Shown here: positions 1 to 64,000 of the stretch, piece by piece | Layout: the number at the start of each line of letters is the position of its first letter | Position numbering within the stretch: position 1 is the first letter of the stretch | Assembly (NCBI GenBank): GCA_016842085.1 | Contig: JAEVEX010000021.1 | Coordinates: forward strand, 1 to 64,000 | DNA from: Candidatus Thermoflexus tengchongensis | GTDB lineage: Bacteria > Chloroflexota > Anaerolineae > Thermoflexales > Thermoflexaceae | DNA length: 64,000 bases | Direction of reading: 5' to 3' | The notes under the pieces: generated by a model | What the model saw: the letters and a program-made list of their open reading frames with translations, nothing else | What the model was told of the DNA's origin: nothing | Databases searched by the model: none | Position numbers and translations under genes: made by a program

Positions 1-1
1 C

Positions 2-211
2 CAGGCCCGCACGGAGGAGCGCCTCGCCCGCGTCGAGGAAGCCCTCGCCCGCCTGGCCGAGGCCCAGGCCCGCACCGAAGAACGCGTCGCCCGCCTGGAA
101 GAAGCCCAGGCCCGCACGGAGGAGCGCCTCGCCCGCGTCGAGGAAGCCCTCGCCCGCCTGGCCGAGGCCCAGGCCCGCACCGAAGAACGCGTCGCCCGCC
201 TGGAGGAAGCC
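2..211 (+). repeat. Tandem 105-bp coding repeat (two full units)
   Basis: Two nearly identical 105-bp units (2-106 and 107-211) encode 35 residues, that is five heptads. A third, degenerating copy starts at 212. Units differ by only one or two synonymous changes, which suggests recent unequal exchange or slippage. The array begins before the window. Confidence 0.85.
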
Positions 212-880
212 CAGGCTCGCACGGAGGAGCGCCTCGCCCGCGTCGAGGAAGCTCAGGCTCGCAATGAGGAGCGGACGGCCCGCCTGGAGGAGGGCCAGCG
301 TCGCCTGGAGGAGGCCCTGGCCCGTCTCGCCGAAGCCCAGGCCCGCACCGACGAACGGGTCACCCGCCTGGAGCGGGCCATGGACCGGATGGCCCGTCAG
401 GTCGGCGCCCTGAGCGACGTGATCGGCGGCGACCTGGAGGATGCAGCCTATATCGTTATCCACGACACCTTCACCCGGGAGCTGGGATGGAAGGTGGATG
501 TCCTGGAACGCGCCCACCTTCGCTGGGACGGTCACGACCTGGAGGTCGATCTCATCGGCCGGGCCTATGATCCCACCCGCCCCGGATATGAGATCTGGAT
601 CGTCGGTGAGACCAAATACAACATCACCATCGGAGAGGTCAATCGGTTCGCCCGGAAGCTGCCTATGATCTCCCGGTATCTGAATTACGAGCACGGGGAG
701 AACGAAAAGCGCCTCCTCATCCCCGTATGCTTCTGCTATCGGGCTCGCCCCGAGGTGCGGGAGCGGATCTATAACCTGGGCTTCCATCTGGTTTTCTCCT
801 ACGGGCGGATTATCTGGGGGAAGGATGGCCCTCCTGTTTCAAAGCGGAAACGAGCGGCCGCCCGGAAAGGTCGTCGATAA
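2..880 (+). CDS. Coiled-coil repeat protein with C-terminal PD-(D/E)XK nuclease-like domain (5' end missing)
   Basis: The frame is open from the window edge, so the N-terminus is missing. Residues 1 to about 120 are uninterrupted heptads built on EAQARTEERLARVEE-type units and must form a long alpha-helical coiled coil; at DNA level a 105-bp unit repeats in tandem. The last 165 residues are globular. They carry an Asp in EVDLIGRA followed by GETK, which fits the Asp...ExK core of the PD-(D/E)XK superfamily, and then a GEVNRFARKL helix as in DUF3782-type proteins. The tail is very basic (KRKRAAARKGRR). A nuclease or DNA-binding role is inference; no substrate is known. A protein of the same architecture lies at 42775-44139, but its ExK is lost. 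Confidence 0.8.
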   Translation, partial: QARTEERLARVEEALARLAEAQARTEERVARLEEAQARTEERLARVEEALARLAEAQARTEERVARLEEAQARTEERLARVEEAQARNEERTARLEEGQRRLEEALARLAEAQARTDERVTRLERAMDRMARQVGALSDVIGGDLEDAAYIVIHDTFTRELGWKVDVLERAHLRWDGHDLEVDLIGRAYDPTRPGYEIWIVGETKYNITIGEVNRFARKLPMISRYLNYEHGENEKRLLIPVCFCYRARPEVRERIYNLGFHLVFSYGRIIWGKDGPPVSKRKRAAARKGRR

Positions 881-1003
881 AGCATCGCCCCTTGCCGGAG
901 GATCGCCAGACAGAATCGAGACCATGGTTCTATGGGACCAAGTATTCCCGCTGAAGTCGATTCGTTCGCAACTCACCGATCTCGCTCTCGGAGAACCTCA
1001 CCC

Positions 1004-2167
1004 ATGGCCAGCCGCACCCTGCTCATGATTCCCGGTCCGGTGGAGGTGGACCCTGAGGTCCTGGAGGCGATGGCCCGTCCTCCCCTCAGCCACATGTCCA
1101 CGGCCTTCGCGGCCCTGATGCAGGAATCCCTCATGGGCCTGCGGGAAGCCTTCGATGCTCCGGATGGCCAGCCGTTCCTGGTCCCGGGATCCGGCACCCT
1201 GGCGATGGAAATGGCGCTGGCCAACCTGGTCGAGCCGGGCGATCGTGTGGTGGTGGTGGACACCGGGTATTTCGCCGCCCGGATGGCGGAGCTCGCTGAA
1301 TGGCTGGACGCCGAAGTCATTCGAGTGACAGCGGAGCCGGGTGTCCTCCCAGAGGAATCGCAGCTCGAGGCCGCCCTCCGACAGGGGGCCAAAGTCCTGA
1401 CCCTCACCCATGTGGATACTTCCACCGGGGTGGTGGTTCCGGTGGAACGCTGGGCCCCTCTGGCCCACCGCTACGGTGCCCTGGTGGTCGTCGATGGGGT
1501 GTGCGCGGTCGGAGGACAGCGCTTCCATCAGACGGGGTGGGAAGTCGATGTGGCCCTCACCGGCTCCCAGAAAGCCCTCGCCGTCCCGCCCGGGCTGGCC
1601 ATCGTCGTCGCCCGCCCATCCGCTCTGGATGCTTATCGCCGCCGGCGGACCCGAACACGGTCTTATTACGCGGATTGGGGGAAATGGCTCCCGGTGATGG
1701 AGGCTTTCCAGGCCGGCCGCCCTGCCTACTTCGCGACCCCAGCGGTCAATCTGGTGGCGGCTCTGGCTGTCTCTCTCCGCCGCATCCGGGCGGAAGGGAT
1801 GGAAGCCCGGTGGGCTCGCCACGAGCGGATCGCCCGCGCCTTCCGGGCCGGGCTGCGGGCAATGGAGCTGGAGATGGTGCCCCGGGATCCCGCCTGGGCT
1901 GCGGTCACCCTGAGCGTGATCTACTACCCGGATGGGGTGGATGACCGTTTGCTCCGGGAGATCGAACAGGCGGGGGTGACCGTGGCCGGAGCGATCCACC
2001 CGGCGTTGCGCGGCCGCTCCTTCCGGGTCGGCCATATGGGGGAGATCGGCCTGCCGGCTCTCCTTCAGACCCTCAGCGCCATCGAAATCGCCCTGCGCCA
2101 TCTGGGTCATTCCATTACCCCTGGCGCAGGGGTTGCGGCTGCCCAGGCCGAATGGATGCGCACATAA
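1004..2167 (+). CDS. PLP-dependent class V aminotransferase, alanine-glyoxylate/serine-pyruvate type
   Basis: The protein of 387 residues starts MASRTLLMIPGPVEV, the usual opening of the AGXT/serine-glyoxylate aminotransferase group. The PLP lysine is in the TGSQKAL motif. Upstream are a GSGTLAMEMAL cofactor-phosphate region and the VVVDGVCAVGG segment holding the Asp that contacts the PLP ring nitrogen. A longer frame begins at 932, but its extra 24 residues are low-complexity and unlike the family, and the ATG at 1004 has a GGAG upstream, so 1004 is preferred. It probably interconverts a small amino acid and glyoxylate or pyruvate in the cytosol. It lies convergent to the catabolic island and may feed or drain it. 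Confidence 0.9.
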   Translation: MASRTLLMIPGPVEVDPEVLEAMARPPLSHMSTAFAALMQESLMGLREAFDAPDGQPFLVPGSGTLAMEMALANLVEPGDRVVVVDTGYFAARMAELAEWLDAEVIRVTAEPGVLPEESQLEAALRQGAKVLTLTHVDTSTGVVVPVERWAPLAHRYGALVVVDGVCAVGGQRFHQTGWEVDVALTGSQKALAVPPGLAIVVARPSALDAYRRRRTRTRSYYADWGKWLPVMEAFQAGRPAYFATPAVNLVAALAVSLRRIRAEGMEARWARHERIARAFRAGLRAMELEMVPRDPAWAAVTLSVIYYPDGVDDRLLREIEQAGVTVAGAIHPALRGRSFRVGHMGEIGLPALLQTLSAIEIALRHLGHSITPGAGVAAAQAEWMRT

Positions 2168-2213
2168 GCCAGAATTCCGCCTGAGCCCGATGGCGTAAAC
2201 CCCGAAGAACAAG

Positions 2214-2241
2214 GCGGGGGCGGCTTCATCGCCGCCCCCGC
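2214..2241. terminator. Probable bidirectional hairpin terminator
   Basis: A perfect 11-bp GC stem (2214-2224 with 2231-2241) with a 6-nt loop lies between the convergent aminotransferase gene and the minus-strand nitrilase gene. There is only a short T-rich flank on either side, so termination strength is uncertain. Confidence 0.6.
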
Positions 2242-2375
2242 TTCTCGAACGCCCACCCTCCGGAGAAGGTGTATCAAAAGCCCAGGAAGCCTGTCTCTCC
2301 TCTCTCCCCATACGACCCAGCCTCTAAGGAGATACTGGCCCCAGGGCACTTCTCACACGCTACTCGAGAAGCCCA

Positions 2376-3941
2376 TCAGCCCGGAAGATCATGAAAAGCC
2401 TCGGGCCTCCGGCCGAACACCACATGGGATCCGGGAGCCATCTCTTTGTGGCGGGTGAGGGGTCGAAACAGGGAAACGAAGATCGCGTGCTCAGCCCCGG
2501 GAACCCCGGTGGCCAGAGGCTGGCCCAGCGGGTCAAAGATCGCGGAGGCGACTCCCTCCGCCTGGCCGGGCGGGGCGGCCAGCGCCACAAACACCCGATT
2601 CTCATCCGCACGGGCGCGGGCCAGGGTGTAAAGATCCGGTTCCGCGGCAGACACCCACCAGATCAGGAGCTCGGCCCCTCGCAGCATCGCGCTGCGGGCG
2701 ATCTCCGGCGCCCATCCCTCGGACTCCCGCAGCACCCCCACCATGCCCCCGCCGATGGAATAGACGGGGAACCCCCTCTGCCCATCCCCGGGATAGCGGC
2801 CGATCCGCCGTCCGCGGTCCAGGAAATACATGGCGATCCCCGCCGGGCCTGCGTCTTCCTCGGGGAACGGAACGATCCATCCGCACGGCCATCGGGCGCT
2901 GAGGGCTTCCATGGCCTCGAGGATCGAAGGATCGGCGCCCGGTGGAGGCCCGGATACGACCAGGAGAGAAGCGCCCTGGCGGATCAGGGTCTCCCCCAAC
3001 GCGGCGACGCGCTGGAGCCATGGGGTCGCGGTGGGATACGATCCCATCTGGAGCAGGCCCACCCGGAGATACAGGGCATCCGGAGGGATGGGCGCCTGAA
3101 GCGCCTGGGCCACCGGAAGATCTCCAGAGGGCGCCGTTCGCAGCGGATCCGGTGCGGCCGGCCGAACCCGCGGGCCCGGCGCCGCTTCCATGTCGATCTC
3201 CGCAAGCACGATCTCCTCTCGATCCGGGCTTCCCATCGACCGATATTGTCCATCGGGGGCGATCACCCCGCTGCGGCCGCAATAGACGACGCTGCCCGCT
3301 TCCATTCCGACCTTATTGGCCACCGCGATCCACACGCCGTTCTCCATCGCCCGCGCCGGGAGCATATAGAGCACCTGCGGATTGGTGCGGGCGCCTGGAG
3401 CCCCCGTGGAGGTCACCAGGGCGGTGGCATCCAGGATCAGGCGGGCGCCGCGCAGGGCCAGGGCGCGGGGGATCTCGGGCATGCGGGCGTCGGCGCAGAT
3501 CATCAGGCCCACCCGCCCGAAGGGGAGATCGAAAACCGGGAGCTCCGCCCCGGGATCGAACCACTCCCGATCGAAGTGCCAGAGGAAGAGTTTATCGTGG
3601 AAGCCCAGGACCTGACCCTGAGGATCGATGAGGGCCACCGAGTTGCGCAACTGTCCTGAGGGGTGTGGGCGGGCAAGGCCCACCGCGATATAGGCCCGGT
3701 GGCGGCGGGCCTTTTCTCCGAACAGCCGGAGGACCTCCTCCACAGGGCGCGGTTCAGATCGTCGATAAGCCTCCAGGGAGTGCAGATAATAGGCCGGGTA
3801 GGTGCACTCCGGGAGCAGGATGATCTCCGGCCGATGCCGGCCAGCCTCCTCCACCCGCGCCAGTGCCCACTCCAGGGCTTCCTCCGCGTGCTCCAGATCC
3901 CTTGCTTCCAGCTGCACACAGGCGATCCCGATGTGGGACAT
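2376..3941 (-). CDS. Tandem nitrilase-superfamily protein: active N-terminal half, degenerate C-terminal half
   Basis: The protein has 521 residues, twice a single carbon-nitrogen hydrolase. Residues 1 to about 275 hold the full catalytic set: Glu45 in LLPECTYP, Lys117 in FHDKLFL and Cys149 in LMICADARMP. This half should hydrolyse a nitrile, amide or carbamoyl bond. From about residue 290 (LYLRVGLLQMGSYPTA) a second nitrilase fold begins, but the equivalents of Glu, Lys and Cys are lost: SGPP, GRYPGDG and GVLRESEGW replace them. The second half may serve dimerisation or substrate gating. It is the last gene of the island, 6 bp after the FAD oxidoreductase. Substrate is unknown. Confidence 0.85.
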   Translation of the reverse strand: MSHIGIACVQLEARDLEHAEEALEWALARVEEAGRHRPEIILLPECTYPAYYLHSLEAYRRSEPRPVEEVLRLFGEKARRHRAYIAVGLARPHPSGQLRNSVALIDPQGQVLGFHDKLFLWHFDREWFDPGAELPVFDLPFGRVGLMICADARMPEIPRALALRGARLILDATALVTSTGAPGARTNPQVLYMLPARAMENGVWIAVANKVGMEAGSVVYCGRSGVIAPDGQYRSMGSPDREEIVLAEIDMEAAPGPRVRPAAPDPLRTAPSGDLPVAQALQAPIPPDALYLRVGLLQMGSYPTATPWLQRVAALGETLIRQGASLLVVSGPPPGADPSILEAMEALSARWPCGWIVPFPEEDAGPAGIAMYFLDRGRRIGRYPGDGQRGFPVYSIGGGMVGVLRESEGWAPEIARSAMLRGAELLIWWVSAAEPDLYTLARARADENRVFVALAAPPGQAEGVASAIFDPLGQPLATGVPGAEHAIFVSLFRPLTRHKEMAPGSHVVFGRRPEAFHDLPG

Positions 3942-3947
3942 TCCCCC

Positions 3948-5585
3948 TCATCCCTCCAGCTCTGCCAGGATCTCCTCCGCATGCCGAGGTCGCCACCACA
4001 GCGGATAGCCGAAGTCCTCCGCGATGATCATCGCCGCATTGTGACCCGGTTGTCCGGTGAAGCTTCCGCCCGGGAAAGTGCCTGATCCGCACATGTAGAG
4101 GCCTTCGATAGGCGTGCGATAGCGACCCAGGGTTCGATGAGGCCGCGAAGACCAGAAGTTGCTCGGATGATAAGAACCGTGATGACGGTCCCCCCACACC
4201 ATGCTGGGGATCTGCTGCTCGGTATCCAGCGGGGTGTGCACCTCGAACGCCAGGATCTTCCCCGGTAGGTCCGGCGCATAATCCGCCCAGCGGTCCAGGA
4301 CCCAATGGGCGTGTTGGAGGCGCTCCGGGCCGGCCCAGCGCGCTTGCATCTCCGTTCCGCTGGGCACGAATTGCCATGCAAAAGCCGTAGCATAGCCAGC
4401 CGGCGCCTGAGATGGATCCCACTGAGTTGGGATGCCCACATGCAGCCCCCCTCCCTCGGGCAGCTTTCCCTCCCGGATCCAATGCATACACTCCTCGATA
4501 GCCATGCTGGTTTCGTAGCCGGGGAAATGATTCAGGGCATGGTTGAGGGGATGAGCGGGGTCAGTCCCCCGGTAGCATGGAGGCGACGTCAAAGCCAGGT
4601 GCACGCCGAAGAGGGCCTCTTCGTTCCAGCGGTAACGAGCGAGGGCCTCTCGCAGGGAAGGATCAAGCTGTGCTGGCTCGATCAGCCTTCCCAGAGTGAG
4701 GGGGGCGGGGAGGCTGGAGCACACGAACTGCCGGGCTCGAATACGCCAGCCATTCGCCAGCTCCACTCCCACGGCCCGTCCCCCCTCAATTAGGATCCGC
4801 TCAACGCGGGCGCGAGTCAGGATGCGGCCCCCATGGGCATATAGGCTGGCCGCCAGCGCGCGAGCGGCGGCCGCCGAGCCGCCCCGCACCAGGGAGCCGG
4901 TATGGGATCCCGGCAGGGCCTGGACGACGATATAACCGGTCCCCGGCACATCCAGAACCGGCAGGTATCCCCGCACGGCCGCGTTGATCAACACCAGCGC
5001 GCGCACTGTCTCGTGCTCAAAGAGCTCGCGCACCAGATCCAGGGCGGAGGGCCGCCACCACCTCAGAAACCGACGGCCCAGGGGGCTATGCTCCAGACGC
5101 TCGGCCAGCTCCTCTTCATGAAGGGGTGGGGCGAAGCGAAGCGGATTCAGGATCCGGGCAGTCAATTCGGAGAACTCACGATGGATGTGCCGATAAGTCT
5201 CCGCATCGCGTGGGCTCAAACGGCGGATCTCCTCGATGCTTCGCTCCACGGAGCGGAAAGTGACCAGTCCCCCTCCTTCCCGGAAAGGGATTGCATTCTG
5301 GACTTCAGGGGTGAGGATTTCCAGTCCGTAACGTTCCAGCTCCAGATCTCGCCAGATCCGATAATCGGGGGACCAGCGGACGAAGAAGACGTGGAGGTTG
5401 TGCAGGAAGAGGGGCAGGGTGATCTCCTCCGTGCACAGGCCGCCTCCGATCTGCGCCCGCTCCTCCACCACGATTACACGGGCTCCGGCGCGGGCCAGGT
5501 AGTTGGCGGCCACCAGGGCGTTATGACCCGCGCCGATGAAAAGGCCATCCGCTTCCTCGGGAAAGGCAGATCCCAGGTGCACCAT
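3948..5585 (-). CDS. FAD-dependent NAD(P)-binding oxidoreductase, phytoene-desaturase-like
   Basis: The protein has 545 residues. An N-terminal dinucleotide-binding motif (GAGHNALVAANYLARAG) is followed by the acidic VVEE strand end and GGGLCTEE, as in CrtI/PDS-type amine and carotenoid oxidoreductases. A C-terminal GLYMCGSGTFPGGSFTG motif closes the FAD site, and GHNAAMII follows. Carotenoid neighbours are absent, and this family includes many desaturases and oxidases of unknown substrate, so a carotenoid role is not implied. The gene is flanked by the tandem nitrilase and the cyclase on the same strand and is probably co-transcribed. Confidence 0.85.
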   Translation of the reverse strand: MVHLGSAFPEEADGLFIGAGHNALVAANYLARAGARVIVVEERAQIGGGLCTEEITLPLFLHNLHVFFVRWSPDYRIWRDLELERYGLEILTPEVQNAIPFREGGGLVTFRSVERSIEEIRRLSPRDAETYRHIHREFSELTARILNPLRFAPPLHEEELAERLEHSPLGRRFLRWWRPSALDLVRELFEHETVRALVLINAAVRGYLPVLDVPGTGYIVVQALPGSHTGSLVRGGSAAAARALAASLYAHGGRILTRARVERILIEGGRAVGVELANGWRIRARQFVCSSLPAPLTLGRLIEPAQLDPSLREALARYRWNEEALFGVHLALTSPPCYRGTDPAHPLNHALNHFPGYETSMAIEECMHWIREGKLPEGGGLHVGIPTQWDPSQAPAGYATAFAWQFVPSGTEMQARWAGPERLQHAHWVLDRWADYAPDLPGKILAFEVHTPLDTEQQIPSMVWGDRHHGSYHPSNFWSSRPHRTLGRYRTPIEGLYMCGSGTFPGGSFTGQPGHNAAMIIAEDFGYPLWWRPRHAEEILAELEG

Positions 5586-5686
5586 CGATGCGCTCCTGTA
5601 TCCTGCCTGTAATGGATGCTCCGGCAGACCTCTCAGGGAATGGGGGCGATGATCCCAGACACTTCCTTGATCTGATTCTGGCTCGA

Positions 5687-6361
5687 CTAATCCTCCAGGA
5701 TAGCGAAGAACCGGGCGGGCGCTCCTTCAGTGCCCCGGATCTTATAGAAAGCCGCAAAGAAGGAGACGCGGCGATCCCCCAGCAGGCCCAGATTCGTGGC
5801 CTGCTCCAGGAGCGGGATCCCTTCCCGCAGCAGCCGGCGATGGACCACGAAGTCCTCAGAGGTGAAATCGGGGAGCCGCGCGCTGTATTCTTCGAAGAAA
5901 TCGAAGCCGACCGCCTTTGGATGCTGCGCGACCAGCCACTCCGCCGCGTCAAGCGTAAGAAAAGGAGAATCCACGAAGAACTCCGGGAAGCGGCCCCACA
6001 TCCGATCCGTCCAGTCCGTGCGGACGAGGAGGATGTCGCCGGGCCGCATCTCCACCCGGGCCGCTGCCCGCTCCAGATCGGCGGCGGAGACCGGGGATCG
6101 CGGACCCACATGGGAACAATCCAGCACCACCGCCGTCCCGCACACTCGATCCAGCGGGATCTCCGCGGTGGTGATGCCATCCTCAAAGCAATGCAAAGGA
6201 GAATCGATATGGGTGCCCGTGTGGAGGCTGAGAGTCGCCACGGTCACCTGCCAGAACCCTGGCCCCCGCCGGTGGCGACGCAACTCCACTCGAAGGTCCG
6301 TAGAAGGCGGGCTTCGGGTCTCCACATCCACTGGAACGCTCAGGTCGATGATGCGACCCAT
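5687..6361 (-). CDS. Cyclase family protein (kynurenine-formamidase-like metal hydrolase)
   Basis: The protein has 224 residues, a normal length for the family. The signature HTGTHIDSPLH supplies the metal-binding His/Asp set of the putative cyclase/arylformamidase family; IDLSVPV at the N-terminus and LLVRTDW in the middle are also typical. Members hydrolyse N-formylkynurenine, cyclic imides or related amide and lactone bonds. It sits between the isochorismatase-like hydrolase and the FAD oxidoreductase, which fits a hydrolytic cascade on a nitrogenous ring compound. The exact substrate is inference only. Confidence 0.85.
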   Translation of the reverse strand: MGRIIDLSVPVDVETRSPPSTDLRVELRRHRRGPGFWQVTVATLSLHTGTHIDSPLHCFEDGITTAEIPLDRVCGTAVVLDCSHVGPRSPVSAADLERAAARVEMRPGDILLVRTDWTDRMWGRFPEFFVDSPFLTLDAAEWLVAQHPKAVGFDFFEEYSARLPDFTSEDFVVHRRLLREGIPLLEQATNLGLLGDRRVSFFAAFYKIRGTEGAPARFFAILED

Positions 6362-6418
6362 CGCTTACCTCCCGCTTCGACTGATACAAGACGCCGGAAG
6401 GGATTCCAGGATTTCACC

Positions 6419-7162
6419 TTAAGCTCGAGCTTCGGAAGCTACGGGGAAATGGGCCCGGGCGCGGAGATGATCCAGGATCTCATCCACTGTAAGGACCCAT
6501 CCCAGACACCGAGCGACGTTCTCCAGGCCTAAGATGTGCAGATCCTCCCCATACATGCTGGCCACCGCATCCGCCGCCACCACCACCCGTAGATCCCGAT
6601 TGAAGGCCTCAAAGGCAGTGCACAGCACACAAGTGTTGGTATTGATGCCGGCCAGGATCACCGTCTCGATCTGATGGATCCGCAACAAGAATTCCAGGTC
6701 CGTCCCGTAGAAGGCGGAGAGACGCTTCTTGGTGCGGATCACATAATCTGTGGGCTCTGGGCCCAGCTCGGGGAGGATCTCGGCCTGGGGCGATCCCTCC
6801 AGATTGTGTCCGGAGATCGTGCTGGGTCGATCCGGCGTGAGGTTCTGACGGGCCGCTTCCACCGCTCGCCAGAAGGGGTTGGTCATGCTCTCCGCACCTG
6901 GATACGGGATGCGCCGGTGGGTCATCACAACATGCACAACCATCACCCCCAGCGCCCGTGCCCCCTGCACTAGGCGGACCAGTGCTTCCCGGACCCTTTG
7001 GGCGTCCTCCGGGGCCACCGGCATCGTCGCGACTTCGGGGTCCAGGTGGCCTCGATGGGCATCCACCAGGATCACCGCTGTTCGCGCCGGGTCCATCTCC
7101 AGTTGCCGGCGCAGCGCCGCGATCCACTCCGAGCGATCCATCAGCATCACCTGTCGCATCAT
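6419..7162 (-). CDS. Isochorismatase-fold cysteine hydrolase
   Basis: The protein has about 247 residues. The Asp-Lys-Cys triad is visible: Asp in VILVDAHRGHLDPE, Lys in RTKKRLSAFYGTDLE and Cys in INTNTCVLCTAFEA. This matches N-carbamoylsarcosine amidase and related amidases rather than true isochorismatase. An upstream start exists, but it would overlap the CocE gene by about 77 bp. The ATG-ATG pair at 7162/7159 follows a GGGGAGG and is preferred. It probably releases ammonia or CO2 from a carbamoyl or amide intermediate, in line with the hydantoinase-like and nitrilase genes nearby. Confidence 0.85.
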   Translation of the reverse strand: MMRQVMLMDRSEWIAALRRQLEMDPARTAVILVDAHRGHLDPEVATMPVAPEDAQRVREALVRLVQGARALGVMVVHVVMTHRRIPYPGAESMTNPFWRAVEAARQNLTPDRPSTISGHNLEGSPQAEILPELGPEPTDYVIRTKKRLSAFYGTDLEFLLRIHQIETVILAGINTNTCVLCTAFEAFNRDLRVVVAADAVASMYGEDLHILGLENVARCLGWVLTVDEILDHLRARAHFPVASEARA

Positions 7163-7175
7163 CGCCTCCCCGGCC

Positions 7176-8918
7176 TCACTCCCGTGGAATGATCGGCACC
7201 AGCAAAGAGGAAGGCGTCTCGCCCCCTCCATAAATCCGAACCCGGCCTCCAACCCGTTCCGGGCGGCGATCCCACGGATCGTTGTGGAGGAAGGGGCCGG
7301 ATCCGCGGAACGCTGCCCAGGGGCCCACGCCTCCCACTGCCTCCTCCCGTTCGAAATCCCTCCCCTGGATCGTGAGAGCCAGGGTGTAACCGGGTGGGAT
7401 CACAATGGAGGTCGGCCAGATCTCCACCTCCACCTCGTAGATCCGGCCTGGGGTCAGGAGTTGGAGCTCGTCGTGGGTATGATAGGGCCGGTAGGGCAGG
7501 CTGCGCTCCGGATCCAGCTTGCGATGAGAGGCCCGCAACCAGCCCTGGGCCAGCGGGGCGCGAGGGTCCAGGGCACCCACAAACGAGACCTCCCGGCCCT
7601 CCGGATCGAAAAGCCGGAGGATCAGGAACAGATCCGCATCGGGCGTGCTGGAGGAAATGAACAATCGAGCGGCCAGCGGACCAGTGATCTCCGTCTCCTG
7701 AGGGAACGGCGGGGTTCGGAACGTTACCCCACTGCGGAGGGCCTCGTATTCCACAAAACTCTGGGATCCCACCGGCTCCCAGCTGAGGGCCCGAGCAGCC
7801 GGGTTGAGATATAGCCGCGTCCACTGGGTGCGGGCCAGCGGCCACTCGTTCTCCTTCCGAAACTCAAAGCCATCGACGTGGCGGATGTTCAGAAGAACCC
7901 GGGGCTCCCGATCCCATCCGTTATCAATCCCCTTGAGGAAGCGATCGAAAAACCGCTTCCGCAGCTCCCAGCCATAACGGGAGTAATAAAGCGTCCAGTG
8001 CTCCAGGCCGTGAAGCTCCAGCCATTTCTGGGTGGAGGCCGCTTGCATGAAGGCCTCCACATTGCCACGCAGGTGAAGCCCATGGCCGCCCCAGTTTCCC
8101 GCAGAGAGGAATGGCACCTTCACCCGGGACCAGTCCGCGGATCGCTCCCGATACCATTCGTCGTCCAGTTCTCGCCAGCGGGCCTGCTGAAATGCGTCCA
8201 CCCGATTTCGGGCGAGCTCGTCCTCCGGCAGCGTCTCCGGTCCAGCCACCAGCTCCCCGGTGACCGGATCGACAAATCCCCGCGCCCCGAACCCATGCTG
8301 GACAGGGATCACCTGCCCTCGAAACCAGGAATCTGTAAAGGTGCATAGGATACCGCCATGCCGATTCCAATCGCGGTAAAAATCGGCCGCGCCCTCCCAG
8401 GCGCACATAGCAGCCAGATGGGGGGGCTGCAACCCCGCCACCAGCCACTGGTTGATCGCATAATAAGAGATCCCGCTCAGCCCTACCCGTCCGTTGCTCC
8501 ACGGCTGAACTGCCGCCCATTCGATGCACTCGTAGAAATCGCGGGTCTCGCGAGGCGAAAAAATATCCAGGACGCCCGGAGAGCGGCCAGCCCCCCGGGA
8601 ATCCACCCGCACGCAAACATAGCCCTCCGGCACCCATCTCTCCGGGTCCTCCACCTCCCAGTTCTGATAGCGGCAGGTGGAGCCCTCGGCGACTTCCGGA
8701 CAGCGGTGGATCAGAATATGCCACTGGCGGGGATAGCCCAACTGGAATGGAAGACCTTTCCCATACGGTCCGTAGCTCAGCAACACCGGATACCGTCCCT
8801 CTGCGGCCGGACGAAAGATGTCCGCCCGCAGGACCACCCCATCATCCATCGGGATGGGGACATCATATTCGATGCGCATTCCATCGGCCTCGACAACCCG
8901 AGGTTCCATCCCTTCCAC
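7176..8918 (-). CDS. CocE/NonD family serine hydrolase (X-Pro dipeptidyl-peptidase S15 type)
   Basis: The protein has 580 residues, the usual length. The alpha/beta-hydrolase nucleophile motif is GLSGISYYA, the N-terminal region has the DGVVLRADIFRP strand pair typical of CocE, and the His is probably the one in LHGLEHWTLYY. The C-terminal third (from about 350) looks like the jelly-roll domain of the family. It should cleave an ester or amide. It lacks a signal peptide and so is likely cytosolic. The start has AGGAGGTGGAAGG just upstream. It follows the permease gene by 36 bp on the same strand. Confidence 0.9.
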   Translation of the reverse strand: MEGMEPRVVEADGMRIEYDVPIPMDDGVVLRADIFRPAAEGRYPVLLSYGPYGKGLPFQLGYPRQWHILIHRCPEVAEGSTCRYQNWEVEDPERWVPEGYVCVRVDSRGAGRSPGVLDIFSPRETRDFYECIEWAAVQPWSNGRVGLSGISYYAINQWLVAGLQPPHLAAMCAWEGAADFYRDWNRHGGILCTFTDSWFRGQVIPVQHGFGARGFVDPVTGELVAGPETLPEDELARNRVDAFQQARWRELDDEWYRERSADWSRVKVPFLSAGNWGGHGLHLRGNVEAFMQAASTQKWLELHGLEHWTLYYSRYGWELRKRFFDRFLKGIDNGWDREPRVLLNIRHVDGFEFRKENEWPLARTQWTRLYLNPAARALSWEPVGSQSFVEYEALRSGVTFRTPPFPQETEITGPLAARLFISSSTPDADLFLILRLFDPEGREVSFVGALDPRAPLAQGWLRASHRKLDPERSLPYRPYHTHDELQLLTPGRIYEVEVEIWPTSIVIPPGYTLALTIQGRDFEREEAVGGVGPWAAFRGSGPFLHNDPWDRRPERVGGRVRIYGGGETPSSLLVPIIPRE

Positions 8919-8954
8919 CTCCTGAAGCGGTTGCTTGCTTCCCCATGCACAACC

Positions 8955-10175
8955 TCAGGCTGCTTTCCACATTTTTTTCGATCCAACGGCTCCAACGCCC
9001 AGAACGGCCAGGGCGATCGCCATCCCCCCCAACATAGGGAAAGGCACAGCCAGGTATCGGAGACCCAGTGCTCCCCCTGCTCCGGCCAGCCAGGCTCCTG
9101 CCCGAAGAGAGGGAGACAGATCGATAGGTGCCCATTCGTCGAACAGCATCACGATCAGCGCAGGCGGCATGGCCAGGCCCAGCCCGTCCAGGAACGGGAG
9201 TAATCCCCGATCAAACCGACCAGCCCCCAGGACCCCTCCCATCAGGGCGATCCAGAAGGACGCAGAGGGCACCGGGAGGAGGGCAGATATGGCCAGGGAG
9301 GCGGAGTGCAAAGCCGAGAGGGCGGGAGCGATCGTGGCCAGGCTCAGGAGCAGCTCCCCCAGGACTGCACCGGGTGTATGGGCCAGAGCCTCTGCCGGAT
9401 TCCAGTGGCCCAGGGTCCAGCCCATCAACGCCCCCATTCCCATAAAGATCACCAGCGTGCCGTAAAGGGCACCCCCCACCTTCCATATGTCGGTCTCCCG
9501 TTCCAGATCCCAGGTGAAATCTCCGGCGCGGAGGGCGAAGATGATCGCATAGGCCACCACCTGAGTCAGCCCCACTCCCAGATCCATCACTCCGGGGACT
9601 TGCCAGGGCGGCGCAGGCCATGTCACCCCAACGCGCCGGAATACCAGGAGCGCCGTCAGCACCGCCGCCACTGCTGTCCATCCCGCCATGGCGTTCCAGC
9701 GGTCCACTCCTCGACCGGCGGCCCCTGCCAGGATAGCGGTTAGAAGGAGCGCCCCCAGGGGGTCTGGAAGCCCCAGCAGATGGGCGGTCATCGCGCCGCC
9801 CAGGCCGATATAAAACCCCAGCCACCCCAGCAACCCCAGGGCCATCGCCAGATTCAGGGCCTTTCCAAACCCGCCGAACACTACCTCAGCCTGAGCTGCC
9901 AGCGGTTGTCGTCGACGCCAGCTCACCCAGCCCTGCGCGGTTGCGAGGGCGGCCAGTAGGAGCCCCCCCACGAGGATGACCCCCACCAGCGCTGGAGGGG
10001 AGAAGCGATCCGCCAGCGCCCCGCCCACCGCCAATGCCCCCGGTCCGGTCCCGATGCCCAGCCATGGGCCGACCCGCTGGCCCCAGCGAACCCGAGGGGT
10101 GGATCGATCCGCCGGATCTGCCACTGCCTTCATCCATCCCCGCTGGGATTTTCCAGCGTTCATCGCCTTCTTCAT
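8955..10175 (-). CDS. Polytopic membrane permease, NCS1 (nucleobase/hydantoin)-like
   Basis: The protein has 406 residues with about ten to twelve hydrophobic segments. A WLGIGTGPGALAVGGALAD start, an FGGFGKALNL loop and an AGDFTWDLERETDIW segment resemble the cytosine/hydantoin permease family, where a GR..FG loop and an aspartate near helix 8 are typical. Similarity is weak by eye, so other 10-12-TM symporters remain possible. The setting among amidohydrolase, nitrilase and amidase genes supports uptake of a nitrogen-containing ring compound. The start at 10175 has no good ribosome site; ATGs at 10163 and 10133 are alternatives. Confidence 0.55.
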   Translation of the reverse strand: MKKAMNAGKSQRGWMKAVADPADRSTPRVRWGQRVGPWLGIGTGPGALAVGGALADRFSPPALVGVILVGGLLLAALATAQGWVSWRRRQPLAAQAEVVFGGFGKALNLAMALGLLGWLGFYIGLGGAMTAHLLGLPDPLGALLLTAILAGAAGRGVDRWNAMAGWTAVAAVLTALLVFRRVGVTWPAPPWQVPGVMDLGVGLTQVVAYAIIFALRAGDFTWDLERETDIWKVGGALYGTLVIFMGMGALMGWTLGHWNPAEALAHTPGAVLGELLLSLATIAPALSALHSASLAISALLPVPSASFWIALMGGVLGAGRFDRGLLPFLDGLGLAMPPALIVMLFDEWAPIDLSPSLRAGAWLAGAGGALGLRYLAVPFPMLGGMAIALAVLGVGAVGSKKMWKAA

Positions 10176-10201
10176 ACAGGATCAGCCAGAATACCTCTAT
10201 G

Positions 10202-11272
10202 TCAGGAAATCTGAACCAGCCGCTCCGGGGCAACCACCCTCTCCTCACGCTCTTCAACGGCAAACCCGCCCGGTGGTTCCTCATGGACCAGCCGATCCCT
10301 ATGCCGGGCTTGCTCTTCAAACAATCGCGGTCGATCCACATACAGGATCAGCCGGAATACCTCCGGACGGTTGTAATGCCCGGCGTAGTCATGCACGAGC
10401 TTGGCGGAGAGCACCTCGTTGAGATCGATATCGGCAATCAGGACGTCCTCTTCCCCCCCTAATGGACCGGCAATCACGTTACCATGCGGATCAACGATGA
10501 GGGAGCCACCGGAGACCCCGGGCCGGGACAGGAAGGCCTCATCCTCCGAAGAGGCTGGCAGACGACGGCGCATCTCCTCACTCACGGTCCCCGCCGCGCT
10601 CAGTACATACGCATTCGTGCGATAGCCCAACGCCCGGCTGGCCATCAGGATGACATCCCGCATCAGGTGTTCATTCTTCGAGAAGTGATTCGGCCAGCTT
10701 ACCGCGATGATGCGAGCCCCCTGAGCGGACAGAGCGAAAGTGGCCAGAGGATTGCTGGCCTCTCCACAAATCAGGCCGCCGATGGGGCCGAACTCCGTAG
10801 GGAACACCCGTAATGTATCTCCGAACCCCGGCGCGTGGACTAGCCGTTCCCCTACGGTCGGCATGATCTTCTGGTGCTTGCCCAGCAGGCGGCCATCGGG
10901 AGCGAAGAAGAGCTGAGAATTGTGCAACAGACCCGGGTTCACGGGATCCCGTTCACAGACTCCGATCACTACGTAAACTTTTCGCTGAGCCGCCGCGCGG
11001 CCGATGGCCTCCGTTGCCGCACTCGGGACCTCCACCGAGTTGGCCATCAGCTCTCGTGCCATCTCCAGGGCGGCCCGGATGGTGGCAGCGTGGAAGTGAT
11101 ACCAGACCGGATGGGCGGGGATGAAACCTTCGGGAAAGACAATCAGGCGTGCACCATGGTCCGCGGCGCGGTGGATCCACTCCACAGCGCGAGCTACCGA
11201 CCCCTCCCGATCCAGGAAAGCCGGGGCCGCCTGAATGACCCCTACCCTCACCACCGGAGAACGATCTCCCAT
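10202..11272 (-). CDS. Aliphatic nitrilase / cyanide hydratase family protein
   Basis: The protein has 356 residues. The catalytic triad is Glu48 (FPEGFIP), Lys135 (GKHQKIMPT) and Cys169 (LICGEASNPL). The CGE sequence and the HPVWYHF loop are typical of true nitrilases that convert R-CN to the acid plus ammonia, rather than amidases. A second nitrilase at 23535-24530 has the same three residues at the same positions, so the two are close paralogues. The C-terminal 40 residues (VEEREERVVAPERLVQIS) are specific to this copy. It is probably cytosolic and oligomeric (spiral filaments are known in the family). Confidence 0.92.
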   Translation of the reverse strand: MGDRSPVVRVGVIQAAPAFLDREGSVARAVEWIHRAADHGARLIVFPEGFIPAHPVWYHFHAATIRAALEMARELMANSVEVPSAATEAIGRAAAQRKVYVVIGVCERDPVNPGLLHNSQLFFAPDGRLLGKHQKIMPTVGERLVHAPGFGDTLRVFPTEFGPIGGLICGEASNPLATFALSAQGARIIAVSWPNHFSKNEHLMRDVILMASRALGYRTNAYVLSAAGTVSEEMRRRLPASSEDEAFLSRPGVSGGSLIVDPHGNVIAGPLGGEEDVLIADIDLNEVLSAKLVHDYAGHYNRPEVFRLILYVDRPRLFEEQARHRDRLVHEEPPGGFAVEEREERVVAPERLVQIS

Positions 11273-11342
11273 AGCCGACCTCCCATTCCCTCAGATACCT
11301 CGTGCTGACCATCCACAGGATGCATCCCTCACATACATCGGC

Positions 11343-11891
11343 TCACAGCTCGGCGCTGCATGCAGGCTCGACATCCCCCAGCCCAAGCATCTCCACGACC
11401 TTCCCGAACCCATCGGCCAGCGCCATGAAGGTGGCCAGCTCGACCAGCTCGGCGTCGGAGAAGAACTGACGCCATCGCTGAATGTGTTCTGCGGAGATCG
11501 CGCGATAATCCTCGGTGAACAGAGTGGCCATCTCCAGGGCGGCTTGCTCCCGCGGGGTGAAGATTGAATCCTCCAGATCCCAGATCCGCTCCAGCTTGGC
11601 CGCCAGGCCCTCCATCCGCTGCGCCGCAGCGGACCGCACCCCGCTTCAGTAGCGGCATCCCCTCAGCAGAGCCATGCGAACCCGCATCAGCTCCTTCAAC
11701 GCATGATCCACCTTTCCTCCATAAAAGGCGGCCTCCCACGCTTCGTAGAAGATCCGAAGGGACGAGGGGTCATGCGCCATGACCCGCAGCAAAAGCGCAT
11801 TCGGTGCGCCTCGCGCCTCCGCCCGCTCCAGATACGGACGGAGGGTCGGGTCGATCGCCGCAGGCTCAAGGGGAGAAACCCGTGGCGCCAT
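11343..11891 (-). CDS. Carboxymuconolactone decarboxylase/AhpD-like protein with in-frame TGA (candidate selenoprotein)
   Basis: Reading through the TGA at 11646-11648 gives one 182-residue protein that starts at the ATG at 11891, behind CCGGAGGAGG. The half before the TGA (ending KELMRVRMALLRGCRY) and the half after it (SGVRSAAAQRM...) are in the same frame and together cover the CMD/AhpD fold. The TGA falls at residue 82, three after Cys79, where AhpD-like proteins have the second Cys of the redox CxxC. A hairpin fitting a bacterial SECIS follows directly. Sec-containing AhpD-like proteins with CxxU are known. The alternatives are a nonsense-inactivated gene or a sequencing error of TGC/TGT to TGA. 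The normal stop is also TGA. Likely role: thiol or selenol peroxidase/reductase. Confidence 0.7.
11615..11645 (-). promoter_or_regulatory. Candidate bacterial SECIS element
   Basis: On the minus strand, 12 nt after the TGA comes a perfect 8-bp stem (11626-11633 with 11615-11622) closed by a 3-nt loop GGC, so the loop starts 20 nt after the TGA and begins with G. Bacterial SECIS hairpins known to bind SelB have an apical loop about 16-37 nt after UGA with a G in the first two loop positions. In GC-rich DNA such hairpins also arise by chance, so this is supporting evidence, not proof. Confidence 0.55.
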
Positions 11892-11907
11892 CCAATCCTC
11901 CTCCGGT

Positions 11908-13128
11908 TCATCCCAGCAACCGCTCATCGAAGGGCGCGCGGGACATGACATAAGGTCCCCGCTCCGTGATCAGGACCATCTCCTCCAGACGGACCCCTCC
12001 ACCCCCCCGAATACCCTCCACCCAGATCAGGGGTTCCACGGCGAAAACCATCCCCGGCTGGAACTCAATCACGGGGGCTCCCGGAGAGGGCTCGCCGATG
12101 TAAGGAGGCTCGTTAGCTCCCATGCCGATCCCATGGCCGATGAACAGGGAGAGGAGGTGATCCTCGAGCCCGTGCCGGCGGGCCGCCTCCCGAACCGCCC
12201 GGGCCGCCTCCTCATTGGTCCGGCCCGGGCGCATGGATTCAATGCAGGCCTGCAACGCCTCATAAACAGCAGTGAAGATCCGTCGCTGCTCGGGAGAGGG
12301 CCGCCCGCAGATCACCGTCCGTCCGACGTCGGCATAGTAGCCGTTCCAGCATGCCCCGATATCGATGAAGACCACATCCCCGTAACGAATCAGCTTGTCC
12401 GTCGCAAACCGGTTCGGAGGAGCCATTCGCTCCCCGGAGGCCACGAAGGGCGTCACCACATGGGCGTATTCCCCACCCAGGGTAAGGAGGGCGCGCAACG
12501 CCTCCCCGGCCACCTCGCACTCCCGCACCCCTTCCCGCACCGCCGCCACCGCAGCGGCCGTGACGGCATCCGCGATGGCCGTGGCCTCCTCCAGGACTGC
12601 GATCTCTTCCGGGAACTTGATCCGGCGGGCGCGTTGCATCACCGCATCCCCATCCGTGAGTTCGACTTCCGGAAGATGGCGAGTGATAGCGTGGACCATC
12701 GCCATCGGCCCCGCATCCATCCCGATACGGGCCCGGGACAGTCCGTGGTCCCAAAGCAATGGGACGAGCTGATCCCGGATGAAGGCTTCGATCAGCCCGG
12801 CATCCTCCATGATGGGGATGGGGTAGACCTGGGAGATCCAGGGCATCGTCCGGCGCACCCGATCCACCTCGCCCCCGGAGCAAAACAGGATGGGAGCATC
12901 CTGCTCCAGGAGCAGGGCGCCATTCAAAAACGAGGACTTGCCTGCGATCTGCTGCGCACGCAGATCTGTCAGATAGCGAACGTTCTCGTCTTTCCAAACC
13001 AGAAGGGCTTGAAGTCCCTCCTGCCGCATGAGCTCGCGCACGCGCTCTACCCGCTTCCGACGCAGCGCCGTGAAGTCGATGCGCTGTTCATAGGCGGTGT
13101 TGAACGGACCGACGGCGAAGCCCTGCAT
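11908..13128 (-). CDS. M24 family metallopeptidase (Xaa-Pro aminopeptidase-like)
   Basis: The protein has 406 residues. An N-terminal creatinase-type domain (to about 170) is followed by the pita-bread catalytic domain. All five dinuclear-metal ligands are visible: Asp in VFIDIGACW, Asp in YADVGRT, His in IGHGIGMG, Glu in AVEPLIW and Glu in RLEEMVLI. It should remove an N-terminal residue before proline or act on a small related amide. It lies 3 bp after the amidohydrolase gene and 16 bp before the AhpD-like gene, so all three are probably one transcript. Confidence 0.9.
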   Translation of the reverse strand: MQGFAVGPFNTAYEQRIDFTALRRKRVERVRELMRQEGLQALLVWKDENVRYLTDLRAQQIAGKSSFLNGALLLEQDAPILFCSGGEVDRVRRTMPWISQVYPIPIMEDAGLIEAFIRDQLVPLLWDHGLSRARIGMDAGPMAMVHAITRHLPEVELTDGDAVMQRARRIKFPEEIAVLEEATAIADAVTAAAVAAVREGVRECEVAGEALRALLTLGGEYAHVVTPFVASGERMAPPNRFATDKLIRYGDVVFIDIGACWNGYYADVGRTVICGRPSPEQRRIFTAVYEALQACIESMRPGRTNEEAARAVREAARRHGLEDHLLSLFIGHGIGMGANEPPYIGEPSPGAPVIEFQPGMVFAVEPLIWVEGIRGGGGVRLEEMVLITERGPYVMSRAPFDERLLG

Positions 13129-13131
13129 GGC

Positions 13132-14496
13132 TCACCTCCCGGAGGAAAAACCCGGGCCCGGTAGGAATCGCCCCCATCCCGGCTCACCCACCGGCTTCCC
13201 ATCCGCTGCCACCAGGCGCCCCCGCACATAGGTCCGCACCGGCAGGCCACGAACCCGCCGGCCCGCATACGGCGTCCAGCCGGCTTTCGAGACCACATCC
13301 TCGTCTCGCAGAACCCGCTCCGCCGCCATATCCACCAGGACAAAGTCGGCATCCGCCCCAATGTGAAGCCCCCCTTTGCGCGGCCAAAGGCCATATACCT
13401 GGGCCGGGATCTGAGAACGAGCCATCACCAGACGCTCGAGGCTCAGACGCCCCTCGTTGACACCGGTGAGCATCAGGGGCAATGCCGTCTCCACCCCCGG
13501 GATGCCGAAGGAACAGGCCCAGATGTCTTCCAGACCCCGGGCCTTATCCGCGCGGGTGGCCGGAGCATGATCCGAGCAGATCATATCGATGTCCCCTGCC
13601 TCCAGACAGGACCACATCGCCTCCGCCGCCTCCCGCTCCCGGGCAGGGGGGGTGAACTTGTGCCAGGGGCCCCAGCGGTCGATTTCATCGGTGGAGAGGT
13701 GGAAATACTGCGGGCAGCTCTCCGCCCAGACACGAGCTCCCAGAGATCGCTCCCGTCGGATGACTTCGCACACGCAGGGATGGCTGACATGGGCAATCAC
13801 CACCCGACAGCCGGTCAGGCGCGCCAGGAACACCACGGTGTTCACCGCCACCAGCTCCGCCTCCAGAGTCCGCCATTCCGGGATCACCCGAAAATCCTTC
13901 CGCCCAGCGGCGCGAAGCCGCTCCTCGTTCGCGCGGGTGATAAATTCGTCCTCGGCGTGGACGAGACAGACCCCATCGAAGGAGGCCACCGTCCGGAAGA
14001 TCTCCAGCATTTTATCCGGGAGGGCCGCCGGGACCCCGTGGAGGTTGCAGGTGAAGACCTTGAAGCCCACGACCCCAGCTTCCCACATCGGGCGGAGCTG
14101 ATCGATGTTGTCGGGATGAGCGCCCCCCAACAGGGCGTAATCCACTCGGGCCCGCGAAGCCAGGTAAGCCGCTTTCTCTCGCACGATCTCCGGACGCAAC
14201 ACAAAAGGGATCGTGCGGTGATGGTCGATCACCGTGGTCACGCCACCTACCGCCGCCGCTCCGGTCCCGGTGATGAAATCCTCCCGGTCGGTCAGGCCCG
14301 GATCCTGCAGATGAACGTGCGCATCCACCCCGCCCGGGAGCACATAGAGGCCATCGGCCTCCACCACCTCTCGCCCCTCCGCTTCCCCGGGGGCGGCATG
14401 CCCCACAATGCGGCCATCCCGAATCACCAGATCTGCCTGGATCCGGCCTTGAGGGAAGACCAGGATCCCGCCTCGGATCACCAGATCGGCTTTCAT
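13132..14496 (-). CDS. Amidohydrolase of the dihydroorotase/allantoinase/hydantoinase group
   Basis: The protein has 454 residues with the beta-sandwich start LVIRGGILV and the TIM-barrel metal motifs: DAHVHLQDPG, the carboxylated-lysine site GVVGFKVFTC, HAED, HVSHP and the catalytic Asp in CSDHAP. The CSDHAP and FKxF patterns fit allantoinase/dihydropyrimidinase better than pyrimidine-pathway dihydroorotase, and the gene stands among amidases and a possible NCS1 permease. It probably opens a cyclic amide ring. ADGLYVLPGGVDAHVH places the start correctly. Confidence 0.88.
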   Translation of the reverse strand: MKADLVIRGGILVFPQGRIQADLVIRDGRIVGHAAPGEAEGREVVEADGLYVLPGGVDAHVHLQDPGLTDREDFITGTGAAAVGGVTTVIDHHRTIPFVLRPEIVREKAAYLASRARVDYALLGGAHPDNIDQLRPMWEAGVVGFKVFTCNLHGVPAALPDKMLEIFRTVASFDGVCLVHAEDEFITRANEERLRAAGRKDFRVIPEWRTLEAELVAVNTVVFLARLTGCRVVIAHVSHPCVCEVIRRERSLGARVWAESCPQYFHLSTDEIDRWGPWHKFTPPAREREAAEAMWSCLEAGDIDMICSDHAPATRADKARGLEDIWACSFGIPGVETALPLMLTGVNEGRLSLERLVMARSQIPAQVYGLWPRKGGLHIGADADFVLVDMAAERVLRDEDVVSKAGWTPYAGRRVRGLPVRTYVRGRLVAADGKPVGEPGWGRFLPGPGFSSGR

Positions 14497-14560
14497 CGGA
14501 CCCGCTCCTCACGCGGCTGCGCAAATCTGAACGAATGGCTTCTCTGAGGACTTGAGATCC

Positions 14561-15598
14561 TCAGGGCTGCGTATCGCTGACCCGGAGAACCACACGGCCT
14601 ATCACCTGGCCGCGCTCCAGCCGTTCCAGCGCCTCATTCGCCGATTCGAGGGGCAACACCGCATCAACCACCGGCCGGACAAGCCCCTGGGCAACCAGCC
14701 GGATGGCATGCTCGACTTCATGGCGCAACGCATAACGGGAACCCATGAGGGTGATCTCCTCCAGGACCCAGCGGGGAGTGGGGATCGAGGCTGCATCCCC
14801 CATACGATAGCCCACCCCGATCACCCGGCCACCCCGTCGGACTGAACGAACCGCCAGCTCCACGGTATCGGCATGCCCCACCGTTTCAAGAACCGCATCC
14901 AGACCGATTCCATGGCTCCATCGACGAGCGGCTGATTCCGCTTCCTCCGGGAAGACGGCCTCCACGGCTCCCAGCGCCCGGGCCGCTTCCAGCTTGCGGG
15001 GGTCAATGTCCACCGCGATCACCCGTGCCCCCACCGCCCGGGCAATCTGGATCGCATGCAGGCCGATACCCCCTGCTCCGATCACCCCGACGAGCTCCCC
15101 GGGCCGGATCGCGGCGCGGGTCACCACCGCCCGGTAGGCGGTGGCCACGGCGCAGCCGATCGGCGCTGCCTGCTCTGGTGGGATCTCCGAAGGAAGCGGC
15201 AACAGCCGCTCCGGGGGCACGGCGAGCTGCTCCTGAAAGCCCCCCGGGCTGGTGAACCCCACCCATCCCTGGAGGTTCAGGCAAAGGTTTTCCTGCCCCA
15301 TCCGACACATCGGGCACCGCCCGCAGCCCCAGTAGTTGTAAACCAGCACCCGGTCCCCTTTCCGGAACCCGGAGCCCTCCGGAGCTTCCAGGACCTCTCC
15401 GCAGATTTCATGGCCCGGGATGTGGGGCAGCCGGAGACCGGAGGAGAAGGGCATGTGCCCACGCGCGGTTTTCACATCGGAGAAACAAACCCCACAGGCG
15501 AGCACTCGGACCCGGACATGGCCCGCAGGAGGGATGATCTCCGGGACATCGATCGGCCTCAGGGGTTGGGTGTAATCCACCACCGCCATGGCCCGCAT
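14561..15598 (-). CDS. Zinc-dependent medium-chain alcohol dehydrogenase (copy 1)
   Basis: The protein has 345 residues. Catalytic zinc ligands are in ACGVCFSD and PGHEICGEV. The structural zinc cluster is GCGRCPMCRMGQENLC. The NAD(P) fold is GVIGAGGIGLHAIQIA followed by VIAVDID, whose Asp favours NAD. It has the same architecture as the copies at 21791 and 31612. It likely oxidises an alcohol from the pathway to an aldehyde. The gap of 130 bp to the livF gene downstream holds a weak inverted repeat but no clear promoter. Confidence 0.9.
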   Translation of the reverse strand: MRAMAVVDYTQPLRPIDVPEIIPPAGHVRVRVLACGVCFSDVKTARGHMPFSSGLRLPHIPGHEICGEVLEAPEGSGFRKGDRVLVYNYWGCGRCPMCRMGQENLCLNLQGWVGFTSPGGFQEQLAVPPERLLPLPSEIPPEQAAPIGCAVATAYRAVVTRAAIRPGELVGVIGAGGIGLHAIQIARAVGARVIAVDIDPRKLEAARALGAVEAVFPEEAESAARRWSHGIGLDAVLETVGHADTVELAVRSVRRGGRVIGVGYRMGDAASIPTPRWVLEEITLMGSRYALRHEVEHAIRLVAQGLVRPVVDAVLPLESANEALERLERGQVIGRVVLRVSDTQP

Positions 15599-15728
15599 CG
15601 GATACCTCCCCAGGTGGCTCTGTCTCCAACAGGATCATCAACGCAGCAAAGCCGGTGGCCTCACGATCAATCCTCCGGTCCGCTTCCTCAGCCATCCCGA
15701 TTTCCCCATATCGGAGGCCATCCTGAAA

Positions 15729-16445
15729 TCACTTGGAAAGGCCCAGATATCGCCCCATAAGCTCCGGTCGCGATTGCAGATCGGAGGGGGTGCCGTGATA
15801 GACGATCATACCCTTCTCGAGCAGATAAACTTCATCCGCCAACGCCATGGCGAGGCCTACGTTCTGCTCCACCAGCAGCATTGCGAGGCCGGTCCCCTTT
15901 AAGGCGAGTAACTGATCCCGCAGAAGCTGCACCAGAAGCGGTGCCAGCCCCTCCGAGGGCTCATCCAGGAGCAGCAGATCCGGATTTCCCATCAGGGCCC
16001 GGCCAATGGCCAGCATCTGCTGCTCCCCGCCGCTCAACGTCTTCGCTCGCTGGGATCGTCGCTCAGCTAGGCGGGGAAACAGCTCGTAGACCCGCTCCAC
16101 GGTCCAGGCCTCGCGCTGACCATCCCGAGGTGGACGCCATGCGATGCGCAGGTTCTCCTCCACAGTCAGGGACGGGAAAACCCGCCTCCCCTGGGGGATC
16201 AGGCTGATCCCCAGCCGGCTGATCTCATGGGGAGGGCGCCCCACCAGGTCGTGCCCGTTATAGCGGATCCTGCCCTGACGGATCTCGGGAGGCCGCAATC
16301 CCATAATGGAGCGAACCAGCGTCGTCTTCCCCATCCCGTTGCGCCCCAGCAAGGCAATCACCCGGCCGGGAGGGACCACCATAGAGATCCCCTGCAAGAT
16401 GTGAGAGAGCCCATAATAACTGTGCAGATCCTCGATCTCCAGCAT
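15729..16445 (-). CDS. livF: Branched-chain amino acid-type ABC transporter ATP-binding protein LivF
   Basis: The protein has 238 residues. It carries Walker A GRNGMGKTT, the LivF-typical GISLIPQGRRVFPSLTVEENL, signature LSGGEQQMLAIGRAL and Walker B LLLLDEPSEGLAPL. It is one of two ATPases of the Liv-type importer encoded here (livF, livG, livM, livH and two binding proteins). Liv-type importers also take up amides, urea and aromatic acids, so branched-chain amino acids are not certain as substrate. Confidence 0.93.
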   Translation of the reverse strand: MLEIEDLHSYYGLSHILQGISMVVPPGRVIALLGRNGMGKTTLVRSIMGLRPPEIRQGRIRYNGHDLVGRPPHEISRLGISLIPQGRRVFPSLTVEENLRIAWRPPRDGQREAWTVERVYELFPRLAERRSQRAKTLSGGEQQMLAIGRALMGNPDLLLLDEPSEGLAPLLVQLLRDQLLALKGTGLAMLLVEQNVGLAMALADEVYLLEKGMIVYHGTPSDLQSRPELMGRYLGLSK

Positions 16446-16448
16446 AGC

Positions 16449-17207
16449 TCACCCGCTTCCCAGATAGATCTGCTGGACCATCTCGTTCTTCGAAATGCAG
16501 TCGGGGGTGTCCTCGGCGATCACCCGGCCGTAATGGAGACAGGTGACCCGATCCGCCAGCCCCAGGGCCAGATCCATATCGTGCTCAATCAGGATCACGG
16601 TGAGGGTTCGAGGAAGGCTCTGGATTAGTGCGTAGAGCAACTGGCGTTCCACAGGGGAGAGCCCGGCTCCCGGTTCATCCAGCAACAGCAACCGCGGGTC
16701 TCCTGCTAAGGCGATGGCCAGCTCCAGCTGTCGCTGCTCCCCGTGGGAGAGTGCCCGGGCCGGCGTCTCAGCCCGATGGGTTAGACCCACACGTTCCAGA
16801 ACCTCGTCCGTCCTCCTCCAGATCGGCCCATTAGAGAGGAGAGGCCGATGCAGGGCGAACTTGATGGGCTGCAGGCCCATGGCCGCCAACAGCACATTCT
16901 CCCGCACCGTGAAGGTAGGGAAGATCCGTGTGATCTGATAGGTTCGTCCCAATCCCAGAGCTGCACGGCGCTGTGTCGGCAGGGCCGTCACGTCCTGGCC
17001 GAACAGGAAAACCCGGCCCGAGGTCACTGCGAGCTCGCCTGTGATGAGATTAAATAAAGTGGTCTTCCCAGCCCCATTAGGACCGATGATCGCCCGCCGC
17101 TCTCCCCGGGCCACCTGGAGAGAAACACGATCCACCGCTCGCAGTCCTCCGAAATCCCGGCTCACCTGATCCAGAACCAGGACCGCCACGTCCGCCCGCC
17201 CCTGCAT
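16449..17207 (-). CDS. livG: Branched-chain amino acid-type ABC transporter ATP-binding protein LivG
   Basis: The protein has about 252 residues, with Walker A GPNGAGKTTLFNLITG, the LivG-typical LGRTYQITRIFPTFTVRENVLLA, signature ALSHGEQRQLELAIAL and Walker B LLLLDEPGAGLSP. The usual signature LSGG/LSYG is here LSHGE, which is common in LivG. An earlier ATG at 17228 is possible; 17207 has GGGGGAGG close upstream. It ends 3 bp before livF. Confidence 0.92.
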   Translation of the reverse strand: MQGRADVAVLVLDQVSRDFGGLRAVDRVSLQVARGERRAIIGPNGAGKTTLFNLITGELAVTSGRVFLFGQDVTALPTQRRAALGLGRTYQITRIFPTFTVRENVLLAAMGLQPIKFALHRPLLSNGPIWRRTDEVLERVGLTHRAETPARALSHGEQRQLELAIALAGDPRLLLLDEPGAGLSPVERQLLYALIQSLPRTLTVILIEHDMDLALGLADRVTCLHYGRVIAEDTPDCISKNEMVQQIYLGSG

Positions 17208-17244
17208 GGCCTCCCCCCATGCCCTCAAGAGATACTAAAGGAAC

Positions 17245-18516
17245 TTACTTCTTCGGCGGATTGAATCCGGGCTGGTAGTCGCGGCTGTAGACCGGCCGCT
17301 TCAGATACTCCTCCGGATCCCACTTCCAGAACTGCGATACGTTCGGAATCGTCTCCAGCACCACATTCCACACCCGCCCGTCCGGCCGCCGCTCCACCCT
17401 CCGAATGTAAACATTCAAAATGGGATTGCCGTATTCATCCAGCTTCTCCGGCCCAAACGGCGAGTCCTTCAACTCCACCTTCCGAATCGCATCCAGAAAC
17501 GCCTTCTGATCCTCCACATTCCCCTGCACCGCCTCAATCGCCTGCGTCAACCACTGCGCCGCTGTATACATCGCCGCCGCATAGTAGCTCGGAATGTCCC
17601 CATATGCCTCCATATACGCCTTCACAAACTCCTGCGTCGCCGGACTCTCCCGCCCCTCCGCATAATGCCCCGCCGAAATAATCCCCACCACGATGCTGGG
17701 GTCCTGAAGGCCCCGGATATTCGACTGATCCACCGTGGTCTCGCCAGCCAGGAGCGGGATCTTATCCTTCAGGCCGAACTGGGCCCAGGCCTGGAGAAAG
17801 CGGGTCGCCGATGCGCCCACCTGGATGGCGAACACCGCGTCCGGCTTCAAAGCCTGAATACGTGCAATATACGAACTGAAGTCCTGTTCGGTCAGGGGAT
17901 CCCACAGCTGCTCCAGAACCTTGCAACCGGCATCCGTGTAAGTATTCACGAAGCCGCCCACCACCTCGTGACCGAAGGCGTAGTCATTACCCAGAGTGAC
18001 GATGGTCTTGTATCCCTGCTTGCAGGCCCACTCGCCGAAGGGATGATGCACCTGGCTGCTCGTCCAGCCCGCCACCCGCAGGATGTTCGGCGACCGTTTG
18101 CGCTGCGTCAGATCATCCGCCGAAACTACCGGCATGAACATTGGAACATTGGTACCCTTGATGTATTCCGCCACGGCCAGCCCCTCATTCGCCAGGAGCC
18201 CGGGAGCAGCCAGGAGGTGGATGCCGCGCTGCTCCACCAGGAGGCGGGCCTTGTTCAGGGCCACGTCCGGATTGCTCGCCGTGTCCTCGTGGAACCACTG
18301 CACCTCCCGCCCCGCCACCCTGTTCCCATGCTGCTTCCACCACAGCTCCCACCCCCGCACCATATCCTGCCCGCCGGCCGCCGCCGTGCCGGTTGTAGGG
18401 GTGAGAATTCCGATCTTGATCGGCCCCTTGGCCGCCCCCGATGGCCTCCCTCCGGGCGGCGCACACCCTACCACCAGCAGCAGCGCCACCACCCCATACA
18501 CGATCATCCGTCGCAT
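17245..18516 (-). CDS. Liv-type ABC transporter substrate-binding lipoprotein (copy 1)
   Basis: The protein has 423 residues. The signal MRRMIVYGVVALLLVVGCAPP ends in a lipobox with the lipidated Cys of GCAP, so it is anchored outside the membrane. The mature part is a periplasmic-binding fold of type 1 (IKIGILTPTTGTAAAGGQDMVRG...). The start at 18516 has AAAGGAGGGCAGCC in front; a longer frame upstream reads into the neighbouring copy. Its last about 145 residues and the N-terminal QDMVRG...EDTASNPDV stretch are the same as in copy 2, while the ligand-binding middle differs. The two may bind different ligands and share one membrane complex. Confidence 0.92.
   Translation of the reverse strand: MRRMIVYGVVALLLVVGCAPPGGRPSGAAKGPIKIGILTPTTGTAAAGGQDMVRGWELWWKQHGNRVAGREVQWFHEDTASNPDVALNKARLLVEQRGIHLLAAPGLLANEGLAVAEYIKGTNVPMFMPVVSADDLTQRKRSPNILRVAGWTSSQVHHPFGEWACKQGYKTIVTLGNDYAFGHEVVGGFVNTYTDAGCKVLEQLWDPLTEQDFSSYIARIQALKPDAVFAIQVGASATRFLQAWAQFGLKDKIPLLAGETTVDQSNIRGLQDPSIVVGIISAGHYAEGRESPATQEFVKAYMEAYGDIPSYYAAAMYTAAQWLTQAIEAVQGNVEDQKAFLDAIRKVELKDSPFGPEKLDEYGNPILNVYIRRVERRPDGRVWNVVLETIPNVSQFWKWDPEEYLKRPVYSRDYQPGFNPPKK
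17258..17694 (-). repeat. Identical 437-bp block, copy A (3' part of binding protein 1)
   Basis: By direct reading every base matches 18593-19028 at an offset of 1334 (first match 17258/18592, last match 17694/19028). The identity stops sharply at both ends, as expected after gene conversion or a very recent partial duplication. Confidence 0.85.
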
Positions 18517-18581
18517 GGCTGCCCTCCTTTCCCCAAAAGGATGGCTCGAGGGATTTGAAATTTTAAAAACCCATTGACCTG

Positions 18582-19856
18582 CTACTTCTTGGGATTGAAT
18601 CCGGGCTGGTAGTCGCGGCTGTAGACCGGCCGCTTCAGATACTCCTCCGGATCCCACTTCCAGAACTGCGATACGTTCGGAATCGTCTCCAGCACCACAT
18701 TCCACACCCGCCCGTCCGGCCGCCGCTCCACCCTCCGAATGTAAACATTCAAAATGGGATTGCCGTATTCATCCAGCTTCTCCGGCCCAAACGGCGAGTC
18801 CTTCAACTCCACCTTCCGAATCGCATCCAGAAACGCCTTCTGATCCTCCACATTCCCCTGCACCGCCTCAATCGCCTGCGTCAACCACTGCGCCGCTGTA
18901 TACATCGCCGCCGCATAGTAGCTCGGAATGTCCCCATATGCCTCCATATACGCCTTCACAAACTCCTGCGTCGCCGGACTCTCCCGCCCCTCCGCATAAT
19001 GCCCCGCCGAAATAATCCCCACCACGATATCGGGATTCTGCAAACCTCGAAGGACATGTTGATCCACCAGGGTCTCGTTGGCCAGGAGCGGGATCTTATC
19101 CTTCAGGCCGAACTGAGCCCAGGCCTGGAAGAAGCGAATCGCCGGGGCCCCGCTCTGGGCGACGAACACCGCGTCTGGCTTTAAAGCCTGGATGCGGGTG
19201 AGATAGGGGCTGAAGTCCTGTTCGTTAATTGGGTTCCACAGCTGCTCCAGAACTTTGCAACCGGCATCCGTGTAAGTGTTCACAAAACCGCCCGTCACCT
19301 CATGGCCAAAGGCGAAATCGTAGGAGAGGGTGACGATGGTCTTGTATCCCTGCTTGCAGGCCCACTCGCCGAAGGGATGATGCACCTGGCTGCTCGTCCA
19401 GCCCGCCACCCGCAGGATGTTCGGCGACCGTTGGCGCTGCGTCAGATCGTCCGCCGAAACTACCGGCATGAAGAAAGGAACATTGGTGCCCTTGATGTAT
19501 CCGGCCACCGCCAACCCCTCATTCGCGGCAAGAGGCCCGACGAGCATATGGACGCCGCGCTGCTCCACCAGGAGGCGGGCCTTGTTCAGGGTCACGTCCG
19601 GATTGCTCGCCGTGTCCTCGTGGAACCACTGCACCTCCCGCCCCGCCACCCTGTTCCCATGCTGCTTCCACCACAGCTCCCACCCCCGCACCATATCCTG
19701 CCCGTTCGCTGCAAAGGCCCCCGAGGCAGGAGCAAGGACCCCGATCCGGATAGGTCCTCGGGCCCCGCCGGACGGGCCGCCTGCTGGTGCACACCCGATT
19801 GCCAGCGCAATCACAACCATGAACAGCATGAATCCCATCCCGTGGCCCCGGCGCAT
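18582..19856 (-). CDS. Liv-type ABC transporter substrate-binding lipoprotein (copy 2)
   Basis: The protein has 424 residues. The signal (MRRGHGMGFMLFMVVIALAIGCAP) has a lipobox at IGCAP. The mature domain is again a type 1 periplasmic-binding fold, starting IRIGVLAPASGAFAANGQDMVRG. It ends KPGFNPKK-like, one Pro shorter than copy 1. Differences to copy 1 concentrate in the central region (for example SGAPAIRFFQAW against VGASATRFLQAW). It lies between livM and copy 1 on the same strand, with 12 and 65 bp spacers, so the importer can be loaded by either protein. Confidence 0.92.
   Translation of the reverse strand: MRRGHGMGFMLFMVVIALAIGCAPAGGPSGGARGPIRIGVLAPASGAFAANGQDMVRGWELWWKQHGNRVAGREVQWFHEDTASNPDVTLNKARLLVEQRGVHMLVGPLAANEGLAVAGYIKGTNVPFFMPVVSADDLTQRQRSPNILRVAGWTSSQVHHPFGEWACKQGYKTIVTLSYDFAFGHEVTGGFVNTYTDAGCKVLEQLWNPINEQDFSPYLTRIQALKPDAVFVAQSGAPAIRFFQAWAQFGLKDKIPLLANETLVDQHVLRGLQNPDIVVGIISAGHYAEGRESPATQEFVKAYMEAYGDIPSYYAAAMYTAAQWLTQAIEAVQGNVEDQKAFLDAIRKVELKDSPFGPEKLDEYGNPILNVYIRRVERRPDGRVWNVVLETIPNVSQFWKWDPEEYLKRPVYSRDYQPGFNPKK
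18592..19028 (-). repeat. Identical 437-bp block, copy B (3' part of binding protein 2)
   Basis: This is the partner of 17258-17694. Codon choice in this block is C-rich and less G-ending than in the flanking parts of the same genes, which hints that the block may have come from another paralogue. Confidence 0.8.
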
Positions 19857-19868
19857 GGTTGACCTCCT

Positions 19869-20909
19869 TCAGGGTGTCTCATGTCGGGTTGGCACTGGCA
19901 CCTCTCCTGCCGGCTCCTTAGCCGTTGTGGGAGATCGAATGGGCCGCAGCAGAGAACCGAGAAACCGAAGGTGTGACACAGCAACCCGAAGCCGATGAAC
20001 CCCTCGCTCCAGTCCTCGCAACAACCCATCGGGCATGAAGAGGATGACCAGGACAAAGAGCGTTCCCATCACGATCAGCCAGCGATCGGTATACAGGCTG
20101 ATCACGTTGCGAGTGAGGAGGATCAGGCCCGAACCCAACAGCGCGCCGATCAATGTCCCACTCCCTCCCAGGATCACCATGAGAACCCCCTCTGCCGATC
20201 GGGCGAACTCCACGGTGGCTGGGCTTACAAAGCGGTTGTAAAGGGCGTAAGCTGCTCCGGCGATCCCGGCAAACCCCCCGCTGATCAGAAAGGCAAGGAA
20301 TTTATGGAGCGTCACGTTATAGCCCAACATGGGCATCCGGGCCTCATTGTCTCGGATCCCTCGTAGAGTCAGGCCGAAGGGGGAATGGGCGATCCGATGG
20401 AGCATCCAGGCGCAAACTGCAAACAGCACAAGCACGGCGTAATAGAACTGCCATGGCAGGATCAGGAACTCCGGTCGAGTGATGCCCCCGATCCCGTTCT
20501 CCGAGCCCGTCACCGAAGTCCAGCGGTAAGCCAGGCCCCAGACCAGCATCCCTTCTGCAAGGGTGATCAACATAAAGTAGAGACCTGCGGTGCGGACGGC
20601 GAGGAGACCGAACACCCCGCTGACGATCAGGGCTCCGAGGATCCCGGCTGGGATCGCAACGGTGTGCGAAAGCCCCATTCGGGCATTCAGGTAAGCCACC
20701 ACATAGGCGGCCACCCCAAAGATTGCGGCATGGCCAAGGGGGACCAGACCGGTGTATCCCAGGAGAAGGTCAATGCTCATGGCCAGCAGGCCGAAGATCA
20801 GGATCTCACTGGCCAGATTGACATAAACAGGTGGAGCCACATAAGGAATGGCAGCCCCCGCTAACAAAGCCAGGGCGATGCCGGCCCGCTTCCGCCATCG
20901 GATGCTCAT
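19869..20909 (-). CDS. livM: Liv-type ABC transporter permease LivM
   Basis: The protein has 346 residues and is mostly hydrophobic. LivM hallmarks are the LLGYTGLVPLGHAAIFGVAAYVVA region, the EAA-like loop LRGIRDNEARMPMLGYN and the C-terminal GGSGTLIGALLGSGLI...MPDGLLRGL. The start ATG overlaps the livH stop (ATGA). It forms the pore with LivH. The C-terminal about 40 residues after MPDGLLRG are longer and more polar than usual. Confidence 0.93.
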   Translation of the reverse strand: MSIRWRKRAGIALALLAGAAIPYVAPPVYVNLASEILIFGLLAMSIDLLLGYTGLVPLGHAAIFGVAAYVVAYLNARMGLSHTVAIPAGILGALIVSGVFGLLAVRTAGLYFMLITLAEGMLVWGLAYRWTSVTGSENGIGGITRPEFLILPWQFYYAVLVLFAVCAWMLHRIAHSPFGLTLRGIRDNEARMPMLGYNVTLHKFLAFLISGGFAGIAGAAYALYNRFVSPATVEFARSAEGVLMVILGGSGTLIGALLGSGLILLTRNVISLYTDRWLIVMGTLFVLVILFMPDGLLRGLERGVHRLRVAVSHLRFLGSLLRPIRSPTTAKEPAGEVPVPTRHETP

Positions 20910-21781
20910 CAGCGCCTCCCCACCAGCCCCTGAGGCCGAAAGGCCAGGATGATCACCATGGGAGCGAAAAGGATGAAATAGGCAAGCTCCGGGAGCATGG
21001 ATTTCCCGATGGCCTCCAGAAACCCCGCCAGGAGGCTCCCCACCAGCGCCCCTTGCAGGCTCCCCAGCCCACCCACGATCACCACCACCAGGCTGATCAG
21101 CAGGATATCGGAGTCCCCGCCAGGATAGAGCCCCAACAATGCCCCACCCAGCACACCCGCCACGCCGGCCAGGATCGCAGCCAGGACGAAGACCCCCAGG
21201 AACACGCGCTCGATATCGATGCCCAGGGCGGAGACCATCTCCGGATCATCCACCCCGGCCCGGATCACTGCCCCCCATCGGGTGCGCTCCAGCAACAGCC
21301 AGAGCGCCACGGCCACACTCGCTCCGATGAGGATCAGCAGCAGCCGGTAGCGCGGATAAGCGATCAGACCCAGATTCATTGCTCCCTGTAATGGCGAGGG
21401 GATCGGGATCAGAGTGGGAACCCCTCCCCATATCGCCAGGCAGAGATCCCCAGTAATAAAAGCCAGCCCGATAGTCAGCAAAACCTGAGATAACTCCCGA
21501 CTGCGGACGAATCGAAGGAAACCTTCTTTGATCAGAATGTTGAGGAGCACAGCGGCGATGACCGCAGCGCCGAGGCCAAGCAGGAAGCTCCCGGTGGACC
21601 GAACAACCGTCAGGCCGATGTAACCACTGATCAGATAGAGCGCCCCATGGGAGAGATTGGCGACTCGCATCAGGCCGAAAATCAGGCTGAACCCGCTGGC
21701 CACCATGAAATACAGGGCGGCAAGGGATAACCCGTTCAGCAGCTGCAACACCAGGAACGAAGGCGACATCTTAACCCCCAA
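20909..21781 (-). CDS. livH: Liv-type ABC transporter permease LivH
   Basis: The protein has 290 residues with about eight membrane segments. FMVASGFSLIFGLMRVANLSHGALYLISGYIG is replaced only slightly from the family consensus, and the cytoplasmic loop ALGIDIERVFLGVF and GGLGSLQGALVGSLLAG are typical of LivH. It is translationally coupled to livM and follows the alcohol dehydrogenase gene by 9 bp. Confidence 0.93.
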   Translation of the reverse strand: MGVKMSPSFLVLQLLNGLSLAALYFMVASGFSLIFGLMRVANLSHGALYLISGYIGLTVVRSTGSFLLGLGAAVIAAVLLNILIKEGFLRFVRSRELSQVLLTIGLAFITGDLCLAIWGGVPTLIPIPSPLQGAMNLGLIAYPRYRLLLILIGASVAVALWLLLERTRWGAVIRAGVDDPEMVSALGIDIERVFLGVFVLAAILAGVAGVLGGALLGLYPGGDSDILLISLVVVIVGGLGSLQGALVGSLLAGFLEAIGKSMLPELAYFILFAPMVIILAFRPQGLVGRR

Positions 21782-21790
21782 TGGCAGAAA

Positions 21791-22834
21791 TCACCGTTCC
21801 GCATCCCAAACTACAGCCCCCCGCCCCTTCAGCTCACCCGCCCGCAGGGCATGATGGACCTCCTCAACCCGCTGTGGGGGGACCACCTGGGTGACCACCG
21901 GGCGGATCACACCCTGTGCGACCATCTCCGCTGCCTCCATCAGCTCCGCTTTAGAGGCATAACGGGAGCCCAGAAGGGTGAGCTCCCGGAAGACCATCTG
22001 TCGGGGATCCGCCGGGAACGTCACGTCCCGGAAGGTCGTCAGGACCACCATCCGCCCCCCAGGGCCCAGCGTGTTCATCGCCCAGGTCAGGCTGGCCGGT
22101 GTTCCCACCAGGTCGATGATCACCGTGGGGCGTTCCCCGCCCCAGATCCCCCGCAGATCGAGCCGGGAGAAATCATGCGACAGCACCGGGATCCCACCCG
22201 CCTCGCGGATCAGATCGAATTTGGTCTCGTGGGCCTCCAGGCCGACTACGCTGGCTCCGAACAACCGCGCCATTTGAACCATGTGAATGCCGACTCCACC
22301 GCCAGCCCCGATCACAACTACCCGATCGCCTGGACGAACCTGAGCCCGGGTTTTGCACACATGCAGCGGGGTGGCGATGGCGTCCGGGATGGCTGTGGCC
22401 AGTGGGGCGGGAATGGACTCCGGAAGTGGGAGGAGATTGCGTGCAGGAAGGACCGCATAAGGCGCATAGCCCCCATCCCGGTGAACGCCTACCCATCCGG
22501 CGAGATTCTGACAGAGGGAATCCCGCCCGGAGCGGCATGGAAGGCAGACCCCACAGGCCAGGTAAAAATAGACCATCACCCGCTGTCCGGGAGCCAGGCC
22601 GGTCACCCCATTTCCGACCGCCACCACCCGCCCCACAATTTCGTGGCCGGGAACCCGAGGCAATGTTGCGCGCTCATCGGCCAGGTCGCCCCGCAGGCAG
22701 TTGAGAACCGTCAGGCCGATGCCGCAAGCCTCCACCCGGATCAGCGCCTCATCCGGCCCTGGATCCGGGATCTCGAAGGTCTCCCACACGAGTTCCCCGC
22801 CCCAGCGGTGAAGACGGTAGCCTTCTACCCGCAT
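21791..22834 (-). CDS. Zinc-dependent medium-chain alcohol dehydrogenase (copy 2)
   Basis: The protein has 347 residues. The catalytic zinc region lies in EACGIGLTVLN and PGHEIVGRV. The first catalytic Cys-Asp/Ser-type pair is CGIGLTV rather than CGVCxSD, so one zinc-side residue differs from copy 1. The structural zinc cluster ACGVCLPCRSGRDSLC is intact. The cofactor fold is VVIGAGGGVGIHMVQMA. It lies between the cupin pair and livH in one transcript. The substrate alcohol is unknown. Confidence 0.88.
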   Translation of the reverse strand: MRVEGYRLHRWGGELVWETFEIPDPGPDEALIRVEACGIGLTVLNCLRGDLADERATLPRVPGHEIVGRVVAVGNGVTGLAPGQRVMVYFYLACGVCLPCRSGRDSLCQNLAGWVGVHRDGGYAPYAVLPARNLLPLPESIPAPLATAIPDAIATPLHVCKTRAQVRPGDRVVVIGAGGGVGIHMVQMARLFGASVVGLEAHETKFDLIREAGGIPVLSHDFSRLDLRGIWGGERPTVIIDLVGTPASLTWAMNTLGPGGRMVVLTTFRDVTFPADPRQMVFRELTLLGSRYASKAELMEAAEMVAQGVIRPVVTQVVPPQRVEEVHHALRAGELKGRGAVVWDAER

Positions 22835-22844
22835 GTTTCTCCCC

Positions 22845-23213
22845 TCACTCCGGTGGCAATCGATGGCCGTAGCCTGCCACGAGGTTCTTGCAGCTCAGGG
22901 CGACCGTGTCCTCCAGCGCCCGGACCTCATGCTCCACATTGGGCGGGGCCAGGAAGGCCTGGCCGGGCCCAAGCTCCGCCGTCTGATCCGCGATACGCAC
23001 CCATAACCGACCGCTGATCACATACAGGATCTGTTCGGAAGGATGGGCGTGGGGGATTGCCCCTTCCCCCGCTTTATATCGCAGCAGGCCTACCTCGATT
23101 TGCTGGCCCGTCAGCAGAGGCCCAAAGGCAGTGGAGTATTTCGGCGTCACCAGTTCGCCAGGCATCTCATTGAAGTCGTAGAAATACGTCGGTTTCCCCT
23201 GGTCCGCGCTCAT
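22845..23213 (-). CDS. Small cupin-domain protein (copy A)
   Basis: The protein has 122 residues, one cupin barrel. Metal-ligand motifs are IPHAHPSEQILYVISGRLWV (two His and a Glu position) and the second motif PPNVEHEVRALED. The family ranges from dioxygenases to isomerases and binding proteins. It overlaps the next cupin gene by 4 bp (ATGA). It shares the pattern SxxYSxAxGPxLxxxxIE with copy B, so the two are paralogues that may form a heterodimer or act in sequence next to the nitrilase. Confidence 0.88.
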   Translation of the reverse strand: MSADQGKPTYFYDFNEMPGELVTPKYSTAFGPLLTGQQIEVGLLRYKAGEGAIPHAHPSEQILYVISGRLWVRIADQTAELGPGQAFLAPPNVEHEVRALEDTVALSCKNLVAGYGHRLPPE

Positions 23214-23557
23214 CGGAGTGCTCCGGTCGATGGATATTGGGGATTCACAATGTTCTTAAAGCTCAACGCTTCTGTATCCTCCAGGGCGCGCACCGCATGC
23301 GGGACGTTGCTGGGGTGATAGCTGGCCTGGCCAGCCTCCACGATGTAACGTTCCTCCCCAAGGATCACCTCCAAACGGCCGCGGAGCACATAGATCACCT
23401 GCTCCTCAGGATGCGCATGCAGCTGGGCGCTCTCCCCTTTCGCAAAGTAAATCTTTGCGACCTCGATCTTCTCGCTCCGTAGCACAGGGCCTCGCGCTGC
23501 TGAATACTGGCCTGCAACCAGGTTGTCCGTATGTTCATCGAAGCGCACCAGACCCAT
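23210..23557 (-). CDS. Small cupin-domain protein (copy B)
   Basis: The protein has 115 residues. Metal motifs are QLHAHPEEQVIYVLRGRLEV and HPSNVPHAVRALEDTEALSFKN. It overlaps the nitrilase gene upstream by 23 bp and the cupin copy A downstream by 4 bp, which shows tight translational coupling. No catalytic function can be read from the sequence. A role in handling the nitrilase substrate or product is inference from position. Confidence 0.88.
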   Translation of the reverse strand: MGLVRFDEHTDNLVAGQYSAARGPVLRSEKIEVAKIYFAKGESAQLHAHPEEQVIYVLRGRLEVILGEERYIVEAGQASYHPSNVPHAVRALEDTEALSFKNIVNPQYPSTGALR

Positions 23558-24530
23558 CTGTGAGATCCTCCCGGGTCAGCATCGATTCAGCACCGGCCCG
23601 GACGATGAGATGGAAAATGTCCGGCCGGTTGTAATGTCCGGCATAGTCATGGATCATCTTCGCCTTCACACATTCCAGCAGATCGATCTCCGCCCACAGG
23701 ATCCCCTCCTCCGGCCCCATAGGCCCAGCGATCACCCGACCCCAAGGATCGATAATGGTGGAACCTCCTGTTGCCCGCTCATCCCAGAGGAATTCGCGGT
23801 CGGCCTCGGTGTAAACCATCATCTCCCGGAGCTCATCCGTCATAGTTCCCCGACAATTCAGAACGAAGGCCTTCGTCATCAGCGCCAGCGCACGCCCGGC
23901 GATCGACACCCGTTCCTGGCCAGGGACCCCAAACCGGAGGTTCAGGTTAGGCCAGCTGACCACGATCACGTGGGGATACTCCGTGGCCAGCGTGAATACC
24001 GCGAGGGGATTGGAGCTCTCCGCACAGATCAGGCCGGCGATCCGGCCAAAATCCGTGGGAAAGGCCCGCAACGTGTCCCCCCGACCGCCGGTGTGGACCA
24101 GACGTTCGCCCACTGTGGGCACCAGCTTCTGATGCTTGCCCAGGATCTCTCCGCTGGGACCGATGAAAAGCTGGGTATTGTAAAGGGTTCCAAAGGTCCC
24201 CGGACGGCGCTCACAGACTCCGATCACTACATAAACCCCCGCCTCACGCGCCGCCTCGCATAGGGCTGTCGTGGTTGGACCAGGAATCTCAACAGCGTTC
24301 GCGAACAGACAAGCAGCCCACTCAATGCTCCGGGGGGAGGTGGCCGGATAAAAGTGATACCAGAGGGGATGCCCGGGGATGAACCCCTCCGGGAACCCGA
24401 TTAACCGGACTCCCATTCGCCCTGCCTCTCGAATCAACCGACAGGCCTTCTCCGTGGTTGCCTCACGATCCAGGAAGACCGGAGAGGCTTGAGCCACTGC
24501 CACCTTGAGGCGGGCGTAGCGATCTCCCAT
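23535..24530 (-). CDS. Aliphatic nitrilase family protein (second copy)
   Basis: The protein has 331 residues. The triad is Glu48 (FPEGFIP), Lys135 (GKHQKLVPT) and Cys169 (LICAESSNPL), at the same positions as in the nitrilase at 10202-11272. One visible difference is CAE instead of CGE after the nucleophile, and the C-terminal tail is shorter. The ATG at 24530 is preferred because GGGAGGTG lies 6 nt before it; a TTG at 24548 would overlap the upstream cupin stop. It is embedded among three cupin genes. Confidence 0.9.
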   Translation of the reverse strand: MGDRYARLKVAVAQASPVFLDREATTEKACRLIREAGRMGVRLIGFPEGFIPGHPLWYHFYPATSPRSIEWAACLFANAVEIPGPTTTALCEAAREAGVYVVIGVCERRPGTFGTLYNTQLFIGPSGEILGKHQKLVPTVGERLVHTGGRGDTLRAFPTDFGRIAGLICAESSNPLAVFTLATEYPHVIVVSWPNLNLRFGVPGQERVSIAGRALALMTKAFVLNCRGTMTDELREMMVYTEADREFLWDERATGGSTIIDPWGRVIAGPMGPEEGILWAEIDLLECVKAKMIHDYAGHYNRPDIFHLIVRAGAESMLTREDLTDGSGALR

Positions 24531-24544
24531 GAGAAACACCTCCC

Positions 24545-24988
24545 TCAACTGGCCGCAGTCCCCGCCCGTTGACGGCGATACTGCTCCACCACCTCCGGGC
24601 CTTCCACAAAGGTCGTCCCGGCCGCCGCCTGATTGGGCACACCGGGATACGTGAAGACCAGACGGGCATCTTCTGTGTCACTGCAGTTCACAATCCCGTG
24701 GATCTCCCCTCGCGGGATATAAACGAAGGTGCCCTCCCCGACCTCGGTTTCGTAGTAGTTCTCCCCTTCCCCGATCAGCAAGCGAATCCGCCCTTTCAGA
24801 ACGAAGAACCCGGCGTCACAGTTGGCATGGTAATGCCGCTGATTCCGAGAGCCAGGAGGAATAATGGTGTACCCCATCGTGAACTGGGGATTGCCACAGG
24901 TCTTATCGTTGATCCCAAAATTGATGTTTAATCCCTTCTCATAATCGGTATCCGTTGGAACATCCTGATAGTGAATGATGCGGACCAT
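24545..24988 (-). CDS. Cupin-domain protein (copy C)
   Basis: The protein has 147 residues. It is longer than the other two cupins. Motifs are NQRHYHANCDAGFFVLKGRIRLLIG and VYIPRGEIHGIVNC, with His, His and Glu/Asp positions for a metal. The ATG at 24988 has AGGAGGGTGGTC in front; a GTG 2 codons earlier is less likely. It is the first gene of the second transcribed block of the island, directly after a terminator-like hairpin and a palindrome. Function unknown; sensor or dioxygenase are possible. Confidence 0.87.
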   Translation of the reverse strand: MVRIIHYQDVPTDTDYEKGLNINFGINDKTCGNPQFTMGYTIIPPGSRNQRHYHANCDAGFFVLKGRIRLLIGEGENYYETEVGEGTFVYIPRGEIHGIVNCSDTEDARLVFTYPGVPNQAAAGTTFVEGPEVVEQYRRQRAGTAAS

Positions 24989-25030
24989 GACCACCCTCCT
25001 GTTTGAGATCAGCCAAATTGTGGATGGAAC

Positions 25031-25041
25031 GAAACCGTTTC
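25031..25041. promoter_or_regulatory. Operator-like palindrome GAAAC-C-GTTTC
   Basis: A perfect 5-bp inverted repeat with one central base lies about 43 bp before the ATG of cupin C, in the only larger spacer (167 bp) between the two transcribed blocks. It resembles LacI-family half-sites (GAAAxCGxTTTC), but no LacI-type regulator is encoded in the window. Confidence 0.3.
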
Positions 25042-25109
25042 CTGTTTCTTGAAAGCCGCTCGCCCTCTATCTCCACCAATAGATCCGGTCCATCCTACGC
25101 GGACGGATG

Positions 25110-25143
25110 CCCCAGGGATCGGAGGTCCATCCGATCCCTGGGG
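25110..25143 (-). terminator. Hairpin terminator after the sulfonate-type ABC operon
   Basis: A perfect 14-bp stem (25110-25123 with 25130-25143) with a 6-nt loop GGTCCA lies 13 bp past the stop of the binding-protein gene. It lacks a T-run, so it may act with Rho or as a processing or stability element. It divides the island in two blocks. Confidence 0.6.
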
Positions 25144-25155
25144 CGCGGCAAGAGA

Positions 25156-26307
25156 TTAAGGGAGACGGAGGGAAAGCAGCGGCGCCTCGGGAAGATCCTT
25201 GAAATACTCCGGATGTTCCTTGAGCACCTCCTCAATAATGGAAGTGTCGAAATAGCCCTCCATCGGAGCTGGCTCCTTCAGCCGTCCCTGCTGGATCAGG
25301 AGCTGGTTGGAGATGTCCCAGGCTTGCTTGGTGAAGTTAGTGATACGAGGGTCAAAGACCACGTTCTTCAGCGCCTCAGCTGCGATCTTCGGATCCAGGC
25401 CCTGAATCCAGTGAGAAGTGATCTCTCCTGCTTTCTCTGGGTTCTGACGCACCCATGCCATGGCTTCCGCATGCGCGGCGATCACCCGCTTAATCACATC
25501 CCGCTGCTTCGACAGCGAGTCTTTCCGCACCAGCGTGAAGATCACATATCCGAAGTGACCCCCATTGCGGGAAACCACCACAGCTCCAGGCACCTGCTTC
25601 TCCATCATGGTGACAAAGGGCTCCCACCCGGAAACCGCATCCACCTGGCCGCTCTGCAGAGCCGCCACCCAGTTCTCCTGCGGGATGTTAACCATCTTCA
25701 CCTCTTTCGGATCCACCCCCACCTTCGACAGCACAGTTCGCAGATAGAGTTCTGCTGTCCCACCCGCTGAAAGGCCGACCGTCTTGCCTTTCAAGTCCTC
25801 CGGATGGTTCGCCCGAATGCCCCGGTCTCCCCGCGCGATGATGGCCAGGGGCTGGTCGTTGATCACCGTCGCCCCGTTCCCCATCCACACATCGACTGCG
25901 ACGTTCTGGGAGCCTGCCGCGATCTCCGCCTGGAAGTTATTCATCGCGGAGCTTCCGATCAGTACATCCCCCGCTGACAGGGCCTTCGCACTCTCCTGTC
26001 CGGATCGGGTTCCCAGAATCTCTACTTGCAGGCCATGCTTGGCGAAAATCCCCGCCTCCACACCCGCAAACCATGGCGCCCCAAAAAGGTTCAGGACCAC
26101 CGCGACGCGAACCCGTTCGGCCGCCGGCGTCGGGCTCGGGGAAGGCGCTGGCGTCGCCGCCGGCTGGGTCGGCACCGGCGTCGCTGGGGCCGCCGGAGCG
26201 GCCCCACCGGGCACCGCCGTGGGTGCCGTCGGTGTCGCCGGCGCGCACGCTCCCAGGGCGAACAGCCCTATAACCCCCCATATCGAAAGCCATCGCTTCC
26301 AGCTCAT
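25156..26307 (-). CDS. ABC transporter substrate-binding lipoprotein, sulfonate/nitrate/taurine (SsuA/NMT1) type
   Basis: The protein has 383 residues. The signal peptide ends in a lipobox (LFALGACAP). A Pro/Ala/Thr-rich linker of about 45 residues follows, as in many thermophile lipoproteins. The NMT1-like domain begins VRVAVVLNLFGAPWFAGVEAGIFAKHGLQVEI. The family binds alkanesulfonates, nitrate, taurine or pyrimidine precursors. It is encoded last in the operon with two permeases and one ATPase. Substrate cannot be decided; the neighbours favour a small anionic organic molecule. Confidence 0.9.
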   Translation of the reverse strand: MSWKRWLSIWGVIGLFALGACAPATPTAPTAVPGGAAPAAPATPVPTQPAATPAPSPSPTPAAERVRVAVVLNLFGAPWFAGVEAGIFAKHGLQVEILGTRSGQESAKALSAGDVLIGSSAMNNFQAEIAAGSQNVAVDVWMGNGATVINDQPLAIIARGDRGIRANHPEDLKGKTVGLSAGGTAELYLRTVLSKVGVDPKEVKMVNIPQENWVAALQSGQVDAVSGWEPFVTMMEKQVPGAVVVSRNGGHFGYVIFTLVRKDSLSKQRDVIKRVIAAHAEAMAWVRQNPEKAGEITSHWIQGLDPKIAAEALKNVVFDPRITNFTKQAWDISNQLLIQQGRLKEPAPMEGYFDTSIIEEVLKEHPEYFKDLPEAPLLSLRLP

Positions 26308-26319
26308 GGCACACCTCCC

Positions 26320-26667
26320 TTAAGGTGAGGATTCAGGGAGCTCGACTCGCCGGATCCAGTAGATCTCACCTAAGCGGGATATATCGACGGATTTCACATT
26401 CAAGAGAACAACACGGCTCCCCTGGACGCCCCCAATCATCCCGAATTGCTGAAGATATTTGATGTGGAAATCCTCAGGAGTGAAATCCAGGCGGACGATG
26501 AGCCTTGGAAAGCTCGAGGTTTGGATCATAGCCTGTTTCAGGGCCGGATCGATCCGGGTTCCAGCGGTCGCAATGGCGTAGAGGCGGATCCCGCCCAGGA
26601 TCAAGAGGATCAGGGCCAGACCCCAAACCGGACGCCAGCGCAGCAGCAAGCGGATCCCGAGCTTCAT
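26320..26667 (-). CDS. Small single-pass membrane protein of unknown function
   Basis: The protein has 115 residues. One transmembrane helix (about residues 11-30, PVWGLALILLILGGIRLYAI) is followed by an 85-residue outer or inner domain with LIVRLDFTPEDFHIKYLQQFG and VVLLNVKSVDISRLGEIYW. The ATG at 26667 has AAGGAG before it; the longer frame reads into the permease gene. It lies between the permease and the binding-protein gene of an ABC importer with 10- and 12-bp spacers, so it may be an accessory subunit. I do not recognise the family. Confidence 0.75.
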   Translation of the reverse strand: MKLGIRLLLRWRPVWGLALILLILGGIRLYAIATAGTRIDPALKQAMIQTSSFPRLIVRLDFTPEDFHIKYLQQFGMIGGVQGSRVVLLNVKSVDISRLGEIYWIRRVELPESSP

Positions 26668-26677
26668 CGTGCTCCTT

Positions 26678-27457
26678 TCAGGCTTTGTGCTCCACCACCA
26701 ATCCCCACCGGCGGATAGTTGCCTGCTCCAGCGGCTCAAAGATCAACCGGTCGAGCAAGGTCGCCATCAGGCCCACCATCAAGATCCCCATCACCACCAG
26801 ATCCTGCTTGAAATAGGAGCTGCCCAGGTAAATCTGATATCCGATGCCGGATGAGCTGGCGACGATCTCCCCGGCGATCAGTGCCCTCCAGCCCATCCCC
26901 AGTGCGACCCGAAGGCCGGCCAGCATATGTGGCAAAGCTCCTGGGATCAGCACATCTCGGATGACATGCCATCGGGTCCCACCAAGGGTATAGAGCGCGT
27001 TTTCGTAGACGCGGGGGACGACCTGAACACCCACCATTGTGTTCAGAGCAACCACAAAAACCACAGCGTTCAGGATCACAAACCCGATCACTCGCTCGCC
27101 CAATCCGAGCCATAGCATGATCAAGGGGAGCCAGGTTATTCCTGAAATGGAATTAAAGAAGTTGATCAACGGTCGAAGGAACCGTCCCAGCCCGGCGAAC
27201 AAGCCCATCCCGAAGCCCAGCAGGATCCCCAGAATGCCCCCTAAAGCAAAGCTGATCAGCAGGCGAGCCAGGCTGATTCCCAGATTCCAGATCAGAGATC
27301 CATCAGCCACGCTTTGCACGAAAATCTCCCATACCTCTGATGGGCGAGGAAAGAGCGCCCGCGGGATCGCATAGGTGGTGGTGAGAATCCACCACGCCAG
27401 GATCAATCCGATAAACGGAATCACAGATTGTGTCCACGCCACAACGCGGCCCCGCAT
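26678..27457 (-). CDS. ABC transporter permease, SsuC/TauC type (copy 1)
   Basis: The protein has 259 residues with about six membrane segments and the EAA loop at YTLGGTRWHVIRDVLIPGALPHMLAGLRVALGMGW. The ATG at 27457 has AGGAGG 5 nt in front; the longer frame upstream overlaps copy 2 and lacks family similarity. It pairs with copy 2 as a heterodimeric pore, whereas most Ssu/Tau systems use a homodimer of one permease. Confidence 0.9.
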   Translation of the reverse strand: MRGRVVAWTQSVIPFIGLILAWWILTTTYAIPRALFPRPSEVWEIFVQSVADGSLIWNLGISLARLLISFALGGILGILLGFGMGLFAGLGRFLRPLINFFNSISGITWLPLIMLWLGLGERVIGFVILNAVVFVVALNTMVGVQVVPRVYENALYTLGGTRWHVIRDVLIPGALPHMLAGLRVALGMGWRALIAGEIVASSSGIGYQIYLGSSYFKQDLVVMGILMVGLMATLLDRLIFEPLEQATIRRWGLVVEHKA

Positions 27458-27465
27458 GTGACCTC

Positions 27466-28296
27466 CTATCGCTGCACTAAACCCCAGCGCCGGATGGTGC
27501 CCTCTTCCAGTGGCTGGAGAAGGAAATAGTCCAGGAAAGACCATGTGAGGCCAATCAGGATCATCCCGGCGATGATGCGATCGGCCAGGATCATCGATTG
27601 CGCCTTAAAGATCAAATATCCCAGTCCGTTTGCTGCCACGATCATCTCTGCTGCGATCAGGCCTCGCCAGGCATAAGCGAAACCGGTCCGAATACCGATC
27701 AAAACAGCTGGCAGCGATCCGGGCAGGATCACATCAGTCACAACATGCCACCAGGAACCGCCCAGAGTCCGCACCGCGTCGCGGAAGACTCGAGGGACGG
27801 TCTGAACGCCCACGATGGTGTTGAAGACTACAGGGAAGAACAGCCCATAGCTGGCGTCCAGGATAATGGTTTGATCTTTGAACCCCAGCCAGATGATGAA
27901 CAACGGCAACCAGGCAATCGCCGGGATGCTGTTAAAGAATCGAATGAGCGGCAACAGGGTGTTCGCGATCGCCTCATTCAGTCCGATCCCAAATCCGATC
28001 AGGATCCCAATCGGGATCGCAACCCCCGCTGCCAGAGCGATCCGAAGTAATGAACGACTCAGGTAATCCACCAGAATGCCGTTCTTCAAGATATAGATCA
28101 ACTCCCCTATGACCTCGCGGACGTCTGGAACAAAACGCGGATCGGGCTGGAGGAAAACTCGCACCCCTTCCCAAACCAGCAGCAACAAGAAATAAGGCCC
28201 CACATTGTAGACTATGGCCTCCAGAAATTCGAGGCGCTTCCACTCAATCCCTTTGGCCTGCCGCACAGCCTCTGCCAAGCCCGTGCCCGCCATCAT
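27466..28296 (-). CDS. ABC transporter permease, SsuC/TauC type (copy 2)
   Basis: The protein has 276 residues with about six membrane helices and the EAA loop RTLGGSWWHVVTDVILPGSLPAVLIGIRTGFAYAW. The start overlaps the ATPase stop (ATGA). It is clearly homologous to copy 1, for example in FFNSI and in the C-terminal LEEGTIRRWGLV against LEQATIRRWGLV, so the pair arose by duplication. Confidence 0.9.
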   Translation of the reverse strand: MMAGTGLAEAVRQAKGIEWKRLEFLEAIVYNVGPYFLLLLVWEGVRVFLQPDPRFVPDVREVIGELIYILKNGILVDYLSRSLLRIALAAGVAIPIGILIGFGIGLNEAIANTLLPLIRFFNSIPAIAWLPLFIIWLGFKDQTIILDASYGLFFPVVFNTIVGVQTVPRVFRDAVRTLGGSWWHVVTDVILPGSLPAVLIGIRTGFAYAWRGLIAAEMIVAANGLGYLIFKAQSMILADRIIAGMILIGLTWSFLDYFLLQPLEEGTIRRWGLVQR

Positions 28297-29108
28297 CAGC
28301 TCCTCTGAACCAGCTCTTCATATTCCGCTGTCTGCACCTCAGCACGGACAGATTGGAAAAGATGATTCCGGTATCGGATGAACGCAGGATCCTCCAGAGT
28401 CCGCTCATTCCGCTCCCGCCGGGGGATGGGGTTCTGCACGATTTCTTTCACCTGTCCAGGGCGCTTCGTCATCACAATGACCCGATCCCCCAGGAGGGCC
28501 GCCTCGTCCACGCTGTGGGTAACGAAGAGGATCGTGTTCGAGAGCTGAAGGCTGAGCTTCAACAGCTCGTTTCGCAACGTGATCCGGGTCTGTACATCCA
28601 GAGCAGCGAACGGCTCGTCCATCAACACCACCTTGGGATTGCACGCCAGCGTCCGGGCGAGGGCCACCCGCTGCTTCATTCCACCCGACAGCTCGTAGGG
28701 ATATTTGTTCTCAAATCCCTCCAGCCCAATGAGCTGAATGTAACGCCTTACGATCTCGTCCCGTTTCTCCCGAGGGACCCCCTGGATCTCCAGGCCATGG
28801 CTGATGTTCCGCCATACTGTCCGCCATGGGAGGATGGCGAATTCCTGGAACACCATCCCTCGATCCGGACCCGGACCGGTGACCGGGCGATCGTCCACCC
28901 GGATTTCTCCCATCGTTGGCTTCATTAACCCGGCGATCAAATAGAGCAGGGTGGACTTGCCGCAGCCGCTGGGTCCGATGATGCAGACGAACTCTCCCTG
29001 ATCCACCTCAAAAGACACATCCTTTAAGGCCAGTACGGTCTCTCGGGTGTATCGATTGGTGTAGAAGTGAGTCACATTGCGAACGCAGATCTGACTACCC
29101 ATCTCCAT
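28296..29108 (-). CDS. ABC transporter ATP-binding protein, SsuB/TauB type
   Basis: The protein has 270 residues. Motifs are Walker A GPSGCGKSTLLYLIAG, Q-loop FQEFAILPWRTVWRN, signature ELSGGMKQRVALARTL, Walker B VVLMDEPFAALD and H-loop THSVDEA. The sequence order and the PWRTV segment after the Q-loop are those of the nitrate/sulfonate ATPases. It follows the aldehyde dehydrogenase gene by 7 bp and overlaps the next permease. Confidence 0.93.
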   Translation of the reverse strand: MEMGSQICVRNVTHFYTNRYTRETVLALKDVSFEVDQGEFVCIIGPSGCGKSTLLYLIAGLMKPTMGEIRVDDRPVTGPGPDRGMVFQEFAILPWRTVWRNISHGLEIQGVPREKRDEIVRRYIQLIGLEGFENKYPYELSGGMKQRVALARTLACNPKVVLMDEPFAALDVQTRITLRNELLKLSLQLSNTILFVTHSVDEAALLGDRVIVMTKRPGQVKEIVQNPIPRRERNERTLEDPAFIRYRNHLFQSVRAEVQTAEYEELVQRS

Positions 29109-29115
29109 CCCCCGC

Positions 29116-30660
29116 TCAGCTGTATCGGATCACCTCCGTCGTGCCATACCAGTCGAACGGCTCCGGGCTCAGCTTCACGATGATGCTCTGGGTCTGGGTG
29201 TATTCCCGCAAGGCCTCCCATCCGTTCTCCCGACCGAGACCGCTAGCCTTCAATCCGCCCCACGGGGATGCCGGGTCGATCCGATGGTGATCGTTGATCC
29301 ACACCACCCCTGCTTCCAGCGCCTGGGCCACCCGATGCGCCCGCCCCACATCCCGGGTCCATACCGCAGCCGCCAGCCCATAGGGGGAATCGTTCGCCAG
29401 CCGGATGGCCTCCGCCTCATCCTCGAAGGGGATCACCACCGTCACCGGACCGAAGATCTCCTCCCGGGCCACTACCATGTCGGGTCGGACATCCCCCAGG
29501 ATAGTGGGCTCGAAGAAATAGCCCCGCTGCAGACGCGGATCCTCCGGGATTCGACCGCCGCATAGCAGCCGCGCGCCCTCCTGGAGCCCAAGCTCCACGT
29601 ATCGCATCACCCGCTCCCGCTGGGCCTGAGAGATCAGCGGGCCGACCTGGGTAGCCGGATCCAGAGGATCCCCCAGCCGCAGGGAACGGGTCTTACGCAC
29701 CAGCCGTTCCACAAAAGGCTCCAGGATCGACCGTTGCACCAGCAGCCGCGCCCCCTGCACACATGTCTGGCCGGTGGCGATGAAGGCAGCGAAGGCCGCC
29801 CCATTCACGGCCGCCTCCACATCCGCGTCCTCAAATACCAGGACCGGGGTTTTCCCCCCCAGCTCCGCCGTCACCCGGGCAAGGTTCCGTCCCGCCGCCG
29901 CCGCCACCGCCCGCCCTGTGGCGGTTCCGCCGGTGAGATCCACTTTCGCCAGGCCCGGATGCTCGGCCAGGGCTTTCCCGGCGGTCGGCCCGAAGCCCGT
30001 CACCACATTCACCACCCCCTCCGGGATCCCGGCCTCAGCGCACAGGCGGGCCAGCTCCAGCACCGTGAGCGGGGCCAGCTCCGACGGCTTGATCACCACG
30101 GTGTTGCCGGCAGCCAGGGCAGGGGCCAGCTTCTTCGTTGTGATCAGCAGAGGGTGATTCCAGGGGGTAAGCAGCCCCACGACCCCCAGAGGGATCCGCC
30201 GGACGTAATTGAGATACGGCCCGGAGAAGGGAACCACGGCCCCCTCCATCCCGACCGCCAGGGCGCCGAAATACTCAAACCATTCCGGGATCCGCGCCAG
30301 CTGGGCTCGCATCTCCCGGATCGGACGACCGGTTTGAAGGGTTTCGATCCGGGCGAGATCTTCCACAGCCTCCGCCAGCAATTGCGCCAGCCGATAAAGA
30401 ATCCGCGCCCGTTCCCGGGGATCCCGACGGGACCAGCGGCCATCCCGGAAGGCCTCGGCGGCCGCCTGGACCGCCTGATCCACATCCTCCGGGGTCCCAT
30501 CCGCTACCTCAGCCAGCACCTCACCTGTGGCCGGGTTCTCCACCGGGAAGTATCCGCCGCCTGCCGGCGGCACCTCCCGACCGCCGATCCAGTGGTTATA
30601 GCGTGGCCGGAGCCGGATCTCCGCTCGGGATACGGAAGAGACGACAGGCGTTCCCGCCAC
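29116..30660 (-). CDS. NAD(P)-dependent aldehyde dehydrogenase
   Basis: The protein has about 514 residues. The family core is complete: HWIGGREV, VENPATGEVLAEV, LLTPWNHPL, KPSELAPLT, LTGGTATGRAVA, catalytic Glu in ELGGK, catalytic Cys in GQTCVQG, and EEIFGPV. It should oxidise an aldehyde, perhaps the product of the alcohol dehydrogenase next door. The proposed start is GTG at 30660, because AGGAGGAGG lies 6 nt before it; a GTG at 30690 is the alternative. Either start overlaps the upstream amidohydrolase gene by 65 or 95 bp. Confidence 0.9.
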   Translation of the reverse strand: MAGTPVVSSVSRAEIRLRPRYNHWIGGREVPPAGGGYFPVENPATGEVLAEVADGTPEDVDQAVQAAAEAFRDGRWSRRDPRERARILYRLAQLLAEAVEDLARIETLQTGRPIREMRAQLARIPEWFEYFGALAVGMEGAVVPFSGPYLNYVRRIPLGVVGLLTPWNHPLLITTKKLAPALAAGNTVVIKPSELAPLTVLELARLCAEAGIPEGVVNVVTGFGPTAGKALAEHPGLAKVDLTGGTATGRAVAAAAGRNLARVTAELGGKTPVLVFEDADVEAAVNGAAFAAFIATGQTCVQGARLLVQRSILEPFVERLVRKTRSLRLGDPLDPATQVGPLISQAQRERVMRYVELGLQEGARLLCGGRIPEDPRLQRGYFFEPTILGDVRPDMVVAREEIFGPVTVVIPFEDEAEAIRLANDSPYGLAAAVWTRDVGRAHRVAQALEAGVVWINDHHRIDPASPWGGLKASGLGRENGWEALREYTQTQSIIVKLSPEPFDWYGTTEVIRYS

Positions 30661-31615
30661 TGATGGCCTCCTCCTGATCGTGATCGCCACTTAGGGCGTC
30701 CAAATGCTCAGGGAACTTCACATCTGCCATGTCGAAAGGGAGATCGGTCCCCACCATCACCCGGGAGCATCCCACCAAATCAACGAGAAAGCGCAGGGGC
30801 AAATCCGCATGCACCACCGTGTCGAAGTAGAACCGATCCAGATAGGCAGAAGGCGGCCGCTCGATATATCGTCGGGCCTCTGCCCGGACGTGAAATCCGT
30901 GGTCCAGACGCCCGATCTGATAAGGCAGAAATCCGCCCCCGTGGACGAGCAGGAAACGCAAACGAGGATGGCGATCCAGGAATCCAGACAGGATCAGCCG
31001 CGCTGCGGCGACGCTGGTATCGAACGGGTTGCCTATCAGGTTGATCAGATAAAAATCAGAAAGACCTGGGCGTGGACCCACGTAATATGGGTGAAGCAAC
31101 ACGGGAGCCTCCAGGGTCTCCGCGGCCGCCCAGAACGGCTCAAAGCGCGCATCTTCCAGTGGCACACCCTCCACGGAGGTGCCCAGGATCACCCCTTTCA
31201 GCCCGAGCTCCGTGATCGCGTGTCGGAGCTCTGTGGCCGCCGACTCTGGATCCTGCATCGGCACGGTGGCCAGCCCATATAACCGCCCCCCCGACTCCGC
31301 GACCAGGCGGGCCATGGCTTCGTTCGCTGCACGACAGAACTCCACCGCGGCCTTCGGATCCACCCAGTAGAAGAACAGAGGCGGGGCAATGGAGAGCACA
31401 GTGATATCGATCCCCAGGCGATCCATTTGCCGGAGCTTCGCCTCCAGGTCCCAGAACTCAGGGGCCAGTGGATAGGCGTAACCCTGAGGATGGCACACAT
31501 GCTCCTCCCCGTTCACCCGGCGGACCTCCACGCCGTCCAAGGCGCGTCCCCGACGGGCAGCGGCGATAAAGTCGACCGGGATGAAATGGGCATGCACATC
31601 CACCGTGGGCATCAT
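30596..31615 (-). CDS. Amidohydrolase-2 family protein, ACMSD-like decarboxylase
   Basis: The protein has 339 residues. The metal motif is DVHAHFIP (HxH), a His in VLLHPYYV, another in LLVHGGGF and Asp in MVGTDLPFD, the pattern of 2-amino-3-carboxymuconate-6-semialdehyde decarboxylase and related 2-pyrone or salicylate decarboxylases. It ends after the typical ISGGNACRLFRIP, which is inside the overlap with the aldehyde dehydrogenase gene. In the tryptophan meta-pathway ACMSD and an aldehyde dehydrogenase act in sequence; that order also occurs here, but the substrate is inference. Confidence 0.88.
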   Translation of the reverse strand: MMPTVDVHAHFIPVDFIAAARRGRALDGVEVRRVNGEEHVCHPQGYAYPLAPEFWDLEAKLRQMDRLGIDITVLSIAPPLFFYWVDPKAAVEFCRAANEAMARLVAESGGRLYGLATVPMQDPESAATELRHAITELGLKGVILGTSVEGVPLEDARFEPFWAAAETLEAPVLLHPYYVGPRPGLSDFYLINLIGNPFDTSVAAARLILSGFLDRHPRLRFLLVHGGGFLPYQIGRLDHGFHVRAEARRYIERPPSAYLDRFYFDTVVHADLPLRFLVDLVGCSRVMVGTDLPFDMADVKFPEHLDALSGDHDQEEAISGGNACRLFRIPSGDPAPATL

Positions 31616-32622
31616 CCATGCTCCAGGACAATCTTGAGGGCACTGCCTTCAGAGGCGGTCAGGAGGTTCAGGGCCGCCGGGAGCTCCGTCAGCGGCATGC
31701 GATGGGTCACCAGCGGCTCCACCCGGACCAGGCCACGGCGGACCAGCTCAATGGAGGCGGGGTAATCCTCCCCCTTGGCCGCGCGGGCGTTGAGGATGGC
31801 CAGCTCCTTGAAATACCATTGATAGAAGGGCAGCGCGCCCTCCCGCGCGGTGATGGTCCCGAAAACCAGGATCTGGCCGGCGATCCGGACCAGTTCCACG
31901 GCCTGGGCCAGGGTGGAGACGCTCCCCACCGACTCGATCACCACGTCCGCCCCCCGGCCACCGGTTGCCTCCCGCACGCCAGCCACGGCTTCCTCTGGGC
32001 TGAAGGTCAGATCCGCCCCCAGCTCCCGGGCCAGCTCTCGCTTCCACGCGCTGCGGGTCACCCCAATCACCGGGAAGGCCCCGCGCGCTTTCGCCAGCTG
32101 CACATGAAGCAGCCCTGTAACGCCCAGCCCCAGGACCACCACGGAGGTCCCTGGGAAGATCGACGCCAGCCGCTGGGCATGCAAGCAGGTGCTGAGGACC
32201 TGGATCACCGGAGCGGCATAATCCGGGACACTGTCAGGCAGGACGTAGACGTTCCGACGGGGCGCCGTCACAAACTCCGCGAACCCTCCATCTATATCCC
32301 GTCCCAGCAATCGCCCGTTCGGACAGAGGTGGGTCCGCCCAGCCAGGCAGTGAAAACAGGAGCCGCAGAAGGTCACCGGATCGATAATCACCCGCGTCCC
32401 GGGGGGCAGCTCCCCCGCCGGATCCTCCACCACACGGCCGATCATCTCATGGCCCATCACTCGGGGATACTGGACCGGGATGGCCCCGGTGTAAATCTTC
32501 TGATCGGTTCCACAGATCCCACTGTGGGTTACCCGCACCAGGACTTCCGCTGGGCCGGGATGCGGGCGGGGGATCTCCGCCTGCATCAGCATCCGGGGTC
32601 CTTGCAGCACCATCGCCTGCAT
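31612..32622 (-). CDS. Zinc-dependent alcohol dehydrogenase, threonine/sorbitol-dehydrogenase-like (copy 3)
   Basis: The protein has 336 residues. Catalytic zinc is in GICGTDQKI and GHEMIGRVVE; structural zinc is in FCGSCFHCLAGRTHLC. The cofactor fold is VVLGLGVTGLLHVQLAKA. It resembles threonine- or polyol-dehydrogenase-type MDRs more than the other two copies. It overlaps the amidohydrolase gene downstream by 4 bp (ATGA) and is 9 bp after the acyl-CoA dehydrogenase gene. Confidence 0.9.
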   Translation of the reverse strand: MQAMVLQGPRMLMQAEIPRPHPGPAEVLVRVTHSGICGTDQKIYTGAIPVQYPRVMGHEMIGRVVEDPAGELPPGTRVIIDPVTFCGSCFHCLAGRTHLCPNGRLLGRDIDGGFAEFVTAPRRNVYVLPDSVPDYAAPVIQVLSTCLHAQRLASIFPGTSVVVLGLGVTGLLHVQLAKARGAFPVIGVTRSAWKRELARELGADLTFSPEEAVAGVREATGGRGADVVIESVGSVSTLAQAVELVRIAGQILVFGTITAREGALPFYQWYFKELAILNARAAKGEDYPASIELVRRGLVRVEPLVTHRMPLTELPAALNLLTASEGSALKIVLEHG

Positions 32623-32631
32623 GGGGGCCTC

Positions 32632-33855
32632 CTAGGCTGTGGCTTGCAGATAGGACTTCCAGACAAGCGCAGGCTCAGCACGCCGGATGAACCGGGCCGC
32701 CTTGAGCAACAGCGAGCGGTTTGCCCCATCGGAATGCAGAAACGTGGAGGCATCCCGGAGCAGCTTCTCCATCCCCGTGCCCATATCTTTCATAAAGCCA
32801 TAGCCGCCGTGCAGCTCAAAGGCTGCAGTCACCACCTCCCACGCCACCTGGGAGGCGAAGACCTTGGGCAAAGCCCCGAGCGTGGGCTCCCACGCCTCCG
32901 GATGGTCCGCCGCCCACGCCGCTTGATAGACATAAGCCCGTGCGGCGTCCAGCTTCATCTTCATCTCCGCAAGCAGCGCGGCGATGAGATCATGTTCGAT
33001 CAGCGGCCGCCCGCCCTGGACCCGTGTCCGCGCCCAGCGGAGGGCACGCTCGTAAGCCTCTTCGGCCACCCCAAGGATCGTCGCAGCCGCATAGGCGTTG
33101 CTGGCAGGGAAGAACCGGGCGAGGACCTCAAAGCCCCCATCCACTTCCCCCAGCACGTTCTCATCCGGGACAAAACAATCATCAAAAATCAGCTCCGCAT
33201 TGTTCGTAAACCGCTCTCCCAGCTTGTCGTGCACACGCCCAATGCGGAAGCCAGGGGTCCCCTGCTCCACCAGAAAACAGGTGCTGCCTTCCACGAGGCT
33301 GGCCCCAGGGCGGGTCTGGGCGAAGATCATATAGAGCTGGGCACGATTGCCGTTGGAGATGAAATGCTTGCATCCGTTGAGGATCCAGCCGCCGCGCGCT
33401 CGGGTGGCGATGGTCCGGAAAGGAGCCTCTGGGTGATCATAAGGGATGATGTAATTCGAGGAAGTCTCCGGCTCGGTGATCCCGATGGCCAAAAGGAAGC
33501 GCGGATCCTCCCGGAAGCGAGGGAGGAAGCGGGCCTTTTGTGCCGGAGTGGCCGCCTTCTGCAACGCCTGGATGATCTTGAGGGTCTGAGCGAAGACGAC
33601 GGCCACTCCCACATCCGCTCGGGCCAGCTCCTCGATCACCATGGCCGTGGTCAGCGTATCCGCCCCTGCTCCCCCGTAGGCTGGATCCAGCGTGAGGGTT
33701 CGCAGGCCATAAGCATCCCCCCGCTCCACGATCTCCCAGGAGAAACAGCTCTCCGGGTCCGGCTTCTGATCCAGCTCCGCCGCCCGCGGACGCACGACCT
33801 CCTCCGCGAACCGCCGTGCCGCCCCCAGGATTTCCCTGCGCCGCTCCTCATTCAT
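32632..33855 (-). CDS. Acyl-CoA dehydrogenase family flavoprotein
   Basis: The protein has 407 residues, with the three-domain ACAD layout: the N-terminal helical domain, a central beta-domain with IGITEPETSSN and KHFISNGNRAQ (FAD and substrate contacts), and the C-terminal helical domain with ELHGGYGFMKDMGTGMEKLLRDA. The catalytic base region lies near this motif. The SN in place of ITEPxAGSD is a slight departure from fatty-acid ACADs, so a short or unusual acyl-CoA, or an acyl-CoA-free substrate, is possible. It ends 9 bp before the alcohol dehydrogenase gene. Confidence 0.9.
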   Translation of the reverse strand: MNEERRREILGAARRFAEEVVRPRAAELDQKPDPESCFSWEIVERGDAYGLRTLTLDPAYGGAGADTLTTAMVIEELARADVGVAVVFAQTLKIIQALQKAATPAQKARFLPRFREDPRFLLAIGITEPETSSNYIIPYDHPEAPFRTIATRARGGWILNGCKHFISNGNRAQLYMIFAQTRPGASLVEGSTCFLVEQGTPGFRIGRVHDKLGERFTNNAELIFDDCFVPDENVLGEVDGGFEVLARFFPASNAYAAATILGVAEEAYERALRWARTRVQGGRPLIEHDLIAALLAEMKMKLDAARAYVYQAAWAADHPEAWEPTLGALPKVFASQVAWEVVTAAFELHGGYGFMKDMGTGMEKLLRDASTFLHSDGANRSLLLKAARFIRRAEPALVWKSYLQATA

Positions 33856-33901
33856 TGCACCACTTCCTCCGGCTGTATCCGCTCAGATCCCAAGCTGAAG
33901 G

Positions 33902-35146
33902 CTATCGGGCGGGGACCCGCTCCGGGCCCAGGATCTCCTCCACGATCTCCCGGAACTCCTCTTCGCTGAGCAGCCGCTTGGTGCGGAGGGAATGGGCTTT
34001 GACCGCCATCAGGATGCGTCCAGCCTCCTCCTCCGTGGCCTGCACGCCAAGCCGCTCCAGCCACATCTTCACCGAGTCCAGACCGCTCCCCTTTCCCAGC
34101 ACCACCTCTGCCGGCCGCTGGCCCACCACCTCCCAGCGATACGGGAACAGCTCGGTCACTTTCTCATATCCGCAATTGCGGAACCAGGACGCAATGATCC
34201 CGGATTCGATCTGATACAGCCCATCCCCCACTACCGGCTTGTTCGTGGGGAACGACTGGCCGGAAAGCCGCTGGACCAGCTTGGCGACCTCATAGAGCTT
34301 GGAATAGTCGATCCCCAGATCGATCCCATAGAGGGCCAGGAGGGCCATCACCGTCTCCTCCATAGGGGTGTTCCCCGCTCGCTCCCCCAGCCCGAGGACC
34401 GTGGTATGCATGACCTCCACGCCGTTGGCCAGGGCGATCAGGGTGTTGGCCACCCCCAGCCCGAAATCCATGTGGAAGTGGGCTTCCAGACGGACGTTCA
34501 CCCGCTCCTTGACATTTCGGACGAAATAGGTCATCGCATGAGGAGAACAGACCCCGAAGGTGTCCACCAGCACCAGGGCATCCATATGGCCATGGGTGGC
34601 CACCTGGGTGATCAGATCGAGGACCCAGTGAATATCCGCGCGGGTGAAATCGATGGGGAAAAAGACCACCTCCAGGCCCTGCTGATGGGCGTAGGCAGTG
34701 GCCTCGATGGAGAGATCAATGGCCTTTTGAAGCGGCCAGCGGTAAGCATGCTGGATCAGATGGGCGCTGGAGGGGATTTCCACCACCACACCCGAAACCC
34801 CGCAGTCGACCGCCCGCTTGATGTCTTCCACCATGCAGCGGGAGAAAGCATAGATCCTGGGTCCCAGGTTCCGTCGCACGATCTCCCGGATGGCCTCCGC
34901 GTCGTCGGGGGAAACTGCAGGCATCCCCGCCTCGATACGATGCACCCCCAGCTCAGCGAGGGCCTCGGCAATGCGAATCTTGTCCTCTTTGGTGAAGATC
35001 ACCCCGGCCTGCTGCTCGCCGTCCCGCAGGGTCACGTCATGGATCTGAATGCGCGACGGGAACTGCAGCTGCGACCGGACCTCATCGACATAGTTCCAGG
35101 GGCTGACGAACCAGCGATCGGTCTGCCAGGGTTGATGGCTGCTCAT
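33902..35146 (-). CDS. 2-Isopropylmalate/homocitrate/citramalate synthase family acyltransferase
   Basis: The protein has 414 residues. The HMGL-like TIM barrel has the catalytic VTLRDGEQQAG motif, the metal site EAHFHMDFGLGVANTLIA and the flexible GLGERAGNTPMEE loop. The N-terminal extension (to about 30) and the C-terminal LLSEEEFREIVEEI tail are unlike leucine-biosynthesis LeuA with its regulatory domain. It should join acetyl-CoA or another acyl-CoA to a 2-oxoacid. Its place inside a catabolic operon next to a 2-hydroxyacid dehydrogenase is unusual for a biosynthetic enzyme. Confidence 0.85.
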   Translation of the reverse strand: MSSHQPWQTDRWFVSPWNYVDEVRSQLQFPSRIQIHDVTLRDGEQQAGVIFTKEDKIRIAEALAELGVHRIEAGMPAVSPDDAEAIREIVRRNLGPRIYAFSRCMVEDIKRAVDCGVSGVVVEIPSSAHLIQHAYRWPLQKAIDLSIEATAYAHQQGLEVVFFPIDFTRADIHWVLDLITQVATHGHMDALVLVDTFGVCSPHAMTYFVRNVKERVNVRLEAHFHMDFGLGVANTLIALANGVEVMHTTVLGLGERAGNTPMEETVMALLALYGIDLGIDYSKLYEVAKLVQRLSGQSFPTNKPVVGDGLYQIESGIIASWFRNCGYEKVTELFPYRWEVVGQRPAEVVLGKGSGLDSVKMWLERLGVQATEEEAGRILMAVKAHSLRTKRLLSEEEFREIVEEILGPERVPAR

Positions 35147-36144
35147 TGCGATGACCTCCCAGCGCGAGCATGAACGGCTTCTAACACCTCGGGATTCACC
35201 GGATTGCGCGGCGGCTGGCCCTGGAGCACCCGGACCACTTCCTGGGCGGCCTTGGTCTGGAGATCAACCAGCGATTCCTCGGAGTAGAAGGCGATATGAG
35301 GAGTCAGGATCACATCCTCCCGGCGAAGCAATGGCGAATCTGCGGGGGGTGGCTCCTGCTCCAGCACATCCAGGGCCGCCCCCGCCAGCCGCCCGGAATC
35401 CAGCGCTCGGAGCAGCGCTCCCTCATCCACGATGGGCCCGCGGGCGGTGTTGATCAGGAAAGCGCCCGGTTTCACTTTCTGAAAGATTTCATCGTTAAAC
35501 AGATGGCGGGTTTCCGGTGTCAGCGGGACATGGATGGAGATAAAATCCGAACGCTGAAGGAGATCCTCCAGGCTGACCGGGCGCGCGCCCTGGGCTTCCA
35601 CGAACTCCGGGGAGAGATAGGGATCAAAGGCCAGTACCTCCAGGCCCAGGGCCCGGGCCTTCTGCGCAAGCGCCCGCGCGATCTTCCCAAACCCCACCAG
35701 ACCCAGCACCCGGCCCCGCAGGCGGTGGATCGGGGTTACCACCCTCACGCTCCACGTCCCAGCCCGCACCGATCGATCAGCCGGGAATAACCGACGGGCA
35801 AGGGCGAGCAACAGCGCCAGCGCGTGGTCGGAGACCTCGTCGATGCAATAATCCGGGACGTTGGTGACCACGATGCCAGCCCGGGTGGCCGCCGGCACAT
35901 CCACGTTGTCTACCCCGATCCCGAAGCGGGCGATGATTCGGCAGCGCCGCAATTGCTGGATCAGCTCGGCCCCGATCGGCATATAAGTGACCATCAGGGC
36001 ATCTGCCTCCTGGGCCAGGGCAGCCACCCGCGCCGGATCCGGCGCTTCAGCCAGGCGGAGCTCCGCCCCGATGGAGGCCAGCACCTCCCGGGCCGGCTCC
36101 AGGGTGGGGAACACCGAATCCGTCACCACCACCAGCGGGCCCAT
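35143..36144 (-). CDS. D-2-hydroxyacid dehydrogenase (phosphoglycerate-dehydrogenase-like)
   Basis: The protein has 333 residues. NAD fold: LGLVGFGKIARALAQKA...VLAFDPY. Catalytic Arg in NTARGPIVDE, Glu in the DVLEQEP region and His in LTPHIAFYSEES are present. The ATG at 36144 overlaps the stop of the upstream M24 gene (ATGA); the 71 residues of the longer frame are an out-of-frame shadow of that gene. No ACT domain is present, which argues against serine-pathway SerA. It likely reduces a 2-oxoacid or oxidises a D-2-hydroxyacid in the same pathway as the neighbouring synthase. Confidence 0.9.
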   Translation of the reverse strand: MGPLVVVTDSVFPTLEPAREVLASIGAELRLAEAPDPARVAALAQEADALMVTYMPIGAELIQQLRRCRIIARFGIGVDNVDVPAATRAGIVVTNVPDYCIDEVSDHALALLLALARRLFPADRSVRAGTWSVRVVTPIHRLRGRVLGLVGFGKIARALAQKARALGLEVLAFDPYLSPEFVEAQGARPVSLEDLLQRSDFISIHVPLTPETRHLFNDEIFQKVKPGAFLINTARGPIVDEGALLRALDSGRLAGAALDVLEQEPPPADSPLLRREDVILTPHIAFYSEESLVDLQTKAAQEVVRVLQGQPPRNPVNPEVLEAVHARAGRSSQ

Positions 36145-37448
36145 CAACGCCCTCCCACCAGCTCCCGGGCCCCCACGGCCTCCTCCATATGCTCCATCAG
36201 GGTGAAGACCACAGGGCCCTCCTTCGTCACCAGGACGTTCTCCTCCAGCCGCACCGTCTGCCGCAGACCCGGCTTGCCCGCATAGGTCTCGACAGCGAAA
36301 TACATGTTTTCCTTGATCTCCGCCGGGTACTTCAGGGAATAGGCGCGGGAGATCCACATCCCTTCGTAGAGCGAGAGGCCGATGCTGTGGGCGAACTGCT
36401 GGAGGGTAACCGTGCCGTATTTGTCGTCGTCATACTCGGGGAAACAGGCCGCGACGTCGGCCGTGGTGTTGCCGGGACGCAGCTTGTCGATCGCCGCATA
36501 CATCGAGTCGTAAACTTCACGGTAGAGATCGATCTCCTCCTGCGTCATCTTGGCCGCACACTTGAAGCAGCGGACGAAATCCACAAAGTAACCGCCAGGC
36601 CCCACCGCGTTGATATCCACAATCACCAGATCACCCTGCTGGATCATCTTGTCCGTGGCCCAGCGGCGGTAAGGACTGGTGTTCCCACCCGAGGCGACGA
36701 TGATGTCGTAGATCACCTCACAACCCATGGAGAGCATGAACTCATGGACTTTGGCCTCGATATCCCGCTCCCGCACCCCCGGCTTGAGCCACTCGTATTT
36801 GATCTTCCACATCGCCGCGCTGCCGATGGCGGCGGCGATCTTCAGCAACTCGATCTCATCCCGGGTCTTGACCACGCGGGCAGCGGACATCGCTGGCCAG
36901 CCGTTCACAATCTTCAGGCCCCGCTCCTGGAACGCCTCCAGCGCGGCCATGTCGATGTTGTCGATCCCAATCCGCTCATTGCGGACTCCGTGCTCCTCCA
37001 GAACTTCAATAATGCTGTCCACCATCCGACGGGCCATATAGGGGATCGCCCCCTCCGCCCACTGCCAGGTGATGGCCGGCCGGATCCGCCCCTCCAGCCA
37101 GGGGAGATCGAGCTTGGCGCACTCCAGATCCGAGCCCGCTGTCTCGAAAAGGACCGGCGGGGCACCGTTCGGCACCACGGCATAGCGGATGTTGATGTTG
37201 TATTTCCAGTTCCCCTGGAAGGATCCGGTAACATAACGGATATTCGGCCCGGCGAAGAGGACAAGGGCACCGAGATCATGCTTGTTCATCTGCTCATAGA
37301 CCCGCTGGAGCCGCTCCCGGCGCAGGCGCTCGAAATCCACCCGATATTGCCAGTCCGTCGCGGTAATGCTGTAAAGGCGCCGTGGATCCCATTCGTGGGG
37401 CCGCCCCAGGAACTGATAGTCCAGCGCATAACCCTTGTAATCAGCCAT
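36144..37448 (-). CDS. M24 family metallohydrolase (creatinase/prolidase-like)
   Basis: The protein has 434 residues, first structural gene after the regulator. The N-terminal creatinase domain is followed by the pita-bread domain with ligands Asp in VIVDINAVG, Asp in YFVDFVRCF, His in FAHSIGLSLYEG, Glu in AVETYAG and Glu in RLEENVLV. The His motif (AHSIGLS) and the VDFVRC motif differ from GHGIG and ADVGRT of classic prolidases, so a non-peptide substrate (as with creatinase or DMSP lyase DddP in this fold) is possible. The gene overlaps the hydroxyacid dehydrogenase by 4 bp downstream. Confidence 0.88.
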   Translation of the reverse strand: MADYKGYALDYQFLGRPHEWDPRRLYSITATDWQYRVDFERLRRERLQRVYEQMNKHDLGALVLFAGPNIRYVTGSFQGNWKYNINIRYAVVPNGAPPVLFETAGSDLECAKLDLPWLEGRIRPAITWQWAEGAIPYMARRMVDSIIEVLEEHGVRNERIGIDNIDMAALEAFQERGLKIVNGWPAMSAARVVKTRDEIELLKIAAAIGSAAMWKIKYEWLKPGVRERDIEAKVHEFMLSMGCEVIYDIIVASGGNTSPYRRWATDKMIQQGDLVIVDINAVGPGGYFVDFVRCFKCAAKMTQEEIDLYREVYDSMYAAIDKLRPGNTTADVAACFPEYDDDKYGTVTLQQFAHSIGLSLYEGMWISRAYSLKYPAEIKENMYFAVETYAGKPGLRQTVRLEENVLVTKEGPVVFTLMEHMEEAVGARELVGGR

Positions 37449-37461
37449 GGGAAGCCTCCTT

Positions 37462-38145
37462 TTAAGAGGGGGTTCCTGCCGTCACCGCAGCGCGAGAGGT
37501 GATCAGGACACCGTCCACAACGGCCTGAAGATGCTCTTCCGTTTCCCGTTGGGCCGCAACCGGATCCCGACGACGGCATGCCTCCAGGATCTGGCGATGG
37601 CTCGCCTGAGCGGACTGGCGATATTCCGGGGTGGAAATGTATTGCCGAATGTAGGGGGCCACGATATTGCGGAGGTTATCGATGAGGGCCAGCAATCGAG
37701 GCCGTTTCGCCGCCTCATAAATCATATGATGGAAGCGATAGTTCAGATCGATCCACGTATCCGCATCCTCGGTCTCATCCATCGCCCGGAGGATTTCCTC
37801 CAGCGCCGCCAGGCGCTCCTCGTCGATCTGGGGAACCGCCAGACGGGCAGCCAGCCCCTCCAGCACCCGCCGCAGCAAGTAGATCTCCTCCAGCTCCTCC
37901 GGCGATAGCTCCGCCACGATCGCCCCCCGGTAGGGATGGATCTGCACCAGCCCTTCCGCTGCCAGCTTGCGCAAGGCATCCCGAACCGGGCTGCGGCTTA
38001 CCCCCAGCAATTCCGCGATCTCGTTCTGGTCCAGCTTTTCCCCGGGCTTCAAATACCCCTTCAAAATCGCCTCCCGGAGCTTGCTGGCCACGTATTCCTC
38101 AAGGGTCATAAAAAGCGGGGCCGCCTCGATCCGCAATGGGGTCAT
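37462..38145 (-). CDS. GntR-family transcriptional regulator with FCD ligand domain
   Basis: The protein has 227 residues. The winged-helix HTH spans about residues 15-75 (VASKLREAILKGYLKPGEKLDQNEIAELLGVSRSPVRDALRKLAAEGLV). The FCD domain follows, with NYRFHHMIYEA, SHRQILEA and TEEHLQAV supplying the usual metal-binding Asn/Asp and three His. FCD proteins sense carboxylic acids. The ATG at 38145 is behind GGAGGAGGAG; a longer frame would run through its own promoter. As the first gene of a 13-gene run it probably represses its own operon until a pathway acid appears. Confidence 0.9.
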   Translation of the reverse strand: MTPLRIEAAPLFMTLEEYVASKLREAILKGYLKPGEKLDQNEIAELLGVSRSPVRDALRKLAAEGLVQIHPYRGAIVAELSPEELEEIYLLRRVLEGLAARLAVPQIDEERLAALEEILRAMDETEDADTWIDLNYRFHHMIYEAAKRPRLLALIDNLRNIVAPYIRQYISTPEYRQSAQASHRQILEACRRRDPVAAQRETEEHLQAVVDGVLITSRAAVTAGTPS

Positions 38146-38188
38146 TCTCCTCCTCCACCCTGCATTTTGTATACAGGATACTGAGTTC

Positions 38189-38203
38189 GGTATTCTATAT
38201 ACC
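38189..38203. promoter_or_regulatory. Operator-like inverted repeat GGTAT-N5-ATACC over the -10 box
   Basis: A perfect 5-bp inverted repeat is centred on the -10 element. A second GntR-like core GTATAC lies at 38169-38174, 15 to 20 bp downstream near the start of transcription. FCD-type GntR proteins bind short TNGTATACNA-like palindromes, so autoregulation by the encoded regulator is likely but not shown. Confidence 0.55.
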
Positions 38204-38224
38204 ACATACCAGCTGACTTGTCAA
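38196..38224 (-). promoter_or_regulatory. Sigma70-like promoter of the gntR-led operon
   Basis: On the minus strand TTGACA (38219-38224) is followed after exactly 17 bp by TATATA (38196-38201), about 50 bp before the gntR ATG. The match of -35 is perfect and the spacing is ideal. It is the clearest promoter in the window and lies in an AT-rich spacer. Confidence 0.75.
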
Positions 38225-38353
38225 GACCCCTCAAGACCTTTCCTGGCCGACTCAGCACTCTAATTGTGAAAAATTACACAACTTATACGGGCATAGGTTG
38301 GCGCGGGGAATTCACGGAAAGAGGAAGATAGATGATCAGGGAGGTGAAGGGGG

Positions 38354-38368
38354 TGTGAAAAGCTCACA
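38354..38368. promoter_or_regulatory. TGTGA-N5-TCACA inverted repeat
   Basis: A perfect 5-bp inverted repeat with a 5-nt spacer lies in the AT-rich region between gntR and rpiB. It resembles a CRP/FNR-family site (usual spacing 6). A second, imperfect repeat TTGTG...CACAA is at 38264-38281. No CRP-like gene is in the window. Confidence 0.35.
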
Positions 38369-38423
38369 ATTTATCTATGTAAGGCTTATATATAAAGACG
38401 AGAGACCTCTTCTTAACACTGAT

Positions 38424-38879
38424 TCAGGAAGAGGCCCCACAATCGGTTTCGAGCGCCCGGATTTTCTCGACCCGGCGGGCGTGGCGCCCCCCCTCGAAGG
38501 GGGTGCGCAGCCAGGTCTCCAGGATCTCGATGGCCAGCCCCGGCCCCACCACCCGCCCTCCCATGCACAGGATATTGGCGTCGTTATGCGCGCGGCTCAT
38601 GCGAGCGGAATATACATCCGAGACCGCCGCGGCGCGGATCCCGGGCACCTTGTTGGCCACGATGGACATGCCGATGCCCGTGCCGCAGATCAGAACCCCG
38701 AAATCCGCATCGCCCCGGGCCACCGCTTCCGCTACCACCCGGGCATAGTCCGGATAATCCACGGAATCCGGCCCGTGGGTTCCGAAATCGATGACCTCGA
38801 TCCCCCGCTCCCGCATATAAGCGGCGAGCACCTCTTTCAACGCATACCCCGCATGATCCGCGCCGATCGCGATCCGCAT
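38424..38879 (-). CDS. rpiB: Ribose-5-phosphate isomerase B
   Basis: The protein has 151 residues, the normal size. It opens MRIAIGADHAGYALKE, has the active-site Cys in LICGTGIGMSI and the RMSRAHNDANILCMGGRVVG segment typical of RpiB/LacAB. It interconverts ribose 5-phosphate and ribulose 5-phosphate in the pentose phosphate pathway. The AT-rich spacer of about 280 bp between rpiB and gntR separates housekeeping genes from the catabolic island. Confidence 0.94.
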   Translation of the reverse strand: MRIAIGADHAGYALKEVLAAYMRERGIEVIDFGTHGPDSVDYPDYARVVAEAVARGDADFGVLICGTGIGMSIVANKVPGIRAAAVSDVYSARMSRAHNDANILCMGGRVVGPGLAIEILETWLRTPFEGGRHARRVEKIRALETDCGASS

Positions 38880-38914
38880 CCCTGTTTCCTCCTTGAGAAA
38901 ATCGGAGCTGCGCG

Positions 38915-39790
38915 CTAATGGGTGATCGCCACGACCCGGTCGAGGCCGGCGCTATCTTTCAATAAACGGACCACGGCTCGGGGGAAGGCCGAGCGCGCCA
39001 GATCGAGGACGGCCGGGCCCTGACCGGCCCCGATTTCCAGGAACACCGCCCCCATCGGCCGGAGGTAACCCGGCGCCTGAGCCAGGAAGCGGCGGATGGC
39101 CTCCAGGCCATCGGGCCCGCCGTCCAGCGCCAGGATCGGCTCATAGTCCCGGATCGCCGGATCCAGATCTTCCCACTCGGAGCGGGCCACATAGGGCAGA
39201 TTTGCGACCAGCAGATCCACTGGCTCCGGCAGCGGGGCGCAGAGATCCCCCTGAAGGAACGTCAGCCGATGGGCAACTCCATGGCGGATCGCATTCTCCC
39301 GGGCCACCTCCAGAGCCTCGGGAGAGAGATCCGTGGCATAGCCCCGACTGTTGGGTAGATAAACCGCGAGGGCTACTGCGATGCAACCGGACCCCGTGCC
39401 GATGTCCGCGAAGGTGAGCGGGGCGTAGGTTCGATACGCCCGGCTCCGGGCCCACTCCAGGGCGGCGTCCACCAGGTGTTCGGTCTCCGGACGCGGGATC
39501 AGGACGGCGGGCGTGACCTTGAAGGGCATCCCATAGAACTCGCGCTCTCCGATCAGATAAAAGAGGGGCTCCCCCCGCGCGGAGCGCGCCACCAGCTGGG
39601 CGAAGGCCTCCCACTCCGAATCCGTCAGGACCCGCTCCGGATGGGCCAGCAAATCGGCGCGCGATACCCGGAGGATATGGGCCAGCATCACCTCGGCGGC
39701 CAGCCGGGGCTGGGTCGCCCGGACCTGCCGGGCGGCCCAGGCGATGGCCTCGCGAACCGATGGAGCCTGGATTCGTGTCGGATGGACCAT
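38915..39790 (-). CDS. prmC: Peptide chain release factor N5-glutamine methyltransferase
   Basis: The protein has 291 residues. It methylates the GGQ glutamine of release factors with SAM. The N-terminal helical domain (to about 85) is followed by the Rossmann core with FADIGTGSGCIAVALAVYL, ATDLSPEAL and DLLVANLPYV. The active-site motif usually written NPPY is here NLPY. GEREFYG and LIPRPETE are typical of PrmC. The ATG at 39790 is chosen because the extra 43 residues of the longer frame lack family similarity. Confidence 0.93.
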   Translation of the reverse strand: MVHPTRIQAPSVREAIAWAARQVRATQPRLAAEVMLAHILRVSRADLLAHPERVLTDSEWEAFAQLVARSARGEPLFYLIGEREFYGMPFKVTPAVLIPRPETEHLVDAALEWARSRAYRTYAPLTFADIGTGSGCIAVALAVYLPNSRGYATDLSPEALEVARENAIRHGVAHRLTFLQGDLCAPLPEPVDLLVANLPYVARSEWEDLDPAIRDYEPILALDGGPDGLEAIRRFLAQAPGYLRPMGAVFLEIGAGQGPAVLDLARSAFPRAVVRLLKDSAGLDRVVAITH

Positions 39791-40049
39791 CCGATCGTTC
39801 CACCAGAGACGATATCCCCGTGCTTCGGACGAACGAACCCCCGGATTTTCCTGCCCGGTTTCCTGCCCGGGAGCCTCGGGAATCCCCAGGTTCACCCGAA
39901 GCCCACATGGTCTCAGCATAGCCTGAAGGGCGAACCCCGGCCAGTTTTGCGGGGGGCAGCGCTTCGAAAATAATAGTGATCAAGGCCCGTGAGCAGGACA
40001 ACCCGCCCGAGGATCCTGGGGAGGGAGGAGAAAGCGCGTTGGAGGTCCC

Positions 40050-40907
40050 ATGAGGATCCGCGGCACGACCCGCCTGGTGGGGTTGCTGGGATGGCCGGTG
40101 GCCCATAGCCGGAGCCCCCAGATGCATAACGCGGCCTTCGCGGCGCTGGGGCTGGATTGGGTCTATGTGCCCCTGCCCGTTCCGCCCGAGAGGCTGGAAG
40201 ACGCCCTCCGGGGTTTGCGCGCCATGGGCTTCGCCGGGGCCAATGTCACCGTCCCCCATAAGGCGGCCGTGATCCCTTACCTGGATGAGATCTCCCCGCT
40301 GGCCCGGGCGATCGGAGCCGTGAATACCCTCCGGGTGGTGGAGGGACGATGGGTTGGGGAAAACACCGATGTGGAAGGATTCCGCCGGGCCCTAACGGAG
40401 ACCGGGCTTTCCGCCCGGGGACAGGCGGTGGCCGTCCTGGGGGCCGGCGGGGCCGCCCGCGCGGTCCTGGCCGCCCTGGCCATGGAAGAGGCCGCCGAGG
40501 TCTTCCTGATCAACCGAAGCCCGGAGCGGGCTCACCGCCTGATCGCCGAACTGGGGGAAACCTTCCCCGCCGCTGGCCTTCGCCTGCCGCCCACCCATGT
40601 GCTCCGCCCGGAGGAGCCCCCCCCGGAAGGCGTCGCGCTGCTCATCAACACCACGCCGGTCGGCATGGCACCAGAGGTCGAGGCCTCCCCCTGGCCGCCC
40701 GAACGCCCGTTCCCCTGGGGCCTGCAGGGTGTCATCGATCTCATCTATGAGCCGCCGCGGACCCGTTTGATGGCCCTGGCGGAGGCGGCGGGGATTCCCG
40801 CTTTCAACGGCCTGGGGATGCTGCTGCACCAGGGGGCCCTGGCGTTCACCATGTGGACCGGTCAGGAGGCCCCTCTGGAGGTGATGCGGACGGCGCTCCA
40901 GGGGTGA
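40050..40907 (+). CDS. aroE: Shikimate dehydrogenase (NADP+)
   Basis: The protein has 285 residues. Substrate motif HSRSPQMHN, catalytic Lys in NVTVPHKAAV, Asp in GENTDVEGF and the cofactor motif GAGGAARAVL followed by NRSPERA (NADP-favouring Arg) are all present. It reduces 3-dehydroshikimate in the chorismate pathway. It is divergent from prmC with a 259-bp spacer. Confidence 0.95.
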   Translation: MRIRGTTRLVGLLGWPVAHSRSPQMHNAAFAALGLDWVYVPLPVPPERLEDALRGLRAMGFAGANVTVPHKAAVIPYLDEISPLARAIGAVNTLRVVEGRWVGENTDVEGFRRALTETGLSARGQAVAVLGAGGAARAVLAALAMEEAAEVFLINRSPERAHRLIAELGETFPAAGLRLPPTHVLRPEEPPPEGVALLINTTPVGMAPEVEASPWPPERPFPWGLQGVIDLIYEPPRTRLMALAEAAGIPAFNGLGMLLHQGALAFTMWTGQEAPLEVMRTALQG

Positions 40908-40976
40908 CCCGCAAAACAACCGCCGGGATTCGACAGCCGCCCGGGATCGCAATAAAATAAGGTGATCCAGGGATCA

Positions 40977-41041
40977 GCCCCCAGGGCCGTCCCCCGCGTT
41001 CCAGCGGGGGCTGGTCATCCCGCCGGATGGCCCCTGGGGGC
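40977..41041 (+). promoter_or_regulatory. Two-tier stem-loop in the leader of the R3H ATPase gene
   Basis: An inner perfect stem (40991-40997 with 41004-41010, loop GTTCCA) sits inside an outer pairing of 40977-40988 with 41029-41041 that has one bulged C. The structure lies between aroE and the next start, about 40 nt before the ATG. It may be the aroE terminator, or a regulatory leader for the downstream gene. Confidence 0.4.
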
Positions 41042-41079
41042 ATGCCCTGAACTCTGAATGGAGGAGTGCCATCGCAAGG

Positions 41080-42753
41080 ATGACCCAGTTCCAGATCACC
41101 GATGACCTGGAAGCGCTGTTGAACGTTCTGCCTCCAGACATCGCCCAGGCCGTGCGGGATCGCAATCGGAATGAGGCCCTGCTGGAAGTCGTGCTGGACC
41201 TGGGACGATATCCGGAGGCCCGATATACGGATGGCGAGGTGACCCTTTGCCAGCGTGAGGTGACCGAAGCCGACCTGCAATACGTGGTCTCCCGCATCGG
41301 GGAGTTCGATGCGGACAACCGGGCCGGGATCCAGCGGACCCTGCATCGGATCAGTGCGATCCGCAACCGGCGCGGCAATATCATCGGCCTGACCTGCCGG
41401 GTCGGCCGGGCTGTCTACGGCACGATCGAGATCATCCGGGACATCATTCTCTCCGGAAAGAACATCCTCCTGCTGGGCCGCCCGGGCGTCGGCAAGACCA
41501 CCATGCTGCGGGAGGCGGCACGGGTCCTGGCGGAGCACAAGCGGGTGATCATCGTCGATACCTCCAACGAGATCGGAGGCGACGGGGATATCCCGCATCC
41601 GGCGGTCGGTCGTGCACGCCGCATGCAGGTCCCCAAGCCCAGCCTCCAGCACGAGGTGATGATCGAGGCCGTGGAGAACCACATGCCCGAGGTCATCATC
41701 ATCGATGAGATCGGGCGCGAGCTGGAGGCGATCGCCGCCCGCACCATCGCCGAGCGCGGTGTGCAGCTGATCGCCACCGCCCACGGGAACACCCTCGAGA
41801 ACCTGCTGATGAACCCTACCCTCTCCGACCTCGTGGGTGGCATTGAGAGCGTGACGCTCTCAGACGAGGAGGCCCGGCGGCGGGGCACCCAGAAGACGGT
41901 CCTCGAGCGGCGCGCGCCTCCCACGTTCGATGTGCTCATCGAGATCCAGGACCGCCAGCGGTTGCTGGTTCATCACGATGTGGCCGCCAGCGTGGATGCC
42001 CTCCTGCGAGGCCAGCAACCCGATGTGGAGCTGCGTTATCGGGACGAGGAGGGTCGTATCCACATCGAGAAGCCCAGGTTCCGGCGGGCGGTGATGGTGG
42101 GGAAGTCTCCCCTCCCCTTCTGGCGCGGGGAGATCATCTCCACCACGCCGATCGCCGCCGGGGAATCCCTGCCCGCCTCCCCGCGGGTGACCGTGGAGCG
42201 CGCAGGGGTGTTTGAAGACGAGGAGGAGCTGGAGGAAGCCCCATGGACGGTCTCCCCGCTTCCCTCGGGCAATGGGCCGCGGCGCCCCCTGCGGGTGTAT
42301 CCATTGGGCCTGGCGAGGAACCGCCTCCAGCGGGCGGCCAGCGTCTTCGGGACCCCCATTCAGATCGTGGAACAAATCGGGGAGGCGGACGTGGTGATCA
42401 CCACGAAGGCCCATTACCGGCGCCATCCCCGGGTGCTTCACGAAGCGGAAGGTCGCGGGGTCCCCATTTATGTAGTCCGCTCAAACACGGTGACCCAGAT
42501 CGAAAGCTGCCTGGCGGATATCCTGAATCTGACACCTGCCGAGGGGGAAGAGGACGATCGCCTGGCCCAGGCGCTGGAGGAGGCGGAGGCCGCCATCCGG
42601 AAGATCCTGAACGGGGAAGCAAAATACGTGGATCTGTCCCCCCAGAATGCTTATATCCGGCGCCAGCAACACCTTCTGGCCCGCCAGTATAATCTGATTT
42701 CCCACAGCTACGGGAAGGAGCCGAACCGTTATGTTCGAATCTACGCGGAGTGA
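41080..42753 (+). CDS. AAA-type ATPase with C-terminal R3H-like region (SpoIIIAA/Ycf45-like)
   Basis: The protein has 557 residues. The N-terminal part (to about 110) precedes a secretion-ATPase-like core with Walker [15 protein letters not shown] and Walker [20 protein letters not shown], followed by [12 protein letters not shown]. The SpoIIIAA/Ycf45-type order and the [23 protein letters not shown] segment between the motifs identify the family. The C-terminal about 60 residues ([31 protein letters not shown]) match an R3H single-strand nucleic-acid-binding motif. Its cellular task is not established. Confidence 0.88.
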
Positions 42754-42774
42754 GATTCTGTTGGAGGGGAAGCC

Positions 42775-44139
42775 TTAAAGCTCCCAGAGGCCCGCCGGCG
42801 CCATCTCTCCTCGTTCGCTCAAGATCAACCCGATGCGATGCTGATGAGCAGCCTGAACGGCCCCCAGCTGCATGGTCATCCCGAAAATAAACGGGCGGAT
42901 CCGCCCCTGGATCCCCCGCTCCCGCAGGAGCCTCCGGATGCGTTCCCGGCTGAGGATCCCCGCGAAATCCTCGAAATCCCGGGGTCGAGCCCTCACCCGC
43001 ACCGAGATCAGAAGCCATTCGACGTTTCCCCCGGCATCCCGAACCTGAGTGACTCCGTCGATCTCCGTCTCAGAATCCAGGGGTAGAGAGGAGATCGGCA
43101 TCTGGAGTTGATATCCCCGGCTTTCCAGCCATCGCTCCATATAGACCGCCATGCGCTCCTCCGCCACGATCCCCACCACGGACCCGAAACGGTTGAGTTG
43201 ATCCCCCATCGCTTGTTGCGCAAGGACCAACCGACGGATCTGAGCAGTCAGATCCCGGATCTCCTCCTGGATCCGGATCTGTGTCTCCTCCAGCCGGGCC
43301 AATCGTTCCTCCGTCCGAATCTGCGCCTCCTCCAGCCGCGCCAGCCGCTCCTCCGCCCGTATCTGCGCCTCCTCCAGCCGGGCCAATCGTTCCTCCGCCT
43401 GCCGCTGGGCCTCGGCCAGCTTCGCCACCGCCTCCTCCAGCCGCGCCAGCCGCTCCTCCGCCCGGATCTGCGCCTCCTCCAGCTTTGCCAGCCGCTCCTC
43501 CGCCCGGATCTGCGCCTCCTCCAGCTTTGCCAGCCGCTCCTCCGCCTGCCGCTGGGCCTCAGCCAGCTTCGCCACCGCCTCCTCCAGCCGGGCCAGCCGC
43601 TCCTCCGTCCGAATCTGCGCCTCCTCCAGCCGGGCCAATCGCTCCTCCGCCTGCCGCTGGGCCTCGGCCAGCTTCGCCACCGCCTCCTCCAGCCGTGCCA
43701 GCCGCTCCTCCGCCCGTATCTGCGCCTCCTCCAGCCGCGCCAATCGCTCCTCCGCCTGCCGCTGGGCCTCGGCCAGCTTCGCCACCGCCTCCTCCAGCTT
43801 CGCCTGGTTTGCCGCCAGATCCGCAAAGCGCTGATCCACCTCTGAACGGAAGCGAATGAGCGCTTCGACCTGGCGTTCCTGAACATTCGCCAGGGCCTGA
43901 ATCGAAGACGTTATGGTTTGCAACACAGCGAGCATAGAGGAGAGGGCCCGCGTTTGCTCCTGCTGATGACGGGCGACTTCCGCCAGCACGGTGCCGATCA
44001 TCGCCTGGAGGGCCTGGACCTGCGCGGGCAGGACCATCACCTCCTCGCCCAGCAATAGCTGGCGCAGGCGCTGAAGCCATTCCCGATTCTCTTCCAGCAG
44101 GCGAATCAGATCGTCGAAATCTTCCACGGTGAACGCCAT
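42775..44139 (-). CDS. Long coiled-coil repeat protein with degenerate nuclease-like C-terminal domain
   Basis: The protein has 454 residues. After a helical start (to about 110), heptads of LARLEEAQIRAEERLARLEEAVAKLAEAQRQAEER type fill about residues 110-290, in DNA units of 42 and 63 bp. The C-terminal about 140 residues match the architecture of the protein at 2-880, but the motif is EIDGV...LLISVRVRA, so the ExK of a PD-(D/E)XK site is replaced. It is probably not catalytic, or it binds only. It is convergent to the R3H ATPase gene. Antisense open frames over this gene are shadows of the repeats. Confidence 0.85.
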   Translation of the reverse strand: MAFTVEDFDDLIRLLEENREWLQRLRQLLLGEEVMVLPAQVQALQAMIGTVLAEVARHQQEQTRALSSMLAVLQTITSSIQALANVQERQVEALIRFRSEVDQRFADLAANQAKLEEAVAKLAEAQRQAEERLARLEEAQIRAEERLARLEEAVAKLAEAQRQAEERLARLEEAQIRTEERLARLEEAVAKLAEAQRQAEERLAKLEEAQIRAEERLAKLEEAQIRAEERLARLEEAVAKLAEAQRQAEERLARLEEAQIRAEERLARLEEAQIRTEERLARLEETQIRIQEEIRDLTAQIRRLVLAQQAMGDQLNRFGSVVGIVAEERMAVYMERWLESRGYQLQMPISSLPLDSETEIDGVTQVRDAGGNVEWLLISVRVRARPRDFEDFAGILSRERIRRLLRERGIQGRIRPFIFGMTMQLGAVQAAHQHRIGLILSERGEMAPAGLWEL

Positions 44140-44184
44140 CCTTCAGCCCCTCCTGGAGGTAACATCGAGCCATCTCATTTTACA

Positions 44185-45702
44185 TCAATGACGGAAATGG
44201 CGCCTTCCGGTGAACACCATGGCGATCCCCCAGCGATCGGCGGCCTCGATCACCTCGGGATCCCGAATGGAGCCCCCAGGTTGGATGATCGCCGTCACCC
44301 CGGCGACCGCAGCGACCTCCACGCCATCCGGGAAGGGGAAGAAGGCATCGGAAGCCAGCACGGCGTCCCGGGCGCGCTCCCCCGCCTTTCCCACAGCGAT
44401 CCGCACCGCATCCACCCGGCTCATCTGCCCCGCTCCGATCCCCACCGTCTGGCCCTCCCGGGCCAGCACAATCGCATTGGAGCGCACATGGCGAACCACC
44501 CGCCAGGCAAACCGGAGATCCTCCCACTCCGATGCCGATGGCGACCGGCGGGTAACAACCTTCCAGGTGGCCGGATCTTCTGACTCGCGATCGGGGGTTT
44601 GAACCAGGAATCCACCCAGGGCGCTTCGGATCTCCAGGGCAGGCACATCTTCCTCCTTCATACGGAGCACCCGACATGCCTTCTTCTTCGCCAGATGCGT
44701 TATCGCTTCCGGTCGATAGGCAGGGGCGACAATGACTTCCAGAAAAATCTCCCGAAGGGCCATGGCCGCCTCTTCATCGACCTCACAATTGAACGCGACG
44801 ATCCCACCGTAGGCGCTTTCCGGATCACTGGCCAGAGCGCGCCGGAAGGCCTGCGCCGCGGTATCCGCCACCGCGGCGCCGCACGGATTGTTGTGCTTGA
44901 CGATGACCGAGGCCGGCGCGGGGAGATCCTGCACCGCCCGCCATGCGGCTTCCAGATCCAGCAGGTTATTGTAGGAAAGCGGTTTCCCCTGGAGCACCTC
45001 AAACGGAAGGGGGCGAAGAGGATCCAGGTAAAAGGCTCCGGCCTGATGGGGGTTCTCGCCGTATCGCAAGGCGATCGCCGGCCGCGCGGAGAGGAGCAAC
45101 CGCTCCGGGAGCGACCCGGAGCCCGGGCCCTCCGGCTCCAGATACCGGGCAATCATTGCATCGTAACCGGCCGTCAGCCGGAACGCGCGGGCCGCCAGGT
45201 GCCGTCGCAGCTCCAGGGGAACGTCTCCTCTCTGGCGAAGGGCTTCCAGGACGAGGGGATAATCCGCGGGGCTGCTGCACACGATCACCCGGGCGAAATT
45301 CTTCGCGGCCGCCCGCAGGAGCGCCACGCCGCCGATATCAATGGCTTCGATCGCCTCCTCCAGGCTCCCCCCTCGGGCGGCCTCTTCGAACGCGTAAAGA
45401 TTCACCGCCACCAGATCGATGGGATGCCCCCCGATGGCGGCGAGCTCCGTCAGATCCGCTTCCGTGGGCCGGGCCAGGATCCCGGCGTGCACCCTGGGAT
45501 GGAGGGTCTTCACCCGTCCTCCTAAGATCTCCGGAACGCCCGTCCATTCCTCCAGCGGGGTTACCGGGATCCCTGCGGCTGCGAGAGCCTGAGCGGTTCC
45601 CCGCGTGGCGAGGATCCGCCAGCCCAGCTCAACCAGCCCCCGGGCGAACTCCACCAGCCCGCTCCGATCCGTCACGCTGAATAAAGCGTAGCGCTCCGCC
45701 AT
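44185..45702 (-). CDS. purH: Bifunctional AICAR formyltransferase/IMP cyclohydrolase
   Basis: The protein has 505 residues, normal for PurH. The N-terminal IMP cyclohydrolase (MGS-like, to about 190) starts ALFSVTDRSGLVEFARGL with GRVKTLHPRVHAGIL. The AICAR transformylase domain has the catalytic VKHNNPCGAAV (Lys-His), LRYGENPHQ and the end FTGRRHFRH. It performs the last two steps of purine synthesis to IMP. It lies 7 bp after the SPFH gene. Confidence 0.96.
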   Translation of the reverse strand: MAERYALFSVTDRSGLVEFARGLVELGWRILATRGTAQALAAAGIPVTPLEEWTGVPEILGGRVKTLHPRVHAGILARPTEADLTELAAIGGHPIDLVAVNLYAFEEAARGGSLEEAIEAIDIGGVALLRAAAKNFARVIVCSSPADYPLVLEALRQRGDVPLELRRHLAARAFRLTAGYDAMIARYLEPEGPGSGSLPERLLLSARPAIALRYGENPHQAGAFYLDPLRPLPFEVLQGKPLSYNNLLDLEAAWRAVQDLPAPASVIVKHNNPCGAAVADTAAQAFRRALASDPESAYGGIVAFNCEVDEEAAMALREIFLEVIVAPAYRPEAITHLAKKKACRVLRMKEEDVPALEIRSALGGFLVQTPDRESEDPATWKVVTRRSPSASEWEDLRFAWRVVRHVRSNAIVLAREGQTVGIGAGQMSRVDAVRIAVGKAGERARDAVLASDAFFPFPDGVEVAAVAGVTAIIQPGGSIRDPEVIEAADRWGIAMVFTGRRHFRH

Positions 45703-45709
45703 CCGCGCG

Positions 45710-46732
45710 TTACCCCTTCAGGAACTCCTCGATCGCGGAGCGGCTGATCCGATAGGTGGTGCCGATCTTGCGGGCCTTCAGCTGGCCGGATTCGATCAGC
45801 TGCAGGACATCCTCCGGGGATACCTTCAGGTAGGCGGCGGCCTCTTCCACCGTCATCACCTCGGGCGCCGCTGCAGGGGCGGCCGGCCGGGCCGTCATCC
45901 CCTGGAACAGCTGGGTGAAAAACTGGGCCAGCCCGAAACCCGCCCCCGCGCCCACGCCCGCCGCAGCCAGTCCCCCCAGCTCCTGCTGCGCGGCCTCCCG
46001 CAGGGCATCCGCCGCCTGCAGCTGCGCATAGGTCTGCACGTCCAGCAACCCCATCGCCCGCAGCTCCTCAATGGTCTTCGAGGAGGGGCGGAGGGACTGC
46101 ACGTAGAACGCCTTCAGGTCCAGGCCCAGTGCCCCGAAATCATCCTGCGCCATGGCCCGCACCGCCGCGCCCAGCTCCTCGAAAAACCCCGCGAGATCCA
46201 CCACCGGCCGGTTGAAATTACCCACGACATCGGCCAGCTTGCTCACCAGGATGCTGCGCAGGTAATCCACAATGCGCTCCGTCTCGTAGAGACGCTGGAC
46301 CCCCACGATCTTATTGACGAACAGCTGGGGATCCCTCACCTGGATCGCAAAGGTTCCGTGGCCCTGAAGCAGGACCACGCCCAACCCCATGCCGGGGTTG
46401 CGGACCACAATGGGTTCGGGGGTTCCCCATTTCAGATCCACGAACTCCCGGGTGGAGACGAAATAGACCTCGGCCGTGAAAGGGGAACGGCCGCTGAAGA
46501 GCGGCCCCAACAGGTTGATCAGGAGCGGGATGTTGGCGGTGGTGAGGGTGTGGCGGCCGGGGCCGAACACATCCAGGGCTTTCCCGTCCCGGAAGAAGAC
46601 CGCCACCTGGCTTTCCCGCACGATGAGCTGAGAGCCCAGGCGGAAATCCCCGGCTCCCTCCTCGGGGAACCGTCGGACAATCTCCCGGCCGGTATCATCC
46701 GCCCACTCGATCACATCGAAGATCCGCGGCAT
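45710..46732 (-). CDS. SPFH/band-7-like protein with C-terminal excisionase-type HTH
   Basis: The protein has 340 residues. The first 250 resemble the SPFH/virion-core (YdjI-like) family: FDVIEWADDTGREIVRRFP, SQLIVRESQVAVFFRDGKALDVFGPGRHTLTTANIPLL. A Gly/Ala-rich linker and FTQLFQGM segment follow. The last about 50 residues (MTVEEAAAYLKVSPEDVLQLIESGQLKARKIG...ISRSAIEEFL) are a MerR/excisionase-type helix-turn-helix. The SPFH part assembles at membranes and the tail could bind DNA or a partner. The start at 46732 has AAAGGAGG in front. Confidence 0.85.
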   Translation of the reverse strand: MPRIFDVIEWADDTGREIVRRFPEEGAGDFRLGSQLIVRESQVAVFFRDGKALDVFGPGRHTLTTANIPLLINLLGPLFSGRSPFTAEVYFVSTREFVDLKWGTPEPIVVRNPGMGLGVVLLQGHGTFAIQVRDPQLFVNKIVGVQRLYETERIVDYLRSILVSKLADVVGNFNRPVVDLAGFFEELGAAVRAMAQDDFGALGLDLKAFYVQSLRPSSKTIEELRAMGLLDVQTYAQLQAADALREAAQQELGGLAAAGVGAGAGFGLAQFFTQLFQGMTARPAAPAAAPEVMTVEEAAAYLKVSPEDVLQLIESGQLKARKIGTTYRISRSAIEEFLKG

Positions 46733-46805
46733 CCCTGCCTCCTTTCTCCGTCGGCGGGGTGTCCTCCCGATCCGAACCCGGCGGCACGAGCTCCGCGTAT
46801 CCAGT

Positions 46806-47555
46806 CTAATGGAAGAACGATCGGAACGCCACCAGGAAACCGATCGCCACCACCGTCCGCCGCACCCAGATGCGATCGACCCGACGCGCGATGGCGGCGG
46901 ATGCATAGCCCCCGGCCAGCGCGCCGATCGCCATCCACAGCACATCCCCCCAGAGCACCGCGCCGGAACGGATAAAGTAAAGCGCGGCGATCCCGTTGAT
47001 GGTAAACGCCAGGACGTTTTTCAACCCGTTCATTTGATGGATATCCGTCAGCCCCATCAGTTCCAGGGCGGCCAGCATCAGGATGCCGATCCCGGCCCCA
47101 AAGTAGCCCCCATAGAATCCCACCAGAAGCTGGAAGAAGACGAGAGCCGCCCACCGCCGGGCGGAGATCGAAGTCGTGGACCGCGGCAGCCAGCGCTGGA
47201 GCTGCGGGCCGATCATCAGAAGGATCGTGGCGAACAGCAGCAGATAGGGGATAATCCCCCGGAACATCCGTTCCGGCGTGTGAAGCAATACATACGATCC
47301 CAGGAATCCACCGACCAGGGAGGGCCATAAGAGGATCAGCAACCAGTGACGGATCCGCTTCAACTCGTGACGGAACCCGAAGGCTCCGGCAAGGGATCCG
47401 GGGAGGAGGGCCACCGTGTTGGTGGCGTTGGCCAGGATGGGATGACGGCCCAGCCACAGCAACGCCGGGAAGGAGATCAGAGTCCCCCCGCCCGCGATGG
47501 CGTTCATCCCCCCCGCAATGAAAGCCGCGATGAAGACGATGGGCGCATCTCGCAT
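46806..47555 (-). CDS. TauE/SafE family anion exporter-like membrane protein
   Basis: The protein has 249 residues with about eight hydrophobic segments. The signature start FIAAFIAGGMNAIAGGGTLISFPALL and the internal repeat FFGAGIGILMLAALELMGL identify the TauE/SafE family, thought to move sulfite, sulfoacetate or similar anions. There is no sulfur pathway gene next to it, though a sulfonate-type importer is in the island. Confidence 0.9.
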   Translation of the reverse strand: MRDAPIVFIAAFIAGGMNAIAGGGTLISFPALLWLGRHPILANATNTVALLPGSLAGAFGFRHELKRIRHWLLILLWPSLVGGFLGSYVLLHTPERMFRGIIPYLLLFATILLMIGPQLQRWLPRSTTSISARRWAALVFFQLLVGFYGGYFGAGIGILMLAALELMGLTDIHQMNGLKNVLAFTINGIAALYFIRSGAVLWGDVLWMAIGALAGGYASAAIARRVDRIWVRRTVVAIGFLVAFRSFFH

Positions 47556-47594
47556 GAGGCTCCTCCATCCAGCGCAGGAGTTGTGCCAGCGATT

Positions 47595-48011
47595 TTACTG
47601 GAGAATCGCAGGGCGCACCCGGGGCCACAGATGGATGGCAAAGGCGAGGACCCCCAGCGCCTCCAATCCAGCCCCCAGGGCCAGCCCGATCCCCCATCCG
47701 GCCGCTCCCGCCAGGCCGGCGCTGAGGACACCGGCGTTCAGCAGCCCGAAAGAAGCCCAGGCCCACCCTGCCCGCCCGCGCGGATCCCCGGGGCGCTCCA
47801 GGGCGAACCGCGGGAAGATCCAGTAGGCCACCCCGAAGGCCAGCTGAACCGTCCAGCCGATGAAGAGGGCGTGGATATGCCAGGGGAGCAAACGCATCAC
47901 CCACGGCGCATAAGGGAATGCCTTATGGGCCAGCATCAGGCCGCCTATAAGGAAACCGAGAGCCAGATGCCCCAGGGCCATCCGGATCATATAACGGCTC
48001 AACGGCGGCAT
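47595..48011 (-). CDS. Small four-helix membrane protein, heme-copper-oxidase-subunit-I-like (copy 1)
   Basis: The protein has 138 residues, four membrane helices. The segment LLPWHIHALFIGWTVQLAFGVAYWIFPRFALERPGDPRG resembles the central helices of cbb3/CcoN-type subunit I, including two His, but the protein is far too short for an oxidase. It is homologous to the next gene: both have a WxFP...ERPxG motif after a helix pair. It may be a heme-binding or assembly factor, but this is unproven. Confidence 0.7.
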   Translation of the reverse strand: MPPLSRYMIRMALGHLALGFLIGGLMLAHKAFPYAPWVMRLLPWHIHALFIGWTVQLAFGVAYWIFPRFALERPGDPRGRAGWAWASFGLLNAGVLSAGLAGAAGWGIGLALGAGLEALGVLAFAIHLWPRVRPAILQ

Positions 48012-48012
48012 C

Positions 48013-48432
48013 TCACCTTCCCTTCACCCGGGGCCAGAGCAGCCCCACGAAGATCCATCCGGCCGCCACCAGGGTCAGCGCACTCAGCAGCAGGCCCCAG
48101 CGGGCGATGGGCTGAGGATCCACGGCGACCCACGGCTCGCAGATCGCCCGGAGGATCAGCCCGCCGTTCAACAGGAAGAAGACCGCCCAGGCCAGCGTCT
48201 CATTCCCTCGGGGGCGCTCCTTTGAGAGGGGCGGGAACATCCACCAGGCCACCCCGATGATGAACTGGGCAACGCCGCCAAGCATAAACAGGTGGAAATA
48301 AACCGGGCTGGCGGCGGCCAGGACCGGGGGCAGCTCCACGATGCGCCCCAGCCCCAGAAGCCACCCCAGAAGCAGGGCCAGGATCAGATGGATCAGCGCA
48401 GCTCGAAGGAACCACCGGGTCAGGCGCGGCAT
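48013..48432 (-). CDS. Small four-helix membrane protein, heme-copper-oxidase-subunit-I-like (copy 2)
   Basis: The protein has 139 residues. The motif is YFHLFMLGGVAQFIIGVAWWMFPPLSKERPRGNE. The ATG at 48432 has GGAGGCGGGG before it; a TTG five codons earlier is less likely. It is one base from the next gene and clearly paralogous to copy 1. One of the two His of copy 1 (HIHA) is replaced here by FH, so metal or heme ligation would differ. Confidence 0.7.
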   Translation of the reverse strand: MPRLTRWFLRAALIHLILALLLGWLLGLGRIVELPPVLAAASPVYFHLFMLGGVAQFIIGVAWWMFPPLSKERPRGNETLAWAVFFLLNGGLILRAICEPWVAVDPQPIARWGLLLSALTLVAAGWIFVGLLWPRVKGR

Positions 48433-48472
48433 CCCCGCCTCCGACAACAGTTATCTACGAAGGGGCCAGACC

Positions 48473-48979
48473 TCACGGCCACCCGCGAACCATGAACATC
48501 GCGAACCCCATCGCCATCAGGCTGGCCAGCAACGTCAACCGGGCCAGCCACGAGGCCCGGAGCCGCCAGCGCGCCGCTTCGGCCCCGTCCGGATCCGCGG
48601 CGAGGGCCCGGGTCGCTCGAGGGCCAGCCCAGAAATCATGCAACGCGTTCAATCCGATGACCAGGGCCACCGCGAGCAGCTTCCCGGCCAGCGCCCGCCC
48701 GAAAGCGCCCCGCCAGAACGCCGGATCCAGCACGAGCTCCAGCGTCACCCCCCGGGCGGCCAGGTTGATCAGGCCCGTCAGGATCAGAATCCCCAGCGTG
48801 ATCCAGCCCAGGGTCCGAAACCGCAGGCCCATGGCCTGCAGAAGCGCCGGGGAGAGGGCGCGGAACGCCGGCTGGCGGACGACCGGGACGACCGCCAGGG
48901 CCAGGAAAAGCTGCCCTCCGATCCAGAAGATCGCCGTTAGCAAATGCAAGCCCACAGCGAGGAAATAGAGGGTCCGCAT
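48473..48979 (-). CDS. CopD-like membrane protein
   Basis: The protein has 168 residues with four membrane segments. The start LHLLTAIFWIGGQLFLALAVVPVVR and the GLINLAARGVTLEL region are typical of the CopD/YcnJ copper-resistance membrane domain. ATG 48979 has AGGAGG 8 nt before it; the longer frame adds an 89-residue extension without support. With the two small oxidase-like genes it may form a respiratory or copper-delivery cluster. Confidence 0.8.
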   Translation of the reverse strand: MRTLYFLAVGLHLLTAIFWIGGQLFLALAVVPVVRQPAFRALSPALLQAMGLRFRTLGWITLGILILTGLINLAARGVTLELVLDPAFWRGAFGRALAGKLLAVALVIGLNALHDFWAGPRATRALAADPDGAEAARWRLRASWLARLTLLASLMAMGFAMFMVRGWP

Positions 48980-49242
48980 CGATCGCGCCTCCTGGCCGGG
49001 GATCTCCATCCAGGATCCAGCATACCCCGACGCCCCCAGCGCCACCTTGCTTCGAGTCAAAGTCCAGCCCGTCCCTTCATCCGGTAGGGGCGCTTTTTCT
49101 CTGGAGCTTTTGTAGAAGGGGTTTTTCCTCTGGTGGCGAAGCCGATAGCGGGGGTCGCCTCCCGTTGATGTGGACGCTCTTTGCGAAGCAGCCGGCGGAC
49201 ACCGATCCCAGCGCTTAAGCCGGTTCGCTGCGGAGAGCCGGA

Positions 49243-49611
49243 TCACTTCGTCACAGATCCTGGAGCCGAACCCGGAGCTCGTAAAGGGAGAGCACGAACC
49301 CGAACGCGTCCCTCAGTTACGCTCACGATGGCCCCTTTCATCAGAGCTTCTCGATCGTGTTCGATAATGTGCAACAAATAGCGGTTGACGTTATCGGGGC
49401 GCATGTTCCGCAGGCGAAACACAATGACGCTGGGTAAACGGGCACCACCGGCAGCAACCAGCTCACTGAAATCCAGATCATGGGTCAAAAGCACCCGGTT
49501 CTCTTCCCGGGCTTTGGCCAAAATCGCCTGGTCTTCGAGACGCTCAAGACCCTCTTCATGGAGGTGGACAGCATCATACCCCAGGCTGCGGAGGACTGGT
49601 ACCGAAATCAT
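49243..49611 (-). CDS. DUF5615 (PIN-like) protein, N-terminally truncated
   Basis: The protein has about 122 residues. RSLGYDAVHLHEEGLERLEDQAILAKAREENRVLLTHDLDFSELVAAGGARLPSVIVFRLRN is the usual DUF5615 body, with the conserved THDxDF. The family normally opens with MRxLLDEN, whose Asp is part of the metal site. Here that part is missing from the reading frame: a frame just upstream reads MRCLL and is shifted by one base. The ATG at 49611 has AGGAGG before it. It is either a shortened gene or a frameshifted one. DUF433 partners are common; the only one here is at 61290. Confidence 0.65.
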   Translation of the reverse strand: MISVPVLRSLGYDAVHLHEEGLERLEDQAILAKAREENRVLLTHDLDFSELVAAGGARLPSVIVFRLRNMRPDNVNRYLLHIIEHDREALMKGAIVSVTEGRVRVRALPLRAPGSAPGSVTK

Positions 49612-49908
49612 ATTCCGCCTCCTATTGACGACAAGAGGCAACGCATCGCCCTTTGCGTCTAACGCTGGCCTTCTGGATCGATGAGGATAATTTCCACCTT
49701 CACCAGGTGATGATGGCGGGCCCCGGCCACTTTATGGTTCGGCGCTATCGCGACTTCAACGCCCCGCTCGCTATCGAGCCGCCGGCAGACGCTCCCCGCG
49801 CTCCCTGAGCCAGCACAGGGGGCTTCCCCTGACGCCCATCGGCCCGGTCACCTTGTCTTTCGGATCGAATATCCGCTCTCCCCGGAGAGATCGGATGGGT
49901 CAGCGGGT
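49612..49908. other. Spacer without a confident gene
   Basis: About 300 bp between the DUF5615 remnant and hepT. On the minus strand a short open stretch ends ILIDPEGQR and has no start codon or ribosome site; it may be a gene remnant. Nothing else was recognised. Confidence 0.4.
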
Positions 49909-50346
49909 CTAATGACGATGGCGCCGGAGATAAGCGGCAATAACCCGGGCGAAGCGATCGAAATCCCCCAATCGCTTCCGAAGAATCCCGTATACGATGG
50001 CATCATCCACGCGGATGTAATCATGGACAATCACATTTCGAAAGCGAGCCATATCAATCAGACGAGGAAGAAGATCGGAGGGGAGGATCCCCTGCTCGGC
50101 CAGCACGCGGAACACATCCGCATTATCCTCCGGATACCGAAATCCCTCCCGGGCGATTAGGCGACGGCCGATATCCAGACACGCCTCAATCGCCACCTGA
50201 AGGCTGCGCTCGATGGCACGTTTCAGGCGGATATTCCGGGCGTATTCCTGAAACGAGCGGACCTTATCCCTTTCGCTTTTTAGATACGCGACTTCGTTTC
50301 GAAGCCACCGAAGCCTTTCCCGAAGGACCTCGTCGTTGCTCCCCAA
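49909..50346 (-). CDS. hepT: HepT-type HEPN ribonuclease toxin
   Basis: The protein has 145 residues if it starts at the TTG at 50346, which has AGGAGG 7 nt upstream. The HEPN RNase motif RxxxxHxY is R103-N-V-I-V-H108-D-Y110. The fold is four to five helices as in DUF86. The frame overlaps mntA by 83 bp, so translation is coupled. MntA normally adenylylates a tyrosine near the active site, and Tyr110 is the likely target. Longer frames upstream read into mntA in another frame. Confidence 0.88.
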   Translation of the reverse strand: MGSNDEVLRERLRWLRNEVAYLKSERDKVRSFQEYARNIRLKRAIERSLQVAIEACLDIGRRLIAREGFRYPEDNADVFRVLAEQGILPSDLLPRLIDMARFRNVIVHDYIRVDDAIVYGILRKRLGDFDRFARVIAAYLRRHRH

Positions 50347-50794
50347 AGCGGCCCTCCTCGAGCTCCCGCTCAAGTGCCTGATGGAAGAAGGCCCACATCG
50401 GCTGCAGGTCGGCGTAGATCTTCCCCACCCGGACTTCGAACTCGATGCGGGCCTCCGGATCCCGTTCATAAATCAGCTGGCCTTCCCGCAACACCTGATG
50501 GCCGAGCAGAGGAGGGGCATCGTTCAGAACCACCACATCCACCGGGCCGCCAGCAATCCGGCTCAGCGCTTCGGCCAGGGCGCTCTGCCGCTTCCATCCC
50601 GGCTCGGGAGAACGAGGATCCGGGGAGAGCAGAACCGCAATGTCCAGATCCGAGCGGGGCGTCGCCTCACCCCGCGCGACCGATCCGAAGACATAAGCAG
50701 CCGCTACATCCGGCTGGGCGGCAAGAAAAGCGATCAAAGGCTCCAGCCCGCGCGCCGGGGTCGATCGTCGGAATCCGCGCTCCCTTCGGTCCAT
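50264..50794 (-). CDS. mntA: MntA-type minimal nucleotidyltransferase antitoxin
   Basis: The protein has 176 residues. The nucleotidyltransferase motif GSX10DXD is exact: Gly37-Ser38...Asp49-Leu-Asp51. A third acidic position lies in GGPVDVVVLND. In known HepT/MntA pairs the enzyme transfers AMP to the toxin's active-site tyrosine. It precedes hepT on the same strand, as usual. The tail SKRSRVSKKRKG is unusually basic and lies in the overlap with hepT. Confidence 0.9.
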   Translation of the reverse strand: MDRRERGFRRSTPARGLEPLIAFLAAQPDVAAAYVFGSVARGEATPRSDLDIAVLLSPDPRSPEPGWKRQSALAEALSRIAGGPVDVVVLNDAPPLLGHQVLREGQLIYERDPEARIEFEVRVGKIYADLQPMWAFFHQALERELEEGRFGEQRRGPSGKASVASKRSRVSKKRKG

Positions 50795-50839
50795 TGATCC
50801 ATCATCCCCATGGATGCCAAACCGCTGCTCGCTGTGATT

Positions 50840-51565
50840 TTATAATAATCCTTCCGCCAGCCATTCGGCGAGATGCATGGCGCGAACCGGAAGGCCCTGG
50901 CGATGCAGGCCGCCCCCGATGTGCATCAGGCAGCTCCAGTCGCATCCCAGGACGACCTCCGCGCCCGTGGAGCGGATCGCCTGGATCTTCCGGTCGAGCA
51001 TCGCCCCGGAAACCTCTTCGAAGTGCACGGAGAAGAGGCCGCCGAACCCACAGCAGGTTTCCGCCTCCGGCAACGGGTGATAGGCCGCCCCGGTCGCCCG
51101 GATCAGGCGCTCCGGTGCCTCCCGCACCCCCAGCATCCGCAGGAGATGGCACGAAGGATGATACGTCACCGTCCCTTCCCGCCGAACGCCCAGGTCCTGG
51201 ATCCTCAGCACGTCCACCAGATACTGGCTGAGCTCATAGGTCTGTGCGGCCAGCGCCTCCCAGCGCGCGTGAAGGGGATGTCCTTCCAGTAGCACGTGGT
51301 AGCCGTGACGGACCATCGCCGCGCATGAGCCGGAGGGAACCACCACCGGGAGCTCGGGGTCGAAGGTCCGCACCCAGTGTTCGGCCATGGCCCGCGCCTC
51401 CTCCCATCGCCCGACGTTGAAGGCGGGCTGCCCGCAGCATGTCTGGGCCTCGGGGAAGCGCACGGTGACCCCGACTTTTTCCAGCAACCGAACCGTTGCG
51501 ATCCCGATCTCCGGCCGCAACCAGTCCACCAGGCATGTGACGAAGAGCTGGACTGTCTGGCTCAT
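50840..51565 (-). CDS. lutA: Lactate utilisation protein A, CCG-domain Fe-S protein
   Basis: The protein has 241 residues. Two CCG motifs, QTCCGQPAFN and ETCCGFGGLFS, with SCAAMVRH and PSCHLLRM, mark the LutA/LldE/GlpC-type domain that holds an iron-sulfur or heterodisulfide-like centre. It belongs to the LutABC complex that oxidises L-lactate to pyruvate. Its ATG overlaps the lutC stop (ATGA). It is last in the operon. Confidence 0.93.
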   Translation of the reverse strand: MSQTVQLFVTCLVDWLRPEIGIATVRLLEKVGVTVRFPEAQTCCGQPAFNVGRWEEARAMAEHWVRTFDPELPVVVPSGSCAAMVRHGYHVLLEGHPLHARWEALAAQTYELSQYLVDVLRIQDLGVRREGTVTYHPSCHLLRMLGVREAPERLIRATGAAYHPLPEAETCCGFGGLFSVHFEEVSGAMLDRKIQAIRSTGAEVVLGCDWSCLMHIGGGLHRQGLPVRAMHLAEWLAEGLL

Positions 51566-52254
51566 CCGGCCTCCTCGATCAGAAAGGCGATCACCTCCTT
51601 CGGCCCGTGCACGCCCAGCGTGAGCGTCTTCTCGATATCCGAGGTCCGGCTGGGGCCGGTGATCGCGATCATCGCGCTGCTCTCCTCCACCCATTCCATC
51701 AACGCCCCCGACGCCCGGGCCTCCGCCAGCCAAGTGGCCAGGCATGGAAAGACCTGAGCCCGTCGGACCAGGGCGATGTGCACGGGGGGGAGCAGGGACG
51801 CGCAGCGCATCCCGCCGGTGCCTCCCGCCACCCACAGCGTCCCTGTGTCCGCAAAAGCCGCCACCACATCAGTGATGCCAGCCTCCGCCATCGCCCAGCG
51901 CCCCAGCCCGAGATAGCGCGGCCCTTCCTCCCTGGGAAGGTTCCCGCCCATCACTGTCAGCCCCGCATCCTCCAGGGCCGGGATCAGGCCCGGATAGGAA
52001 CGCGCCGTCCGGGCGTCTGTCAGGACGTGCCGGATCTTCCGTTCCCGCAGCCGGGCGACCACCTCTCGAATCGCTTCCGCCTCCGTGGCGCACCGAACCC
52101 CCTGAACGCCGATCCCGGTCCACGAAGCCCACAACCGCTGAACCGCCACCTCGCTCCCCGGCGGGGCGTCCAGCGGCAGAGCGGGCGCCGGCTCGAGCGG
52201 AACGGCCCGACGGGTGACTCGACGCCGCACGGCCTCCAGCACCGGATGATTCAT
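51562..52254 (-). CDS. lutC: Lactate utilisation protein C, LUD domain
   Basis: The protein has 230 residues. The LUD domain is recognised by AFADTGTLWVAGG, LLPPVHIALV and TGPSRTSDIEKTLTLGVHGPKEV. It starts at 52254, overlapping the lutB stop (ATGA). The much longer frame upstream is an out-of-frame shadow of lutB. It forms the LutABC oxidase with its neighbours. Confidence 0.93.
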   Translation of the reverse strand: MNHPVLEAVRRRVTRRAVPLEPAPALPLDAPPGSEVAVQRLWASWTGIGVQGVRCATEAEAIREVVARLRERKIRHVLTDARTARSYPGLIPALEDAGLTVMGGNLPREEGPRYLGLGRWAMAEAGITDVVAAFADTGTLWVAGGTGGMRCASLLPPVHIALVRRAQVFPCLATWLAEARASGALMEWVEESSAMIAITGPSRTSDIEKTLTLGVHGPKEVIAFLIEEAG

Positions 52255-53657
52255 TCGCCACCTCCCCTCCGGGATGTCCACCAATCCCGAAACGCAGGCC
52301 GCTGGGGAACCGGAAAGTCTCGAACCGCTGTCCAGGCCCGAAGCGGTCCGACCCCCCGGCGCAGCCAGCCTTCCCGTCCCAGGCGGCGCAGGAGCCCCAT
52401 CGCCCAGCGGCCCGCACGCGCCCATAGCGATGGATGACGGGCCGCATGGGCATACAGCTGCAGCCCGATCCGTTCCCATACTGGCAGCAGGCTTCCCGCC
52501 CGCATCTGCCGCCAGCGGACCAGGAGATCCGGGATCGGGATGCGCACCGGGCAGATCTCCTGGCAGGCCCCGCACAGGCTGCTGGCGTAAGCGAGCTCCG
52601 CGCCGTTCCCATCCCCCAGCATCGGCGTGACGATGGACCCGATGGGGCCGGGATACACACTGCCGTAGGCGTGGCCCCCGATCGCCCGATAGACGGGGCA
52701 TGCGTTGAGGCAGGCGCCGCACCGGATACAATACAGCGCCTCCTCCAGCGGCGTCCCCAGCCAGCGGGATCGGCCGTTGTCCACCAGCACCACATGGAGC
52801 TCCTCCGGCCCATCCGGCTCCTCCCGACGGCGGGGGCCGGTCAGGAAGGAGGTATAGGCGGTGAGGGCCTGGCCGGTGGCGCTGCGGGCCAGCACCCGCA
52901 GCAGGATCTCGGCGTCCTCCCATGTGGGCACCACCCGCTCGATGCCCATCAGGGCCACGTGGATCGGCGGCAGGGTGGTTACCATGCGGCCGTTGCCCTC
53001 GTTGGTCACCAGCACCAGGGTTCCGGTTTCCGCGATCCCAAAGTTCACCCCGCTGATCCCCATCCGGGCGTCCAGGAAGACCTGGCGCAGGGCGCGGCGG
53101 GCCGCCGCCGTCATCTCCGGGATCTCGTCGGTAGGGGGCATGCCCAGATGCTTCTGGAAAAGCTTCGAGATATCCTCCCGACGCTTATGGATCGCCGGGG
53201 TGATGATATGGGAAGGCCGTTCCCCGGCCAGCTGGATGATGAATTCCCCCAGATCGGTTTCCACCACCCGGATCCCGGCCGCCTCCATGGCGTGGTTCAG
53301 GCCGATCTCCTCGCTGACCATCGATTTGCTTTTCGCCACCATGGCGACGCCCCGGGATCGCGCCAGATTCACGATATAATCGCAGGCCTCGCGAGCGGTG
53401 GCGGCCCAGAAGACCTTCCCGCCGCGTCGCTCCACCTCCCGCGCGAACTGCTCGAGGTAGCGGTCCAGATGAGCGATGGTATGGGCGCGGATCGCGCGGG
53501 CGCGATCGCGGACCGCCTCAGCGTCCGGGAGATCCTCAAACGCCTTCGAGCGGCTGACGAGGAAAGAGGGGACGGCCCGCTGCAGGGCTTCCTGAAGCGT
53601 TGCGTTCTCCAGGCCTTCTCGAATCCGGGATCGAAAAGCCGGGCTGGGGATGGACAT
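52251..53657 (-). CDS. lutB: Lactate utilisation protein B, LUD domain plus two 4Fe-4S clusters
   Basis: The protein has 468 residues. The N-terminal LUD domain (FGIAETGTLVLVTNEGNGRM, LPPIHVALMG) is followed by two ferredoxin-type clusters, YCIRCGACLNACPVYRAIGG and SLCGACQEICPVRIPIPDL. It is the electron-transfer subunit of LutABC. The order lutB-lutC-lutA is on the minus strand with 4-bp overlaps, so all three are translationally coupled. The 126-bp spacer upstream holds no clear regulator gene. Confidence 0.95.
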   Translation of the reverse strand: MSIPSPAFRSRIREGLENATLQEALQRAVPSFLVSRSKAFEDLPDAEAVRDRARAIRAHTIAHLDRYLEQFAREVERRGGKVFWAATAREACDYIVNLARSRGVAMVAKSKSMVSEEIGLNHAMEAAGIRVVETDLGEFIIQLAGERPSHIITPAIHKRREDISKLFQKHLGMPPTDEIPEMTAAARRALRQVFLDARMGISGVNFGIAETGTLVLVTNEGNGRMVTTLPPIHVALMGIERVVPTWEDAEILLRVLARSATGQALTAYTSFLTGPRRREEPDGPEELHVVLVDNGRSRWLGTPLEEALYCIRCGACLNACPVYRAIGGHAYGSVYPGPIGSIVTPMLGDGNGAELAYASSLCGACQEICPVRIPIPDLLVRWRQMRAGSLLPVWERIGLQLYAHAARHPSLWARAGRWAMGLLRRLGREGWLRRGVGPLRAWTAVRDFPVPQRPAFRDWWTSRRGGGE

Positions 53658-53783
53658 CCGGACCGCCTCCAGAAGGGCTTCGGTTTGAGTTTAGCGCAGA
53701 TCGCTTCATGGCCAATCGGGATGTTGGAGAAACAGACAGAATCCATCTTGAAGACCCTATCCCACATCCCACAGATTATAGAG

Positions 53784-54905
53784 TTATGAGCCCAAGCAGC
53801 TCACCGCTCGATACGCCTCCAGGGTACGCCGCGCGGTCTCCTCCCAGGAGAAGCGGGCAGCCTGCGCCCGGCATCGCGCGCGCCAGGCGGGATCCCCCGC
53901 GTGATCCCAGGCTTCCTTAATGACCTGAGCCATCGATTCGATGTCCCGCGGGTCGAAGAACCGGGCGGCTTCCCCCGCTACCTCCCGCAGCGCCGGGATG
54001 TCGGAACAGGCCATCGGAACGCCACAGGCCATGGCCTCGAGAGCCGGCAGGCCAAATCCTTCCCACAGCGAGGGGAAAACGAAAAGCCGCGCGCCGGTGT
54101 AGAGCGCAGGCAGCGCTTCCTCCGGAACCATCCCCACATGTCGAACGCCCTCTCCGAGCCGCAATGGGTAACGCGGATCCCACGGCCCGGCCAGGACCAG
54201 GAGGGGAGGATCCCCATCGGAACGCAAACGGGGGCGAACCCTCCGCCAGGCTTCCAGCAACCGACCCAGATTCTTCGAAGGCTTGTTGATGCCTACGTAA
54301 AGGGCATAAGAGGATGGAAGGCCATAGCGCCGCCGCACCGCCGCGACCTCCTGAGGCCGACGGGGAACGTAATCCGGATCGGCGGCGGCAGGAGTGATGA
54401 TCACCAGCGGCCGGATAGGGCCGAAAAAGCGCAGGAGATCCTGATGGGTGGCCTCGGAGAGGGTGAGGAGCGCCCGCGCGCGGGCCAGAACCAGACGATG
54501 CCACAGCCGGTAAATCGTCCGCTGAAAGGCAGGCCATGCTTCAGGCAGACGCAGGGGGATCAGATCCAGCAGGGTCGCGATCAGGGGACTCGATCGCCAG
54601 AGCAGGCCCACGGGGACCGCATAATGGGGAACATGGACCAGGGCCTCCGGCCACCGCCGGAGCAACCATGGGATGAGGCCGTGCTCGGCCGGATGAAAGG
54701 GGGGGATCGAAACGGAGAGCAGGCGCAGGCGAGGCGATCCGGTGAGACGTTGCAGATCCCAGCGCCGGTTCGGCAACGCCGGAGTGTAAAGCAGAACGAC
54801 TTCCAGCTCCGGCTCCAGGGCCAGGATCGCCTCCAGCAAACGATAGGCATAGCGCCCGATCCCCGGGAACCGATCGTTGATCACCCGGCCGTCGAAGATG
54901 ATCAT
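53784..54905 (-). CDS. GT4-type glycosyltransferase
   Basis: The protein has 373 residues. It is a GT-B fold: the N-terminal part opens MIIFDGRVINDRFPGIGRYAYRLLEAI, the C-terminal part has YALYVGINKPSKNLGRLLEAW and the donor-site FVFPSLWEGFGLPALEAMACGVPMACSD with the E-x7-E pair. It probably transfers a sugar in surface polysaccharide or lipid glycosylation. The ATG at 54905 is used; a frame 11 codons longer lacks support. Confidence 0.9.
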   Translation of the reverse strand: MIIFDGRVINDRFPGIGRYAYRLLEAILALEPELEVVLLYTPALPNRRWDLQRLTGSPRLRLLSVSIPPFHPAEHGLIPWLLRRWPEALVHVPHYAVPVGLLWRSSPLIATLLDLIPLRLPEAWPAFQRTIYRLWHRLVLARARALLTLSEATHQDLLRFFGPIRPLVIITPAAADPDYVPRRPQEVAAVRRRYGLPSSYALYVGINKPSKNLGRLLEAWRRVRPRLRSDGDPPLLVLAGPWDPRYPLRLGEGVRHVGMVPEEALPALYTGARLFVFPSLWEGFGLPALEAMACGVPMACSDIPALREVAGEAARFFDPRDIESMAQVIKEAWDHAGDPAWRARCRAQAARFSWEETARRTLEAYRAVSCLGS

Positions 54906-55019
54906 CCCATCCCTGTTCCCCCATGGATGCAGGCCCAACTCCCCTGGCTCCGGCTCCCCGCCGGATTGAATGGACCCTTCCCTTCCTCCTCCTTGCGCCG
55001 CTTCACAACATCCAGGAGG

Positions 55020-55451
55020 CTATCCCTCACCGGGGACGACGGGCTTCTTCGCCTGGGGCCGCTCGTAAAGCTCCACCAGCACCCCGAAGGCGCTCTTCGG
55101 ATGGATGAACGCATACCGGGTTCCGTCCCGCCCGATCAGGGGGGCTTCGTGGATCAGCTGGACGCCGGCCATCTGCAACCGCCTCAGCGTAGCTTCCAGG
55201 TTCTCCACTTCCACGCAAATATGGTGCAATCCGGGACCCCGACGGGCCAGGAAACGGGCCACTCCGGAATCCGAAGTGGTCGGCTGAACCAGCTCAATCT
55301 CTCCTCCCTCCATCGGGAAAAAGGCGACCCGGACTTCCTCCTCCGGCACCTCCGCCACCCGGTCCAGGGGCAGGCCGAGAAGGTCCCGGAAGAAAGGCAG
55401 CGCGGCCTCCAGATCCTCCACCACGATCGCGACATGGTCCAGCCGGGGCAT
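55020..55451 (-). CDS. VOC-family protein, methylmalonyl-CoA epimerase-like
   Basis: The protein has 143 residues, the size of methylmalonyl-CoA epimerases. Metal ligands are His in RLDHVAIVVEDL, Glu in GEIELVQP, His in LHHICVEV and Glu in LVELYERP. The GLHHICVEVENLEATL and SAFGVLVELYE segments match epimerases. The ATG at 55451 has GGAGGA 8 nt in front. It would epimerise methylmalonyl-CoA in propionate metabolism; no mutase gene is in the window. Confidence 0.85.
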   Translation of the reverse strand: MPRLDHVAIVVEDLEAALPFFRDLLGLPLDRVAEVPEEEVRVAFFPMEGGEIELVQPTTSDSGVARFLARRGPGLHHICVEVENLEATLRRLQMAGVQLIHEAPLIGRDGTRYAFIHPKSAFGVLVELYERPQAKKPVVPGEG

Positions 55452-55504
55452 CCCCACGTTCCTCCATCATGCTTAGGATGACAAAGGCATGGCGTAGACT
55501 TCGC

Positions 55505-55927
55505 TTAACTTCTCCTCACCCATAACCCGATCGCCGCCCCCAGGGCATCGATCAGCACATCCCAGCCGCTGGGGTGGCGGCCGGGGACCAGCATCTGATG
55601 GGCTTCATCCGTGAGGGCGTAAAGCACCGCCCATCCCCATGCCCAGCGGCCCGCATGGGGCGCGCCATGGGCTTGAAGGGTCCAGCGGGCCAGAACGGCC
55701 AGGATCGCATACTCCAGCCCGTGGGCGGTTTTCTTGAGCAACGTATCGAGCCATGGCTCCGGCGCCTGCGGCAGATGCGGCTGGGCGGACAGGAAGAATA
55801 TGACCGCCATCCAGAACAGGGTCATCGCCCACCGCACGGCGGTCGGAGCACTCGCGATCACCGGCCATCGGCTGCGCAGGATCACCGGGTTCCCCTCCTC
55901 GCGAATGTGGCCGCCTCGGTCTCCCAT
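55505..55927 (-). CDS. VanZ-like membrane protein
   Basis: The protein has about 140 residues with three to four membrane helices. The motifs FFLSAQPHLP, KTAHGLEYAILAVLARW and YALTDEAHQMLVPGRHPSGWDVLIDALGAAIG are typical of VanZ. The exact start is uncertain: ATG 55927 has a weak ribosome site. Function is unknown in this family; resistance is known only for some members. Confidence 0.85.
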   Translation of the reverse strand: MGDRGGHIREEGNPVILRSRWPVIASAPTAVRWAMTLFWMAVIFFLSAQPHLPQAPEPWLDTLLKKTAHGLEYAILAVLARWTLQAHGAPHAGRWAWGWAVLYALTDEAHQMLVPGRHPSGWDVLIDALGAAIGLWVRRS

Positions 55928-55946
55928 GAACCCTTCAGAAAGCCCG

Positions 55947-57152
55947 TCAGCGCCCGCCGGCCCGGGCCAGGGCTTCGGCATAGGCGGCTTCCAGCGTGGG
56001 AAGCCGGTGTTCCCAGCCGTGGGCGGCAGCGATCATCCGGCGGGCGTTCTCCCCGATCCGCCACGCCGCCGCCGGATCCTGCAAAAGCGTCCACGCCGCT
56101 TCCACCATCGCGGATCCATCTCCCGGCGGGACCAGCCATCCGGTTTCCCCATGGCGAATATACTCCGGGACCTGGCCGACCGCATCGGCGACCACGGGCA
56201 GGCCAGCCGCCAGCAGGTCGATCAGCTTCATCGGACACTTCGCCCGATTGATCAGGTTGTCGTCCATCAGGTAGAGCGCCAGATGGCCACGTCCCAGAAC
56301 CTCCGGGAGCCGCGCGGGCTCCACCCACCCTTCCCAATCGATGCGGCGCATCAGGCCTGCCCCGGCCACCGCCTCTCGAAAGCGCGCCTCTTCATCCCCG
56401 AGCGGCTGACCCACGTAGAGAAAGCGCAGGTCGGGAGAACGCCGGGCGAGCGCTTCCATCACCCGGATCAGGCGGTCCAGCCCGAATTCCAGAAAACGGG
56501 TGTAAAGCACTACCGTGGGAGGGCCCGAGGGCAACGGGCGAGGTGGGCCGATGAACCACGCGGCGTTGGGGAGATAGAACACCCGCCGCGACGGGATCCC
56601 CATGGCCCAGGCCAGGGTCTCCAGAGCCCGGCTGGCGACGGTGAGAGCGTCCGCATGGGTCATCCCCCAGCGCTCCTGCCAGGCGAAGAAGCGGCGCTGC
56701 CATGGGGTATAAGGATTGCGATCGTTCCAGCCCCCGGGCCCCTCCCAGTCATCCGTATCCACCACCAGCGCCCCCCGGAATCGCCCGATCCGGCGCAGGT
56801 GCCAGAGAACCCAGTGGACCAGGCCCGGATAGGCCTTCGGCTTGAAGCCATGCACCACGTCCGGCCGCAGCCGCAGGACCTCGCGCATCATCTCCCCAGC
56901 AAGCTGGAGATGGAAAAACGGTCCCTGAGGCCGGGGCAGGCACTGGATGCGCACGCCATCCTCCACCCAGGACCGTCCGGCATCCTCCAGACCTGGCCAC
57001 GGGGGCAGGAGGATCGTCACCCGGTGACCCCGACGGGCCAGCGCCCGGGCCATCGGGAGCGCTCGCGCCCGCATCGTCCCCCGCGGGCGCAATCCGAAGG
57101 GGCCGATGATCACGATGGACCAGCGCTCGCCGTTCCTCACCGCCGCGCCCAT
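55947..57152 (-). CDS. GT4-type glycosyltransferase (second)
   Basis: The protein has 401 residues. N-terminal IVIIGPFGLRPRGTMRARALPMARALARRGHRVTILLPP is a typical GT4 donor-domain start. The C-terminal part has VVLYTRFLEFGLDRLIRVMEAL and CPMKLIDLLAAGLPVVADAVGQVPEYI. The usual E-x7-E motif is not obvious (KLIDLLAAG instead), so activity needs proof. It lies 10 bp from glmS, which supplies amino sugar for such polymers. Confidence 0.85.
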   Translation of the reverse strand: MGAAVRNGERWSIVIIGPFGLRPRGTMRARALPMARALARRGHRVTILLPPWPGLEDAGRSWVEDGVRIQCLPRPQGPFFHLQLAGEMMREVLRLRPDVVHGFKPKAYPGLVHWVLWHLRRIGRFRGALVVDTDDWEGPGGWNDRNPYTPWQRRFFAWQERWGMTHADALTVASRALETLAWAMGIPSRRVFYLPNAAWFIGPPRPLPSGPPTVVLYTRFLEFGLDRLIRVMEALARRSPDLRFLYVGQPLGDEEARFREAVAGAGLMRRIDWEGWVEPARLPEVLGRGHLALYLMDDNLINRAKCPMKLIDLLAAGLPVVADAVGQVPEYIRHGETGWLVPPGDGSAMVEAAWTLLQDPAAAWRIGENARRMIAAAHGWEHRLPTLEAAYAEALARAGGR

Positions 57153-57162
57153 CCCGGTTCGC

Positions 57163-59007
57163 TCACTCCACCGTCACGCTTTTGGCCAGATTTCGAGGCT
57201 GATCGACATCGCAGCCCCGCAGCACGGCCATATGATAGGCCAGCAGTTGCAACGGGATCACGGCCACCATCGGCGCCAGCCACCGGGGGGCGGATGGGAC
57301 TTCGAGGACCACATCGGCGCGGGCGGCGGCCGTCGGATCCCCCTCCGTGATCAGCGCGATCACCTGTCCTCGCCGGGCCCGCACCTGTTCCATCTGGCTG
57401 AGCATTTTCTCATAGGTCACCGGATCCCGAAGCGCCAGGGCCACTGTGGGCATCCGCTCGTCGATCAGGGCGATGGGCCCGTGCTTCATCTCCCCCGCCG
57501 GATAGCCTTCCGCGTGGATATAGCTCAGCTCCTTCAGCTTCAGGGCCCCCTCGAGGGCGATGGGATACAGCAGTCCCCGCCCCAGATACAGGAAGTTTTC
57601 ATAGCGATAGAAAGCCTCGGCCACCTTCCGCACCGCCTCCTCCCGATCCAGGACCCGACCCAGGAGGTCCGGGAGGCGGGCGAGGGCCTCGATGTGTTCC
57701 CGAATCGCCTCCGGGCTCAGGGCCCCCCGGAGCTCCGCCAGCCGCAATGCCAGCAGCAACTGGTCCACCAGAGAGGCCGTGAACGCCTTCGAGGAGGCCA
57801 CCCCGATCTCCGGGCCCGCGTGCATCAGGATACAGGCATCGGCGATCCGATGCGCCTGGGAGCCGATGACATTCACGATGCTCCACAACCGCGCCCCCCG
57901 CTCCCGCGCCAGCTCCATCGCGGCCAGGGTGTCCACCGTCTCGCCGCTCTGGGAGATGGCCAGCACAACGGTTCCCTCCCCCAGCACCGGATCGCGATAC
58001 CGGAACTCGCTCCCGTAATCGACCTCCGTCGGGATGCGGGCCAGCGACTCGAAGTAGAACTTTCCGACGAGGCCGGCATAATACGAGGTGCCACAGGCGA
58101 CGATGATCAGGCGCGAGATCCGCCGGGCTTCATCCTCGGTCAGGGGGACCTCCTCCAGCCGCACCCGGCCATGTTCGAAGTCCACCCGCCCCCGCAGCGT
58201 GTCGGTCACCGCCCGGGGCTGTTCATGGATCTCCTTATGCATGAAATGCCGGTAAGGCCCCTTCGCCGCCGCCACCGGATCCCACGGGATGGTGTGGGCC
58301 GGCAGCGTCACCGGTTCTCCTTCCAGCGTCAGCACCCGCACCTCATCGCGGCGCACGATCGCCATCTGGCGGCTCTCCAGGAAGAGCATGCGGCGGGTGT
58401 GCTCCAGGATGGCCGGGATATCCGAGGCGACGAACATCTCCCCCTCCCCCAGGCCGATCACCACGCCGCCCGCATTGCCGATGCGCACCGCGATCAGGCG
58501 GTCCGGATGATCCGCCGAAAGCACCACAACGGCATGGGCGCCCCGGAGGGCCTGGAAGGCCTGGCGGGCGGCGGTCTCCAGATCCGCGCCGTTCCGGAGG
58601 TGCTCTTCGATCAGATGGGCGATCACCTCGGTGTCCGTTTCGGAGGTGAAACGATGGCCGCGGGATTGCAAGAGCTGACGGAGCTCCATGAAATTCTCCA
58701 CAATCCCATTGTGGATCACGGCAATCCGCCCGGTGCAATCCTGATGTGGATGCGCATTGTGATCCGCCGGGGCGCCATGGGTAGCCCAGCGGGTATGGCC
58801 CATCCCGATGGGCCCGGAGGCCGGTTCCGCCTCCAGCAGGTCGATCAGCTCCCGGATCTTCCCGGCGCGCCGTCGGATCTCCAGACGGCCATCCCGGCAC
58901 ACCACCAGCCCGGCGGAGTCATAGCCGCGATACTCCAGCCGTCTCAGGCCCTCGATCAGAACAGGCACCGCGTCCCGATCCCCCACATACCCAACGATCC
59001 CACACAT
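57163..59007 (-). CDS. glmS: Glutamine-fructose-6-phosphate aminotransferase (isomerizing)
   Basis: The protein has 614 residues, normal length. MCGIVGYVGD exposes the N-terminal nucleophile Cys2 once Met is removed; the class II amidase domain follows with GMGHTRWATHGAP. Two SIS domains carry CGTSYYAGL, ISQSGETVDTLAA and VASSKAFTASLVDQLLL. The end is DVDQPRNLAKSVTVE. It makes glucosamine 6-phosphate, the first step to UDP-GlcNAc. The longer frame upstream is non-coding leader; the true ATG has GAGGAGGTTTCCC before it. Confidence 0.96.
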   Translation of the reverse strand: MCGIVGYVGDRDAVPVLIEGLRRLEYRGYDSAGLVVCRDGRLEIRRRAGKIRELIDLLEAEPASGPIGMGHTRWATHGAPADHNAHPHQDCTGRIAVIHNGIVENFMELRQLLQSRGHRFTSETDTEVIAHLIEEHLRNGADLETAARQAFQALRGAHAVVVLSADHPDRLIAVRIGNAGGVVIGLGEGEMFVASDIPAILEHTRRMLFLESRQMAIVRRDEVRVLTLEGEPVTLPAHTIPWDPVAAAKGPYRHFMHKEIHEQPRAVTDTLRGRVDFEHGRVRLEEVPLTEDEARRISRLIIVACGTSYYAGLVGKFYFESLARIPTEVDYGSEFRYRDPVLGEGTVVLAISQSGETVDTLAAMELARERGARLWSIVNVIGSQAHRIADACILMHAGPEIGVASSKAFTASLVDQLLLALRLAELRGALSPEAIREHIEALARLPDLLGRVLDREEAVRKVAEAFYRYENFLYLGRGLLYPIALEGALKLKELSYIHAEGYPAGEMKHGPIALIDERMPTVALALRDPVTYEKMLSQMEQVRARRGQVIALITEGDPTAAARADVVLEVPSAPRWLAPMVAVIPLQLLAYHMAVLRGCDVDQPRNLAKSVTVE

Positions 59008-59088
59008 GGGAAACCTCCTCGGACATCTGATGTAAGCGATCTGAACAGAAGGGCCGCACGCTGTGGATGCCCGGAGCGCGATCCACCG

Positions 59089-59163
59089 TTCGGATCCAGA
59101 CACCCGGACAATGGATCCGAAGGGCGCGGAAAACCCCTTTAACCCCTGCGCGATGGATCCGAA
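59089..59163 (-). promoter_or_regulatory. Repeats able to form alternative hairpins in the glmS leader
   Basis: TTCGGATCCA (59089-59098) is perfectly inverted at 59112-59121 (TGGATCCGAA), and the same TGGATCCGAA word recurs at 59154-59163. Either downstream copy could pair with the first, so two mutually exclusive hairpins are possible. It lies about 80-155 nt before the glmS ATG. It does not look like the known glmS ribozyme. Confidence 0.35.
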
Positions 59164-59351
59164 GGGGCACAGGAGCAGGCGCTGTTCCCGGGCATTCCCG
59201 CTCTGGGGAACATGCATGAGGCCGCCGCCGGCCGTTTTGTCCCATCGGTTGCCCGATGGTTTTGTCGGCCGGCTTCGATGGGGGGGAAGTGGGGGCCGCG
59301 GCCGGGCCCCCGGCGGCATCCGCCGAACCCTCGATTTTCCCCGGCTGGCGC

Positions 59352-59380
59352 CGGGTTAGCCCCGCCCACGCGGGGAACCG
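59352..59380. repeat. Solitary sequence resembling a type I-E CRISPR repeat
   Basis: A 29-nt stretch has the CGGxTTAx-CCCCGC-loop-GCGGGGAAC layout of type I-E repeats, with a 6-bp stem and 4-nt loop. It matches about 22 of 29 positions of the E. coli repeat as I remember it. No second copy occurs at the usual 61-bp period on either side and no cas gene is in the window, so this is not an array. Confidence 0.4.
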
Positions 59381-59534
59381 CCTCCCTCGTCACCCGCGAG
59401 GGATCCCTCACGGGCCAGGCGCTGGCTTCCCCCCATTTTCCCTTTCACGATGCATCGCCGGACCTCCGTTGCAGGGATTTGAGTCCAGGGTTCGAGGAGA
59501 GGGGAGATGATGAAACCATCCGCCCCCCATCCGT

Positions 59535-60194
59535 TTAAGTCCCCTCCTTCAGGCCGCCGGGGCCAAGGATCTGGCGAAGGCAGTCCAGGGCAGAAGGAAG
59601 GGGGTGCCTCCACAGCCATTCCACCTCGATCCAGAATCCGGGAACGGCGGTCGAGACCAGACGGCCCTTCGAGATCGCGCCCACCCGAGATCCCGGATGA
59701 TCGGCCCGATGGATCAGCACCTCGCGTCGCTCGGGATCCACCACCCAGTATTCCATCACCCCTCCCTCCTGATAAACGCGAGCCTTCTCCTCCCGATCAT
59801 AACGCCATGTCCCCGGCGAGCTGACCTCGATGATCAGATCCGCCGGACCATCGACCCACTCCTCCCGAATGCTCGAACGGCGATCCTGATGGATGAAAAA
59901 CAGATCCGGTTCTTTCGCGATTCCAGGCCTCAACCGCAGGAGCGCCGGCCCGTTCAGGACCTCACCCAGATCTCGCGCTTCCACGTATCCTTTCAACAGG
60001 AAGGTTAAAAAGCCGACCAGCCGTTGATGGTGCGGCGTTGCAGGCGAATGCACAATCACCTCCCCATCTTCAAACTCCCAGATCCGATCCTCAGGGGCCT
60101 CCTGGAAGTAACGTTCCTCGGTCCACCCGCTCAGGCGCAGGAGGAACGGCCCCTCGATCTCCTCACCGGCATCGGTCACCACGCGAACCCGCAT
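59535..60194 (-). CDS. Uma2 family (DUF820) PD-(D/E)XK endonuclease-like protein
   Basis: The protein has 219 residues. The Uma2 core includes EFEDGEVIVHSPATPHHQRLVGFL, KEPDLFFI, DLIIEVSSPGTWRYDREEKARVY and EYWVVDPERREV. The Asp of EPDL and Glu of IIEVSS with Lys of REEKARVY form the nuclease-like site. Many copies occur in thermophiles and cyanobacteria; the role is unknown. It follows the holB gene by about 9 bp on the same strand. Confidence 0.9.
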   Translation of the reverse strand: MRVRVVTDAGEEIEGPFLLRLSGWTEERYFQEAPEDRIWEFEDGEVIVHSPATPHHQRLVGFLTFLLKGYVEARDLGEVLNGPALLRLRPGIAKEPDLFFIHQDRRSSIREEWVDGPADLIIEVSSPGTWRYDREEKARVYQEGGVMEYWVVDPERREVLIHRADHPGSRVGAISKGRLVSTAVPGFWIEVEWLWRHPLPSALDCLRQILGPGGLKEGT

Positions 60195-60203
60195 CGGATC
60201 CCC

Positions 60204-61199
<996 letters not shown>

Positions 61200-61289
61200 A
61201 AACCCCTCAACCGATCCGTATCACCTGGCCGGGCGAAAGATCTGAAAGGATTGAGCGCACTTCTTCCATATAATATCCGCATCCCGACT

Positions 61290-61502
61290 TTACGCCTCAG
61301 CCAGCAGCAGGGTTTTCAGATGTTCCAGTACCCCGATGGCCTGCTCTCGAGTGACCGTGGGAAAATCCGCCAGAAACTCATCCAGAGTATGTCCGGCCTC
61401 CAGGTAATCCAGCAATACCTGGATCGGAACACGTGTGCCTGCAAACACCGGGGTGCCGCCCAGGATTTCCTGGGAACGGACAATCAATCGGTTTTTCGTC
61501 AT
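61290..61502 (-). CDS. DUF433 (antitoxin-like) small protein
   Basis: The protein has 70 residues. GGTPVFAGTRVPIQVLLDYLEAGHTLDEFLADFPTVTREQAI is a complete DUF433 domain. It is usually paired with DUF5615; here no toxin gene follows. The nearest DUF5615 gene is 12 kb away and truncated. It may be an orphan antitoxin. Confidence 0.88.
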   Translation of the reverse strand: MTKNRLIVRSQEILGGTPVFAGTRVPIQVLLDYLEAGHTLDEFLADFPTVTREQAIGVLEHLKTLLLAEA

Positions 61503-61602
61503 CAGGCAACTCCTTCTTAAGCGTTATTGTCTGGATTATAAACGATCAAATCTGGCGGTGAGGTGCGAGCGGACCGCACCCCACCGCCTTCCTTGTAAAA
61601 GG

Positions 61603-62034
61603 CTAAAAGGCGGGGCCGCCCAGGAGGCGTTCGATCTCCTCTTTGTGCCGGGTTTCGTCCTCAGCGAACATCTCCAGGGTGGCCTTCAGGCCGATGTCCC
61701 CGACGGCTTCAGCCTGGGCCGCCCGCTCCCGATAGCCAGCGATCGCCTCGAGCTCGAATTTGAGGGAATCCTCCAGCACGCCCCGCCAGTCGGAGACCTC
61801 CGTGGGCGCCTGCGGCTGAACCCGGGGGGTCCCACCCAGGGCCACGATCTTATCGGCCAGGTACATGGCGTGCTTGACCTCGTCCATCACCTCCTTCTGC
61901 AGAAGCTCCCGGACCTCGTGGCCGGCCAGGCCCTTGAGGACGCTGGCATGACGGATGTAGCGGATGATCGTGTTGAGCTCTGCATTGAGATCCCGGTTCA
62001 GTCCTTCGATGAGCTGCGTTAGCTTCTCATCCAT
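61603..62034 (-). CDS. Ferritin-like diiron protein (bacterioferritin/DPS-like)
   Basis: The protein has 143 residues, four-helix. Iron-ligand pattern is ELNTIIRYIRHAS, EVMDEVKHAMYLADKI, FELEAIAGYRERA and EDETRHKEEIE, giving the paired Glu and ExxH of ferritin-like proteins. The ATG at 62034 is taken because the longer frame is an unlike extension. It lies 55 bp before the acnA stop on the same strand. It may store iron or protect iron-sulfur enzymes such as aconitase. Confidence 0.88.
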   Translation of the reverse strand: MDEKLTQLIEGLNRDLNAELNTIIRYIRHASVLKGLAGHEVRELLQKEVMDEVKHAMYLADKIVALGGTPRVQPQAPTEVSDWRGVLEDSLKFELEAIAGYRERAAQAEAVGDIGLKATLEMFAEDETRHKEEIERLLGGPAF

Positions 62035-62089
62035 GGCAACCTCCCGCAGGGATAGGATGAAGAGAGCCTGGCCCCTCCCGCAAATCGCC

Positions 62090-64000
62090 TCAATGGGTCT
62101 CCTGAAGGATCCGCCGCAGCACCGCGGGCAGGATCCCGCCGTGCCGGTAGTATTCCACCTCCACCGGCGTGTCCAGGCGGGCGATGGCCGGGAAGACAAC
62201 CTCCGTCCCGTCGGCCCGTCGGGCCCGCACGGTCACCTCCTGTCGCGGCCGCAACCCGGCGGCGATCCCCTCGATGTCGTAGACCTCGAAGCCCGTTAGG
62301 CCCAGGGTCTCCCGGTTCTCGCCAGGACGGAATTGCAGTGGCAGCACGCCCATCCCCACCAGGTTGCTGCGGTGGATCCGCTCGAAGGACTCGGCCAGCA
62401 CCGCCTTCACCCCCAGCAGCGCCGTGCCCTTGGCCGCCCAATCCCGGGAGGAGCCGCTCCCGTATTCCTTGCCGGCGATGATGATGAGCGGGATGCCGGC
62501 CTCCTGATAGCGCATCGCCGCCTCATAGATCGTCATCTTCTCCCCGGTGGGGTGGTAAACGGTGTAACCCCCCTCCGTCCCCGGCACCAGCAGGTTCTTC
62601 AGACGGATATTGGCGAAGGTGCCGCGGATCATCACCTCGTGGTTGCCCCGCCGCGCGCCGTAGGTGTTGAAGTCAGCGGGCTGAACCCCCCGGGAGATCA
62701 GATACTGCCCGGCCGGGCTGTTGACGGCGATGCTGCCCGCGGGCGAGATGTGATCCGTTGTGATGGTGTCGCCCAGCACCGCCAGGGCCCGTGCCCCCCG
62801 GATGTCCTGCAACGGCGGCGGCTCCAGCGTGAAGTCCCGGAAGAACGGCGGCTCCTGAATGTAAGTGGACTCCGGATCCCATTCGTAGAGCTCTCCCTCC
62901 GGGACCGGGAGGCTTCGCCATCGCTCATCCCCTTCGAAGACACGGGCGTAACGGGCCCGGAACATCTCCGGATCCAGGCTCTCGCGGATCGTCCGCTGGA
63001 TCTCCTCCTGGGAAGGCCAGATGTCCCGCAGGAAGACCGGCTGGCCGTTGGGATCGTATCCCAGCGGCTCGCTCTCGAAATCGATGTCGATGCGGCCGGC
63101 CAGGGCGTAGGCCACCACCAGCATCGGGGAGGCCAGGTAGTTGGCGCGCACCAGTGGATGGATGCGGGCCTCGAAGTTGCGGTTGCCGCTCAGGACGGCG
63201 ACGGCCACCAGGTTGTGCTCCCGGATCGCTTTCGCGACGGGCTCCGGCAGCGGGCCGCTGTTGCCGATACAGGTGGTGCAGCCGAAGCCCACCAGGTGAA
63301 AGCGCAGGGCCTCCAGATACGGCAGCAGGTTCGCCCGGCGCAGGTAATCCACCACCACCGGCGAGCCGGGAGCCAGGCTGGTCTTCACATAGGGCTTCAC
63401 CGTCAGCCCTCGCTTCACCGCGTTGCGGGCCAGCAGCCCCGCCCCGATCATCACGGAGGGGTTGGAGGTATTGGTGCAGGAGGTGATGGCCGCGATGACC
63501 ACGGATCCATGCCCCAGGGCCACCATCTGGCCGTCCAGGCTCACCCACGTGGCCGGCGCGGAAGGAGCGGCCGTGGCCACCGGCGCCGGCGCGGCTGCGC
63601 CCCCTTCCCCTTCCAGCCGGCCGACCGCCGGAGCGTTCGCAGGGTTCGAGGCCGGCAGCATCGAGGCGATGTTCTCCCAGAACTGGCGCTTCACCTCCCG
63701 CAGAGGCACCCGGTCGTGGGGCCGCCGCGGGCCGGCCAGAGTGGGTTCGATTGTCCCCAGGTCCAGCTCCAGCACATCGGTGTATACAGGATCCGGACCA
63801 TGGCCATCGTAAAAGAGGCCCTGGGCTTTCGTGTAGCGCTCCACCAGGTCCACCAGCTCCGGATCCCGGCCGGTGCCCCGCAGATACGCCAGCGTCTCCT
63901 CGTCCACCGGGAAGAACCCGCAGGTCGCCCCATACTCCGGGGCCATGTTGGCGATGGTCGCCCGATCCGGAAGGCTGAGGCTCCGCAGACCAGGTCCGAA
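62090..64000 (-). CDS. acnA: Aconitate hydratase A (partial, N-terminus beyond the window)
   Basis: The 636 residues seen cover about the last two thirds of AcnA; the frame continues through the right edge, where LPDRATIANMAPEYGATCGFFPVD reads in frame. Fe-S cysteines are in TSCTNTSNP and in CTTCIGNSGPL. The swivel domain has YGSGSSRDWAAKGTALLGVKAVLAESFERIHRSNL. Between residues about 95 and 130 of the visible part there is a Pro/Ala-rich insertion (AAAPAPVATAAPSAPATW) that is unusual. It isomerises citrate and isocitrate in the TCA cycle. Confidence 0.93.
   Translation of the reverse strand, partial: FGPGLRSLSLPDRATIANMAPEYGATCGFFPVDEETLAYLRGTGRDPELVDLVERYTKAQGLFYDGHGPDPVYTDVLELDLGTIEPTLAGPRRPHDRVPLREVKRQFWENIASMLPASNPANAPAVGRLEGEGGAAAPAPVATAAPSAPATWVSLDGQMVALGHGSVVIAAITSCTNTSNPSVMIGAGLLARNAVKRGLTVKPYVKTSLAPGSPVVVDYLRRANLLPYLEALRFHLVGFGCTTCIGNSGPLPEPVAKAIREHNLVAVAVLSGNRNFEARIHPLVRANYLASPMLVVAYALAGRIDIDFESEPLGYDPNGQPVFLRDIWPSQEEIQRTIRESLDPEMFRARYARVFEGDERWRSLPVPEGELYEWDPESTYIQEPPFFRDFTLEPPPLQDIRGARALAVLGDTITTDHISPAGSIAVNSPAGQYLISRGVQPADFNTYGARRGNHEVMIRGTFANIRLKNLLVPGTEGGYTVYHPTGEKMTIYEAAMRYQEAGIPLIIIAGKEYGSGSSRDWAAKGTALLGVKAVLAESFERIHRSNLVGMGVLPLQFRPGENRETLGLTGFEVYDIEGIAAGLRPRQEVTVRARRADGTEVVFPAIARLDTPVEVEYYRHGGILPAVLRRILQETH

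Follow-up and report, generated by a model that had tools for sequence, protein, structure and literature searches.

A very probable CxxU selenoprotein of the AhpD/CMD type encoded in a catabolic gene cluster of Candidatus Thermoflexus tengchongensis

Known AhpD-like selenoproteins and the Thermoflexus gene

AhpD-like and CMD-domain selenoproteins with a CxxU motif were described in 2005 and 2008 from the Sargasso Sea and GOS selenoproteomes (PMC1088965, PMC2398784), and they are included in a 2026 review (PMC13188914), from which the bacterial SECIS model used here, with its four constraints of loop, stem, spacing and energy, is also taken. In the AhpD of Mycobacterium tuberculosis, Cys130 and Cys133 make up the catalytic pair, Glu118 precedes Cys130 by 12 residues, and the relay histidine is called invariant among the family members compared (PMC3141380). 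A literature search for a CMD selenoprotein in Chloroflexi found no paper, and the sole term match for Thermoflexus together with selenocysteine (Sec) was a paper on single cells of Chloroflexi from the marine subsurface.

The gene considered here lies in a 64,000-nucleotide stretch of Candidatus Thermoflexus tengchongensis DNA, the whole of which is called the window, in a genome of 100 contigs that is 95% complete. The features discussed below are as follows.

11343-11891, minus strand: coding sequence of the AhpD/CMD-like, very probable selenoprotein, 182 residues with Sec82 (PF02627 match; AlphaFold model with AhpD-like matches in the PDB)
11891-11889 and 11345-11343, minus strand: start ATG and terminal stop TGA, between which 182 codons are read
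11646-11648, minus strand: in-frame TGA, the predicted Sec82 codon, at the second position of Cys-x-x-Cys by its homologue column
11655-11657, minus strand: Cys79 codon, the likely resolving partner of Sec82, invariant in the homologue alignment
11691-11693, minus strand: Glu67 codon, 12 residues before Cys79, invariant in the homologue alignment (spacing compared with PMC3141380)
11634-11636, minus strand: Arg86 codon, at the position of the AhpD relay histidine (CxxCxxxH) in the homologue alignment
11615-11633, minus strand: SECIS-like hairpin, with a perfect 8-bp stem (11633-11626 with 11622-11615) and the loop GGC (11625-11623)
11897-11902, minus strand: Shine-Dalgarno-like AGGAGG, 5 nt upstream of the ATG, read from the sequence
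11908-13128, minus strand: upstream gene, M24 peptidase/creatinase-like (Pfam)
10202-11272, minus strand: downstream gene, nitrilase-type C-N hydrolase (Pfam)

AhpD/CMD-like CxxU selenoproteins are thus already known, and the Thermoflexus gene is a further example of them, with an arginine-type active site as the one departure from the AhpD description. Set beside the published descriptions, it shares the CMD/AhpD homology, the Sec at the position of the second cysteine and a SECIS with an apical G directly downstream. The Thermoflexus lineage differs from the described proteins in having arginine in place of the relay histidine and in scoring far under the nearest NCBI cut-offs. Near full-length alignments are obtained both to TIGR01926 (peroxidase-related enzymes; E 2e-13) and to NF053654 (YciW-related (seleno)protein; E 2e-15), but at 50.5 of 81.8 bits and 57 of 310 bits, respectively. 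Because it falls below both curated cut-offs, the protein is not a formal member of either family.

The in-frame TGA and its hairpin

Translated from 11891 to 11343 on the minus strand, the gene reads MAPRVSPLEP...ELMRVRMALLRGCRY-U-SGVRSAAAQ...SAEL, with a single internal TGA at codon 82 (11648-11646) in the motif Cys79-Arg-Tyr-TGA82. The preliminary description, which gave no strand, had proposed that the two sides of this TGA belong to one frame and one CMD/AhpD-like protein, and the 182-residue reading and its PF02627 match bear this out. A GTG start candidate lies just 3' of the TGA; an N-terminally truncated product is possible in principle, with no ribosome-binding site evident. Matches to the protein occur in 49 of 400 Chloroflexota genomes (profile search, E 1e-15), most with exactly one internal TGA, and in a 32-row alignment the column of the window's TGA holds TGA in 25 rows and cysteine in seven. 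The codon, three residues after Cys79, therefore falls where the second cysteine of CxxC had been expected, and an in-frame TGA aligned to the redox cysteine of homologues is one mark of a bacterial selenoprotein gene.

Relatives carry TGA at exactly this codon, and where homologues have cysteine it aligns to the TGA, as the preliminary description had anticipated for orthologues. Among eight other genomes of the same genus, the gene was found in one, that of Candidatus Thermoflexus japonica (about 70% identity), and a homologue with 57-58% identity is present in an acidobacterium; both have TGA at codon 82. Downstream of the TGA the comparison gives pN 0.27 and pS 0.51 against T. japonica, and pN 0.28 and pS 0.58 against the acidobacterium, values that indicate purifying selection. 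Upstream of the TGA, synonymous sites are saturated in the T. japonica comparison, so that only the downstream value of dN/dS is usable. The seven genes with cysteine instead of Sec are L046 (in genome G360), L045, L048, L049 and L051-L053, and the tree requires at least two Sec/Cys changes.

The hairpin stem begins 12 nt after the TGA and the loop 20 nt after it. Its coordinates agree with the 8-bp perfect stem and GGC loop reported previously, and the placement within the bacterial SECIS range holds under the published model, all four constraints of which it satisfies (loop GGC, 8 bp, 20 nt, -13.2 kcal/mol for the hairpin alone; PMC13188914). A 48-nt stretch starting at the TGA has a folding energy of -27.6 kcal/mol; shuffled sequences average -19.4 (z -3.9), and none of 200 shuffles was as good. 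Counting both strands, the window has 1,603 TGA triplets, and a SECIS-like hairpin with eight Watson-Crick pairs in the allowed range follows only four of them; another of these four (11665) is 17 nt upstream of the codon-82 TGA and can only share the same hairpin region.

Covariation was assessed in 24 of the 25 TGA genes, gap-free from the TGA through the hairpin (L056, identical to L054 here, was left out), in an alignment that uses the TGA as its anchor and was not adjusted to the structure, which itself comes from one of the rows. The window's stem is paired in 87.5% of cells across these genes, against 63% in shuffles, and six of the eight stem pairs show double-sided changes (51 in total, against 15 in shuffles). 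The covariation score is 0.731. Five hundred shuffles gave 0.252 (sd 0.034) and no score as high, and sliding the stem partner gave 0.085-0.196. At the common register, 22 of the 25 TGA genes keep seven or eight of the eight pairs, while the seven cysteine genes keep one to three. Two TGA homologues, L035 and L042, pair poorly at this register (5/8 and 3/8), and a shifted SECIS is possible in them.

The presence of selA, selB, selC and selD had been put forward as a check on the Sec reading, and all four components were found: a tRNA-Sec with a UCA anticodon (80.8 bits, gathering cut-off 47), SelB (327.7 bits over both stretches, cut-off 242), SelA (564 bits) and SelD (378 bits). The SelD gene (L013, G000:C90:11133-12068) has its own in-frame TGA, in SCAG-U-ASK, and probably encodes a selenoprotein itself; the genome therefore probably holds at least one further selenoprotein gene. 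SelA is also present in the T. japonica and acidobacterium genomes with the TGA gene. The genomes with the cysteine form retain both SelA and SelB, so the presence of these two proteins cannot separate Sec genes from Cys genes; the genomes without SelA, or without a full SelB match, are fragmented assemblies.

Readings of the TGA other than Sec account poorly for these observations. Were it a true stop, the locus would hold a pseudogene or a pair of distinct short ORFs, and the standard code does split it into ORFs 11951-11646 and 11639-11343. However, genes from different phyla share a TGA at this codon, the sequence beyond it is under purifying selection, the hairpin covaries and the Sec machinery is complete. 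All this speaks against a true stop, which is very improbable and was rejected, in view of the conservation across independent genomes. A sequencing or assembly error that turned TGC or TGT into TGA is more improbable still and was discarded on the same ground: nothing was found in its favour, and TGA and hairpin recur in independently assembled genomes, which a base-calling error or chance does not explain. It may also be asked whether UGA is read as another residue, such as tryptophan or cysteine, because the code has changed or a near-cognate tRNA decodes it. No observation in favour of this was found. Against it, neighbouring genes are normal under table 11 and the gene itself ends in TGA, a tRNA-Sec with the UCA anticodon exists alongside SelA, SelB and SelD, and the residue aligned to the codon is a redox cysteine, while the hairpin persists in the genes with TGA and is missing from those with Cys; such a reading is accordingly given very little credence. 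It is therefore highly likely, as judged from sequence, that the gene encodes a selenoprotein in which UGA codon 82 specifies Sec. The earlier call of a Sec-containing AhpD-like gene has withstood the sequence-based attempts to refute it, through the machinery, the TGA/Cys column, and the SECIS constraints and covariation. Ribosomes would insert selenocysteine at UGA codon 82, with SelB and tRNA-Sec delivering it and the hairpin immediately 3' of the codon as the signal.

Fold, active site and possible reaction

The PF02627 match (34.9 bits, cut-off 23; E 1.5e-8) places the protein in the CMD superfamily, and the AlphaFold model, built with cysteine in place of Sec, has a pLDDT of 87.7 and a pTM of 0.84, with confidence lowest near the active-site helices (residues 81-100, block means 68-81). 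In the PDB, the model is closest to AhpD-like, peroxidase-related proteins and to the debrominase Bmp8, at TM values of about 0.75-0.80. Glu67, Cys79 and Sec82 reproduce the Glu-x11-Cys-x-x-Cys (or Sec) pattern of AhpD-like peroxidases. The relay histidine, four residues after the second cysteine in those enzymes, is replaced by Arg86, and across the 32 homologues this position is arginine in 19 and histidine in 13.

Among individual proteins, the AhpD-like PA0269 (2O4D/2IJC) shares the fold, the Glu/Cys/Tyr/Cys arrangement (C-x-Y-C) and the spacing of 12 from the glutamate to the first cysteine, whereas the Thermoflexus protein has Sec for the second cysteine and Arg86 for His55. The AhpD of M. 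tuberculosis has the same spacing of 12, and Sec82 stands at the place of its Cys133; it differs in having His137 where Arg86 is found, and the structural match is weak. Bmp8 (6OHI, 6OHJ) is the top structural match, has the CxYC motif and also matches the family profile. However, its identity to the Thermoflexus protein is 18%, it has cysteine and not Sec, and the substrate in its crystal is a bromopyrrole.

The product would be a helical thiol-selenol oxidoreductase of the CMD/AhpD fold, the fold being a confident prediction. Sec82 would probably be the attacking residue, and Cys79 would resolve the selenenyl-sulfide. The substrate would most likely be an electrophilic intermediate, a peroxide or another, produced by the cluster for C-N bond catabolism around the gene. 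A peroxide-handling role had been suggested earlier, and that suggestion stands in part: the protein agrees with AhpD in its fold and in its Glu-x11-Cys-x-x-Sec spacing, but peroxidase activity is not assured because the AhpD relay histidine is arginine.

It may be that the protein is a selenoprotein but no peroxidase, and that the Arg-type clade consists of selenol/thiol reductases acting on a small electrophile, for example in a Bmp8-like reductive dehalogenation. This rivals only the peroxide role and is a possibility worth entertaining, if on the doubtful side. The structural rank of Bmp8 and its match to the family profile favour it, as do the arginine at the relay position in this clade, the catabolic cluster that surrounds the gene in each of the two Thermoflexus species, and the lack of a peroxiredoxin-type neighbour among ten genes scanned. 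The low identity to Bmp8 counts against it, and AhpD-like peroxidase-related structures match about equally well. A broader proposal is that the Arg-type, largely Sec-containing group (Thermoflexus, the acidobacterium and several Chloroflexota families) forms a selenoenzyme family of its own, in which arginine replaces the proton-relay histidine and whose members are not peroxidases but, for example, reductive dehalogenases that use the selenol, or other reductases of a catabolic pathway. Such a family seems rather unlikely on present comparisons.

Gene neighbourhood and distribution

The stop codon of the upstream M24 peptidase/creatinase-like gene lies 16 nt before the ATG of the selenoprotein gene, a gap that suggests co-transcription of the two. 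A promoter and terminator scan gave no match. The minus-strand cluster around the gene encodes nitrilases, a cyclase, an isochorismatase, an S15 hydrolase, an FAD oxidoreductase, an M24 peptidase, an amidohydrolase and a Zn-alcohol dehydrogenase. It had been called an oxidative catabolic cluster, and "catabolic" is apt; "oxidative" is loose, as the genes are mainly for C-N hydrolases (nitrilases, amidohydrolase, isochorismatase) plus dehydrogenases. Beyond the cluster are genes presumably for ABC transport of the branched-chain type. Two neighbouring genes in the cluster, both for ABC substrate-binding proteins (17245-18705 and 18582-19856, minus strand), resemble each other closely and look recently tandem-duplicated. 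Elsewhere, in an M24 peptidase-like gene (L057, G000:C34:9013-10059), homology crosses an in-frame TGA, apparently near the N-terminus; this TGA may be a genuine stop, or it may reflect a frameshift or another start.

In T. japonica this cluster again contains the selenoprotein gene, at a different place, where the isochorismatase and cyclase genes flank it. In another genome of the genus, G001, which is a fragmented assembly, cluster genes occur on an 11.5-kb contig without the selenoprotein gene, and the gene thus looks like an accessory to the catabolic cluster. The tree joins the acidobacterial gene to those of the two Thermoflexus species in a clade with 100/99 support, apart from other Chloroflexota genes and subject to a long-branch warning. 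This grouping hints at horizontal transfer of the gene.

Standard gene calling cuts the gene at the codon of its probable catalytic residue, and the protein stays under the cut-offs of the curated NCBI models nearest to it. If this CxxU group of Chloroflexota and Acidobacteriota, with its covarying SECIS, were recognised, the annotation of dozens of genomes would be corrected. The group also poses the question of why Sec is used by a redox protein encoded in a catabolic cluster, with arginine in place of the relay histidine.
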